This document shows, one piece after another, positions 1 to 64,000 of a DNA stretch of 64,000 bases. The notes under the pieces are model-generated. The model was not told where the DNA came from. It was given only the letters and a program-made list of their open reading frames with translations, and searched no databases. Numbering within the stretch: the first letter of the stretch is position 1; each line of letters starts with the position of its first letter. The stretch covers positions 7,801 through 71,800 of the forward strand of contig LUCM01008772.1 of the NCBI GenBank assembly GCA_008360955.1, in the 5' to 3' direction. The translations under genes and the position numbers were made by a program. Origin of the DNA: Fasciolopsis buskii (lineage: Eukaryota; Platyhelminthes; Trematoda; Plagiorchiida; Fasciolidae).

Positions 1-384
1 GAGTCGAACGCCTTAGCCATTACGCTACCGGGCAGGCTCTGAACGGTTTGTTCAACTTCACCACATGATGTTGCACCTATCCGTCACTGGTTTGCACGGT
101 TACTGTTACTGTCCGTTACCTCACAGCGATCGACCCCTACTGATAGATGACTTCTCTGCAGGTAGCCTAAGTACGACGAAGGCTTTGGATATGACCTACA
201 CAGCTTGCTTGATTACTTGATACATTTTAGTAGTAGGAGATTGAATGTTTACATGAAATAATTCACCATGTGATATCATCGCTGCTTATGATTGTTAACG
301 AGGATGAGACAGCTAAACAGTGCTTCCATGGTTTTTTATGGTGAGTTGAGCGATGAAATCACATGGTGAATTATTTCATGAAAG
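1..384 (-). repeat. tRNA/hammerhead SINE-like repeat, copy 1 (cut by window edge)
   Basis: Reading the minus strand, this copy runs from an inverted arm (plus 300-384) through a 32-nt arm end, a spacer containing a conserved CTCCTACTACTAA-type block, and into a tRNA-like head whose A box (reverse complement at 17-27) lies near base 1. The B box would lie outside the window. The spacer matches the copy at 30494-30907 over about 230 bp in reverse complement. Plus-strand bases 252-283 and 349-380 are a 32-bp inverted repeat with one mismatch. It is a non-coding, non-autonomous retroposon by analogy with tRNA-derived SINEs. The order of blocks differs from the other two copies, so this locus is rearranged. 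Confidence 0.75.
281..327 (+). ncRNA. degenerate hammerhead ribozyme relic in repeat copy 1
   Basis: This aligns with the hammerhead at 57511-57565, but the first core strand is CTTATGA (285-291) instead of CUGAUGA, the second is GAGA (306-309) instead of GAAA, and the stem III/cleavage-site bases are AAA instead of UGUA. The stem I 3' strand CAGTGC (318-323) survives. Substitutions at G5 and in the GAAA box are expected to abolish cleavage, so this is a dead copy. Confidence 0.6.
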
Positions 385-3300
385 CTAGTGAATTTGGAGT
401 CGAAGATTTTATCACCGTCCATTGCATTATTTAGAGGGATAATTCAAACCCGGCGTGACTGGTTTTTACATCAATCAACTCGACAGTCAACTTGTTTACG
501 GAAATACGATGTTATATACGGTGTTCACAGTGATTTTTATTTTGTGTGAATTTTTCGCCTTTTTTCGCAGAATTAGTGGAGACACTATCGGGTAAGTCGC
601 AAGTGGCTAGCATAATAACCGTTCACTACCCCCCACCTGCCAGTCGGTGTCCATGACCGGGGCCCTCGTCCAGCGATATCGTACATACGTTGTGCAGTAA
701 CTGGGGGAAAATGAAACAATCATTAATAACACTATTATTTTAGTCAAAAGTTTTTATCGACGAACGCTTTTTGTGGCAGCTAGGACATAGCTAAGATTTT
801 ATAACTCAAACTGGATGGACTGAAACTGTGAATTCTGGGTGGATATGGCAGTCATAGTACACAAAATCGACAAGAGGTAGGGTATCCACCTTGATTCTAT
901 TTTTATAGAGCTAGTTTCAGATGAAACGTTATAATGGCTACATCCCGTAAGAAACATGATATAATTGGTAATATTAATAAACTAATAGGAAATTATGAAA
1001 TCTTCAAAAAATGTTGAATCTAAACCTCTTCATTTGGCTGACCTTAAAACAGCATCGCAGATGATGATTATTCCCATGGTCTTTCAGGACTGAACGCGCC
1101 TACTTAGAAGAAAACTATTGCTGGGTACTTATGTGACTCCGGGTAAAGGCTGCAGTCTCATCATTGGTATTCTCTTTGCTAGTCACCAACGAATATACTG
1201 GGACTACTTCAGAGATGGTCCACGTACGGTTGATACAAACAGTACTGATCTGTAACGCTAAAGAATTCATAGGATAATTCAAGACTACTACTTCATCTTT
1301 TTATTGTTTGGGGTTACTGTTAATCTTTTCTTCAAAATGCGATAGATATCCGATTCAATGACTGAAACTTCTTGAAATGTAGATCACAGTTTTATTTTTC
1401 AGAAGCCTGAATAAGAGAATCCCAAACGAACGGTGCAACACCTTTTCGATGATGTTATTGCAGCGTTAAATCTACCGTAAGTTGAGCAAACGGTGGATAA
1501 AAAACCAAAGGGAAAAATTATTAGTAGTGGGGAGTAGACCAAGAACAGCCAGTCGACCAGGTCAGCCGTATTTCTGCAGTAACTTTGTTTTACTAAACCT
1601 ATAGAATCGTATATCCATAATCCTGCCACTACATGGGACTGCGAAGGCACAAGCAGGTTAAAGGTAAAAAGTTTGTTATTTATCCTGGTATTATATCTCT
1701 GCCACCTTTAAGACCTTTTGCGAAATGTGGTCATCGTCCTTTTTCTCAAGCTCTGCGGGATTTTATTTCGCGTTTTCTCTCATTACTGTCTTCTAATATA
1801 GCTTCTAAAAGTAAGCAAAGCAAAATCCTGTTGTTAACAAACAAATGATGAATAGTGCAGACTACTTACAGTCTCATTTAAAATCCCAAGTCAACTTCTT
1901 TTTCAAATTCAAACTTGTTGTAAGAGAAATCGATGGTGGAAAGGAAATTCTGCATGGCAACTTTTCGACTAATTTGTGTAATAATAAAGCGGGTGGATGC
2001 TAAATTCTACCCAAGTGTAAGTTCAGTTCGGAATCAGAACTCAAAACGCATACCTAAGTTCGGATGCTCAATGGTCCTTCTACATCCCCTAATACTTCCG
2101 ATTAGTTTTAATTAATGCTTACCGAATCCTTTCAGCGACTTGTTAAGAATAGCTAAGCGAATCGGCCGTTTCTTTGTACCTGAAACATATCCCGAGGAGA
2201 ACATCCGTGCGTTAACTGTGGGTTTATAGACGCTACATTTAGTACTAGCCCTGCATAATTGTTCTTGTTTTTTCTACCTTATCTTTAGGTTATTTCCAAA
2301 TTTCGCACTTCAATTTCGGCTTTAAAGCTTTTATTTATCAATGGCCGAATAAAAAATCAGTAAATTTACGTGGAATTAGCCTACCTAATAGACTTTGTAT
2401 AAGCTAATTTTTGAAGTGACCACGTAAAATTGGTTGGGTAGTTGAAAATGTACTGGCCTTGTTAAAGGACACGGTAGAAATTATGGAGAAATGTCTGTTG
2501 TCAATCTCTCATAAAAAATTATGCGAGAGGCACACGATTACCACCGGAGTAGCAAAACGGACTAAAAACGCGCTAATCAAAACGTTATCCCGGCGAAGGA
2601 TATTTAAATGTTTTTGATGATACAGTCTGTGTCTATACCAAACATAGGACTGAGATTGGCAGTACGGATTGGAAAATTAAGGGCGGTATAACAATAGATG
2701 TGTCACGGAATGATTTCCACTTTCGGAGTCAAAAGCAAGACGGGCAATTCGAACATGCAAAATACACTATCAGAAGGCCAACGGAGATCGAAACAAGGAA
2801 CCGTCAGTCTATTTCACATAATTACATCATGCTAAAAGAACGTTTCAAGGGGTGCGGTAGAGTCATTAGAAAACGGAAGAACAAACAGTGCGCGGAAACT
2901 CTTAAACTGTTTAAGGCCCACACAATACGCTTAAACAGTGCATATTTTTGCTTAGCTCATCATCACTCGAAAAAGAATGACATGCAACTATGTTTTTGTA
3001 CCCCCACTCACAAAATTAGATGGACTGCAGTGGAAGTTACCAGCACAGTAGCACTGGAAGAGATGCCAAAGACAAGAAAGTAATTTTGAAGGAGCACGCA
3101 TTTATTCGATAAAAACGGGAATGAATCTTGACTAAGTCGAGCAGCGCAAGTAAGCCCGTAAATGAATGAATAGGCTGAGGTCGATTTCACAACGTAATCG
3201 AGAGTATGAAAACGGCCAATGGATATAGATTCAATCTTCATAACAGTTTTTTATCGGTTTCAAAGAGGATTCAGTAAACCATTTATTGCGTCAAGGATTT

Positions 3301-6300
3301 GTGAGCAATTTGAAAGCAAATACCTTGTGTTAAGTTGGTCCGTTACAAAAAACTAGTTGGCGGAAATGAACTAAAGATGATTGAGCGGAATGGTGCATAT
3401 TTTCCTGTTTTGGATGCATCCACCATTACCCTCCAGAAAGCAGGAGTTGAATGCTAACAACTGTGTGTAGGTTATCGGAGCGCCCCTGAATTCAAGCAGA
3501 ATAAGGATACGAAATTGGAAGAGGTGTTTGAGGGAACCCTGTGGGACCACCACAGCTGCAAATGGGATGGCCTCGTGGAGTTTGTTAACTACATTCTGTT
3601 GCACATGTTCCCTTGTTTTTGCATATTGAATGAGCTTGGTGACGTTTCGTATCTGACCGTTTGAATGAACAATATGTAGTCAGGGCAACCTAAATTAACC
3701 GATCAGAAGTAGATTGCCTCCAATTTTGTAAGAGGAGCACTCTAGAGGAAACATTAAATTAACTGACAGAAACGTCGATTATCGCACTGATAGGAGAGCT
3801 GCACGCAAAAATGTGCATCCCTTGGCTTTATTCTCAAAATGCAAGAAGTCAAAAAATTTCTCCACTAGTCACTGCGAGTAGAAATGTTCGGGAAGGCGCA
3901 TGCTTATGCAACAGTCTATTCGCAAAGAGTGATTACGTTAACGGAGGTCCTCTACTTCGCGTTCATATTGATTTGATTTTATCAAGAAACCATGGTACCG
4001 GATATTTTACTCAATAATGTCATGTGATTGTGCTTCCATATTCAAATGTAAACCGGCTATTACAAACGTGGTGGGCAATTTTTATTTAGTATTCACCAAT
4101 TTGGTGGCTACAGAAAAATTAGACAATTACATATTTTAGAACGTTAATTCTGGCACCACTCATGGTATCCACTGTAGCTGGTCAAAATGCGAGTTAAAAA
4201 TTCATGAAGTAGGCGCAACTGAGTGTAGTCTGAGTGACAAATTAGCAGCTGAATTTTCTACGGCTGACCACGTGTTCGAATACTTGGTGAAGCAGCTCCA
4301 TGCAATGAAGGAAGTGGTTGGAATTAAAGCCCTTCGGCAAAATAGTAAATCACAATAACTAATATTGTCGAAAATAAAGAAGTGATCATGTTGAACCATG
4401 TGCCCCATTGTGTAGATCTATTGGTCAAATAAACGGATAGGCGTCATACCGAAAAATTGCGGTGACAGAAACTCGCATCATCAACAAAACTCAAAATTAT
4501 TTAGTTTGGATGGTCAAGAGTAATGGACTGTTTCCTATCTTATTTAGTGACTTGCAAATAGGTCTGCAGGTGAATAGAAACACCAAAATATCTGTTTCAA
4601 CTTCATCCCTGCATCCTCGATTGAATGATAAAGTTATTGGGATTAAGCACCTACTGACTTCGATCCGGAGCAAATATACCATTAGAGGTTGATAAAAATA
4701 AAAAACTGTTAAAATTTTGTTATATGGAAAAAAATTCAGATTAAATCTGCAGCAAATTAATTAAACGAGCCCAAATTTATTCCATGTTAGCCAGGTTTTA
4801 TTGCTGGTCGAGTCCATGTCAGAACCTTATAGATGCGCAAAATACCGTTTTGTCAATGGATGGAATTGGAAAGTATTTGGAAAAATCCCTTTTGTAGTCA
4901 CCGAATTGATTTTCCAAATACATGAACATTCCCTAAATTACGTGCAGCTGCGAATCTCTGTGACCCGGAAGTCTTCACAAACGAGGGAACAAACGATTGC
5001 TAACTTAAAACTTGAAACAGCTTATAGACCCAATGGATCCTAATACGGTACACTGATAAATGATTGGAAAAGACGAGCGTGCTACAAATACTGGCATTCA
5101 AATCTCGAATTTGCATCTATCTTCTTTACTTCAAAAATGTGAGATAGGTGCACATTTTGAGTGAGTCGGACAACCGTTATCCTTGGGATTGGACTTATGA
5201 CATAAGAAAAATATGACACATCCTATCTTCTACCGGTTTCCCCGGGATGAAAACGAAGTGACAAAACATTTTACGCTCGAATTTTAGTACGTAAGTAGGA
5301 ACGGAAGTGGCGTTTCAACCTTCCGATGTCATCTACTTTTACCACGGAAACTTGCAAGTACTCCACTGTCAACTGAATCAGCATGCTATGCACACGGTCA
5401 GTCCATCCCTTTGTATCGTTAAACGAGGCTGTGAACAATTGGAAATTACTTCCTGTCAACTTGGTTGCTACAAAAATGACCTAGCACTGTGTTTGGATTT
5501 CATTTTTGTTTCATTATTGCTTCTCATACAATTTGATGCCATGACTAGGAAAATTTCACATAAAATTAGCTATATTTTGAAAGATTTGAGTCACCCTCAC
5601 ATCAGATGTAGTTCATTGAAAATCTCGATGGTTCTATTTCAGCCATAAATGAGATTAATGAGTGGCTGAAACTTTGTCCATGTTGTACATTTCAGAATTC
5701 GTTCAATCGGAGAGAAGTACTGTTCCGTTGGTTGATTTATTCTATGACTACTTTTGTTTCGCTTCAGTAGGCTGCTAATAATGGGTTGTTCTTGTATGAC
5801 AAAAATCCTGCTTGTGGATTGTCTCTCAGTGGTGCCAACGTTAGTGTTTGGTGCATTAAAATACTTCTGCAGAAATGAATCACAACAATTTGATGATTTA
5901 GTTATTTTTATCCATGGTTCACGTAAAATGGTCGTTTGATCTGAATTGTGCGTTGTTAAAGAAGGCAATTCCTGAACAAAATGCGTGTCCCACTTACGAT
6001 TAGGCATGGCGGATGCTGTAACCCTATGGGCAACAAACATGACATTCATTAGAAAAGCCCGGGTTCATATTCTGGGTTCGATGGGACAGGTACCACTGAT
6101 GACATCTGTTAAAAGCGATTCACGTGGTCCGGGATCTCCAAGTGAAATGTTATTCTGTTATATGTCATTTTCGAAACAAAAGAGACCTTAAGAACTTTCA
6201 TTTCGTAATGGCTTGTTGCACAATTTGTAGACGGGAACAAGATTGTCATTTAACCCAAAAATTTGTGTCCCGCCTTTTCCGAATTTAGTCAGTGCCGTTG

Positions 6301-9300
6301 TTAGCTAGTTATCTTTCATTTGTAAGAAATTACTGAAAGCCTCTACGAATCATATTCATGTGTTTTGCTGGAAAACTCCGAATTTCGCATCTGTCTGCTT
6401 TCATATGTTCAACTTTTTGTCGCGATAATTGCTTCTAGTTTAACCAGAACTAGATTTTGTTGTTTCCCGTGCGAAAGATCCAAATGGCAGTCAGCCAAAT
6501 GTATCGATAAACGTTCCCAAAACAAACGAGCCATTCGGAATCAAAAAAATAGACACTTTAGCAACTGAATTTGATCATGTTAAACGTAAATCGCGTGGAC
6601 ATTCCTTTGCACCTCTGCTTCGGCTTGTCTGTATTTTGACCTCATGAAGAATGGGCCATGCTTCTTTGTCCGAGAATAATTGACTTGGCCAGGGAAATAG
6701 TTGACAATGATGGAGCAAAACTATTCATGAAAAACTTACTCTGCTTTTCGCTTACCTTAACTGGATATGCTGACGTAATTTAATTTAAAATGTACCCCAC
6801 GTAGAAATGCAACAGATACTAATAACTGTGAAATCGAAACTCAGGTCGTACACGTCTATACATGTATCCTAATTCACATTATGAATAGCTGCTCAACTCA
6901 GAAGTGTGCTGACCATAACTTTCTTGAGAATTTCACTGTCCATTAACTATCATATTCTTAAAATGTTTCATATTGATCATGTCTTCTTTGGCTTCATCAT
7001 TCTGATTTTCACATTATAATTTCCGTTTTAGTAAAAAAAAGCAAGTAGTCTGCAATGCGTTATTGACTAACGTGATATTTCCACAAATTCCGAACATCAA
7101 AATACTTGCTTTCCTTTTGCTGCAGTCACTCGGGGGACTCCAGTTTTTCTTCGGCTTAATGATTGCATTTAAAGTGAATCTTTTGGGATCGGCTTTTCAA
7201 ATCGTTACAATCATTGCTACCCATTGAAAGATTTATCCCAAATGGTCTGTTCAGGAAACTAGTATCAGTGTGGATTAAGTGGAATTTGAAAATATTGTTG
7301 CCGCTGCAGCACCGGTTATTCGGAATGTCGATATCAAAAGTCCGTGATTCTGGAAAACTATCACGTCTTTGGAGAATACATTATGTCTAAATTAGATCTG
7401 TACATCACAGACATTTTAAACCAACCAGATTTAACGCCCGAGTCTTGAAACAGCGTCAGAACAAAAACCTCGCCATTTTCCACTAAGAAGTAGATTGTTA
7501 ACAATCCCGAATGGCAGAGACCAGGGATTTTTTCGGCGTTATTCTGACTTTTATTTGGTAAGCACTTTTGAATCAATAAGTAATGCGTAAATGTTGTGCG
7601 GTGCAATTCCAACTGCTGTGTGAAACACAACGAAATCATGAAATCTTGACAGTTTCATCAACATTATGACAATGCGGGTATGAAGAAATCCCTGCGAAAG
7701 ATACTTAGGAAGACAGTGAGCTGATTCCATATCACGAATTAAAACAATTCCCAAAACCAATGGAAAAACGAAACCAAACGAAAGTGGGATGGTGAGGTTA
7801 GACTGTAAACTTTACTCATTGCATAATGAGCTACTATTTGCAGATCTTTGATGACTTTTGTGTGTACTTCAAACCAAACGTGTGCCCGGATATCTCAGCT
7901 TTTGATAAATGTGTCCCAAATATTTTATTCATACCAAAGTTCTTAAAAAGGATCCAGGCTGTGAGTCTCTCCCCTTTTGAAATCAGCATGATAAAGTAAA
8001 AACTTGATGTTGCCATCATTTCTTCTATCACTAACATTCGAAAAGAACTTGGAAACGTATGCACAGTGAACTGCTGTTTGACCACGAGTAGATGTATGTG
8101 CTACACATGTTCGCATAATTTTCGGAACGCTGTTTACCGGGAAGGAGAGAGAGTCAGTAACAATAACATCACACGGATTTTACCAAAAGGAAACAAACAG
8201 TATGCACACGAAAGTATGGAGTAGAACACAGACGTTTTGGGGATAAGGCTTATACGCATAATTGCAGCAGGCTGTCGCAAGTGTCGAATTTCACCAGAAT
8301 TCTACGATATAAGCTCTAAAATCGATGAACTGAGTGCTCCGTTGATGACATACCCGTGTGATACCGTGGCATTGGAAGCATGATCCATGTGATCAGGGAT
8401 AGGTGTTATCGAGTATAGGGAAATGCCAGCAAACGGCAAGTTGTTGAAGGAATTGTTTTGCATTCTAATTCAATTTGTCGCATTATATCAAACGTTGTAT
8501 GAAGGTTGCTTGTCACTCTTCCCGGATTTAGAACGAACGGGATTGCATATTTCATGTATATTCATTCGGTCATTGCCTTGACTTTACATGATAGAAATGG
8601 GTTCACAGCATCTAGTCATTTGGATACCATATTTGGCATAATATTCAGGGCAGTAAGCTTTTGTAGCAAATGCGAAACAATAATTAGATAGTTCCTCTTA
8701 ATAACATTCATTTTGCAGAAACGACCACCCCATTTTATGGGAGAACGCAACAACAATAAATAATTTTACTAATTAGAACTGATTTGTAGATGATGAAAGA
8801 AGTCTTTGCATTCGTTCGGCATTTCGCTGAAACATGGACAGGGAGACGTTTGCTAGAATGTGAGTGGAAAAGGATGTGATGATCTGCTGATGAAAACCGG
8901 CTAACTTACTCGTCAAATCTATAATACAATACTCTTTTAAGTTTCTTGAATTAAATTAGTTGGACATTATTTTACGAAATGGCATCTTGTTCATATCTTT
9001 AATGTTTATAAAAATGGCAGACTTGTCCGGTGAGTCATGCATCCACTGAAATGACTACCCCGAAACCAGTTATTTTTCAAATCAACCGGTTCGGCTTATG
9101 AACTCTTGATTTCAGCCATAACTCATCGAAGGTGGTTCGTTACATATTTAGGAGGTTTCAACGAAAAAGCGGAAAGCACTTCCGGACCGGGCATTTTGCC
9201 TCTGAATTTTGTTAATGCATTAGCCACACATCTGATTTTCCTGCAGCAAACAAGCGCTCATTGGAGTACAGAAAATGCCTTTCCCCCATTGTCCTTTCAA

Positions 9301-10387
9301 CTTTTGGCTACAATGCGACGGTGGTAACCGGATCACTTTTATCCAAGTGTTAGCAACTGTCGGAAATCATTTCTGTCTCACGTATTTTTCGAGTTGCAGG
9401 CGACAAGGCAACAAGTTTGGCTCTTTTAACCGATGGCAGGATTTACGAGCTTTATTATTAGTACGCAGAAATCAGGCTTCAAATATTTAGGCACAGCTCG
9501 AAAACTACAAATTACAAAACTGAACACCGACAGTATAGATCTATTTTTCCGATAATCAGATGAATCCGAATTACCATAAATGTTATTTCTGACATTTCTA
9601 ACGAAAATGGAAATCCATTTTATACAATTATTTCAACACGATTTGTTTTAAAACATCAGACAGCTCTGTAAATGGTCAATTATTTTTGTTTTCATCTCAC
9701 ATCGAAAAATCACTTTTACCGAATATTTTCGAATCGACAAATAACTAACTCCTGAAAATCCATCTCGCTCAATGGCCATTCAATGTATGCCCCGACAACA
9801 GAGAGACTTTGTTATGCAAAAAGTAAGTTATGGGGGCCAAGTCTTGTTGCATCAAATCTTTTCGTCGAACAATACAAAAGGATAAGATAATCAAACAAAA
9901 TGATGTACAAGACTGTCAGTCAAATTTTACACATCAAAAAACGTTTGTGTAATTTCCAACATCAGATATGCTCAGTTAGCTTGCTAATCCGTTTATTTAC
10001 TATCATTATTTTGCTTAACAGATGAACTTTTTACTTATACATGTAAGACGTTTTCAGATTCTCATAAATTTCTCATTATTTCCAAATTGTGCAAACCAAA
10101 TCTTGTAAATTCTAGTGCAATAACCGAAAACTTTGTATGTTGCATGATACAGTTTGGAAAACAAGCGTATTACTAAAGTATAAACAAATTGCAAATGTCT
10201 ACTTCAAATTCAATGAATTGTGTACCCAGCTGTTCAGATCAACTAGGCAACTGACAAGTGTTTGAGGACGCCTACTAGGTAATTCATTGAAAGACGTTCT
10301 ACCTACTGACTTATCACTGCACAAAACCAAACTATTTGTTTTATTCAACCTACCTCTTCTATCTCCAACCCAATCTCTTTATCCTAT
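385..10387. other. AT-rich stretch without a supported gene
   Basis: Open frames here are short (the longest are 127 codons at 2700-3083 + and 136 codons at 5639-6049 -) and resemble no family I recognise. They are scattered over both strands, as expected by chance in AT-rich DNA. No transposon domain, RNA gene, long tandem repeat or CpG-rich promoter was seen. It could be intergenic or a large intron. Confidence 0.55.
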
Positions 10388-10777
10388 TTGCCTACACATA
10401 TTGTCTCCACTGATCACACGCCAAATACTTGCAACGGTTCATTGTCAAACATTGTAGCACGTGGTTTTCAGTCTCTTAGCTCGCCTTTTTTCAGGCCTCA
10501 TCGGTCTCTGAATCTCGATTCCTTCAATGTGCGAACTTTAATGCAGCCTGGCCAACAGGCGTGTTTAGCTCTGACCGTGGACTCAATCTCGACCGACGTC
10601 CACTGCGTCAGTGAAACACGAATTCAGGATTCGAGTGGAGTAATTCAGCTAACTGTGCCAAATGTCTCGTCAAGATATTTCCTTCACACTTCAGGAGACG
10701 AAACAGCTCAAGCTGTGGGTCAATGCGGAGTAGCAACAGTCTTGCGTAGGAAGTCTGAAGCAGCCCTTCTAGACTGA
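10388..10777 (+). pseudogene. RTE endonuclease N-terminal fragment
   Basis: This is a 129-codon open frame. From about residue 36 it carries the start of the RTE endonuclease: a Leu-Asp-Ser-Phe-Asn-Val-Arg-Thr stretch (the FNVRTL motif that opens the nuclease fold), then an SETRIQDSSGVI-like motif in which the Glu is the metal-binding residue of AP-like endonucleases. The frame then stops where the domain should continue, so the catalytic His/Asp half is absent. The first 35 residues match nothing I know and may be 5' flank. It lies just upstream of the RT remains in the same orientation. Confidence 0.8.
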
Positions 10778-10799
10778 ATTCCGTTTACCAGCCCTTTTT

Positions 10800-12080
10800 C
10801 CCCCGAGGAACTGCAAGGATTAGTCGGCTGAAGGAAGAATAGTGGTATCAGGCGCCGTTCCCTTGTCAACTCGGCTTCTGAAGAGGGGAAAAGCAGCCGG
10901 TCCAAACGAACTCCCTCCTTTCAGTTCTTTTCAAATTCGGTGGAGAAGTCCTGACAAAAACTTGCCTCATTGATCCTTGATATTTGGAACAAATCAATGA
11001 TCGTACCCACCTTCAAAAAGACATAGAGTGACCGCCTGTGACAATAATCGAGGGATTAGTTTAATTCCGATAGTTATTAAGATCCTGGCGTTGATAATGC
11101 TGCGCCATTTGACACCGGTTCATGACAGCAACACCCATGAACATTAACCTGGATTTCGTCCATGTGGACGTTGGAAAGACCAGGTTTTTACTGTTCACCA
11201 GTTACTCGAAATACGGCACACACTGCCGCCTACGTTCATAATTATTCTCGGTTTCAAAGGCGATTTCGACTCTTTACCAGACAATGCTATTCACTGCGCC
11301 CCATCAAAATGGTATACAAGCGAAATTGGTGAACCTTGCGCGAGCGCTGCACTGGCATACCTATGTTTGCTTGAGGGTATACGGTGAACTACCAAGTTCA
11401 TTCAAAGCGACTAGCGGTGTTTAACAAGGGTGCTTCATCTCACCATTCCTGTTCAACTTATTCATAGACAAAATAATGGAGAGCACTTCAGGAGGTCTCC
11501 AGAATGTAGGCGTCGAACTGACAAACGGAGAGAAGCTGTGAGACCTAGATTACGTAGATAATGCGGACCTTGCAAAAAGTGCAATAGACAGACACTTGAA
11601 CCCTGTAGCTGGGTTCGCTGTGCTTTGCACCTTCAAAGTATAGACTGCTGTAACAAGATTGGATGACATTAGTCCAGAAGTTGGTACTCAATGAAGATCG
11701 GCTGACTGTGTAGACTATTTCACTTACCTCGGAAGCTGCGTGACGAACGATGGTAGCACGGTATTAGAGGTGAGCGTGCATATATCCAACGCTGGAGTAG
11801 CGCATGCTGGACTGAAGCACTTGTGTCGTCCGTCTGACGTTTCACTGAGGTTAAAAGGCCGTGTTTACTGTGCCGGATGGCACTCAATTCCGTTGTACGA
11901 TTGCAAGACATGGGAGATGGTCGTCAGTTGGAGGTTTTCGACCACCAATATCTACGTATTAAAGCTAGGGTTGGATGGAGTGACCGGGTGAGTAATTTTG
12001 AGGTGGGGAATCTAATACTAAGTGCCGGGTCTCAGAATACCATATCTCAGCGTATGAAAATTAATAGACTACGCTGATTA
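10800..12080 (+). pseudogene. RTE reverse transcriptase remains
   Basis: In shifting frames the strand shows, in order, RT linker residues, a KFGGEVLTKT-like block, an IIEG-V-F-like motif near NNRGISL, the fingers/palm region, QGCFISPFLFNLFIDK (the QGCPLSP-type motif, near 11430-11470), the catalytic box as YVDN, and the thumb block VDYFTYLGSC. Stops interrupt each block, and the changed catalytic aspartate makes activity impossible. The end blends into the C-terminal region at 12080-12350. Confidence 0.85.
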
Positions 12081-12350
12081 GGTTACATGTTTTCTAGGCT
12101 AACAATTGTCTAACAAATCGTGCCCTATTTGGCTTTGCTAAGTCAGAGTCGAGGGAACAATGAGCAAACCAGCAGATGACGTGGTGACGTGCAGTGAAAA
12201 TTTTCACAGCGGACTTAGTCAAAGTAGGTGCCTGGCGTTTTTTGGGTCGGGGTCCGAAGGTTCCGCCAGCTGGGTGGCTGGAAACACTGAGGGATTTGAC
12301 AGTAAACCTTTGGTGATCGCGTTGCGATTAACAGAAAAAGCTTGTTAGAT

Positions 12351-15300
12351 GCCGCTCATCTCGGATGAAAAGCACCCCAAACATTGTTGATACCTTCAAC
12401 AGAAACAAGCCTGGTATGATAGCCCCTTTTTGCCAGACACAATACTCACGTCTCCAGTAGCACGTGTTTCATCGTGATTAAAATAAGGGCACTATAAATA
12501 AACTCTTCTAGTATCAGTAAACTATCGTCCAGAACATTTAAAAAATGAAAGGTTTAGAGTGGTTTCAATAAGAAATCGGAAGGAGAGCCGGCTGCGAGAA
12601 AACCCGTGGAGATTCGCAGTTTTAGTACTGATAGGAAGGCAATAACTTTCTTACACACTTCGTTTACCGGCGAGGCAGATATTTGATCAAGAAAAGCGAA
12701 AGAAGGAACCACCTCCCGAATGATTTAAGTGTGATGCTGGTATTTTTTAATGTCAAATGCACAGACTTTTGTACAGCAAACAACAATCACTGCAGCGGGA
12801 ATTCGGAATTCCGCTGACGAAATCATAAAGCATCTCAAAGCAGATGCGTCTGTGCATGCATATCACACGTATTCAGACATAAGGGCCGAAGAATGGCATA
12901 AGTATGCTTAACTATTCCGAAAAGCACCCAGGAAGAGCCTCCCATCTTGCGAGTGAATTGGCAGCTATTGATCAGATCATCCATAAATGATGAAATGCGC
13001 TTGACAGCAAGTGATTTTAATCCTGAATGCTACTGAAGAGTTGATCCAGATAACAATGTGTAGTCTGCTGCTTCCAACACAAGGGATAGTCAACGTGGCA
13101 TTTATTCTGGATTGCATTAGAAAAATGGCATCACCATACCTTAATTACGTTGGCACAGATAAAGGTAAATCGGTTTCTTGAAAGCAGCTTAATTTCCATG
13201 TGATTCTTTCAGGCTATTAGGACTCTAGATGAATTGGGTAACTGTACTACGAAATTTATTTTGAAGTATTTGCCTTTCTAATCGCTTTGCAACAGACAAC
13301 GGAATAATTGCTGGTAAGTTTAACTAACGGTTCAAAATGGAAACTGACTTCCTGCCTTCTATATTTCACATTTGACGGTTAAATTGCTATTTTTCATACA
13401 TTTCATACAAAAGCGTTTAAATCAACTGCATAATATGACACACGTTTTATGCATAGAAATGTTCGTTGTACTTAAACGAACACAGAATACAGGTATATTC
13501 GCCAAGTAAATCGCAATACAACCATACAATTTCCTCTCAATATTTTCATTTGGTTTCGCGGACCATAAGGATATCGGGCATATATATAAAATGAATCACC
13601 GTGGCAAAACGGTGTAAGTTTTTAAGTGGCTCAAGATGCTCGCGGGTTCCCGACTGATGGCGTTCCTCGCCCCATCTTAGCCCTTTATTTCGGTGCGATG
13701 TGATTGCGAAACTCCTACGTTACGGTGGCAATTTTCAGGAATAACTGTTTCTAAGAATTAATTTTGTTTTGCCTATCAGCTGAATGAATGAATGTCTTCA
13801 CGGTTCAAACAAATAAACCCGGAATCTTCAACCGCATAAGTTTGAATAACGTATCTCTACTAAAACAACAGTATTTAATAACCCAGGGCCACAAGTGGAA
13901 GATATTAAATGCAACTTTGAGGCGACAATCTCGCAATCATTAACCATTGGCAACCCTAAATTTATAGTCATTTAAGCTTTTCCTTAAACAAATTTAATAG
14001 TTTCTGTGAACGATCTGGAAATTTTTATCCTAATTACAGCGTCCTAAAGATGCTTTGAGGCTTAGCAAATCATATAGCTAGAATGCTCGATAACTAAACG
14101 ATTTGTGAAGTCTCTTATCGAGACGACATTCAAAAGACAGTTCTGAATTGAAACATTTTACTATTTTTCGAATACATCTTTATGTGAATTACAGATAATT
14201 TCTACCTGTAACTGAGCCGAAGCAATTCAGAAGAAACGCAATTTTTTAGACCGTCGTTTTGGTGCCTTTTTCAATACAAATATTTCTTGTCTATTCGATA
14301 AATAGTAATAGTGTTAAAATATCACGATTTGTTGAAACTTATGGACTGTCATCTTTTCCTTGGCTTTGGTTTTAATTTGCATCTTACATCACACTTCCCA
14401 ACTAAACGGGAGCATCGGTGGGTTCTGATCAAACAAATCAGCTGGGTATTAAATTGGAAAGTAGTCTCGAGTGGGTCCGATCTGAAATTTTTCTGTTTAC
14501 TTAGAAAAATAACATTTCTTAAGAAAATTCCACTTTACGGACACTGCATCGTTTAGGTTTTATTTTTAACGAATATGAAGTATCACGTGTTTGCCTACCC
14601 GTCAAATATGATTCCTGGTTTCAGTCCCAGCGATTTTTCAGCTCCGTAAACAAATGTTAACAAATCCTGAAATCGGATAAACAAAAATGTGCACACACAT
14701 CCAGACGCTGTCGGAAACCTCACAGTTTTATCTCCGCTGTGAATAGGAAAAAGGTTCATTTTTTCGGCCTCCATACAAAGATGAACTAGGATATGGTCAT
14801 AGGTTGAACGCGTTCCACCCAATCCAGGCGACTGCATAGTGAACATCTGTCTTTCAGTCCAATACATACGTTTTTGTACATGATTTATGGTTGTATTATT
14901 TACTAACTAGACTCTACCAACAAACTATAAACTGACCGTTGGCTTCCTTGAGCAGAAATACTGGTGTGATTGATGAATTGCGCAGTTAGTAATAGTTGTC
15001 TGTCCCAAGTTCCGTGTTTGAGCAGAACAAAATGGAACACAAATCAGAAACAGCGATTAACATTATTAAGGATTCAGTCCACGCATGTCTGGCATATGTT
15101 TGCCTTTGAGAGAAGACACGCAGTGCCTCATGAATCTGCGCTTTTCTAATGCTTCGCACAAGGACAGAATAAAGAAAAACTATTTCGATCATTTGCAGGG
15201 CTGCATATCTTGCTCAAGGGTAAGCGAGAATAACCTATGGTCAACGAAATTTGAGTTGGCATTTATTTGCATGAATTATAAAATAATAGTTTGCTATCAA

Positions 15301-18300
15301 ATTTCAGCCATACTTGACCAATTCCAGTGAACCCTGATCGGTTTTTCTCCTGGATGACCAAAAAAGTTGGTTTTTGCTAGCAACGTTTAGCAACAAGCAA
15401 CTTGTGAATGCATAAAAGTATTTCCGTTCTAAGGTGTCCAATCATGTACTCTGTAACACACTTTCGACTACCAAGCTCGCTCACATCAAGACCAACCCGA
15501 AATTTACCATGGAATTATTAGTGAACTCATCAACATCCAGAAAAGCTTTGAGATATGAACCAGAATTGTTTAATGGGTGAAAAGGGGAATAGTTTAGTTG
15601 ATTTATTGTCATACAAGTCGGGAAAATGGAAATTAAATACTTCAGTGAGTGATCACTTCTTTAACCGATCACGTCATTGCTGCAGACAGGGAAACCGTCA
15701 TTTTGTATACCGCATAAATCATGATTTCCGCATATACAAACTGTGTAAGACATTCAGAAGAAATGAACTTACGGCCAACTACTTACATTAACTGAAATTT
15801 ACGCCTTGCAGTGGCAAAACGTCCCAGGCATACGTTCACATATTTACCATTAGTATCAATAAGCGCCTCAAAAACTCCAACAGTCAAAGTAAAAATGGCA
15901 TCCCTAGAACTAGAAAAGCCATCTGGCTCGAAAATGCCGTAAAACGGATGAGGTCGATTTTGCTTGTATAATTTAACCATAATGAGGCCAACAGTGAACC
16001 AAAATGAAGCGTGAAATTCTCCCAGATGCAAACTACTGAAGCCAAATGGTTATTTGAGTTCCATTCAATATGTACTGGGATAGTCCGGTGGAGACTAAAA
16101 TATCCCAGTCCATGTGTTACACGTAAGACCGTCACCTGCAACAATAGAACGGGGAATATATTTCTAATAATCTATCGGGACCAATTTTGTCGACAAATTA
16201 ATAATCACATAACTTTCTAATTGAGTGACACCAAAAACAACCATTCCTGACAAAGAACCAGTATCGATCGATGAATTCCTACAAAAGTCCTCTTGTGTCC
16301 AGTTATCTGGTTCAATGAGAAATAACAAAGAAAAAAACCATTTCCGTCATTTTGCAACTCAACATATAAGGTTTAAATGAAATAACAATTTACTTTTTGG
16401 ATGAACGGAAATTAACTATGGAGGAAATTTAAATAATTGAAAACAACGAATTCAGTAAGAAAATGTAGGACCAAGATTGGAGTAGAAGGTAACGAGAATA
16501 ATTATTCAGGATGCAAGTTGCAAAACTAACTAACGTGACCATTTCTCCGAGCAGAAGATTACAATCCATTGAAAAGTCTAATTTTCGATGGGATATTTGT
16601 CCAGGAACAGGATCATATGATAACCGTTTTGAGGCTCCTTATCTTAACATACACGCATATGAGATAGAAAGAACCGAAGCTACAATAACAGTGAACAAGT
16701 ACATCGCAAGCCCTTCTCGGTGTTGAAAGCATTAGGGCTTTTTGCTTATAAACTATTTTAAATTGATAAACATTCCTTCCAACTTTAATGCACCCCAAGA
16801 TGTGCAGATGACAGAAAAAGGTGAGATTTTGAGTCAAGCGATACAACAAAACTGTTTACCTTGCAGGATGTCTGCCAATTATGAACCATGGGAAATAAAT
16901 GCATTGCCCTCGCGAATGCACCGCAAGGTTTTATGAGGATTACTAATCGAAGATTTTGGGATTTATCCAGAAACCACTTCAAAAGACCTAGTAACTGACA
17001 AGTTCATGTCCCAAGCTCTAACGATTAGATAAATGCAATCAATTTATGCAGAATAAACGGGCACAAAGAATAGGAAAAAGGAAATAATGTCAGTTTTGGT
17101 TACATGAACGGGGGTAATGAGAATTACATGGAAACTTACTTATGTCAAATAATGTTTGGTTAGGTAGGTCAACAACAATTCAAGAACAGCCGTCAAGAAC
17201 AATCATGAATATTTTCGAGTTTTTGTTCTTCCTAGTTGCAGGTTTATGGATAATTTTTATTTAAATTCAGACCAAGAATAGGTAACCAATTAGTTAAGAT
17301 ACAAACAAGCAATGTTTTACAATAGATCGCTCAGTCTGACTTTTGACGTGAACATGACATATCTTACTATCGAATCCATCTATGGGTTATGTTCGGATGT
17401 CGATCTTTTTCAACCATCAAATTGCTGAACTTCTTTGATAAAGTTGGGATTTTTCCTGTTATCCTAATAAACTTAGTGTAAGAAATGTAAACTAAATGAC
17501 TATTTCATTATCTGCCCTGACCAACAAGCAGCATTTAAATCCCAGTGGCAATCCTTGAGCTATGTACAAAAATCAATCATCATAACGTTATCACCAAGAA
17601 ACTGAGAGTAATTCGGGGAAGAATGATTCTGGGTTGAACATCTTAACAATTACGCTTTACGAAACTTCACCGTCATTACTGTGGAAGTTGAGGGAGAGTT
17701 GTTGGCGTTCAAATTACGATGATTTCCATGCAGAACAAAAGAACTGCAAACGTAAAATATTTGGAATTGGAATTAATATAAAATATTCGGTCATTCAAGT
17801 TAATGGCGTTTCGGATATCCAAACCAGCAGAAAAATCGGCCCAATCACATGTCACAGGAAATGATGCGTCACTGGGAGGTCAATGGGAAGACCGTAATAG
17901 AACGGAAACTAGTTCGAGCTATATTTACAGCTCATAAGTTTATACGCGAAGTTGGGAATATTCCGATTGGTGGGATAACTTTCGTCTATTCGCCTTAACG
18001 AACTGTTTGGATTTCACGGTGGTTTTTTATCACCGTTTTCAGAGGTCGCTTTTTCAGACAAGCCAGTGTGATGCTTGCTGGACTTGCTGACGAGACTTGC
18101 ACATGGATTCACCACAATAAGTCTTAAGTCGTTCCTCTATCTTGAGTTAATAGCTGGCGCCGTATGTTCAGTAACCTCCTAACATTTTGTACAGAATTTT
18201 GAATACTTTGTTCATTGGAATTATCCGTTGGTATGCTATGTTAAATGTGAATTATAAACTATAAACAAATTCACAGTATTGTTAATGTCAGCTTCATGCC

Positions 18301-20937
18301 CAGGTGTGATTTATTTAGGTAACAACTTTACCCACTCATAGTCGTTGAATTGGAGTGCAATGGTTTTTGTCAAAAAAACATGCCGTCCAATAAATCTGTC
18401 ATTGTATCGCTTTGGCTAATTTTATGAAAATGCTTAGCAGCTGGGAGGCGGTTACGATGCAAATCTTTTTGTTCACTCCACGAAACGTGAAACTGGTTCT
18501 GATAATTATTGTGATGAATACCACCTATTATTTTTTATTTTCTATGTAATAGCCTTGCGACAACCAGGAAAACGTAAGTTAGGTCCACGTTGCTTTATAG
18601 CACATCCAAAGCATTATTTTTAATACATTTGAAATTAAGGCTGTTTCACCAACAAAGATAATATGGTACAACTTAAATAACATTCGCAAGTTGTTTACAA
18701 AGCCATCGACATCAGCCGCTATTAACCATGGTTTCGTGTCTCGTATCGACGGCAAAACCTCATCGCATTCATGTTAAGTTACTTTGCGGAAATCATCCCA
18801 GTCTATTGGATATCCAGTGTACTTGGTTTTGTTTCCGATGGCTAATTTCCAACAAACGCATGCCACGCAGTATTGGCAGAGTACTTTTGCATGAAACTTC
18901 TCGAATATATCACAACGAAGCAAATTAATGATCATCTGCATTGGCCACTTATCGTATTCGTTGTTCAAACTTCGTTTACGAATATGTGTAGACCATTGTG
19001 CAGGCGCACTTCCCCGAGGAAATTTAGTGCACCTGATTTAGCAAATATCTGTTATAAATTAACACTTGTCTCAAATGATCATCTTGTCTTGCCTTATACA
19101 ACAATTATATTTGGATCCAAGCGACGATTTTTACTTGCATCTATTTTTAAGAATCAAAGGAGTGATAATCCAGGAAAGGGCATTACCTTTTTGACTAGTG
19201 CTTGTACCAGGCATTGTGAAACATGCGGGCGGTAGCTTTGGATACGAATAGCCCTAATGTCATTTTAAACTCAGTTGCGTTTCATTATGCGCTAGCAAAG
19301 AAATTAAGCAGCTATTGTGAATGAATATATCCTTGGGAGCATTTTCATTCCTAGACAATTCCGTCTAAGCACAATGAGAAAACAGTTTGATGAACAAGCT
19401 CGTTTTCAGTGATTTGTACCCATGCCATTACATGAGTATAAATTTGAAAAGAATTCAGTTTAGAAAAGACTGGATTAGTCAGATGAAAATATGGGTGGGG
19501 AAGCGACTTGTGGAGTTAGTTAGTTGTTTTATTTTCAATGGTTTGCACTGAGACGGAAGGTGGGCCAGGGGAGTTGAAGCACAACCACAAATCCAGTCCT
19601 TCCTTAAGTGAATTATTTCCAAATATATAGTGGTGCAATGGCATGAGTATTTCATGGTGAGCACATAGCCAAGAGCTTCTCAAAGAAAGCAAACTTTTCG
19701 TCTGCTCTATTGAAAACAAGAAGTTGCTGCGCTCTCAGATAAATATCTGTTATTCGTGACTGTTGCCGGTGACCTCTTAGTTTATATCGCACGCACCTGA
19801 ATCGACCAACCTGTCATAGACTTTGATCGAGCACTCGAACTGTATGTCTTCTGTTACCAGTCTTCTATTGTGTCCCTGGCCCACTGAGACTGTTTATCCG
19901 ATCCACATTGCACGCCAAGGTGTGGTCTGGACTTAGGCGCATTTTATTCGTCTTTTATGAAATTGAAAGCAAAATTACCATGGTAATTCGAAACTGTCGG
20001 TAAGGAATTGACCGCGGATGAAGAGCCCAGCTTTACTAATGAATTTCCGTTGTCATTGTCATTATTTATAGCGTATTATCTATCAATGTTTATTCACTAA
20101 CGTCTGTATTTTTCCAGCAGAAAGCCACTTAGTTGAAATTTATCTGAAAGATTAAATATCTAATCTTCAATTAATTGGTTGTCATCATGTGTTTTTCGCT
20201 GGCTTTCAGACAAAGGTAATTTATACGCTTCCCTTAGTCAAATGAACTGCATTGAACTTCATTACATAATGATCTTGTACAGTCTTAGATTAAAAGCTAA
20301 CGGTAAACCGCTCATCCATCTTCTTCTTCTATAGGTTACGTAAATCACTTAAACTGTATCCGAAACATTGCAACTCATTTGGCAAATATTCCGCCGTCTC
20401 AGAAAAGCAGAAAAACACTTTATTGAACGAAACTTTAATCAAAAAACGCTTAATTGATGGAGCTATGGACGGAGGATCCCGAAAATAAGAGGTTAATTCC
20501 TAAAAGCCTTCGATCAGCTAAAAATTGCCTCAATATCTGCATATGGGAAATAGAAAAGGGAGATATCAGAAAAGAAATAAGTAAATAACGTTTTACATTT
20601 TTATGCCACAATTAAAAATTCACATTGAGCAGGTGATCTCTGGAAAACTTTCTGAAGTTGAATGCCCTCAAATTGCAAAATAAGAAAATAATAGACCTTT
20701 GTGGTGGCTGCGTGAGACTTCATTCAATGTTTTTAAGCGAGACACATCCTGATAATAAACTATTCACCCAAATACTCACGACTGACCTCAGTCGAATGTT
20801 CTTAAAATGGAAATCAGTTTTTCATTAGTGTCATTTTTTCAAAGTAATCACGTTGTAAGCTGTCACATTATATTATTAGTTTAATTATAAATGCATATTT
20901 TACAAAGAGAAAGCAAAGAGTTCTTAGTACATTTGTT
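12351..20937. other. AT-rich stretch without a supported gene
   Basis: There are only short open frames on both strands (none above 120 codons) with no recognisable domain, and no transposon block, tRNA or long repeat that I can see. A run of exons from an intron-rich gene could hide here undetected. Confidence 0.5.
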
Positions 20938-22761
20938 TTATATGCAAGTTTGAACATGGTCAACAACAAATATATTGAGCGCTCCGTATTGTGTTTGCAC
21001 GTTTTTGCGAAGGTGCAACTTCGACTTAAAGAAATGCACATGCCTGCCCTCAGGCATTTCGACTAAAGTGCCTGTTTCTATTTTGAACCGTAAACATCCT
21101 TCGCGGTGGATGTATTGCAAGGGGATTTGCCCTAAAAACACCTATTCTACATGTTCTCGACAACACTAAGCTCGCTTTTCAGTTTGGTTATATCTTGCAG
21201 TGTGACTTCGGAATTGATTAGTTTGGCTGCGAAAGCGACGTTGGCAACAGATTGCCGGGTTAATTGCTTCCCAAAGGCTGTCGTATCGAAATTTGGCAGT
21301 TTCCTGTCCAACAGTTTTTTACAAATCGTAAATATATTTTCAAGAATTTTGTACATTTGCCCTGTTAAGTATAAAAATGAAAGCGAACAACCGTAAGCAC
21401 TGCTACCCCAAAACAAGGAAACTGAAGCGACGAAGAAATGCATTCTTATTTTTGCTGACAATTGCTATTGACCTCTGTTTATCAAACCATTTGATGTTCA
21501 CAGAATATATTTCCTTTACTAAGCGAAGTAAGTGCGCAGTCATTCAGATTCGAAATCATCGGAAAAATTGCTCACTGCCTATTGTATAACGGAGATTATT
21601 TTACTGGTTAAAAGACTTGTAGGAATTTCAAGCACCATTTTGTCATCGTGGTTGAAATAAACGTTATGCTTACCATGGATTGCATCTCTCCTATTTAAAG
21701 TATTGGAAAACGATCCCAAAAGTAAGCACATGTTTATTCGTTATATTCAATTGCTGATCAAAACATTATTGTTGAAAGGCTCGTTATATAATGCAGATAA
21801 AGAGACAGAAGTGTCATTCAAAAAGCATCTCAATAATCAGTTCTTTCAACCTGGTGCAGAGTTTATAAGGAGCTATTTCTGTGTTGAAATTGAAGTTATT
21901 GCTTTCGAAAGCTTCTTCGTAACGAGATTGCCCCCGGGATTTTTGTTAGAAAGACTTTTGCTCAAACGGCACCATCTAACACGCATTATCGCTTGCCCAC
22001 GCGAAATAGCAACGGGATATATTTTTAAGCCCAAGTAACTTTTAGAGGCTAGATTTGTAGGCACGCAGACGGCAAATCGACGAACAAACAGTCCTCTTTT
22101 GACCACTGGATATAGTGTCAGCTTTGGATGATCTGATCTAAGTGGGAATGACTGAATTTCAATTCCGGCACGTGATTTCGCATGTTTGGGTATAAAATGC
22201 CCTAAAAACATTTTACGCTGCACTTTCGAACCACCGTTTGATAAATGTGGCATTAGAGTCGGATTAGAAGCTTGAATAGTAATCAGTAACTGACAGTCTA
22301 GTTTCACGTTGATCACAACGATCTCATTTTGATGGAATGAGGCCTGATGAGCCGCTCGAAGCAAGCGTCGAATAAATTTTCTTAAGGATTTGACTAGTGC
22401 TCTTGATAAAATTATCCATTTGTACCTCATATGGTAAATGGTTACAATGGTATGTCAATATTTTGTATAGTGCTCTGTCATAAGGCGCGTTACAAAATGA
22501 TCTGAAAAGCATTGTGTGTGCACCTCGCAGACCAAAAATCCTCGAAATGTCCAGTTCTCTTGGTCGCGCTTGTTCGACTGCAAATTCAAATACGATTTCA
22601 TGCTGAGTAAACAAACGCTTTTTCTTTATCCAGTCAATCTTGTGAATTAAACTATTCTTCCTGCAATCCAACTTGCGACTGCTGTTAAGGTCTGACATGA
22701 CGACCATTGTAATGACTTTCGCTTTTTTCAGAATATTCGAGGGTGAGACAATGTTCGACAA
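20938..22761 (-). other. island of overlapping unassigned open frames
   Basis: Minus-strand frames of 67 (20938-21141), 104 (21147-21461), 185 (21873-22430) and 145 codons (22324-22761) follow one another, with a 111-codon plus-strand frame at 21703-22038. The 185-codon frame is longer than I would expect by chance in DNA of this composition. It is basic and rich in Ser, Leu and Arg, with no motif I recognise. A minus-strand acceptor-like pyrimidine tract ending in ACAG (about 21361-21375) precedes a helical, Lys-rich stretch. It could be exons of an unknown gene, an old unrecognised element, or chance. Confidence 0.25.
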
Positions 22762-23479
22762 AACTGGAATTTCTTAGAAAATATTTTCTCGTCCATTGGT
22801 GGATCTGTACTTTCTTACATCGGTCTTCCTTTTGTGTATTTCAGTCGTCCTTTTGATCCTGCTGCCTGGATATGCAATATGTCGGCAGAAAACCGCTTGG
22901 CATGGTTGAATTTGTTCTTCGTATTCTTCGTGCATCTATCACAATTATTTGAACCAATTTCCTTCATCGTTTTGTTTGTTTGAAACGTAGTTATAGTTTA
23001 AGAATAAATTTGTGTCAAAAATTACATTGAAAACAAGCACTTTGATTTATATTTAATCAAAAGCAAACGAAAACTAAAAGGAAGAGGATTAAAAAGGAAA
23101 CTGTACAGGGCGCATGTATAACGAGAATCCGAAAAAAGGAAAGTAAATCGACACGGATGGCTCTGTGTCAAAATCATTCGGATATTAGCAGGTATGCTCA
23201 ACGTCTAAAGGCCGGTACAAATAATGGCGAGAGTCAGTTTGGAGCACTTTTGGTAATTGTATACATGGTGAATGCGTCTGTTCCAAAACTGCATGGGTGC
23301 TAGTGAAATAATAATAATGACCCGCCCATGTCAAACTGTTTTGCTTGTGTATAGCAATCGAGCAAAGTTCAACAGGAAACTTTTAAAGTGAAGACAGAGA
23401 GGGGTTTTGGAGAGTAATTCCTGACCGCTGTTTAAAAATCTTAGATATTATGGTCCATTACTGATCGAGCCTGAACAAA
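22762..23479. other. non-coding stretch downstream of the CR1-like element
   Basis: This lies on the 3' side of the minus-strand CR1-like element. I see no open frame of note. The part nearest 23479 may be decayed 3' sequence of that element. Confidence 0.4.
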
Positions 23480-24123
23480 TAATATTAGGACAGTCGTTAC
23501 CTTTCTACCTCACCCCATTGGACCGTGACAAACGGCTGTTCAGAACTGCATCCTGAAGCAAACAAGAAACACTAACCAACGGATTAGAAGATTTGCCGCC
23601 CTATTTTGTGCACTGGGTTCGGTTAGCAAAGTGATCAGATAGCTATACTAATAAATGCCTGAGACAACCAAATGCTTCCACGTTGCGAAGTAGAAGAGTT
23701 TATGAGACGGAATCAAACAAATGCGAATAGTCTAGAAAGGTGCAACGCACGGATTCCATCGATGCAAGTTGGGACTCAAAAATATGCTGAATGAGGTAGG
23801 CCACGGCGTCCAAATTCGACCTGTCAGATTCACCAGCCAACTGAAAGAGGTCAGCAGGAGAATCCATATGATGTTAAGGCGAGGGGGCGAAAACGTTTCA
23901 CTGAAGCAGCAGAACTGCTAAATTTTGGGATGGAAATAATAGTGACGGATCTCCAGCAGTCAGGGATGGAAGACAAGCTTAATGGTGTGTTAATCAGAGA
24001 AGTGGATGGATTCTTCAGGGCCACGGCACCATTCCTTAAAATAGCTGAAGACAGACTGTCAGGTCCGACCCCTGTGGTAATTGTAAGTGGTACGGAGAAG
24101 GTAAAAAAATTTGTAGCAGTCAA
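23480..24123 (-). pseudogene. CR1-like reverse transcriptase fragment
   Basis: The first 90 codons show the entry block of LINE RT: GPDSLSSAILRN, a central LSLSSIPDCW, SVTIISIPK and FRPLALTS. After a stop the minus strand continues in other frames with a QLAG-SNRS-like motif, and then RCTFLDYSHLFDSVS (about 23704-23748), the motif A that holds the first catalytic aspartate. A further block resembling ANRTQCTK-GKSS-PLVS follows (about 23560-23640). Motif C (YADD) was not found. The frame breaks imply an inactive copy. Confidence 0.8.
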
Positions 24124-24555
24124 AACATTACCCTGTCCAAATATGACTGCGGTATTATTGGAATGATGATGAAAGCTTTATTATTGCTGTAAACATGCGC
24201 ACAACATTTCAGTTGTCTGTTTTTCTACTCACACAAAGGTCGACTGTCGTGCCATAGGGATCAGTTGTTGTTACCATTCAAGAGTTGGTTGGTGAACGTC
24301 ATATTGAGAGGCGTAATTTCAACTTTTATTAGTTTGAAAATCCACCACGTACGTGAGTTATTACGGGATTTGTAAAAGTGCTCCTTGCGTCTTCTTAGAG
24401 ATTTCAGTATCTGCGATGAGATACCGCTATTTGAGACAACACATATCATTGTTCGCATTGACCGTCTCTGTGAAAATTCTGGCACTGTCAATGAGCTGAG
24501 GTTCAAAGTAGAAACAAGAAGACGCTTGTGGAAGAGACTTGTGAGGAAGAGAAAC

Positions 24556-24686
24556 GTTTTTATTGTGAATGATATAATATTAATAACACAGCGTTGTTGG
24601 TAGATGTAACGCGCCAACGTTTCGACTACCGTGGGTAGTCTTTCACAACGCTGTGTTATTAATATTATATCATTCACAATAAAAAC
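24556..24686. repeat. perfect 42-bp inverted repeat with ribozyme-like loop
   Basis: Arms 24556-24597 and 24645-24686 are exact reverse complements, separated by 47 nt. On the minus strand the loop contains a second small hairpin (GACTACC/GGTAGTC, plus 24624-24640) followed by GAAACGTTGG, the 3' half of the dimer-type hammerhead seen in Penelope-like elements. The 5' core strand is not conserved, because the base before the small hairpin is GTGAAA. The repeat sits between the endonuclease and linker of the CR1-like ORF2, so it is probably a nested Penelope-derived insertion. Confidence 0.8.
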
Positions 24687-24960
24687 CAATACATGGCGCA
24701 TCGATTTTTCGATACACTCCTTACGTCGTTTGGTCCGGATATTTACAAACTGGTTACCAATCGAATTGCTCTGGGAAAAAAGAAGAGAAACGTTGTTGTG
24801 TGAAAAATTACGGAAGCAAATTTGGATTTCATTTGTTTGTTCGAAAGGATTGGAGGGTGACTGATGTGTGTCTCGGTGCTTAACAGAAGCAGATAATGTG
24901 CCCTGGTTGCGGTAGACGCACTTAGTTTCAGGGAAATGAAATCTGTTTGATACGAACTAT

Positions 24961-25473
24961 CTACCTCTGGTGAGAAGACAAAGCTGCGTCAAATCGACCA
25001 GTCAATGGCAGTGTTGATGCTTGGTTGAAATCGTCTGCAGTCATATGCATACTATCTTGAAGAAGAAGAGTAAATGCTGGAAAAGAATCGATATTTAGTT
25101 TTATGATATAAAGCGCAACGTATAGGTTAGTTATAATCTTACAGGTAAGGCGAGATAACCTGGGGTGAAACTGAGTTACGAAGCAGTCAGCGTCATCTGA
25201 AGTACGCATAAATAAATTTGAAATTGCCAGACCAGAATGCGTTTTTTCTGTTGCTACACGGGCTCCAGTTTTCTTGTGCGTAACACTGTCCTGCCGATGG
25301 AGTCTGAATGAACGATATCCGGGGTCACCCACAATTCTTGTATGCAGATGACACACGTGTGAACATGAATCAGTGATTAAAGTGCGAGGGGCAGATCCGA
25401 CATTTTTGTGAACAGAGAGCGAACGTTGGTACTCAACCATGCCTGGATGGATTTCTTGACCGGAAGGGTGCAC
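24961..25473 (-). pseudogene. CR1-like AP endonuclease domain fragment
   Basis: This is a 170-codon open frame. Around residues 45-62 it matches the loop where CR1-type endonucleases carry a short Glu-Thr motif followed by a proline-glycine-tyrosine stretch and an Arg-x-Asp/Gln-Arg segment (here GDPGYRSFRLHRQDS). The region near residues 140-150 corresponds to the GDFN motif, here degraded to TADDFNQ. The usual Glu at the first motif is lost. The domain would nick target DNA. The residues upstream of about 30 are not recognisable. Confidence 0.65.
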
Positions 25474-28400
25474 TGAAGGGCTGTCTCACCCAGCACGAAT
25501 GTATCCACTAGATGGATTAGATCTTTGAAGTAAAACAATGCGTGATCTCAAACCAGGATGAGGAAAAATCGGGGTTTTTAAACATCGATAATTCCGACCG
25601 ACTGTAGTGAGGAACGGAAACCATATTGGAACAAAAATTCCTCAATAAAACAGCGAAATGATGGTGAAACACAATTGCAACGCGGCAAGTCAGACAAAAG
25701 ATACGATTGTTTGACGGAATAATTACAAATTCTATTTGGCTTACGTTCAAGAGGGACCAGTATGAAACCCTACAGACGAAATCGCCATTGTCAACTCAGC
25801 AAAGCCACTTCCAAACCGTAAAATGCAAAAACGGTAAGGCGCACTAACTGAAAATTGACTTTACACTTTATTTCGTACTACGTAACAAACGGACTGTCAA
25901 AAAGGAAGTGATCTGGTGCACGAGGATCCAAACTTCACAAATTAAATACAAACGCTAAGCCTCCCCACCGAAACAGCCTGGTTTGTCTCTGCAATGGTTA
26001 TGAGAATAAATTGGAAACACCGGTTTTCTCCACCGAGGGCTATTAAGTAATGCGCTGCTTGCTTATTAATTAGACTTCATTTTAAATTTGGTAGAATTAC
26101 ATCACGACCAAAGCAGATGCTTTTTACATCCCTCAAAGTTACATTCTTCAGCTATAGGTTGATCAACATTGTTATTCACATACACTTTTTACAAAAAAAA
26201 CATTAGATCGTATCAGGCATTGTCAGTCACTTTATTCACGCGCAGAAAATATGCCTAGAAAACTTCTGCATCCTGTTAGATCTGCATGAAATTACAGTGC
26301 AACATAGCTACTGAGAAAAGCTAATACTATTGACCGGTCGGGTGAGTAGCCAAGTGCTGCCCCAACGGGAAATTCGTAGAAGTGGATCTGTTCTTTGAAT
26401 ATCATAAAAATGTTGGTCCGGTAACCAACACACCTTTTGACAAACACGAGACTCTGCTAGAATTTTTACTTAGACGATTGAATCACTTGGCATCGACTTC
26501 AATTTATTCATCTAGCGATTTAAAATTATGAGCTCACTGTGAGTCTTTTAATCTAAATCCTACCGTAGGAGTTGTCATTGCGAGATTTGCTCCGATAAAC
26601 TGGACTTACTGAAGCATGAACATTGTGGAGGATTGAACGGCCGAGGCCAACTTCATTTGGAATCCGCAAATAAAAATGCCTTGAGAAAGCAAACGGTTCT
26701 GGCATTATATCCTTACGCACTATAACGGTTGCTAATAAGCAGTAATCTTTATCTTATTTTGCTAGTCATTATACGAAAAATCCATGATATATCAGAAACA
26801 CCGAAACGGTAACTTAATGTTTGGAGAGTAGGGAACCGGCCGGCGGTAGGAAGAGCTGAACTAGCAACACTTACTTTCGGACGAACGATGTTGACCATTT
26901 GATTTGAAAATTTCTTTTCCGGTATATTTTGTGGCAAATAATATTAGGTCGAAAAACCAAAGCTCCGCTAAGCGAACAACATCACTTCGAGATCATATGC
27001 TATCACAAACCAACAAAAAAGGAAAACAGTTTTAAACAAGATGACCGTGAAAGCTTTCCCTGTTAGGATTGCTGATAGTCCGAAACGTTTACTTCTAAAA
27101 CATGTAATTATTGCAGAACAAATTACTTGCTACTCAGCTCTGAGACTCGAACAATATCACTTCATTCTTTATTCGATACCAAAATAACTTTATCCTTCTC
27201 CGAGCTTGACATCTGCACAAAACACTAGAAGTTTCGACTAACCGTGACAAGCAAAGCTGATTTACTCAGGGTCATTCTGATATTTTATTAAAAATAAACA
27301 AAGCCAATAATAAACAGAATACTTTTACATTTAGCATCTAACAAAGACCCCTAACTCAGTTTACGGACTTTCAAACAAGTTCCCCTATCTATCAGAGGAT
27401 AATCATGAGGTTCACCCAGGCGGTCTTTCAAGTAATGTTTGCTTTCTGTGCCAACCATCTTTTTGCTACACACAAACACATTCAACCAAGGTCTGCTTTC
27501 GCCCCGTCTTTGTTAAACGTTACTTCACCAACCACTGATTTCCAGGTGTCGGGCAAATCACAGTTCGGCTGGTCCTATTGTGTTACCTGTCGCTTGTTTT
27601 TGATGATAGCAATGAAATGTGTTCATAAATATTTTGTCCCACCGTAGCGACGTATTTCGGCCCTCATGTATGATTGTGCATGCCTTCGTTTACGGATATT
27701 TTTAAGCTACAATTCTCAAACAGAACTACAAATAAACACGGAAATGTTCCGTGAATTTATTGAGTATCCCGTCAAATGATTTCTTTGTCTTAAACTTTTT
27801 AATTAGTATTTGAGAACGAATGGTTGCGCGCTGTATGAGTTTGACAAAACTTAGCTTCGAAAATTTGCATCGGCACTAATCACTTTCAGTCGGATGTGGG
27901 TAGTTTAAAAATGCCTTTTGTTTTCCAACTGTTTTACTAAACAGCCCATTCGGAAGCAACAAAACTCCAATGTTCTTTCAAAATCAACACATACTTCAAC
28001 AAAGAACAATCAAATTCTATTCACTTTTTATTGCCCTCGTGAACCATAAATTTATCTTTTTTGGCGAGCAGGAAAAAAGCGACTACCCAATCCAATATAG
28101 ATTGCATAAACAGTGAACGAGATTTCAGTTCTCCTCTTTAGATAGCCACGTCAAAGCTGATTTTTTTCATTCCATTTGTGCGGAAAGCATAAGCACGTGA
28201 AATTATTGTCCCTTAAAATTGCCCCTGGAGATACATTTTCGAGTGCAGTAGATAAGCTAATTGGACTTGCCTCTAGGTAGATAAAAACGTTTGCCTTGAT
28301 TCGTTAACACTTCTCTTTGTAAAGGTTTCAGACTAATCTCTGATCACTGTTTCGCCCAAATTTATGGAGTGAAAAATATAATTTTAGCTGTACAACAGCA

Positions 28401-30487
28401 GTGTCGAATTGAAAATTAAACCACAAGAGTTTTTTATTTATCATTGGTCTTGTGCTTTTGTTTTCAAAAATATTAGCGGGACAAGAATGAGGCGAACAAA
28501 CCAGCTAAGTAATCGACAAAACTACATCTCGTCATCGTTTCTGGAGCCACTCGTAAAGTGATGATTGTTTATGGTTGATCTCCCGCCATTTCGCAAATGG
28601 ATTCATTAGGCAATAAAAAACGTTTAGTTTGTTGCACTGGTTCCGTCTCACCACGTGTGTCGTAATCACTAAGGCATGACATTTTGTTTGTGAAAAGACG
28701 CACATACTCATAGATGGAGATAACACTGTCCTCCTCGTTACTACGATAGATGGTTTATGAAGATAATGCCTGTGTACAGTTTTCTGTGATTACAGCTTCT
28801 TCCGATAAACGCCAATTTACCGTTAAGCCAGAACTATATGTTTAGAGCATTGGTTCTATCAGAGATATTGCACAATACAAAACAAAAATCTTGGGATGGA
28901 ATAATTGCAACATAACTAAACTTTTATGCATTGCATTCTGCACGACTAGTTGGTATATATATGTACATTTTTATCAAGATTCATGTCTGCATTCTTGTTC
29001 CCGCGTAAATAACTCCGATTCATCGTATTCTGCTTTATTCCTGTAATATGTTTTCCTTACTTTGAAACGAGACCAGGCCAAAAAGGTCAGTGGAGCAACC
29101 AACAATCTGAACAGATTTCTTTGCGCAGCAGTAGTTCACATGAGCAAAGAGACCGGGGAAAATCGCGATCAACCTATTAGGAAGAGAGATTTTCGTTCAC
29201 GAATTGAGTTTACAGATCTATTAGCAAGTGTTCAGGCGGGATCACAGCACAGGTATTTTAATTTACAGTTTCGAATGCTAACCACTTTTTAATTTGACTT
29301 CCGATCAGGATATATCTCATTATGAAATATGGCTTTCACGTCTCACTTTCTCAACTTAAAATAAACGCTTCCAATCGGACACGAAAACAGGCCAAAATGT
29401 AAGCAGATAACGGTTTGTTGGGAATACCGATGATGAAAACTTTTGACTGATTACGATATGTGAAAACCATTATTTTTGTTAGACTTACACTTATTGTTAT
29501 CGAAGGTATCTTATCTCCTGTGAACAGTACCGTCTTGCGCTTTCATTTCTAATCATTCTAACTCTATGATTTGTCCCTAATAGAGCGGAACACCATGCCG
29601 CTAATAAGTTATTTTCAAACAAGAAACTGAATATCAGAATAATGTTTCACCTCACATTTGTCTAGTTGATATCGGATCGTGAACGTCCCATTTTTACTTT
29701 TTCTAAATCCTCATCCTAACCGATCAATAATTCCACTTAAGACATTCTCACTTGAGTAATACGTCAGTGGAATATTGTCGCGCTTGTATTGGTCTTTGAC
29801 GTGGGCAGCAGACAACCCCCTTTACGTAGTTGAGTTGGAATCCGCCAAAAGATATCGTTGAAGCAACATTGTAGATACATGCCAAAATCAGAACAACAAA
29901 GCACACGAGAACGGAGAAAAGCAAATGGTTATAAATCATCATGAGGTCATTTTGTAAATATTTCCTTTAAAAAAATGTCTTGAAACTAGACGGAACCAAG
30001 TGGTATGAGTACAAGGAGTTGCTCCCCACTGTCGTAACCAATAAATCGCTCGTTCTTATGTGGTGATTCCCCTGGTTGCTTCCACGAATAGCTTCATCTT
30101 ATCGTTTTAACAACCAAGCAGGGTAAATTCTTTTGCTTACCATATTTTGTGGCCGAATCGTTTTCTAGTTTTATTTGGAACTGACGTCTTTAATAACAGA
30201 AAATTAACCACAGTGAACCATTTATGAAATTTAGAGCACAGTACTAAATTAACTTTGTTACTGCTGTCTTAGCAATAAAATAAGAAAAGGCATACTGTGT
30301 TTGGATATTCCAGCGATTACTTCTACCTACTGTGCTTAGGAGACGCCAAATAGTCTTACCGTATATCCCCTTGAATGCAATTGCATGATAACCATTAACC
30401 GACTATGAAACTGATGATGTCAGCGACTAACAAAACAGAACATCTTTGGTTTCTCGCCGCTCCATGAAATCTGACAGTTTATTTGGG
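25474..30487. other. AT-rich stretch without a supported gene
   Basis: All open frames are under 85 codons with no recognisable domain. No repeat units, RNA genes or transposon blocks were seen. Confidence 0.5.
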
Positions 30488-30717
30488 ATAAAGGTGAATT
30501 ATTTCATGAAAACATTCATTCTCCTACTGCTAATAAAATGTGCCAAGTAATCAAGCTCTGTAGGTCATGTCCAAAGCCTTCATCGTACTTAGGCTACCTG
30601 CAGAGAAGTCATCTATGAGTAGGGGTCGATCGCTGTTAGCTAACGGACAATAACCGTGCAAATCAGTGACGGATAGGTGCAACATCATGTGGTGAAGTTC
30701 AACGAAACCGTTCAGAG

Positions 30718-30795
30718 CCTGCCCGGTAGCGTAATGGCTAAGGCGTTCGACTTAGAATCGTTCGTCCCGGGTTCGCGTCCCAGTTCGAACGCGGT
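30718..30795 (+). promoter_or_regulatory. tRNA-like head with Pol III A and B boxes (copy 2)
   Basis: The A box TAGCGTAATGG (30727-30737) fits the TRGYNNARNNG consensus. The B box GGTTCGCGTCC (30770-30780) fits GGTTCRANYCC except for one base. Their starts are 43 bp apart, normal for an internal RNA polymerase III promoter. The anticodon region folds poorly (loop CTTAGAA, only 3 of 5 stem pairs) and there is no matching acceptor stem, so this is a tRNA-derived promoter head and not a functional tRNA. Confidence 0.75.
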
Positions 30796-30850
30796 CGATA
30801 TGCATTGCTCATGATTCCTAACAAGGATGAAACAGCTGTACAGTGCTTCC
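30796..30850 (+). ncRNA. hammerhead ribozyme, core-mutated (copy 2)
   Basis: The layout is identical to copy 3: stem I 5' strand GCATTG (30802-30807) pairs with CAGTGC (30841-30846) with one wobble, followed by stem II, GAAA (30829-30832) and the same stem III with UGUA at the cleavage site. The first core strand, however, is CTCATGA (30808-30814). G5 has become C, and G5 is invariant in active hammerheads, so cleavage is expected to be lost. Confidence 0.75.
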
Positions 30851-30907
30851 ATGGTTTCGTTATGGTGAGTTGAGCGATGATATCACATGGTGAATTATTT
30901 CATAAAG

Positions 30908-33900
30908 TCACTTTCTCAAACAGTCATATGGTATCAGCAGAAACGGATGTTTTTCAATTGAGGCGATTATCGCAAACTAAGTTCTTTCTAGCCCCGCTGA
31001 TTTTTCTAGAGCAAATTTTTTTCTCGTCAACATTTGTACCCGAAAAAGCAGCCCGGATTATAAACAGCGAACAACATAGCAATATTAACAGTTTGACAGT
31101 TTATCTTGCGTTTTCCTAAACGATTATCATGAACAAAATTCAAGCAACTAGCATAGGATGCGAATAAAAAGTCAACCTTGTGCCCTGAGTGCCACAGTTT
31201 GTTTTATTTGAATACAATCCAGTTCATTCCATTCCTAGACACAACGACTAGTCCAATCGCAGATACATGCGTGCATTCGAATTTGGAAGGCGTTTGTTTG
31301 GAAACGGATAGAGGACTGAAGAGTTCCGGGTCAGCGCGTTTGATGAATGAAAATTACTACAAACCTGATCGTTTGCTTTCAAAACAGAATCTACACAGTA
31401 GTTGAATTTACCATACACATGGCCACATTGTTCTATAATAGCGCATACAAATAAATCTCGACATTTTGTATCTACAGCGAATATTATTCAAATAGGTTAG
31501 CTTCAAAGTATCTTCTTTCCATTTACGTACAGAAGGCAACACTCAATGTTTCGTGCTTTTGATTTTTGGTAGCTGTTTGCGATAACGAAAACAGAGGAAA
31601 AGCTTGCCTTGCTCGGCAGTCCACAAATTTAGTGGAAACGCCAAAATCCTAGCAGGATTTAACAAATCAGAATATTTGTCACAATGCAAGAATATATTTT
31701 ACCAAATGATCCATTAGTCCTCATTCACTACTCATATGCCACACGTTTGAGCAATGTCACACAATTACCGTGTCAAATCATTTTGGTCGGTGTTAACAAC
31801 ATCAAAGAAGTATGAAAAGTTTGCGATCTTGTTAACTTAACTACAGTACAAAACTTGAGTCATTTGTCGTTGGTAAGTGTTTTATTACTTCACTGACCGT
31901 GAGTTCGCATTCACAGGATTAGATCCCCACTGTTTGCAACTGAAATAGAATTTAACGTCAACGGAAGCGAAACCTTTGTGGTCTTCACGAGTGGCGTATT
32001 TTGCATAAATATTTTTTGTAAATTTTTAGTTTTTAATAAGTGCCCCTAAAATCTGTGGGTACTGGTGAAATATTGCTGCGAATCTCCTCACCGACATAGA
32101 ATTATTAACTGTTCGGACAGGGATATATCCGTGCTTGCGATTCGGAACTCGTTTGCTAACAACTGAAGCAAATCAGCAAGTCCGTGCAGAACGTACGCAG
32201 TAGTTTGATGTAGCTTTGATGGGTTATGTCCCAACTTTTTCCGCCTGTGTCCTGATTAGTGGATACTTTAGTCTCTTACTAATATGGAAGTTCTGCGTTA
32301 ACTACATTATTTTATTATCTTCGCCAGACTAAATGACGAGTAACGAATTTCTGTAGTTAGACACGTGTCTGTCGAGTGTAACAAATTGTTTTATCCGGCT
32401 ACGCAGATATACTGAAAAGCTGGAGCGTGTTCCTGTTCGCTCAGTGTTAAACACAGATAACAGACACCTGGGCTCGGGAACTCATATGCACGCACGCATA
32501 TATTTTTGGGCCAGGCACACAGTTACAGCAACAGCTGCTCACTTTTCTCGTGTGTGTTTAACGCTTCGTGTGTGAAGACAGCCCTTCACTGGGCCATGCG
32601 TTTGACTAAAAACACTACATGGTTGAGTATTTAAGTGTTCTTGTATTGGCCTAATTTGTTGACAAAGGCGTATCCTTGAGACGGCAATCAAGACCGCAAT
32701 CAGCACACTCAATACTCAGGTAATTAATTGGTTCTTGTAAAAAGACCTCTCACTGGTCATTTGCTCATATGATTTCAGTTTTGCCGTTCATCTGTGCTGA
32801 CTGCTGATGATTTCCCGAATTTTCAACAATAAGTTAATATCGAGTCAGAAATATAGGAGATTTACGAAAATCGTAACCTGTCAGTGTCATCACTCACATT
32901 TGCCAATATTTCCGAATGGCAGTTGTTCCGATATATGGACGAATAAACATTAAAAAATGAGTCCAAAAGTTCTAACGGATAGTTTTGCGCTGTTTTGCAT
33001 AGTTTTTGAGCGAAAAGCCCGAGTCTGAGGATTTTGTTCAAACGAAAGAGATTCATCCTGCACTTTGAGAGCTATCCGCCCCTGCCGACCGAGTTATTCA
33101 ACTAGGTACTAGTAAAAATATGAGTAGCTTTGTGTAAGCGTAGGCCAGAATTCCATTCACACACGATTTTCCACAATATTTATTTGTTAACACCACCGTC
33201 CAGGAGTTCCGACTATTGATCGAATAACTAAAAGTTTCTTCTCACTAGACCTACTTCAAACTTTCCTAACAGATAAGTGCTTTCTCAAAACTATTCTAAA
33301 ACCAATATGCGAATGAAAAATTAGGACGCTTGCATCAGATTGCCATTCATGGGCAGGAACATAGCAGAGATTAACACTAGCTAGCGAAAAAGGAATAATC
33401 TCACGTGAGCAGAATTTTCCTCTACACTAGCACAAATGCGTTACTCTTAATTTGATGCGGTGATCAAGAGCGGTCCGAAAATCACACGACCACACCATGC
33501 AGTGTTCACTATCATCACATGACTAAAATACAACTTTTCTTACCTTTTGATTTCACGTGAATACCTCGTAGCACTTGAAAACCAAAAGTATTTCACATTG
33601 TTGTGAAGTTAACACGTATTAGTCAAACGATACGATAGCTGGTCTATTCGTGCACGAACATAAAACTCCAAGCTTTGAGTTTTGATGAGCTCTTAGACGT
33701 TGTCAGGATTTTTTACGAAATTCTTTACAAGCGATTCATAATGTCAGCTAATTGGAATTAACCAGATCCAATCATAATTTCGCCAGTACTGAAGTAAATA
33801 ACTCCTCATGGTCCGATTAGAATCAATAAATAGAACGAAACATCTTTAGCTTATTAGAAAGATATTTCTAGGTTGGATAATAAGTTTGTTTTTCCTGTAC

Positions 33901-36492
33901 AAATAGCTGTCTATATAGCAATTCCATTACCATGTTACGGTCAGAGAGAGACATTCCGAAGGGACTTGTGCATTGTCGACAAAATGTTTGCAAGAAACAT
34001 TTAAAAATGTTTTTGCCTAAAAAAGGGGGGGTGATAAAAACAACCTGACACGAAATCAGTCATTGTTAACTAAAATAACCAAGTAATTAGGGGGATTTAT
34101 ATGTATGTATATATATATATATATGTCTTTGGAGAACGGGTGAAATAATGGGACCTAGGACTCGGTTAATTAGAGACGAATTCCAGGTAGAAAATAGAGC
34201 ATGGTGTGGGAAACATTTCGTTTTCTTGTTTAAGATTAAAATTTTTCTATCACAAATTGTCGAAATACAAAAATGGCTTCAACTTACCACCAAAGGGTCA
34301 CCCTGTATCAGGCGAGCCCAAATCAACTGACTGGCAAGTTAATTGTGACCACAATCCATGTCCTACACGCGCACACATACACACAGGTAGCCGGGTAACC
34401 ATGTTCGTGATTGCCCACTGAAGAACCAGAATGCAATAGATTCGGAGAACCAGAGAAAATGGCACCTGTCGAAATACTCTTGTCCCCTTAATAGGTGATC
34501 ACAAACTATTGCATTATCATTTGAAGCGCAAGATTATGAATTTACTACTTAATCTATAGAATGGGTGAGCACGCAACCATCTAAGACGTTCAATAAAGGC
34601 ATTTTTTATTTTACAAGCTCTTTTTTAACAAAATAACTTGCTTTGAGATAATGAAAATTTGACATAAATTTCATTCAAAGTTCTATAGAGAAAATGAAGT
34701 AAATGCTACAGTACGGGGTAAATTGTTTCAGTAAGCTGCCAAATTTACAAATAATGAATAATTACATGATGCTAGGTACTTATTTAGCAGAAAACTGAGC
34801 CAGTTCTAGAATGTTAAAAGAATACGTCCGAGAAGTTTGTAGTCTACCATTAAGCCCCAACCTAGTATGCAATCAATAAACGTGAGCCTCCCGATTCAAT
34901 TGCATATGAGATAAAATCTACTCATGTAATCGAAATACTTATTACAATTTTCAAGGTCAATTTTTCTTCATATTTATGAGAAGCTCTCTGTTCCTCACTA
35001 CTGTGGATTCATTGATAACAGACCGTCGGCGAAATCTCGAAGAAAAGAGACGGACTATTGTACTGCACAATCCGTACGTGGATAAAGTTACTGTCATGAC
35101 CATCAGAATTATTTGCGATCCTCCATTCCACTCGACCAAACGTAAGCATCCAAATCAAACATGAAACTAACGGAAACTTGTCATTTCTCGATAGAAGAAT
35201 AAAGCAGAAAATCGATAAAGGTGTTAACCGATCTGTGATTGGCTGGCGTACGTTGATAAGAAATGAAGAGAAATGGCCACACTTTGAGATTGCTGTGGAA
35301 ATGCTCGACTGTAATTTCATACAATAAATCACATATCTCGTGGGCCATCTAGGCGGATAAGCTTTGTACCAAATAGGAACAGATTCGAGACTGAGAACGA
35401 AGGTGTCTTATACGGGAAATTGTTCCAGTTTGCCTAAATTACAAGCGTCGATGCAAAACACAATACGGAGTGGGGTTGTTTTTAAGTTACCAAAGGCCTC
35501 AAGAGCTTTATGGCTGTTTCTGTATCACATGAATCCACGTCGGATTATGATAGTGCGCAAAATGAGGTTGTATGAATCGCAGTAATGATCACAGAACAGG
35601 ATAGCACAAGATCCTGGAAACAAATTACGGTTCCAAAGATTTGTATTGGAATAAATAACGACATCGTGATCAAGCAGTTCGTCGAGCTCAAACTGGAAAG
35701 CCATACAACCCATGATTTGCGTCTACGAGTTTCGATCAAATCATGTAATCCCGTCGCTTTCTTGTCGGTGATGATTTTCAGTGAATATTTCAAATATCTA
35801 TTTTGAAGTTTTGCTTGAGCTCGATTGTCATGCCAGTTTATATTTTTACTGTTGCGGTTTAAACCGAATATGTTTAATGGCATTTCATAATATATTTTGC
35901 CTGAGTATTCAATGTGAATATTCATTGAAATTCTTTTTTTCTGAAATTATACTATTTATCACATAAAGGCTTAAATTGAATTTGTGTTATGTACAAATTT
36001 CTGCTCATTAGGCTGCCATTTGCGAGGATCACTTAATGAAGTTTTTCCATCTGAGGGTACGCTATCACAGATGTCAATTTTTCTACGGTATCATTTGAAT
36101 ATTTAGAATCGCACAATGTTTCGTCGAAAGACTATCGTCGGTTGATCCGGGCTAAAATAAGGAAGAGGACATGAAGTTCGAAGTACGGGGAATGGCTGAA
36201 CAGGACAATACTGGGTGTGGGAAGCACTAAGCTACAAGACGGTCTTGTGCTTTCGGGGAATCTTTTTTATTCAGCCGTGTGCTGAACATACTACTGAAAA
36301 CAGTTTGTTTTCGGTTACGCATCATTAAATCCGCTGACCGTAGAACGTCGTCCAACTTAGCGGGATTCAAGCCCTGCCATTGATAAACCCCAGGAACTAG
36401 CGTTTTCCGTTTTCCAAAGACCCACATGCGTTTGACCATTTCACCCTACAAAAAATTGCTTTCGCATAACGCCAACTAAGGAGTGGGTTCAG
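30908..36492. other. AT-rich stretch upstream of the receptor gene
   Basis: There is no recognisable coding region. Frames of up to 126 codons at 34950-35970 overlap on both strands and match nothing I know. Apart from the AT microsatellite at 34098-34125 I see no repeats. Upstream exons or the promoter of the receptor gene could lie here, but none can be pointed to. Confidence 0.45.
34098..34125. repeat. short AT/GTAT microsatellite
   Basis: This is a run of TA dinucleotides interrupted by two TATG units, about 28 bp long. Confidence 0.85.
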
Positions 36493-37800
36493 GTGTGTCT
36501 GCGACCAATGTTAGTTTACATTTGGCCCTGTGAAACATTGATTAACCGGACAGCAAGTAGGATAACCACACAAATATTTCCTCGGTACGCGCCAACTGGA
36601 TTCCCGTTTACGATGATCACACGAATTTCATTGGCTAAACAGGCTTCTTTTTGTGACCGGAATAATACATCAGTAAACGTCCAATTTTGGGGTCAGTTTC
36701 GATTAGTGGATATTCAAACTCATACTGCCAAATATAAGACACTTGATTTTTTGAAAATATTTCAATCCTGGTTTGGATCACTAGAAAGAACAAATTCGAT
36801 GCTACTTTGGTCCAATTTTTCCAACGGGATGTACACTGGTCTTTTGTTTCCTCCCGAGGATGATATCGTGATTGCAATCATGTGTTGCGTAATTATTTCT
36901 GGAGCACTTTTCAACATCTATATTATTTGTCTATTAACTAAGACAAAAATTGGCTCCCTACTCACAAAAGTGCTCTTATACAACCAAAATATAATTGACG
37001 CAACATTTTGTATGTTGATCTGTAGCATGATAGTTTCGAGTAATTTCACCAAGCCTTGCCAGGACAAGCCAATCAATCCTATGGCATGTCATCTCTTGCA
37101 AAACGGATTCCTTTCACGAGTTGTTTGCATCATGATCGTGGGTAATATTGTTTGTGGGGCAGCAGATCGATTTTGGTCCATTGTGTACCCAAGAACCTAC
37201 CGGCGTTACACGAAGCGTTACAGTGCCATTTGCTACTTTGGCAACTCTGTTTATGCCCTTCTGTGTTCATCATCACGTCTACAATCTGCGATCCTTAGTA
37301 ATGGAATTTGTCGGTTACAGACACGTCCACATTATCAGTCGCTTTTTAGTATCATCGAAAGTATTATCCGCTACGGTGTACCCACACTATTTCTTGTGTG
37401 CTTAAACACTGCAACGAATCGGGAATTACACCAACTACGAAAAGGTGCATCACGTGGTCTCAGACGTGTGAAAAACAGTATTGAGGGGACCACAAATGTG
37501 ATTGCGTGTGTACGAAAAGCGGTGTTTTTAAATGCTCTTTGCTTGACTACTGGGTTAATCCTATTGGAGATAGTTTCAGTCACACTAACAGTTTTAGACA
37601 GATTGGAATCTATCAGTTTCAGTCTGAACTCCTCGACTCGGATGTACTTTTTGTTTACTGCAGCTTCTTTTTCCACATTAAATCCGTGCGTGCAAATTGT
37701 GACCATGAAGTCGATCAGAAGCACAATTATTGAACATTGGCGTCCTCGTAAATCGTTGCATTGTTGCGAGGCTTGGATTGCTGTCTCACATACTCCGTAA
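36493..37800 (+). CDS. rhodopsin-like G protein-coupled receptor, divergent flatworm-type orphan
   Basis: This is a 435-codon intronless open frame for a plasma-membrane receptor. Seven hydrophobic segments are visible at about 124-148, 156-182, 204-230, 243-262, 285-306, 343-367 and 383-404. Class A landmarks are present but altered: Asn141 in TM1, Asp169 in TM2, DRF (225-227) in place of DRY after TM3, Pro297 in TM5, and LNPCVQ (396-401) for the NPxxY motif of TM7. Cys189 or Cys199 could bond to Cys273 in the second outer loop. The usual TM4 Trp and the TM6 FxxCWxP motif are missing. Met103 (36799) is the more natural start: it leaves a 21-residue outer N-terminus with an N-x-S site (Asn108). 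The first 102 codons may be 5' UTR or read-through intron. The divergence fits flatworm-expanded orphan receptors (PROF-like); ligand unknown. An AATAAA follows 273 bp after the stop. Confidence 0.85.
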   Translation: MCLRPMLVYIWPCETLINRTASRITTQIFPRYAPTGFPFTMITRISLAKQASFCDRNNTSVNVQFWGQFRLVDIQTHTAKYKTLDFLKIFQSWFGSLERTNSMLLWSNFSNGMYTGLLFPPEDDIVIAIMCCVIISGALFNIYIICLLTKTKIGSLLTKVLLYNQNIIDATFCMLICSMIVSSNFTKPCQDKPINPMACHLLQNGFLSRVVCIMIVGNIVCGAADRFWSIVYPRTYRRYTKRYSAICYFGNSVYALLCSSSRLQSAILSNGICRLQTRPHYQSLFSIIESIIRYGVPTLFLVCLNTATNRELHQLRKGASRGLRRVKNSIEGTTNVIACVRKAVFLNALCLTTGLILLEIVSVTLTVLDRLESISFSLNSSTRMYFLFTAASFSTLNPCVQIVTMKSIRSTIIEHWRPRKSLHCCEAWIAVSHTP

Positions 37801-38072
37801 TTTGGCGAGATAAAATTGATGTAAAAAAACCAATCCAAATTATCTTGTGGATAATTTTGATTACCAAATTCTTGTTCCTCATAGCATTCCAGTATGAGTA
37901 AAGGCAATGAAAACGTGTTTGATATTTTTTAGTATCCCATGAATATTTAACACGGTTGTACTTCTGATATTTATGTATTTCTCACCGTTTACTCACAGCT
38001 GCTTCCCTTCTACTGGGCCACTTGCGCTCTATTCTGAACACTGCAAGCCAGTCTGTGTGATATCAACAGGTC

Positions 38073-38078
38073 AATAAA
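38073..38078 (+). terminator. candidate polyadenylation signal of the receptor gene
   Basis: This is an AATAAA hexamer 273 bp downstream of the receptor stop codon, in the right orientation. Position only; AT-rich DNA gives such hexamers by chance. Confidence 0.4.
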
Positions 38079-41000
38079 AGATCGATAATAATCGTCTCAT
38101 GTATGTTCATTTATACGGAATCTATATAATGTTTCAATTTTAATACTCGAAATATCACAAATAAATAGGTTCATTGATCGAATTGTTTGAAGACTACCCG
38201 GCTTCCCAAACCTTCCTCGCGTGCAATGCAGCTGATTGATCCAGAATCTCAGCAGAAAATCGAAAATAAGTGGACACGGGGAGTTGGATCATATGTGCAC
38301 TCAGAGTTCAGGCAAATAATTTAGCCAACCGAGGAAAATCCGAATTCACATTACACTGACCCGTAATTATAGATCTGAGTCTCTTGTGCGGGTCTGCCCA
38401 CAGAACTGCATAACAATTTTCACGCGCTCGAAATATTTACGATGACACACAATTAAACGGATCGAAATTCTCAAGCCCCATATCAATCTTCCTAGGTCAA
38501 AGGTGAAAGCGAAAATGATGAAATGGAAAATAGCTGCACATTTTCCAGACCAGGGTCAATAGTAATTTTATAAATATGCGCCTGCCCTGACAATGTCATC
38601 TCGACTTGTGATGAAGCTTTTACGATCTAAACGCCAAGCTCAGTAATCAGAAATCAATGAAAACCAACAATCTGAGCTGTGACCAGAACAAGTTTTCAAA
38701 TCTATTTACCGAAACAATAGTGATGTAACTTCATTTGTTGTTTTGTTTAGGTAGGCTTTCGCTTATATTATTCTGCGAATCTGCCCAGTAAAATTCATAA
38801 AATTTCAGGGCTAGATAAGGTTCAGTATGTTAGGATAGCACAATTTATTACGGTGTCCACTTCTTTGAATCTTAACTGGTAAATGGTTCACTCAGAAACC
38901 ATAAAATTTTCAAATCCCTTTTTAATCCTCTTTGTTGGACCAAGTCACGTCATCTGTTTGTCCCTATTGGCTTCTCTGTCTTTAATGATCAAGAATTCTC
39001 ATCAGTGTGGCCGACTTGGAATTAGCTATCCCAACTAGTTAACCGTTAATTTGAAAGTATTGGTCTCAAAATCGGTTCACTTCAAAAGATATTCTATTGA
39101 AACCAACATCTTGTTAGATTGTTTTCTTAGAAGAGGAGTGATTCAAGCGATTTTCATCAGTATGCAATGAAAGGAACCAGCTGAAATCATTTTCCAATTT
39201 GATCCTAAAAATCAATATCGAATTTTGGAATAGTACGGCAACTCACAAACTCAGCGATTTCTCTAATTAGTAAACCTTCTGTTATCAATATATTCTCGAA
39301 CAATGGAACACCGTTCGGAGGAGCAATATAACTTCAGGGGTTCCTGTAACCGAGAACTTTCGCTAACTCCAAGCTTCTTCCCAGTTTGTATTTCGGCATT
39401 GACATTAGAAGCACTATAAAGGTAAAAATATGATACAGACTTTATCGATTTTGAGACTAGCCGTTTCAAAGCAACGGAGAACTAGTTGGAATAGCTAATT
39501 CGAAGTCAGCCATGATAACGGTAATTCGTGACCAGCAAAGACCGAGAAGCCAAGGGGGACAAACAAATGATACGCCACATTACGGCGACTTGGTCCAGCA
39601 AAATTGACGGAAAAAGAATTGTGAATATCATTGTTTCTACATGAATACTGCACCGGCAGAAATTACGAGAATTTTGATTCTTATTGCCACCGCGTCAAGT
39701 CTTTCTTCAAATCAGAAACTACATTTCTGCAGATCAATTTGCCACTAAGATGAAATATTGAGTAAATAAAATTTCGTTCCTGTTAAGTCAGGATGCAACA
39801 TGCGAAATGACTTGACATATTTTTGAAAGATTTCGTTTTAACTACGGAGATTATCCTTTTTCTTAACTCGTTGTCTGAACAAAACAACAAAGCAAGTTGA
39901 CCTAATGTTCTGCTGTTTCGAATTTGGAAGGCGTTTTCTAATGGATTGATTGTAGGCAGTCCGAAAAAACATCAAACGTCGAAATTTATTTTAACTTTCA
40001 CATTCGGAAAATTTTTTCCCTAATTTAACTGAAAATTGCCGGAATATGGTCGACTAATTTGGACACGAAATTCACTACTAGTGTCTCCGAATAAAGACCA
40101 AAATATGAGGCAGTAAAGTGTGACGTACTCAAGCATTAGCTATTCCTGCCTTTGACTTTGAAGCTCGTTTCTTCCATATTAAGTGGACATTCTTCCTAAA
40201 TCTCCATTTTTGATCACTGGACAAAGATAATCTCGGAGTTCTGATGAACATTTTACGTGTAAAAGCCTTCATCAGTTCGCAAACATTTAATGTCTGTGAA
40301 CGTTTAAACATTTTTATTTGGACAACCCAGAACACTTGTTTTATAATTCTTTAACTTTGAATCGTTCAAATTCTTCTACATGTTCTTATCAATCATTTCA
40401 ATCGAAATATCCCAAATTATCAAACTCTCAGTGGCGAACAGATTTTAGAGCAAAGAATAGCCGCGTTGGAGATCCTTGACGAAGTGGTCCAGGTTATGTG
40501 CAGGAAGGCTACAAATAAAGTAGACCAGGCGTTCATTGGAGCAATAATCAACTGGATCATTTGACAAATCGAAATGACTAGTCTGGGCCCCGTATCTCTG
40601 AATCTGTCTGTTTCTATGTCGCGAAAGTTAACCGAATGCTAGACATTACTTGAGATGAAAATACGTACGACATTTTGAAGGGATCTGTTATGATTTGCTG
40701 ATCAGGTGGTAGCGTAGTTGCCTTACGTGGACGCTTCATTTCCCCACGAAACTAAGAGAGAAACCCCCCAATCCAGATCAAAATAATGAAGACCAAATGA
40801 GCAAGAGGAACAGGAAAGATACAAATGTTGCTCAAATAACAATAATAAACTCGAAATTTAATAAATAATGTCACTATCATCAGGTCATAAAAATTACAAT
40901 TTTAACCTCCAGTTTTACAAAATATCTGGCATGCGGAAAGTTTAATAACAGAAAGTTATTATGGAAACTCATAATGAGACCATCTGTTTTTCCAGCTCTG

Positions 41001-41602
41001 GAGTTCAGGTAACTGCGCACGGGGCGAAAACGTCAGAATGCCAATTTTCCTTGTTCTTTGTGCTGATGTTACCTTGATTTTACGGATTCTACATGTGGCT
41101 ATTCCTGAAACTTAGTCGTTCTGAGATCGCGCCCCATTCCCAATCCATCAGTTGGGCAGTCGGATAAGATCATTCCACTTAGAACTGCTTAGACCCATTA
41201 AGAACATCGTGCAGTATAAAAAGGAGGACCAAGCCGCACTGAGCCCCTTTTTCCCAGAGTCACACGCTCTTATAAGCAGAAAGAATACACAAGTGGGAAC
41301 GGAGAGAAAAGAAAATAATGACGCAGCAGGCAACGAACGGAATGCAATCTAAGTGTACAGAGGCACGTGTTTATAACCATTGATCTTCGACAGAAATTGG
41401 AACATTATTTACTCTTCGCAGAACTTTCATTCAGTAGATTTATCCAGTTGGTTACCGGGTATTTCGGACCACAACAACGAAGGCGTGAGACACTCACGTT
41501 AGCGAAGTTCGCTGTGCATTTTCTCACTTCATGTTTTCGCATCATCTGCTGAACTCCACGGTACTTCTTCCAGTTTGTGCGATGGACTCAAAATAGAAGA
41601 CG
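38079..41602. other. AT-rich stretch without a supported gene
   Basis: Only frames under 70 codons are present. No domain, repeat or RNA gene was recognised. Confidence 0.5.
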
Positions 41603-42393
41603 CTATAGTAGACGAGTGTTCGCCATACGCAACACGTGACCCAACCAACGTATTCTACCAAGCCTCACAAATCGAAATAAGATGATCTCAGAACCGGCAC
41701 CCAATACTAGATCTCTAAACTCCACATTACTCACCCGGTCACCGTATCCCATCTTCGAGTTAACACGTAGACGAACATTTTCGGCACACAAACTCCACGA
41801 CTGGAAACCATGCAGCAGAACTGAGCACACTACGACATAGTACACTCAACGTTTCGACTTCAGCGAAATATCCGGCCGACGCCACAAATGTTTCAGTTCA
41901 GCGTACACTGCTCGAGCATTGGATATATGCGTGCGAACCTTCATTACCGTGCTACCATCCTTCAACCCGCAACTTCCGAGGAAAATGAGACAGTTTATAA
42001 CTGTTAGTCCCTTCCCATCCATTATCGATTTCGTGACTACCGTCATCCAGTCATATACGGCAGTTTGCACTGTGAAGATGCATATCACATGTCCTCGCGA
42101 ATTAGTCTAGTGCACACTGCGCGAACAAACACAAGGTAGTTTGTCGAATCTAGGTCAAACAGCTTCTCTCCAGTTGTCAGTTCGACGCCTAAATCCTGAA
42201 GACCTAAGGCATTCACCTTGTCCATGACCCAGTTGAGCGACAATGGAAACACGGGCATCCCACTCGTCTCGAATGAACCTGATAGCTCACCGTACATGTT
42301 TGCAGATTTGAACCATCCGCGATTGTTATGTCGTCGGATTAGCACAAATATTAAGAACTTCACGCATAGGTCATGCGTCATTGGTGAAAACAC
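41603..42393 (-). mobile_element. RTE-type retrotransposon fragment, minus strand
   Basis: From 42393 downward the minus strand shows RTE reverse transcriptase and C-terminal blocks in order. These are a YGELSGSF-like segment, MDKVNALGLQDLGVELTTGEKLFDLD (palm, with the catalytic YADD degraded to STNYL), a FLGSCGLKDGSTV thumb block, LKHLWRRPDISLKSK, a CSVLLHGFQSW block, and finally RLGRIRWLGHVLRMA at the C-terminal end (about 41610-41660). It is the same family as the element at 10388-12350 but in opposite orientation and covers only the last third. The catalytic box is destroyed. Confidence 0.85.
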
Positions 42394-42694
42394 GTGATCC
42401 GGTTATTAGGAAGGAACCAATAAGAGAACAATAAACTGAAAATTCACTGGGAAGAAATCGTAATAATTCTAGTGACAAGTGTAGAACCTTCGATAAATGA
42501 ACAGAAAATAATCCTCAATGGTGCTTACATGCGAATGTCTAAAGCGAGAGTAGCAACAGACTAAGTGGAAAAAAATACCGGGAAGAAGACCGCCTTGGCA
42601 GTTAGGATGGCGAGTCAGGTGTGCGTAAAAGGCAAGATGAAGAGCTCCAATGCAAGCTACAAAATCGATTCCGTTGAAAGTTAACAATTCGAGG

Positions 42695-42790
42695 TGTACA
42701 ACTATTAGGATGTTTGGACAAGAGTTTACGGGTTCGTATACCTGACGAGTGACAACAACCGCCAAGCCGGCCGAGTGCTCCCGGGCAATT
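42695..42790 (+). repeat. interspersed repeat R2, copy A
   Basis: This is about 95 bp alignable with 48381-48475 in the same orientation. Shared words include GGATGTTTGGACAAGAG, GAGTGACAAC, CCGCCAA and CGGGCAA. It is non-coding and its family is unknown. It lies just upstream of the RTE fragment's 5' side, and an ACATAT-rich run (42801-42822) follows. Confidence 0.75.
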
Positions 42791-44628
42791 TTTTTAACCA
42801 TACATATATACATATATACATATTGCTTCGAGGGACATTCTGCGTTGCGTCGTCGAATATTAAAAGGCTATTACAACATACATGGAACCATTAAATACAA
42901 ATGTATTTACTCAATGCAGATAAATAGAATAGACGGCATCCTAAGAAAAACAAGGCTTTTATGCGCATTAATGATGCGTATTACAGGCACAAGGTTCAAT
43001 TGGAGAATGGTGGCGGGTGACCAGATATGTCCGCAGTAGTCGTATTTAATGAGTTTATAATACGGGCATGGATGGTAAATTGCCACGAAGATAGTCTTCA
43101 AAGGTCATATGTGCAAGGCATAAAATTGTCGAAACGGACCAAAACAGCTGGAGAGAAGAGTACTGATGGTCGATAGATACTCAGTATTAATTTGGAAATG
43201 AAAAGGAACTTTGGCCCTTCTACGGTGAATCCTGGAGCCAAGAAAATATTTAAAAGCCTTTTGGAAATGCGGAGGGACGAAGAACCTTAATAATGAATTA
43301 TGGCAAATCATTGTTTGAAGATATGAACAATGGAAACGTCGTCGACATTAAGAAGAGTGACGAATGATATGGTATGCGTTGAATAATATATCTGACACCG
43401 ATAAACCAGTGTGAAAAAAGAACGGGTTTCTTTGCCCTTTTTGTTTGCTTTTGAGGGCCTTACTGATAGCAACCATTGGTATACCGATAGCCATGGTTGT
43501 CGAGACGGAAACTATGGGTGATGCTTGCGATAGACGATGGTGGCGACATCTGAAACAGGAATCTAAGTGTGGTGCCTTTGTGGCGGTTGGGTGTCAACGT
43601 GGTGTGTATGTTAGGCACGATCAGGCAGTTCCAGCAGTAAGTTTGCGTAACTGGGAGGACTTGTCCGCTAAAGAATCGGATCAGATTTTGTGGCCTGGAT
43701 TTATAGACAGACCTGCAACAGAGTCATCAGTTTGCGTCGGTGAATCATGCAGATCAACAACAATGTCCATTTCTCCGCGGCCCGTGGAGCAGATCCTATT
43801 TGTCCGTCCTGGGATAGTTGATCAGTTTGCTTTCATTGTGTGCTGAGACCTGCGTGGATGGGGCCAGAAACTGGATAGTAAACCCTTGGCGAGACACGAG
43901 TGCAAACGCGCACAAGTGGAACGGAAAAAGGGTGAGAGATGGCAGTCTGGAGGTATTCCCGCTGAGGATTATCGCGCGTGCAACGATAAGAATGAGATGC
44001 GGTAAATGTTGTCGAAATTTGCACTTGGGCTAATTGTCACGTGCATGCAGAAGAATAAGTTTAGGTGAGGACTTTAAATGTTAGTTTGGAAGTAAGAAAA
44101 ATGTGATGTGAGTACTTCTATCTATTTATATGCCTTGCTGCTTACGTATTAAACGAGATCGAATGTTGGATGAAAAATTGCGCTGACTTTATTTCATTGA
44201 CGGAGTTTTCTGCCTATACCTTTAATGATATGTACTTGTGGAGACTACTGGGAATAAAATGACTAGACCTTGTTGATCGAGTTGAGATAAGACTTCGAGC
44301 TTTATGTTTCTAAGCTCTTTCTATTGGAGTGAATGATTCGTGCAAGTTTAACAAGTCTTGCATGGTTATTGCCCTCCTAATTTCATTTTACGCGTAGCGG
44401 AGGCAAAAGAAAACATCCATATATGTTGGGGTAGTTTAATCCATAGAGAGGAATATCTCATAATGAAGAAATTTTACCTAGGTACTCTCCTGAACATGGG
44501 AACTGACACTGAAATCTCAGCGTGTCGGAAGCCTTACTTGGGTGCGAAGAGGAACACATTTTTACCAATAATCTTATGAAAAAAGAGAGGTTAATTTGAA
44601 CTCAACGCTGCTTTAAGCGATCCGGTGT
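42791..44628. other. mixed-composition stretch; one unassigned frame at 43445-43846
   Basis: From about 43440 to 44040 the sequence is clearly richer in GC than its flanks. It holds a 133-codon plus-strand frame (43445-43846) that starts with a hydrophobic stretch like a signal peptide (LLRALLIATIGIPIAMVV) and a 71-codon frame after it (43818-44033). I recognise neither. Frames of this length occur by chance, so this is not called as a gene. The composition suggests an old element fragment. Confidence 0.3.
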
Positions 44629-46100
44629 TTATTTTATGCAACGTTTCATGTAGTTCAGCGAGGAAGAATAGCCCAGAAGTTGTTTTGCAAATGTTCGTTG
44701 AACCTTCTCAATCTTGAGTCTGTCACTCAGTCGCATGTTGGAACACGCGACGGAACAATAGTCCAGGAAATATCTTACGTGTATTTTATATATTAACAAC
44801 TTGCTTTCCAGGGTTCTAAACGTTCTGTGCACCAACCAACTTAGTCTCCTAGCATTTGCAACTTGAATCAAGGTGTATTCTGAGAAGTAGATGCTGAAGT
44901 ATTGCAAACTCAGGACTCTGACAGTGTGAGGGGAAGGAATGACTTCCTGGATAATCTCAAAGATTCCTGCAGAAATGTGGCATTTGTATGCGAGTATACT
45001 GCTTTTGTGGGCCGCGAATTTCATCGACCAAGCGACAGTAAATCATTTTTAGATTATATTGGATAGTCTTGAGGTCACTAGGGGGAAACATGTATACATT
45101 TTTTATATCGTCTGCAGACAGAAAAGGAATACCATGCCTAATGATATGAACAATGACGTTGATGTACATCAGAAACAATAGTGGACCTAGTATGCTCCCT
45201 TGAATAACCCGACTAGTAAACGGACGAGGTTTGCATAGAATTCCGCTTACATGCACTACCTAGAGGTTAAATAAGAGGAGAACCAAGCCAGCAGGCGGTT
45301 ATTACACCGTAGCTTTTGACTTTCACGAGAAGCGTGAGATGAGATACGCGGTCAGAAGCCTTCGTCATAACTAAAAAAAATCACTGAATTTTCGTCGTTG
45401 GCAGCCTTCGTCACTATGTTTAAGAAATCAGTCATGCAGTTAGAACAGGACTTATTTTGAAGGAAACCATGTTGACCGGAGTTAATAAGGTCATGATCTA
45501 ATAAGTAAGTTGTTAACTTACTTTTTATTATTCTTTCCATAATGCGAGAAAACTGAGGTGTGTGATGGGTCTGTGATTAGATGTCTCCTGGTTTGAAAAG
45601 TTTTGTGAATTAGGACAATGACATTTCTTTCCATTAGCGGGGGAAAGTGCCATAATTTACGGAAAGATTAAATAGTTTGGGCAAAAACAAAGAGGGATGA
45701 CTGCACCCGCGAATTTTAAGAGGGCTGGGAGAAGGTAGTCCGGTCCAACATGGGAAGACGGTCTTATTTATGACAACATTGGCTTAGTATCATTTGGGTG
45801 AAATGAGAATCTTAGAGAGTATACAGAAGAGCCTGCGTGAATGACCGGTATAATGGTGTTGTCATGGGTTGTCACAGAGGAGGCAAAATAATCTTTGAAC
45901 ACATCTGATATCGGTATAGGTTCATTTGCGCATGTGCACCTGAATGTGATAGATGTGATGTGCATACTGGGTAGGGAGAATTTAGTTGTCAGTAGTTTTG
46001 TCAATGCTGCAGTCTTGTTGGCATAGTGTAACGCTTGAAGTTTCTTCTTTTTTTGAAGAGAATCGAGAAGTGTCTCGATCTCCCTAGACAGACGGTTCAT
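44629..46100 (-). pseudogene. LINE reverse transcriptase remains
   Basis: In order on the minus strand: a linker ending VFKDYFASSV (about 45880-45910), an LPKLFNLSVNYGTFP block and NVIVLIHKT (about 45600-45680), MERIIKSKL-YLL-HDLINSGQHGF (45540-45470), VIQGSILGPLLFLMYIN (motif B, about 45164-45205), LSADD (motif C, 45107-45121, Ser replacing Phe/Tyr before ADD), and the C-terminal YKIHVRYFLDYCS and EKVQRTFAKQLLG blocks (about 44660-44780). Several frame changes separate these pieces, so no protein can be made. Confidence 0.85.
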
Positions 46101-46109
46101 TTGCAGTAT

Positions 46110-47554
46110 CAGAGCAAATTCTTTTGTTCATTTGAATCTTGTTTGGATTAGGGATATTTTTGAGGCGGTCCAAGGTGCTCAACCTTTTTGGAATTTTGCC
46201 AAACTGGGTTGGAGTGATTAGATCAAGGCGCACATCTAGAGTTGCGCACAATTGGTTGGTGGCCGGCTGGGGATCCCCCTTGGATGGGGCAGCAAAAGAT
46301 GGTTCTTAGCGCTGCGGGGTTCTTTAGTGTCGCTGAAATTAAGTGACTGAGGTCTAACCGAGTTTGCCATACCTCCTGAAAGGTCTGAGCTATGTGACCA
46401 TGGTAGACTTAACGGGACAGAACATTGCACCGTGCTGCTATTTATGGACTAGACGTGGACCTTAGGAGGTAGAAGAGGGTTATGTGCCTTACGTGGACCC
46501 CTTCGATTGAGGATAATCGCAACATGGTTGGTTTGAAAAAAGTCTCTTTCCTTGGGGTCAAGCGCACCATTAGTCATTTGGGAGCCTGTAGCCTATGGGT
46601 TGAACTAGAGGAACTGCGTTTGTTGACCGTACTGTAGAATGGGTGCTGGGTGGACGGGTGCTTGAGCCTGACACAACAAGGTGGCATTGAGTTGCTGGAG
46701 AGTAGTTGGGGACGTTTGGACGGAGGCTGAAATGTGTGGGGGCCAGCTTGATGTGTTTAAGTCTACAATGGCGGGGAGTGAACCTACGGACGGTAATGAC
46801 TCTAATGAATTTCTGTTAGGTCGATGAATGGGTAAGCGTTTTGGAGACACAAAGCCTGTTTTAGGTGGCTCAGCTTTAACGGACCGTGCATGGTTTGCTC
46901 GGGGCATCTTGGAAATCAGATGCGTGTGACTGGAGTCGTGTGAAGTGTAGGAGATAATTTTCCCCTGGAGAATCGTTTCGTCTATAGTTATTTTTGTTTT
47001 TAAAAGATGTAGTTGCAGCAATAACGCTTTGCTTACTGATGAATAAATTCGCGAGAACTTTTTTTCTGGAACTGCAACATGAGGTGACAGCTATGACGTT
47101 GGGTCCGCTTCCGCAGCCTCGTCATTAGACACGCTACATGCACCATGCCGATAGCGGCCAACAGTTGATTTCTAAGGCCATTCATGGGAATACGGTCAGG
47201 GATATTAAAGACAATAAACTTACATGACCCATCCAGTCAACTCGATTTTTCGGAGGCCAGCACTTCCAGGTAGTTGCCAGCGGCCACCAGGCCGTGGTCA
47301 TCTACCATTGTTTCAGGATCGATGAGGTGGGATATGGGTGCAAGCTTTGAGATAGCGCTCTCCAAATTGTTAACGTCATCGATTAAATTGGACAATCTTC
47401 TTTCAAAAATCTGTTCACCCACCAGGTCACTAAGTACTAAGCAGCATCGGCTCATAGTTCCCAAACGATGGCCAAATTTGGAACGTTTCGTAGTGTTAGT
47501 TGCGCGAACGGTGTCATTGGCGCGCTTATCAGGCTGATGGACATCACTAGTCAT
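46110..47554 (-). pseudogene. LINE ORF1-like region (coiled coil, RRM-like, disordered tail)
   Basis: The first 105 codons (47554-47237) start with a basic stretch and then a helical segment with heptad-like Leu/Ile spacing around residues 50-80, a likely coiled coil for trimer formation. After a frame shift the strand reads KFIVFNIPDRIP (about 47200-47230) and RLRKRTQRHSC-LMLQF, resembling the RNP-like motifs of LINE ORF1 RNA-binding domains. A long Pro/Ser/Thr-rich region follows (47021-46605) and then a 64-codon piece (46430-46236). ORF1 proteins coat LINE RNA. Similarity is by motif feel only. Confidence 0.55.
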
Positions 47555-48255
47555 TCTGCTCTCGCTTGGAAATTTAAAGTTTGAGAAGAAAATCTACTTA
47601 AGGTTGTGAAAAGGGACCACTTATAGGTGTTACGATTATAGTGATAACGGCATACTGTGTGTAATCGAGTTGGCACAGTTCTTGTGAGAGAAATGCCAAG
47701 GAATAACGTAAAACGACGAAACTTGTAAATGCTTCACAAGACTAAGTGAGCATCAACGGTGGGGAGCAGCTTATGCGTCTACAAAATGAGCCTGAAGGCA
47801 AATTTATTGGAAAATAATTCCCTACAACAGATACGACAGTGCGACGTAAAACAAAACACTGAGTGACACTATACGTATGAACATCAGGATGATATTGAGG
47901 GATATGGAATCGTGTGGATAGAAAAATGAGTAGACAAGCAGACAGATTTATCTGCTCATGAGAAAACTAAGCAGACCGATTGAATTTGTGCTATATAGTA
48001 TCAAGGCGTTTAAGCTAAGGTCAGGTCAGAGATGGAAATGTGACTGCGCAAGCATTGAAAAAAAATAGACAAAATAATTAAATAGGGATCGCTTCCAAAA
48101 AAAGAATGCTTAGAAAAGTCAAGCGAAAATTTATGCCCGAGAAAATGGTTCTAAGTCAGAGCATAATGCCGGACAAACAAAAAATAAAGAAAAAGTTTCG
48201 GCGATGAAAATTCAAGACATGGGGCAACCTGCACTTACTCTAAGGACGGCCAAGA
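47555..48255. other. non-coding stretch
   Basis: This lies between the CR1-like LINE and the Penelope cluster. There are no significant open frames and no recognised repeat. The part next to 47554 may be the LINE 5' UTR. Confidence 0.4.
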
Positions 48256-48285
48256 CCAACTGACAAACAATTATCAACGTATCAC
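48256..48285 (+). repeat. 30-bp direct repeat, left copy
   Basis: This matches 49635-49664 at 28 of 30 positions in the same orientation. The pair brackets the Penelope head-to-head cluster, 250 bp before its left end and 52 bp after its right end. Confidence 0.7.
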
Positions 48286-48380
48286 AGTTGACGTTCTTCT
48301 GTCGACCATTCGGCGAATAGATTACATGCACAAGCCACACACAATAAATTCGGTTCTGATGAGACACGCGAATTCGGAAT

Positions 48381-48475
48381 GTACAAATCTAAGGATGTTT
48401 GGACAAGAGATTACCGGATCTGCATACTTGAGGAGTGACAACGTCCGCCAAACCCGTGGTATGCTAACGGGCAAA
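48381..48475 (+). repeat. interspersed repeat R2, copy B
   Basis: Second copy of the repeat at 42695-42790, same orientation. It ends about 60 bp before the Penelope cluster. Confidence 0.75.
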
Positions 48476-48535
48476 TTTCGTTCATTCATCCAGGTTAGAG
48501 AGTGATGTTCTTCCTCTTACCTCGGGTTCAACAGA

Positions 48536-49125
48536 ATGACATTGGTTTGTTCGCTGAGTTGGGCAATTTGATTGCAAACGTTTCACCACCTATCGAGGTG
48601 ACTTCGTCAGTGCTTTGATTTTATGGTGAGCGTCTGGTTGCCGTCGTCCTCCTAAATCTGTCAACTAGTCTGTTGGTGGTTGTTGATTGGCTGCTCTTGG
48701 TGAGGTGGTGAGGTAGAGATGCTGCCCCGTTGCTTTGTTCACCTTCGTCTATTGTTAAAATGTTGTGGGCTGAATCAGCGTCCCTTTCGACTGGCTTGTG
48801 TTGATCGCCCCTTCGATCGGATCGATAGGCAAAAGTGGTCCAGATCAACGTGTCTGTTTATTGATCTTTCTGAGGAGTGCTAAGCTTCGAGAAATTCCCT
48901 CGAATGCTTTGTTTTACTCTGGGCGACGCCCGTCACATTTTCGAAGTTGAACTTGTGACCCTCTCGGAATTCGTGAACTGAAATTAGAGAGAGTAGATCA
49001 TGCTTTTGTTGCCAAATGGTGCTCATGAATCCGTGCCCGAGTTTCTTTCCGGTTTGTCCGGTGTACTGTTTTTCACAGTCTTGGCAAACTATTTGATAGA
49101 CAGCGTTAGTTCGATTCTTGTCAGC
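48536..49125 (-). mobile_element. Penelope-like element 3' part, minus strand (GIY-YIG end)
   Basis: On the minus strand this starts abruptly at a GCTGACAAGAATCG word and encodes the GIY-YIG nuclease start (VYQIVCQDCEKQYTGQTGKKLG: the VY and YTGQT residues match the two halves of the GIY-YIG motif, with Cys ahead as in Penelope elements). It then gives EFREGHKFNFENV, REFLEA and a polar C-terminal tail to about 48621. After the stop comes a 3' non-coding part with a hammerhead-like motif (48571-48616). It is 5'-truncated, lacking all RT. Penelope elements use RT plus this nuclease for integration. It lies head to head with the next copy. Confidence 0.85.
48571..48616 (-). ncRNA. Penelope-type small hammerhead, core preserved
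   Basis: The minus strand reads CTGACGA (plus 604-610 of this kb), a 7-bp stem II (GTCACCT/AGGTGGT with two wobbles and one unpaired A), GAAAC (581-584 and the next base) and ACGTT. The ACGT is self-complementary, so stem III forms only between two molecules, as described for Penelope-associated hammerheads that cleave as dimers. Stem I is short (GCA/TGC). All core residues fit CUGANGA and GAAA. The extra unpaired A before stem II and weak stem I lower confidence in activity. Confidence 0.55.
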
Positions 49126-49126
49126 C

Positions 49127-49583
49127 GAACAGACCAAAGCACGAACCGTCTTGCCGTACATCAAGCATATCTCTGAAATGACAACAAGATTACTCAAGCC
49201 CCATGGAATTGAAGTGGCCCACAAGAAAACAAGAACCCTACGAAATATTCTATCTGAGACGAAAGAACCGACGGCTGACAAGAATCGAACTAACGTCGTC
49301 GATCAAATAGGCTGCCTAGACTGTGAAAAACAGTACACCGGACAAACCGGAAAGAAACTCGGGGCACGGACTCATGAGCACCAATTGGCAACAAAAGGCA
49401 TGATCCACTCTCTCTAATTTCTGTTCACGAAGACCGAGATGGTCGATAGACTAGGTGATAAGTTTAGGAGGACGACGGCAACCAGACGCTCACCACAACA
49501 TCAAAGCATTGACGAAGTCACCTCGATAGGTGATGAAACGTTTGCAATCAAATTGGTCAACTCAGCGAACAAACCAATGTCAT
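49127..49583 (+). mobile_element. Penelope-like element 3' part, plus strand (RT end plus GIY-YIG start)
   Basis: This starts inside the RT C-terminus (LPYIKHISEMTTRLLKPHGI, VAHKKTRTLRNIL) and runs into the GIY-YIG start (RTNVVDQIGCLDCEKQYTGQTGKKLG, with Tyr of the first half replaced by Asp), then the frame is lost near 49417. The middle of the nuclease is deleted: the sequence jumps from the early GIY-YIG region to the C-terminal tail at about 49439. Its last 150 bp are the reverse complement of 48536-48680, and both copies end at the same CAAACCAATGTCAT word. It is a dead copy. Confidence 0.85.
49506..49545 (+). ncRNA. Penelope-type small hammerhead, C3 mutated
   Basis: Same motif as in the opposite copy, with a better paired stem II (GTCACCT/AGGTGAT) and GAAA at 49535-49538, but the first core strand is TTGACGA (49509-49515). 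C3 has become U, which breaks the C3-G8 pair, so this copy is probably inactive. Confidence 0.5.
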
Positions 49584-49634
49584 ATATATGTATATTCCGG
49601 GGTATTCTGCTCTCTTTCCTAACATTCACTCAGT

Positions 49635-49664
49635 CCAACTGACAAACAAGTATCAACGAATCAC
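49635..49664 (+). repeat. 30-bp direct repeat, right copy
   Basis: Partner of 48256-48285; two mismatches in 30. Confidence 0.7.
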
Positions 49665-52600
49665 TTTTGTGGTTTTTCTGTGCACGCTCTGATGAAAATC
49701 TCGCGTGTGCACTCCTCACGCTACAATTTCCCTCTTTTTTGCAGGTTTTCCTTGTATTTTTTATATATGAATGAAATGTTATAATAATTCTTGTGCGCAA
49801 AAGTCTGCACAATGCAATACAGTACAGCACAGCACAAAACCTCTAAGCCGTAGAAAACTTATCACTAATCTCCTGCCTCGATCCAGTGGACAGTGCGGTC
49901 CTAATTATTCTGAATGACCATCCTTGGTAGGCATGCAACTCATGGGCTATGGTGCACGGGTGCTGTTAGGGAGTTCAGTCGATAAGAAAAAAAACGTTTA
50001 AGGTTCTCAACCAAGGCCTTTAGATCTAATAAGAACCAAACAGCGAGGCAGCCAAATTAGGCTGCGTGGAGGCCCATCAACGTGGATCAGTTACACTTCC
50101 ACTTATTTTCGACAAGTTTGCCATCTCAAATCAACCCCAACCCAGAAGACCGGCTGACTACTTCGTCATATTTCTACACACTGACCTTCCAGACAAGACT
50201 TGATCTTAAGATTGATATTAGTCTTGAGGTAAGCTATTTAACGATAACAATTGCTGCCTCTAATGAATCATGATAGGAAGCTCTTGCAATGGGAATAAGT
50301 GTATATGGGACTGATAATATTTTCTTACGTGTTCCTAAACGTCTTTGGGCTTTATTTTACGCTTGCCGCACTGAGGAGTCTTGGATAATTTCGTTCTTGG
50401 TAGGAGAATTCCGAATTTGCTTTAATCTGGTGGGTAAGAACAGCCTATATATGAAACTTAATGCAAACGATGCATAAATGTCAGTGTGTAGTGTTTCAAT
50501 TTGTTCACTTAACTTGATGTGAAAAAGGAATAACTTAATGTTACCATGGGTAAGTGAAGCGCAACCGCTGCAGCTGAATCATGTTTTGACGCACCCTTTG
50601 GGGAGAAAATGAAGCAATGGTGTCAGTAGCGTGCAGTCTGCAAACCAAGGAGTTGGTTCGTAACAATATAAAGCCAACCATACTCGCATACGCAGAATGA
50701 TCACCGAAATCGCTTACGTCAGCGATGAACCCAGCATCCTGCCTACGTTTTCCGCTACAGCAGTGTTTTTCATCACGGTCGAAAGACAGCTTGCTTAGAT
50801 TGACCTCACCAGTGTTCGTCTACTCTTTCTAATGCGCATGCACACACTTCAAGACAGTGATCATTGGCCTAATGAACCTTGCTTCGCTTGCGAAAAAGCA
50901 ATGAGACCAAGTGTTTCAACTGCCATGGCCGAAAATTTGGCAAATAACGGCCGATTGTTAACATCCAGCGACAAAAGGAACAGAAACAAACTGATACTTA
51001 CCAATAAACAGTGACCGAATGCCCCAACCATGCCCCAATTCACCCCAGTCTGACCAGACTACACCGTAAACCAATACCCGAAAATCACCCCATCAATCCA
51101 GCTGGCGGCCAATCAGCTGTCCAATTTTCATTTATATGATCTTTAACAACATCAGTAGGTACAACTGGAAACAAGTGTTAGCTATCCATTAGTCAATTAA
51201 ACTCCATTCCCTCAGAAACTGACATCCCTTAAGTCATAGTTTCCTACAGTCAGTAATGGCTTTTATCCCGGATGAAAGGAATTCAACGTAATATTCTTTA
51301 CTTCTTGCATAGTTACATTATGCTGGTTTCGTTATACATCTTACATTAGGCGCTGTTTGCAGCGATCTTCGAATATTGTTTCTTTTTATTCCAAAACTCT
51401 AAATATTTGTAGCTGAATCTGTCCAAAATGTAATTACAAAATCCCGTTCTACCAGATGAGCTGATTCAGTGGCCGCGACCAAGGAAACGTTACACCTCTC
51501 GAAGGGGCAAGTTAAGATTTAGCCGTCACCAGCGCGCAGCGTGGAGGTACGGGAAAGTAAACATGGTGCTTGCAGGAAAAGCCGCAACAGCAATCGTAGC
51601 ACTTGTGCGACAGTGATTTATCTCATCAAGCAATTGTATATATTATTGCTATTTATCAACAAATGAAAAAGTTGACCGGATTTCATATCCCAACTTCATA
51701 GCTCCTAGTATAAAACTTTCAGTGGCAGGATATATATTCCTTGTCTCTGATAAATTCTTCTCATCAAGCAATATTCTGGTCATTACAAGACCTGATATCA
51801 TGAACCAGCCATTGCTCCAATAGCAAAGAAACAAGGCTTCGACAGCGGGTAGGTTTTCTGCAACCGACCAACTGACGATGTACTCGAAAGTTTCCCCTGC
51901 CAACTGAAATCGGCACTGGTGTCCCGAAGAACCGCAACCATTTCAGTGAAAACCTGGCACTGTTTTATTTAGCCGATCATTACTTTGTCAGTAATGGCCC
52001 ACATCGCACCAACTTTGAAACTATTTTTAACAGAGCACTCCGTCCTCCCGGTGAGTGTTTCCGTTCGAAACCCATCCCGTGTTCTCTATGCATCCCAGCT
52101 ATCTAACCAACAGAGAGTTTCAACCATCTACTTGGAATAGCGACTGGTTTTTCAGCAGCAAACATTTCTGCGCACAATGGATCATATTCCAGTCGCTTTT
52201 GTTCAGTCGCATTTACATTCCACAAAACTGACGTTATATATGCCGGTCACTCCAAAATATTTTTTCGAACTGTCAAACATTTTCTTTCCGGGTAAGTGGT
52301 AAGCCCGACACTCATTTCTTTGGTGGGTTAACAAAATCCTAACAAGCATCAAACCTCCTCCATTTATCATGCACTTGCCATCACGAATGACATCTAGCCA
52401 TCCTGGGAAACATGCTCAACAAATCGTTTTACGTGGGGAATCCCTTCCGTTACATTCGCGGTCTTCCATCAACAATCCCTATTTCATCTATTTTTCCTTG
52501 TGTATAAAAATACCTTAGATTGGAAATCCTGCCCACAATGTTACTTTGCCCTTTTTCCACTGCTCTGAAATATCATTTGGTGAAGCGCATTATTTCTTTA

Positions 52601-53089
52601 AAGTTCCCAAATACCAATTTCTTAAATGCCAACTTAACACACTGTGCACATATGGTAGGTTTGTTATAAGCTTGGAAACGAAAGGTGATTCTGAACTTTT
52701 TGCTCCAGTATCCTGATCTCAGTATTACGCCGACCTTCGGGTTAAAATCTGTTGCATTTAACTTAATTTTTCTATTCACCTATGTTTGTTTTATTCCTCA
52801 TTTATTCAGCTTCATCGTCCTTTCACAATTTTGCTACCCAGAGCTCTAGGAATGGGGGAACCATGGTTTTAATTTAATTGTGAATCTGGACGGCAATGTC
52901 ACTGTTGATGTTGTATCAGACTTAATGGTCAACGGCAAACGTAACAGAAACCTCTAAGACCTCTAAGACTGGATTATACCGGGTTAGTTGCTGAACATGC
53001 ACCACCTAAAATTGTAGAACAACAGTTCTGGGATGTACCTTAGACTCGTCACATGCAATCTGTCCTCCAACCAAAGGCGGTGGAATAGG
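49665..53089. other. stretch without a supported gene
   Basis: Frames are under 85 codons (for example 51649-51903 minus) with no domain I recognise. If the Ty3/gypsy relic next door was once complete, its integrase and 3' LTR would fall in 50-53 kb, but I see no integrase motif (HHCC or DDE) and no LTR ends. Confidence 0.4.
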
Positions 53090-53159
53090 CTGTAACCGTA
53101 GCGACTTTTTGATATCAAAGTTTTCGTCTCTGGCGCGGATAGGTCCCATTTCCACACTG

Positions 53160-54526
53160 TAAACGGTGGACACTCGCTAACGCATCTGAGGCCATGTTAT
53201 TGACAACTGAGATGTGACGTATATCTCTGTAGAACTGAGTAGTGTAATTTGGGTGTCTTGATTCCCTAGAGAAGCATCAGTCTGTGGCAGCACACATAGC
53301 ATGGAGAATTGGTTTCTGACCGTTGCAGACCATGAAATCGCAACCTCCTGCAACGCGGCAGGCATATCGTGGGAATCCCCCGGCTCATGGTTTTATGTAT
53401 GGTTTTCCTGAGCTGCAGTTTCTTTCAAATGAAACAACAGATTGTCAGGTTTCATCTAAACAGTTTTGCAATACGGACGATATCGCTGTTTCTAAATCAT
53501 CGTTTCTCAGCGTTATCGATGCCCATGAGCCAGGGTGTAGCAAAGAAACCATGTTCTTGATTGCTTGTTTAGCTCCACGAGTGCATCTCATGCGGGCTCC
53601 CCAAAAACATTTGCTAAACTGAACTCCGAGCAAACTTGTTGTTGGAAATGTATGCTCCCTATGGATGAAACCTTGACCTAAAATGTCTGTGGAACCTACT
53701 CTTACCATGTGCTTTTGTGTATTTATCTCTTACTCACACAGAGTAAATCGATCACGGATCATGCGCAAGTGGATTTAATGTTGCTCGACTAGAGCGGAAG
53801 ATAAAGTTGTCATCCAAATATGCAAATGTCAAATTTAACCGTCTGCAAACCGTATCGATGAAACATTGAAATCACTGTTCCTGTGAGATAAGTCTAGAAG
53901 GTTTTCCCAAAATCTCGGACGGACCGAATGGAGTGCTTACTGGTATTTAAGGTAACTAATGTCCGATGGTTTGCTGAAACTAGGTCTTTGAGACTAAAAG
54001 TTGTCATTTCTGCTATTGTGTATAACATTTAATACGTGCCCAGGGAAGTTACTCTATGAGGCTAGCACAAATCACACAGTTGACATTTGTCCGACGATTC
54101 CTTTAGGAACTTGCAGAATGCGGATGCCTGCTGACTTTCTGAAGGTCGGACAATCCTCATTTTGAGCATTTATTGAAGTTCCTTTCTTGCTATGCAGATT
54201 TCCACTGCCCTGCCCCATGAGGTTTGGCGTGCAACAGGAGTCGATTTTTATAATGATTTCGACCACGTCTGTTAGTGTTAGCAGCAAGTTGTTGCTGGGG
54301 CGAGCCAATTTATGAAATTCGCTAAAGAGCTCGTCTGATTTAGTTCCTTCTTCGCGGCCGGCATAAATGAACCTGAAGCGTAATAACGTGTTGGGGATCC
54401 TACCGCCACTTTCGATGTCATTGGGTCTGTGATATGTCGCCCCCGCCGTTCGACAAGTAAACCAGGATGTTCAAAGTAGTCTAACCCAGCCTTCGCTTGC
54501 GGTACACTCGAGACAACAAATCCCAT
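53160..54526 (-). pseudogene. Ty3/gypsy pol remains (protease end, RT, RNase H end)
   Basis: The 82-codon frame from 54526 carries AGLDYFEHPGLLVERRGRHI, the block that follows the protease and normally reads GADFL-HF-LLVD-R-R-L. The frame from 54308 corresponds to the ARP-NN...VEH-I-T...KGTSI-AE pre-RT linker. RT pieces follow in several frames, ending with LNLTFAYLDDNFIF, whose YLDD (53809-53820) keeps both catalytic aspartates. Further on, SHLS-VNMASDAL-SV resembles the H-x-ADALSR sequence that closes RNase H. No continuous reading frame remains. Confidence 0.75.
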
Positions 54527-55399
54527 ATGTAAGAGCTAAACAGACCTAGGTTCTGTGCAAAACCTTCGTTACCCAAAGTTTACTTTGATGTACCCTTGGT
54601 AGCCCGCTGGACGAACAATGCCGGAATAGCTGTTGGCTGGAATGAATCTCCTTTGAAATTTACATAGGCCCTCGTATCGGCCATGGAACTTATTCCGCTC
54701 ATCTGGTCCATGAGGTATAAAAGTAATAACAAAAATAACCTTGTTCCTCAATTTGAGTTGAAAAGCACACGGGTTGCTGATTATGCCTTACAGCACAACC
54801 AACATTGTAGAAAAGCTCGTTCAGTTGATAGCGACAAAGTATGTTTGGAGACCAAAGTAACGTGGAACAACCAGGGCAGACACACAAACTACAATGCATA
54901 ATGGCGTTCATTGACGCAAAACCTTCAAGGTCATGTTCAACGGATCTATACGGACAGGAAAAGCAAGTTTGGTAGAACTATAGATAAATTCCTGCCGACA
55001 CTTTTGCTGATTTTCCCCTAGTTAAACGAAAACCGGATAGAGTCGGAAAACGGGGTAGTTGTGCACTGATAGAAGTTAGTGAGAAAGAAAAAATAGCCAG
55101 TGAGTATGGGGACACATGTTTTGTGCAGCAGATGCCCAAAAATTGGTTTTCTTTTACGGATTAGGTTGCGGCTGTCTGGGGTATGCGATTTGATGTGGGG
55201 CCATAGTGGTACAGAAGAGTCAGCAAAGTCTTTGGCAAGGTTGCTCTGGAAAATATTACTGCTTTCAAGGTATGTCGATGGAATTTGGACGGTGGATTAC
55301 GAAATGGCATGTTGACTGATTACAGTTAAGCAACAACCAGGTTGTATTGGGTCGGCGGATGTGGTTGCCATCAAGTTCCCGTCTAAAGGTTTCGCTGAA

Positions 55400-56126
55400 A
55401 TCGAATTGTTGTTTAAAATTGCAAGCCCAAGAGCCAAAACGACGATGATAGTAGCAAAACCCTTTCTCCGAGTTGCGTCTTGAGGGTCGTTTTGCGTAAT
55501 GGTTGCTGCTTGGACTTTGCTGAGGAAGGTCATTAAAGTGATCCGTGTTATTTCACCCGCTCCACGTACCGCTGAGTCTCATTTCCCGACATAGAGATGT
55601 TGAGCTTTAGCCTTTGATCTCCAGTTTATAATTGGCTGGTTGGCTTGGGAGACGGAGAGCTACCGGAGACCAAAGCCTGCGATTGAGGGAAAAATATTTT
55701 TCTTGTCATAAAGATTTATATTGAGCCTCTGTACGCTTTCTGAATCTCCGCCCATGTGCAAACTCCACCAAAATGCCCTGTACCTAAGGTACAGAACACC
55801 ACTACGATAGTTGGCGGGGAACAGTGTCATCAGTGAAGGACATAAAATGGTGATCGCCTTCTTTGTAGGGGCAAAGGGAGACCAATGTCCTGCAACTGTA
55901 TTACAAAGGGGAGGCGTCGGTCAAGCTTCTCCTCCGAAAATGACAACCGACTGTCAATTGCATCATGGAGCTCATCGCATGGACTGAAGGTAGTTGAGTG
56001 CACAATGACATCGCGGAAAAGGGCGGTCATGTTACTCGGAATCTCCAATAACAAACTGTTAAATTTCGACTGCTGGCCCGTTGCACATGTCCATAAAATC
56101 TTTCTGGTGCGGCTATTGACTAACAA
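55400..56126 (-). pseudogene. Ty3/gypsy gag remains
   Basis: The 98-codon frame from 56126 fits the C-terminal capsid of gypsy gag: an Ala-Leu-x-Arg-Asp-Val segment and a later Glu-Lys-Leu-Asp-Arg-Arg-Leu helix at the spacing where family members have V-RDL and a Q-RRLQ/L-L block. Further down (plus 55409-55466) comes CYYHRRFGSWACNFK, the Cys-x2-His nucleocapsid box typical of trematode gypsy elements, with the last Cys replaced by Phe. Gag would form the particle. Sequence between the two parts is out of frame. Confidence 0.65.
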
Positions 56127-56130
56127 TAAT

Positions 56131-57204
56131 GAATTAAGCGGCGCGATTATCGGCGACGTAAAGAAATGGAACTAAGAGTTTTCAAGTCCAATGGATTGTT
56201 ATGAGCGGAAAAGCAGCAAACACCTGAGAGAGGAAAAGGAAAGTGTGTGAAGCGCGAATATAGTGTGTCGGATTCCCCAGTCAGTTGGAAGGACACCTGA
56301 CCAGGGTTATCCGAACGTAAAAACATGAAAAAGCAAACTTGGGGCCAGCCGCGCCTGTCTGAAGCCAGAAAGTGTATAAAGACATAAAGGTTACATGCCT
56401 CGTAAAGGATTGACGTAAGAGGTGTCGCTCAGCAGCTTAGGATTGCAAACAGGAATTGAAAAAGATCAGGAACATTCTCAGACTAGAAGTAGTCCACAGA
56501 ACCAGCCAGAAATAAAAGAGTACAACTACTCGGCCAGATATAATTCGGGAAAGTAAACAGGAAGAGTGAATTTTGCGTTGCCACGAGACGAAGAACCATA
56601 ATAAACAAAGAGAAAACCCTAAATACGCTTGGCTAATATTCATGAAAAAATGAACAAATAAAAAGGGCAGAAGCTCATCCCAAAGCAACCACAAATAAAA
56701 ACTAAAAAAGCACATTAAGTAAATGTGGACCGACTGGTTCAGCGTACCTTTCAAGCTCTTCATTGGGGAACTGGACAAAATCCACTCTTACTGGACGCAG
56801 CAATAATGAAGTTCCCAAAAGTAGGTCACGTCTATGCCCACTCCTGTGCCCCTCAGATCCAGTGCCCATGGTGTTCTGCGAAATGTTTAAACGATGGAAA
56901 CAGACAAGCCCTCCGATAAACGTCGAAGGTTGTTCAGAGACCTGGGTATGGGGAGGCTCGCGCTAAATGCTGCAACCCTTTTCTGGTACCTCCTATCAGT
57001 CCACTTTGGCAATTTAAGAGCAAGTATTTAGCATAACCTTGCCCTCCTAAGGGAGACATCTGCCCCTCGCGTCTCTCGCACGTTACGCGCAGCCTCTGGT
57101 GGGGGATAGCGGTCATCCGTGCCTAGCAGAAGCACAAGGTAAGGAACAGCTTTTCGGAAAATCAGAGCTGTCGTCGCTATTTAGGTTTGCAGCAGCAAAG
57201 AATC
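56131..57204. other. stretch between gypsy relic and SINE-like repeat
   Basis: No coding sequence is supported. A GC-rich block at about 56890-57160 could be old LTR or transposon 5' sequence of the minus-strand gypsy relic, but no second copy is visible in the window to prove it. Confidence 0.35.
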
Positions 57205-57238
57205 AGATTCATCTTATTAGTAGTAGGAGATTGAATGT

Positions 57239-57334
57239 TTTCATGAAATAATTCACCATGTGATATCATCGCCCAACTCACCATAAAGAAACCATGGAAG
57301 CACTGTGCAGCTGTTTCATCCTTGTTAGGAATCA
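57239..57334. repeat. left inverted arm of copy 3
   Basis: A 96-bp arm, reverse complement of 57527-57622 with about 4 mismatches. It begins at the same nucleotide, within stem II-side sequence of the ribozyme, so it contains a reversed 3' half of the hammerhead without the first core strand. Confidence 0.9.
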
Positions 57335-57433
57335 GTAGGGGTCGATCGCTGTTAGCTAACGGACAATAACCGTGCAAATCAGTGACGGATAGGTGCAACA
57401 TCATGTGGTGAAGTTGAACAAACCGTTCAGAGC

Positions 57434-57507
57434 CTGCCCGGTAGCGTAATGGCTAAGGCGTTCGACTCACAATCGTTCGTCCCGGGTTCGCGTCCCAGTT
57501 CGGGCGC
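57434..57507 (+). promoter_or_regulatory. tRNA-like head with Pol III A and B boxes (copy 3)
   Basis: The A box TAGCGTAATGG (57442-57452) and B box GGTTCGCGTCC (57485-57495) start 43 bp apart, exactly as in copy 2. The anticodon-loop analogue differs (CTCACAA against CTTAGAA), showing independent drift. The cloverleaf does not close, so it is a promoter-bearing tRNA relic and not a tRNA gene. Confidence 0.75.
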
Positions 57508-57510
57508 GGC

Positions 57511-57565
57511 GGATATGCACTGCTGATGATTCCTAACAAGGATGAAACAGCTGTACAGTGCTTCC
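57511..57565 (+). ncRNA. type I hammerhead ribozyme with intact core
   Basis: The first core strand CUGAUGA is at 57523-57529 and GAAA is at 57544-57547. Stem I pairs GCACTG (57517-57522) with CAGTGC (57556-57561), and an outer GGA/TCC pairing (57511-57513/57563-57565) is separated by a TAT/T internal loop like the tertiary-contact loops of natural type I hammerheads. Stem II is TCCT/AGGA with loop AACA above one U-U mismatch. Stem III is ACA/UGU with a 2-nt loop. U16.1-A17 places the cut between 57555 and 57556. It would process Pol III transcripts of the element. The U-U pair at the base of stem II and the tiny stem III loop may limit activity as a monomer. Confidence 0.85.
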
Positions 57566-57829
57566 ATGGTTTCTTTATGGTGAGTTGAACGATGACATCA
57601 CATGGTGAATTATTTCATGAAATTAGATTCATCATTTACGAAGGGCATACAAAATTCATTGTGATTAGACTGAGAGAGCATAGCAGGGACGCACGGAGAA
57701 CGTACTTAAGCCATGTGCAATCAAATAGTTTCATGGTAGGGACAGTTGAGAATTTTCTATCTAAAGGGATGAGCATGGTATCCGGGCAAGACAGAATGTC
57801 AAATTCCTATTAGCTACTTCACTTTATTA

Positions 57830-58450
57830 CGTACAGAAGACAATGGAATCCAGCCAGTCGTGTCCTTTCCCTCCCGTCCATCCAACCTCAGCAACGCATA
57901 GGAGAGATCGTCGATGATGGGAAAATAATTCGAACAATAAAGAAAAAAATCAAAGGGCTTGATGGAGTTGGTCTTTCCCACAAGAGTGGCCAGACGGATG
58001 GGACCGAAAATTATATACCGGCTAGCATATTCTGGATAGTCCTTGAGGTAATGGAGAGGCGCATTAGGGAGGAATTGGCACAACATCTAATTCACCACAA
58101 CCATTTCAGTCCACAGAAAAACGAATTTGTACAAGAACACTCTTTTAGTATCAGTCTCCTGTGGCTTCTCGACGAATCAGTTGCGAGATTACGTTGGGGA
58201 AACCGAATTGAAGTCAGTTATTTTTACTTCCAGAAATTTTTCAATTCGTTCAAACTTAGAATGAGCCCAACAAAGTCCCAGCACTGAATGTCAGTGGAAG
58301 TGTTGTTAACAGTAACCGCAGCTACCGCACCAAACGTAACTTCTACGTACCACTGGGCGACGTAATATCCTCGGAAGAGGAGGCCTGTAGTTGGTTTCCA
58401 GGGTTCGGTGGTAAGGCCACTATAATTCCTGACGTTTTTAAACCAGTTGT
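57830..58450 (+). mobile_element. CR1-like reverse transcriptase fragment, plus strand
   Basis: In shifting plus-strand frames: a linker/RT entry region (GLDGVGLSHKSGQTDGTENY, 57958-58015), then VMERRIREELAQHLIHHNHFSPQKN with FVQEHSFSISLLWLLDE and an FYFQKFFNSFK segment. These match the finger-palm blocks of CR1-type RT up to motif A, where the catalytic LDFSKAFD is degraded to FYFQKFFN. A weak QGSVV-PL-FLTFLNQL (about 58400-58450) corresponds to motif B. It is 5'-truncated near the SINE-like repeat and dead. Confidence 0.8.
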
Positions 58451-60567
58451 TGGTGGAGAAAAAATCACTGTTTGCTGTTTGCCAGTAGTTCCAAGTCAAC
58501 AGGTGATCGCGCCTCTGACGATATCCAGTCGCACCTGGACACCGTGAATAAGTAACTTTCTTGGGGGCGCACAGTTTTCCAAACAAGTAACTTGGGCAAT
58601 TCTTAAAGGTTGGGAGGAATGCCGGGGGTTAAAGAACTGCGGTAGCCATCCATGAATCCTTCAAAACATCATTCGATTGTGCACCTGCCGTTAGCATAAC
58701 AAACACAACGACTTGTAACAGACAACGAATTGTTGATTCCATAAATCTCGAGGTACCTGGAGGTGCTCACAGAGTCTTTAGTACGACGAAAAAGTACCAA
58801 GTTTTGGTACCAGCCTAAGACCAGCTTGGACAGTAAAAGGCTGGACCTTTGCCCCATCGCAATCTGGCCCCTCCTTATTCTGCCAAAATCCCGGGTCTCA
58901 ACCCCAAAATTCAAACACAGTTTCACTCTTTTCTCGCATTCAGACCATTTCATTCTAGAGGCCTCCCTTTTTACCTGGCTTAATGAATTGGCCAAGGGTT
59001 ACCGGGTGTCTTCTTAGCGCTTATCTATCCATTCCTCTATTTAAAAATCGTGAGTCTGTGAAGATCAATGAAGTGATATCCACAGACCTGTCGAATTTGA
59101 GCAGTCGTCTGCCTCTCATAAAGGAAATGCTCATCGGTCAAAGCATCGTGGGATAGTGTCCCAACTAGGCACTTAACGCGAATCGCGTTGGTCCAAGTTG
59201 CAACTCCTGTGACCAGATTAGAAGTTGCGCAAAATAAATAGCTGAACAAGAGTTAAGAGGGAACAATGAGGACAACATACTTTTTATGGTGCTGAATTTG
59301 CAGCTGGCTGCTATTTGTGCTACCGCACAATCATCTCAGCTCGGATTACTATTGTCTTACCAATGATGTGGTTTTGCATACCAGAACTGATGCACATCCG
59401 CAGATCCGAAGGCATGAGTCTTGAATGTGCGCTTCCTGTCATTCACTCAGTTTGGTCCCAACATTGATTATTTGAACGGATCTAGATTTCTAGAATCAGA
59501 GGCAAGTCGGTTCCTCTGAACACCTCATGCCGGAATCTGAACGTCTTCCACCAGGCGTCATAATTTTCCTCTACAGCTGAACAGCAGCTGGTAAACAGTT
59601 TACAACTCGGATTGCCCTTACGGACAAGAATTGCATCAGAGGGTTACTGCGAGTGGTGGAGCTTGGAAAATAGTTTGGAGAAATGAAGTTCCTTACTTTT
59701 CACGTCACTTGGATACCGTAAACTGACAGGCAAATTCAACGATTTTCATCACGTCTTTCCCATTTGCTTAGTACATCACGCAGGTGCTCATTAGGTGAGA
59801 CCAAAGAAAGTTCCGATGTCATTACCTACAACTGCGGTCCGAGAGTCTCCGAAGTAAACAGTTTTCAATTCCAAGCAGTTTGATTAATATTGGCATGGGG
59901 TGATTATGCAGCTATGGTGATAAGAGTCCACCAGTTACTGTTGCTCCTGATATTCAGCCAGAAGATCGATACAGCAATCCCAGGTGCAGAGCCGCCACTG
60001 TGGACAACAGAACAGTACTGCAAATACAACTTCAGCGCATGGCTAAAATGCCCTCCAAAAATCTGAGCATCACAATTCATGAAATAACTGTCAACTAAAT
60101 GACTCTGGAACTTCATCTTTTGCATGCTTTTGTATGTTTGAAAGTTTGTTTGTTTGCATTCACCGCGCGATTTTGACACACTGTTATGGGACTTGCGTAA
60201 ACAACATACGTAATTCTGTAGTGATGTAGATTCTCTTTTCCAGTCTTTGTGATCACATATTTGAGATTCGTTTGTTCTTTTATATTGATTATATTTATAA
60301 TTGAATATCGTAAAATTTATGATTGGACTATGTTTTTACTTTTGGAATCGACTTTAGCCAGGCTTTGTTCGAAAGCTGGTTACAATACTCAAACAGACCA
60401 AGTTGACAAGAGAGAGAATTTGAATCGCCCAGAGAAGGATCACAAGTGCAACATAGCAATAAAGTAACCCAGAAAACTCTAGTGAAATTTTGATTGCTTT
60501 TGACTCGGTTGAGCCTATTTGATTTTCCAGTCCTCTCAGTGCCCTATTTTATTTATATGTACTCTTA
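58451..60567. other. stretch without a supported gene
   Basis: Some frames near 100 codons exist on both strands (58669-58995 minus, 58763-59017 plus) but with no recognised domain. If the downstream gypsy relic had a gag, it should lie here; no Cys/His box was seen. Confidence 0.4.
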
Positions 60568-61560
60568 ATGTTTACCAGCTTAAGGGCGCAACTGATGGGC
60601 CAATTAGCCGCCACTAAAGAGGCGTCCGATTCAGCCGAGAGAATCAGGACGCAGAAGGCAGAACGATTTCCTTTTGAATATCATACTGGGGACACAAGTC
60701 GATTATATGGTAAAGATCACGCATTGGTTAAGCACATTGATCTCCCAGCAGGTGGAAGTGCATGCAGCTGCAAAGGTTTGCCCAAATATGATTTTCGTTC
60801 CTTTATCCCCAAAGTATATTTAAATCGAACACTTTGTTTGATATTCATCGCCAACGTCGTCCGTTACCCCGTCGTAAGCGCAGACGTGTTCCAGCATTTT
60901 GACCTGCTGGCCAATGCTTCCGCCACCGAATGTCAACTAGGTATCTCTTTCTGGGTGCGGCTTCAAAACTTTTGTGTACAGAATCGCAACTAGAAAATGG
61001 GAACTGTCAGGCCAAAATCCATACAACAGGCCGATTTTCGCCTATCGGACTACATCTCGACTTAGAAGGGCTAATGCTCGTAGTCATTGCATAGGGAATC
61101 CAAAAGAAAGGCAACGGATTCCTGTACTTTGTTTCAGCCACGTCATTTAACACTTGAACACTTCCGCCTACCCAAGGCACAATCTGATCAAACTTTGGAA
61201 CTTGGCAGCAGAAAACACTCTAGCAGCCCCGAAACCTATATTCTCATGTATTTCAAGTCCAGTGGAAAATGGAGCCCTTGCGGATAACTGAACAATATTG
61301 CCGCTCCTGATGATCGCCTGATTCTCGGTCTCTATCAGCATACAAAGTTTTCAGCAATGAAGATTTGGTCCGCACTTTTAGCCAGATCCCAATAAAGACC
61401 GACGAACCAAAAGCAGCTGTGACCCGCTCTTTTCTACAGCATCTTCAAGCTGGATTAGGCAATCGGCCTCAAAACCTCCAACAAAGCATGAGGAAACATG
61501 CACGGTGAAAGCCGTTTATGCGTACCTAGAGGATAGTTTCGTACAATGCCACTCCGAAAA
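60568..61560 (+). mobile_element. Ty3/gypsy pol relic, plus strand
   Basis: The 141-codon frame at 60568-60993 contains a degraded protease entry (RLYGKDHA...DLPAGGSACS where family members have DTGA-x-S) and the post-protease block FIANVVRYPVVSADVFQHFDLLA, equivalent to GADFL-HF-LLVD. A second frame (61087-61287) covers the pre-RT linker with SSGKWSPCG before the palm. RT follows in frame shifts: VFSNEDLVRTFSQIPI, the TPFGLF region, and VYAYLEDSFVQ with the catalytic box YLED in place of YLDD (61523-61534). The second Asp is changed to Glu-Asp order, so it is dead. It is a different copy from the minus-strand element and has opposite orientation. Confidence 0.8.
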
Positions 61561-64000
61561 GCAAAACTAGGCTCATTACGGGCTGTTTTTTATCTCACTG
61601 GCAAACAGTGTCATGCCAAACGCCTCGAAACATAACGTCCCACAGCACTATGCCAGTTCCAGACAATGACACTACTACCCAAACTATTCAGAGCCTCACT
61701 GACATTGAATGTTGAAACGGTTAACCCTCCGTGTTAATTTGTTTTGTCAAGTTATTTCTCAATGAGCAAAACTATCCAACTAACAGACATCATGCAGTAG
61801 ATGAGAAGGGGATTCGTTCCGTTTTATAGATCGTATTTTGCTTACTCTCGCTTCAGAAACTGCTGTGCGTTCCTGCCTTTTCCTTCTCATGTTCACAAAG
61901 CCTTGCAGCAAGCGTCCTTTAGTCATCCACGATGGGACCACTAGGGCTCCGTTTAGTCGCTCATTAAATAAATACTTATCAGTGCCCAAAATTGCAAGCT
62001 CTCTTAGTGTCCAGCTACCTAAAGACAAGAATTCGAGCAGGGCACTAACTTCTCAAGAGACTTCAGGGCAATGTAACAACAATATTGTGTGCAGTCCTCG
62101 GTTTCTCAGGGGAATGCTCAGGGCAAGGTCAAACTTAAATAATGATGGCGCAGTGGAAACATGGAAAACGAAAACCAGCAAGTAAATTTAAGTTTACCTG
62201 CTCCCATGATCAGAGTTTGCAATGGGATAACCTATGCACGAGTTTTCCAGATTAAAGTCTACTCTGGACAATAATTTGCCGGAATAATACAAAACTTTTT
62301 GAGACCTATTGTCCTTATAGGTTGCGAGGCATTTCATGATTAAACACAGCGTATTTGGGCACAATAGATACCAATTTAAGCTTGAAAACGTTGGCTGGCG
62401 TCGCCATATAGCCGAGTTCCTCAAAAATAGAGACGGTTATAGGATGAACGGAGGAGTTCAACCGGAAAGATGTGTATCATTAAGGATGTGATAACGAGAT
62501 GAACATGAGTCAAGACCAGACTGAAAATCATATGAGGTGGGTGGGAGGGTGGAACTTACCATCATTAAAGAGTCAATATAATGTTAAAGGTGAGCCGGCG
62601 GAAGACATTCAAAATCGTACAACACTATTCAAGAGATGCAATATCATGAAGAATTGTGCACGCCGAGGCAATGGAACGCAGGAGAATGCTCATCAAACTC
62701 TTGCAGCTGGCAGCTGAATGGACTGATTGGTTTGACAGGAAGAAAACGAGTTCTTGTAGGAGGTGCAAGCCGTCTTTAAGTACATTTGGCATGGATGACC
62801 TGCATGTAGTCATTTTGGATGCCGACATTTTGTTGTTCTCTGGAAGTAAGCGTCTGGAAGTCGATGGATGGTGATCCGCGCCATTCCTGTGGTATTACTA
62901 ACAGCGCTTTGGCCGGTCGCAATGCTTCACGTAAGACGAGGTACTCGTGACAGTCGGTGGCGTGGTTTAGCTTAGCTTTGGGTCAAATGGATGGGTACTG
63001 GAGCGCCAGATATGAATAGGAGATTCTCAGCAGGGATAGGTACCCAGGCATGGCATGGGGTGAAGCTTTCGGCGACAAAGTCCACGTTGCACTCGCAATT
63101 TCTGCTAAATAGTGGGCAGGCGACATGGACATTCGCAAGCCTAGAGACGAGCCAGAGAAAGAGGGCGGTCTGCAACCTCTTCCGGCTACCATTATGGTAA
63201 GTGAGTAAAATGGGAATAATGATAACAGTCAGTTTCATATAAGAACTCCAGGGTCGTATGTGAGCTATCACCGATTCTACTACTTCGGATTGTCAGGAAT
63301 GGGCGCCACTGCAATGAATCGCAAGCGGCAGCATGGGCCGAATGCTAGGACAAGAGTTGCCATGGAAGTCATAAAGAGGTGGAGGGGAAAGTGTGAGAGT
63401 GTTATTACCATGACAGTGTTTTAACAGGATGGTAGCAGCCTGTACCACATATTAGTTTCGATAAGAGTGCTTCATTAATAATGAAAATGACGACAGTTGG
63501 ACAAAATGTCAGAATTTGTGTCAGTTGTACGTTCGGAGGACAGGGTCAGGTTGAAGACCAGAGGGGTGGATGGACAGCTTGATGGGCCACTTCCCAAGAT
63601 CGGCTCGCAAAGCAGCCAGATGCTCATCTACCAAACAAGGACGATGTAGGAATTCCCTCTCTCAGGATTAGGTCTGGGCTGACAGCATACATATCCACTG
63701 TAGGTGACCCATTCCTTCGCAACCAGGGTTCGTCTTTGTTTCTGGGCTCAAGCTGATCCCGGCAAATGTATTTTCCTACAGAGTAATAGTTGAGCCCACA
63801 TAGGTGCTTTCCATATTTTCTCGGCCTGACCCTCACTTTCCGCGTTGTATATAAATTTTAGCAACAGCTGGGGATGGTTTGTTTTCCCCATTTTCGGAAG
63901 TGCTGAAGTAAACATGCCGCGGTCATGAAGGGGTTTTGCTTGTTTGGATTAAAGGAAACTAAAGAGAGGATAAGCAAACACATGGGTGATGGTGGCTTAC
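61561..64000. other. GC-richer stretch without a supported gene
   Basis: Frames of 60-115 codons on both strands (for example 61838-62185 plus, 62972-63271 minus, 63624-63836 minus) overlap and show no domain I can name. RNase H or integrase of the adjacent gypsy relic was looked for and not found. The raised GC compared with 0-40 kb suggests more transposon debris. Confidence 0.35.

Follow-up and report, generated by a model that had tools for sequence, protein, structure and literature searches.

What kind of element is the repeat that lies between positions 57205 and 57633 of the window (the whole 64-kb stretch of fluke DNA analysed here), and how did it come to be copied? The first-pass annotation had described it as a SINE, inserted as a unit, in which a complete type I hammerhead stands beside a Pol III-type promoter. 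Below, this repeat is called copy C, and its two relatives in the same window are called copy A and copy B.

Layout of copy C and related copies in the window

Positions within the repeat unit (v) are counted from the base after the predicted hammerhead cut (v1), which places the tRNA-like part at v273-343 and the core residue C3 at v360. The features of copy C and the extent of the other two copies are as follows.

57205-57213, strand not applicable: left target-site duplication AGATTCATC, 9 bp
57214-57334, minus strand: inverted left arm, the reverse complement of hammerhead core, tail and first ~25 nt of the head, ending in the second end zone (~v89)
57331-57435, plus strand: body upstream of the tRNA-like part, common to copies A and B; copy C is without the head and the first part of the body
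57436-57506, plus strand: tRNA-like stretch, likely a Pol III promoter (Rfam tRNA 25.8 bits, cut-off 29)
57442-57452, plus strand: A box TAGCGTAATGG
57485-57495, plus strand: B box GGTTCGCGTCC, off consensus at the position that is usually A
57511-57565, plus strand: hammerhead with the outer stem I helix, in which folds pair 57511-57513 with 57563-57565 beyond an internal loop
57517-57561, plus strand: type I hammerhead, minimal form (Rfam RF00163, Hammerhead_1), predicted cut between 57555 and 57556
57547-57554, plus strand: palindrome ACAGCUGU, an 8-bp stem III if two hammerheads pair, as in the minimum-energy fold of the homodimer
57562-57622, plus strand: tail, with 57613-57622 (TTTCATGAAA) inside the first end zone (~v67)
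57625-57633, strand not applicable: right target-site duplication AGATTCATC, 9 bp
30493-30906, plus strand: copy B (head, body, tRNA-like part, hammerhead and tail, with tail sequence before the head), no inverted arm
1-383, minus strand: copy A, with an inverted arm at 282-383, truncated where the window begins, just after a run of N

The annotated 9-bp target-site duplication is confirmed by AGATTCATC at 57205-57213 and 57625-57633, and a 9-mer is shared by chance in 0.3% of random pairs of 30/33-nt flanks. The span annotated as a simple SINE does not hold, as the element's own hammerhead-tail-head region reads in reverse complement at 57214-57334. When 57527-57622 is reverse-complemented it matches 57239-57334 (96 nt, 96%), and 57214-57238 continues into the sequence that comes after the tail in copy B. 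These two matches show that the left arm is an inverted hammerhead-tail-head piece. The inner junction of copy C shows microhomology. Copy B carries GGTGAATTATTTCAT at both 30493 and 30889, 396 nt apart, and its hammerhead core, CTCATGA at 30808, is predicted to be dead. In both copy A and copy B the tail sequence stands immediately before the head. The run of N that truncates copy A, which is either an assembly gap or a withheld stretch, lies directly before the window start (L069:1500-2001).

Other inverted repeats were also seen in the window. Nested repeats that pair 48536-48671 with 49448-49583 (93%) and 48957-49127 with 49272-49444 (91%) make up another foldback at 48536-49583, and further inverted repeats occur at 38950-39570 (78%) and 24556-24686 (80%). 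The stretches 11493-12130 and 41591-42205 are ~66% alike in opposite orientation and are probably old copies of a longer repeat. A 454-aa open reading frame at 36436-37800 has one close relative, at 99%, and matches at 39% identity a protein of Echinostoma caproni whose name refers to a GPCR domain; no solved structure matched it. These matches point to a fluke, and, as no schistosome protein was among them, apparently to one outside the schistosomes. A Pfam search of ten open reading frames of the window gave no match.

The hammerhead and its predicted fold

The first-pass annotation had proposed the Rfam type I model as a check on the hammerhead. The model does match 57517-57561 at 26.7 bits (E = 3.2e-4 for 701 bases and 4227 families), but this score is below the cut-off of 34, and the gathering-threshold scan of the whole 64-kb window was empty. 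Rfam searches of eight loci at E up to 0.01 also returned nothing, a limit too strict for a 26.7-bit match in 38 kb. When a descriptor of motif and pairing was used instead (CUGANGA, stem II, GAAA, U-H and a stem I of at least 5 bp), the copy C site was the sole match on both strands of the window, and 200 first-order Markov random windows of 64 kb gave none.

The core of the copy C hammerhead is complete, the predicted cut residue is A after GU, and in the folds an internal loop divides stem I into a helix of six pairs and an outer one of three. Stem II begins with a U.U mismatch at 10.1/11.1, adjoining the core, and stem III in a single molecule is no longer than 2 bp, closed by a 4-nt loop. 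The annotation of a complete type I hammerhead beside a Pol III-type promoter can be kept as regards the core, the stem I strands and the tRNA-like neighbour, but it has to be qualified by the U.U mismatch and by a score under the cut-off.

Could two such hammerheads act together? The minimum fold of the homodimer of 57517-57561 is a double hammerhead with ACAGCUGU as stem III (-31.9 kcal/mol), and a single molecule favours a non-hammerhead fold (-13.0 vs. -8.0). The energy gained in the dimer is not special, with 202 of 300 shuffled sequences gaining at least as much, and in the RNAfold control the monomer of the Rfam consensus hammerhead was misfolded as well; both controls weaken the case for the dimer fold. 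Dimeric cutting of the copy C hammerhead is plausible from these folds, and precedents are described for hammerheads of newt, axolotl and Penelope-like elements.

Conservation of the hammerhead across copies

Conservation was scored in 102 hammerhead instances of >80% identity from 49 sources, the window being one source and L071-L082 being excluded. A lack of the conserved core in most copies would have spoken against the first-pass annotation. Among these loci, chosen for their resemblance to copies C and B of the window, that is not the case: the 11 core positions checked and the cleavable residue are kept in 70 of the 102 hammerheads, and 34 of the 49 sources hold at least one hammerhead with an intact core. 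Divergence is 1.7% of cells at core positions other than G5, 2.9% at other hammerhead positions, 3.4% in the body, 4.4% in the tail and 5.0% in the tRNA part; once G5 is included the core reaches 3.2%, which we count as no less than the body. Position 10.1 is T in 101 and position 11.1 in 97 of the 102 instances, so that nearly all copies have the U.U mismatch.

It is also evident that G5 is variable, with C in 18 of the 102 instances and A in one. Examples of the G5-to-C change are found at window position 30810 and in L004, L011, L016, L025, L033 and L065, and L002 and L033 are identical at the other alignment columns and differ at G5. On a tree built without the G5 column, which is poorly resolved and likely affected by recombination between units, the G5 change takes 11 steps. 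A single origin of G5-to-C was considered and rejected, as starred branches force at least four changes; the pattern could be explained by recurrent change or by shuffling between units. L065, an array with a target-site duplication, carries G5-to-C in both of its full hammerheads, which suggests that some insertions can do without cutting in cis. This agrees with the insertion in vitro of ribozyme mutants of a Penelope-like RNA (PMC11167929). Given the U.U mismatch, the G5-to-C changes and L065, cutting may be weak or dispensable. Near one family copy, L032:675-722 is a second, divergent hammerhead-like motif, with G-C at 10.1/11.1 and an altered first core base.

The tRNA-like part

A and B boxes had been annotated 43 bp apart, and this is the distance from start to start in copy C. 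The patterns used for scoring were TRGYNNARNNG for the A box, which fits 84 of 88 copies, and GGTTCRANTCC for the B box, which fits none of the 88; the reference has C at the usual A. This departure from the B box consensus speaks against strong activity. ARAGORN found no tRNA gene. From the sequence we infer that Pol III may use the tRNA-like part. The ~200 nt upstream of it are present in copies B and A and in array units, and would be absent from any transcript starting at the tRNA-like promoter. The combination expected of a classical SINE mobilised by a LINE, namely a 5' end at the Pol III start and an A-rich or simple-repeat tail, was not found.

Copies and tandem arrays in the assembly

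To what extent is copy C one of many? In the host assembly (703 Mb, 6974 contigs) the copy C query gave 3,730 first-look candidates and the copy B query 3,672, of which the best 40 were scored in each case; the annotated repeat-family status is borne out. Some of the copies form head-to-tail arrays. Nine hammerheads 392-395 nt apart (~8.3 units) occur in L061 on contig C6157, where the other six complete units (L040) comprise one of 395 nt and five with 0-1 base differences from the first. There are four hammerheads in L062 (contig C1781) and five, four of them with the full pattern, in L063 (contig C4716), and contigs C3676, C2027, C4311, C247 and C2990 have two or three each. The same 45-nt hammerhead is found in all nine instances of L061 and all four of L062. 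The array unit measures 392-395 nt in most arrays and 397-404 nt in L067, L068 and L070, has a GC content of 47.2%, and, read as two tandem units, gives 61 aa as the longest frame from a Met. Exact patterns searched in viral contigs and genome contigs had no match.

Inverted arms are present in many copies, with arm lengths and inner junctions that vary between copies; they are absent from copy B and from arrays L061, L062, L063, L065 and L067. A constant sum of the inner junction positions, equivalent to an insert of about one unit, is seen in most loci found with the copy C query and not in L034, L036, L038, L057 and L070, and was set aside as a selection effect. L023:384-564 is a divergent relative of the unit (~70% identity) and suggests the existence of older subfamilies.

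Insertion ends and target-site duplications

The ends of the insertions were read against a real tandem stretch, which gave 86 template-3' ends from 48 mapped loci. Forty of these fall at v57-71, 34 at v85-107, 3 at v76-78 and 9 elsewhere (some of the nine being locus or tile edges), and the two end zones are ~25 nt apart. For the pairing of ends, 31 of 38 two-ended rows were kept, 7 with an end elsewhere being dropped, and 10 were added later; three of these 41 insertions have an end between the zones and were set aside. Among the remaining 38 insertions with inverted arms, 34 use one zone at each end (25/28, then 9/10 of those fetched later), and those with the same zone twice are three short-short and one long-long. 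Shuffles of the zones gave a mean of 19.2 discordant insertions, and 0 of 20,000 reached 34; in this count the near-duplicates L018 and L020 enter twice, and L035 and L039 have a gap between pieces. Most of the loci come from the copy C query, and copy C itself has one of each zone. Because a long-long copy would score equally, this query should not create the one-of-each rule. Discordant zones were also found in 4 of the 5 copy B-query rows counted.

Target-site duplications were examined in 25 insertions with readable flanks, as L002 and L033, among the 27 with ends read, abut runs of N. In 14 of the 25 the two flanks have a word of 8-15 bp in common, whereas 3% of mismatched flank pairs reach the 8-bp minimum; in the other 11, including two of five arrays (L063 and L067), the common word is no longer than 7 bp. 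The four-hammerhead array L062 lies within a 9-bp duplication, TATTCTAGG, L065 within AAACGTAG and L061 within AAAAAAAGC, which is of low complexity. If an array was inserted in one step, its template or cDNA must have spanned several units. Among the 27 insertions with ends read there is no consistent A-rich or simple-repeat tail. The template-5' ends are scattered (v11, 49, 139, 150, 191, 327, 341, 370 and 371; n = 9 usable, with L033 excluded next to its run of N). None of the nine is at the predicted cut, which argues that the linear self-cut monomer is not the usual template. A reverse transcriptase stop or RNA end just past the tRNA-like part (v327-371) would cover only four of the nine and was discarded.

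Alternative explanations

How else might the family have arisen? A tRNA-derived SINE of the ordinary kind, mobilised by a LINE via target-primed reverse transcription, sometimes inverted by twin priming and carrying the hammerhead as a passenger, would account for the tRNA-like head, for duplications that vary from 8 to 15 bp, and for inversions with microhomology at a junction such as that of copy C. We nevertheless regard it as unlikely, since ~200 nt upstream of the tRNA-like part are found in B, A and the array units, a four-hammerhead array stands between 9-bp duplications, the tail is neither A-rich nor a simple repeat in any consistent way, each insertion tends to have one end in each of two zones, and the hammerhead positions are the least diverged. 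The annotated "SINE inserted as a unit" is incomplete: it is right about the repeat family and the duplication, but tandem arrays, the upstream sequence, the lack of a consistent A-rich tail and the inverted arms do not go with it. A satellite with an inactive or relic hammerhead, which spreads through segmental duplication and unequal crossing-over, appears improbable: near-identical units within an array, dead cores in many copies and the resemblance of L018 and L020 to a duplicated segment fit it, but dispersed single copies and some arrays have their own target-site duplications and defined ends.

That the hammerhead is a chance resemblance might be argued from the score under the Rfam cut-off, the empty gathering-threshold scan and the U.U mismatch. 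The absence of descriptor matches from 200 random windows, the 45 nt identical throughout L061 and L062, and the low divergence of core positions other than G5 make this very improbable. Copy C by itself, with 96-nt arms at 96% and a 9-bp duplication, would pass for what is left of a foldback or Mutator-like DNA transposon, one that ends in long terminal inverted repeats and makes 9-bp duplications. We give this hardly any credence, because inverted arms are missing from copy B and from L061, L062, L063, L065 and L067, the arms that do occur vary in length and inner junction from copy to copy, and duplication length varies from 8 to 15 bp; the family has no fixed terminal inverted repeats, which contradicts such a transposon.

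A probable mode of propagation

It seems probable that copy C is one copy of a non-coding fluke retroelement family with a unit of ~392 nt, which combines a tRNA-like stretch (likely a Pol III promoter) with a predicted type I hammerhead and whose DNA copies are likely made from circular or multimeric RNA by a reverse transcriptase that another element encodes, probably an element of the Penelope-like kind. What is seen in the sequence are arrays with both parts in each unit, tail-to-head junctions in copies of just over one unit, duplications, two end zones and inverted arms. Under this retroelement reading, Pol III would start at the tRNA-like part and could read through tandem units, because no TTTT run is found in the array unit. 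Hammerheads of neighbouring units, paired via the ACAGCUGU palindrome, would cut the RNA. Some of the units released would be circularised by a host ligase, a step reported for other animal retrozymes. The helper enzyme would then nick both target strands and, for each strand, initiate at one of two neighbouring sites within the RNA. Synthesis that runs on beyond the start point would give a tandem cDNA or one of one-plus units, and the joining of two cDNAs would give the inverted arm.

GIY-YIG is the nuclease type of Penelope-like elements. Searching the assembly for the Pfam GIY-YIG domain turned up two partial matches. An open reading frame at L082:1387-1827 contains the domain at 28.6 bits, above the Pfam cut-off, has one relative at 52%, and presumably resembles the nuclease of Penelope-like elements; the unit and L082 have nothing in common beyond 10-16-nt matches. 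It is from the end structure alone that we infer the type of helper enzyme. A purified Penelope-like enzyme is described as starting inside the RNA at two adjacent sites and extending both target strands (PMC11167929), and for animal retrozymes a helper role of Penelope-like elements has been proposed (PMC7229834). Somewhat speculatively, a single RNA circle made by the ribozyme might carry two reverse transcriptase units ~25 nt apart, with one strand of the cut target as the primer for each, in which case the foldback insertion would be the fossil of a paired start; we hold this to be possible but doubtful.

Comparison with known elements

Sm-alpha and Sj-alpha are described as SINE-like schistosome elements that carry a hammerhead and are tied to tRNA-Gln, with ~38,500 hammerhead candidates in S. 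mansoni (PMC2770079), and schistosome repeats are reported to contain a tRNA (PMC4918200). The S-alpha-like layout in the first-pass annotation is supported, as the fluke family likewise has a tRNA-related part and a type I hammerhead, both below their Rfam cut-offs, in one small high-copy element (PMC2770079, PMC8490949, PMC4918200). The fluke element differs in having no callable isotype, whereas Sm-alpha is tied to tRNA-Gln (PMC2770079), and in a stem II that starts with U.U. In the available text of PMC2770079, PMC8490949 and PMC4918200 there is no mention of S-alpha inverted arms with two end zones.

Animal retrozymes are described as non-LTR elements of 170-400 nt that lie in tandem, carry type I hammerheads and occur as circular RNA (PMC7229834). 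The fluke family has in common with those of coral, mussel and axolotl the type I hammerhead, a unit within 170-400 nt, tandem copies, a GC content under 50% and duplications of >4 bp (PMC7229834); its units of this size run head to tail without a protein-coding region, and its duplications of 8-15 bp in 14 of 25 insertions exceed 4 bp. According to a 2020 review, retrozymes seem to be without promoters and have no motif from which the helper could be told (PMC7761336), whereas the fluke family has a tRNA-like promoter. With Penelope-like elements it has in common type I hammerheads, tandem or partial-tandem copies, and ends that resemble an internal start at two adjacent RNA sites with extension of both strands (PMC11167929). 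The 392-nt unit has no frame long enough for a reverse transcriptase or a GIY-YIG nuclease, and the family would be a non-autonomous user. Its end positions match a Penelope-type insertion from two adjacent internal start sites, on either strand.

Judged on sequence, the anatomy of the fluke family is that of a retrozyme or a Penelope-type insertion, and it is a real repeated element, with near-identical units in at least one array, that fits a retrozyme with an S-alpha-like head and is likely mobilised in Penelope fashion. Among the matches listed in the open-licence literature, no report of such hammerhead elements in non-schistosome flukes was recognised by title or abstract. While the architecture is already known, the family and the one-of-each end rule appear to be undescribed.

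The fluke family would offer both handles on retrozyme biology in one genome. The handle on transcription is the tRNA-like promoter in the units of the L040/L061 array, and that on the copying enzyme is the resemblance of the insertion ends to the two-site internal start of a Penelope-like enzyme in vitro. If the paired-start reading is true, the RNA of a Pol III-promoted ribozyme would be the cargo of a Penelope-type enzyme. The S-alpha layout would also be extended to a fluke apparently outside the schistosomes.
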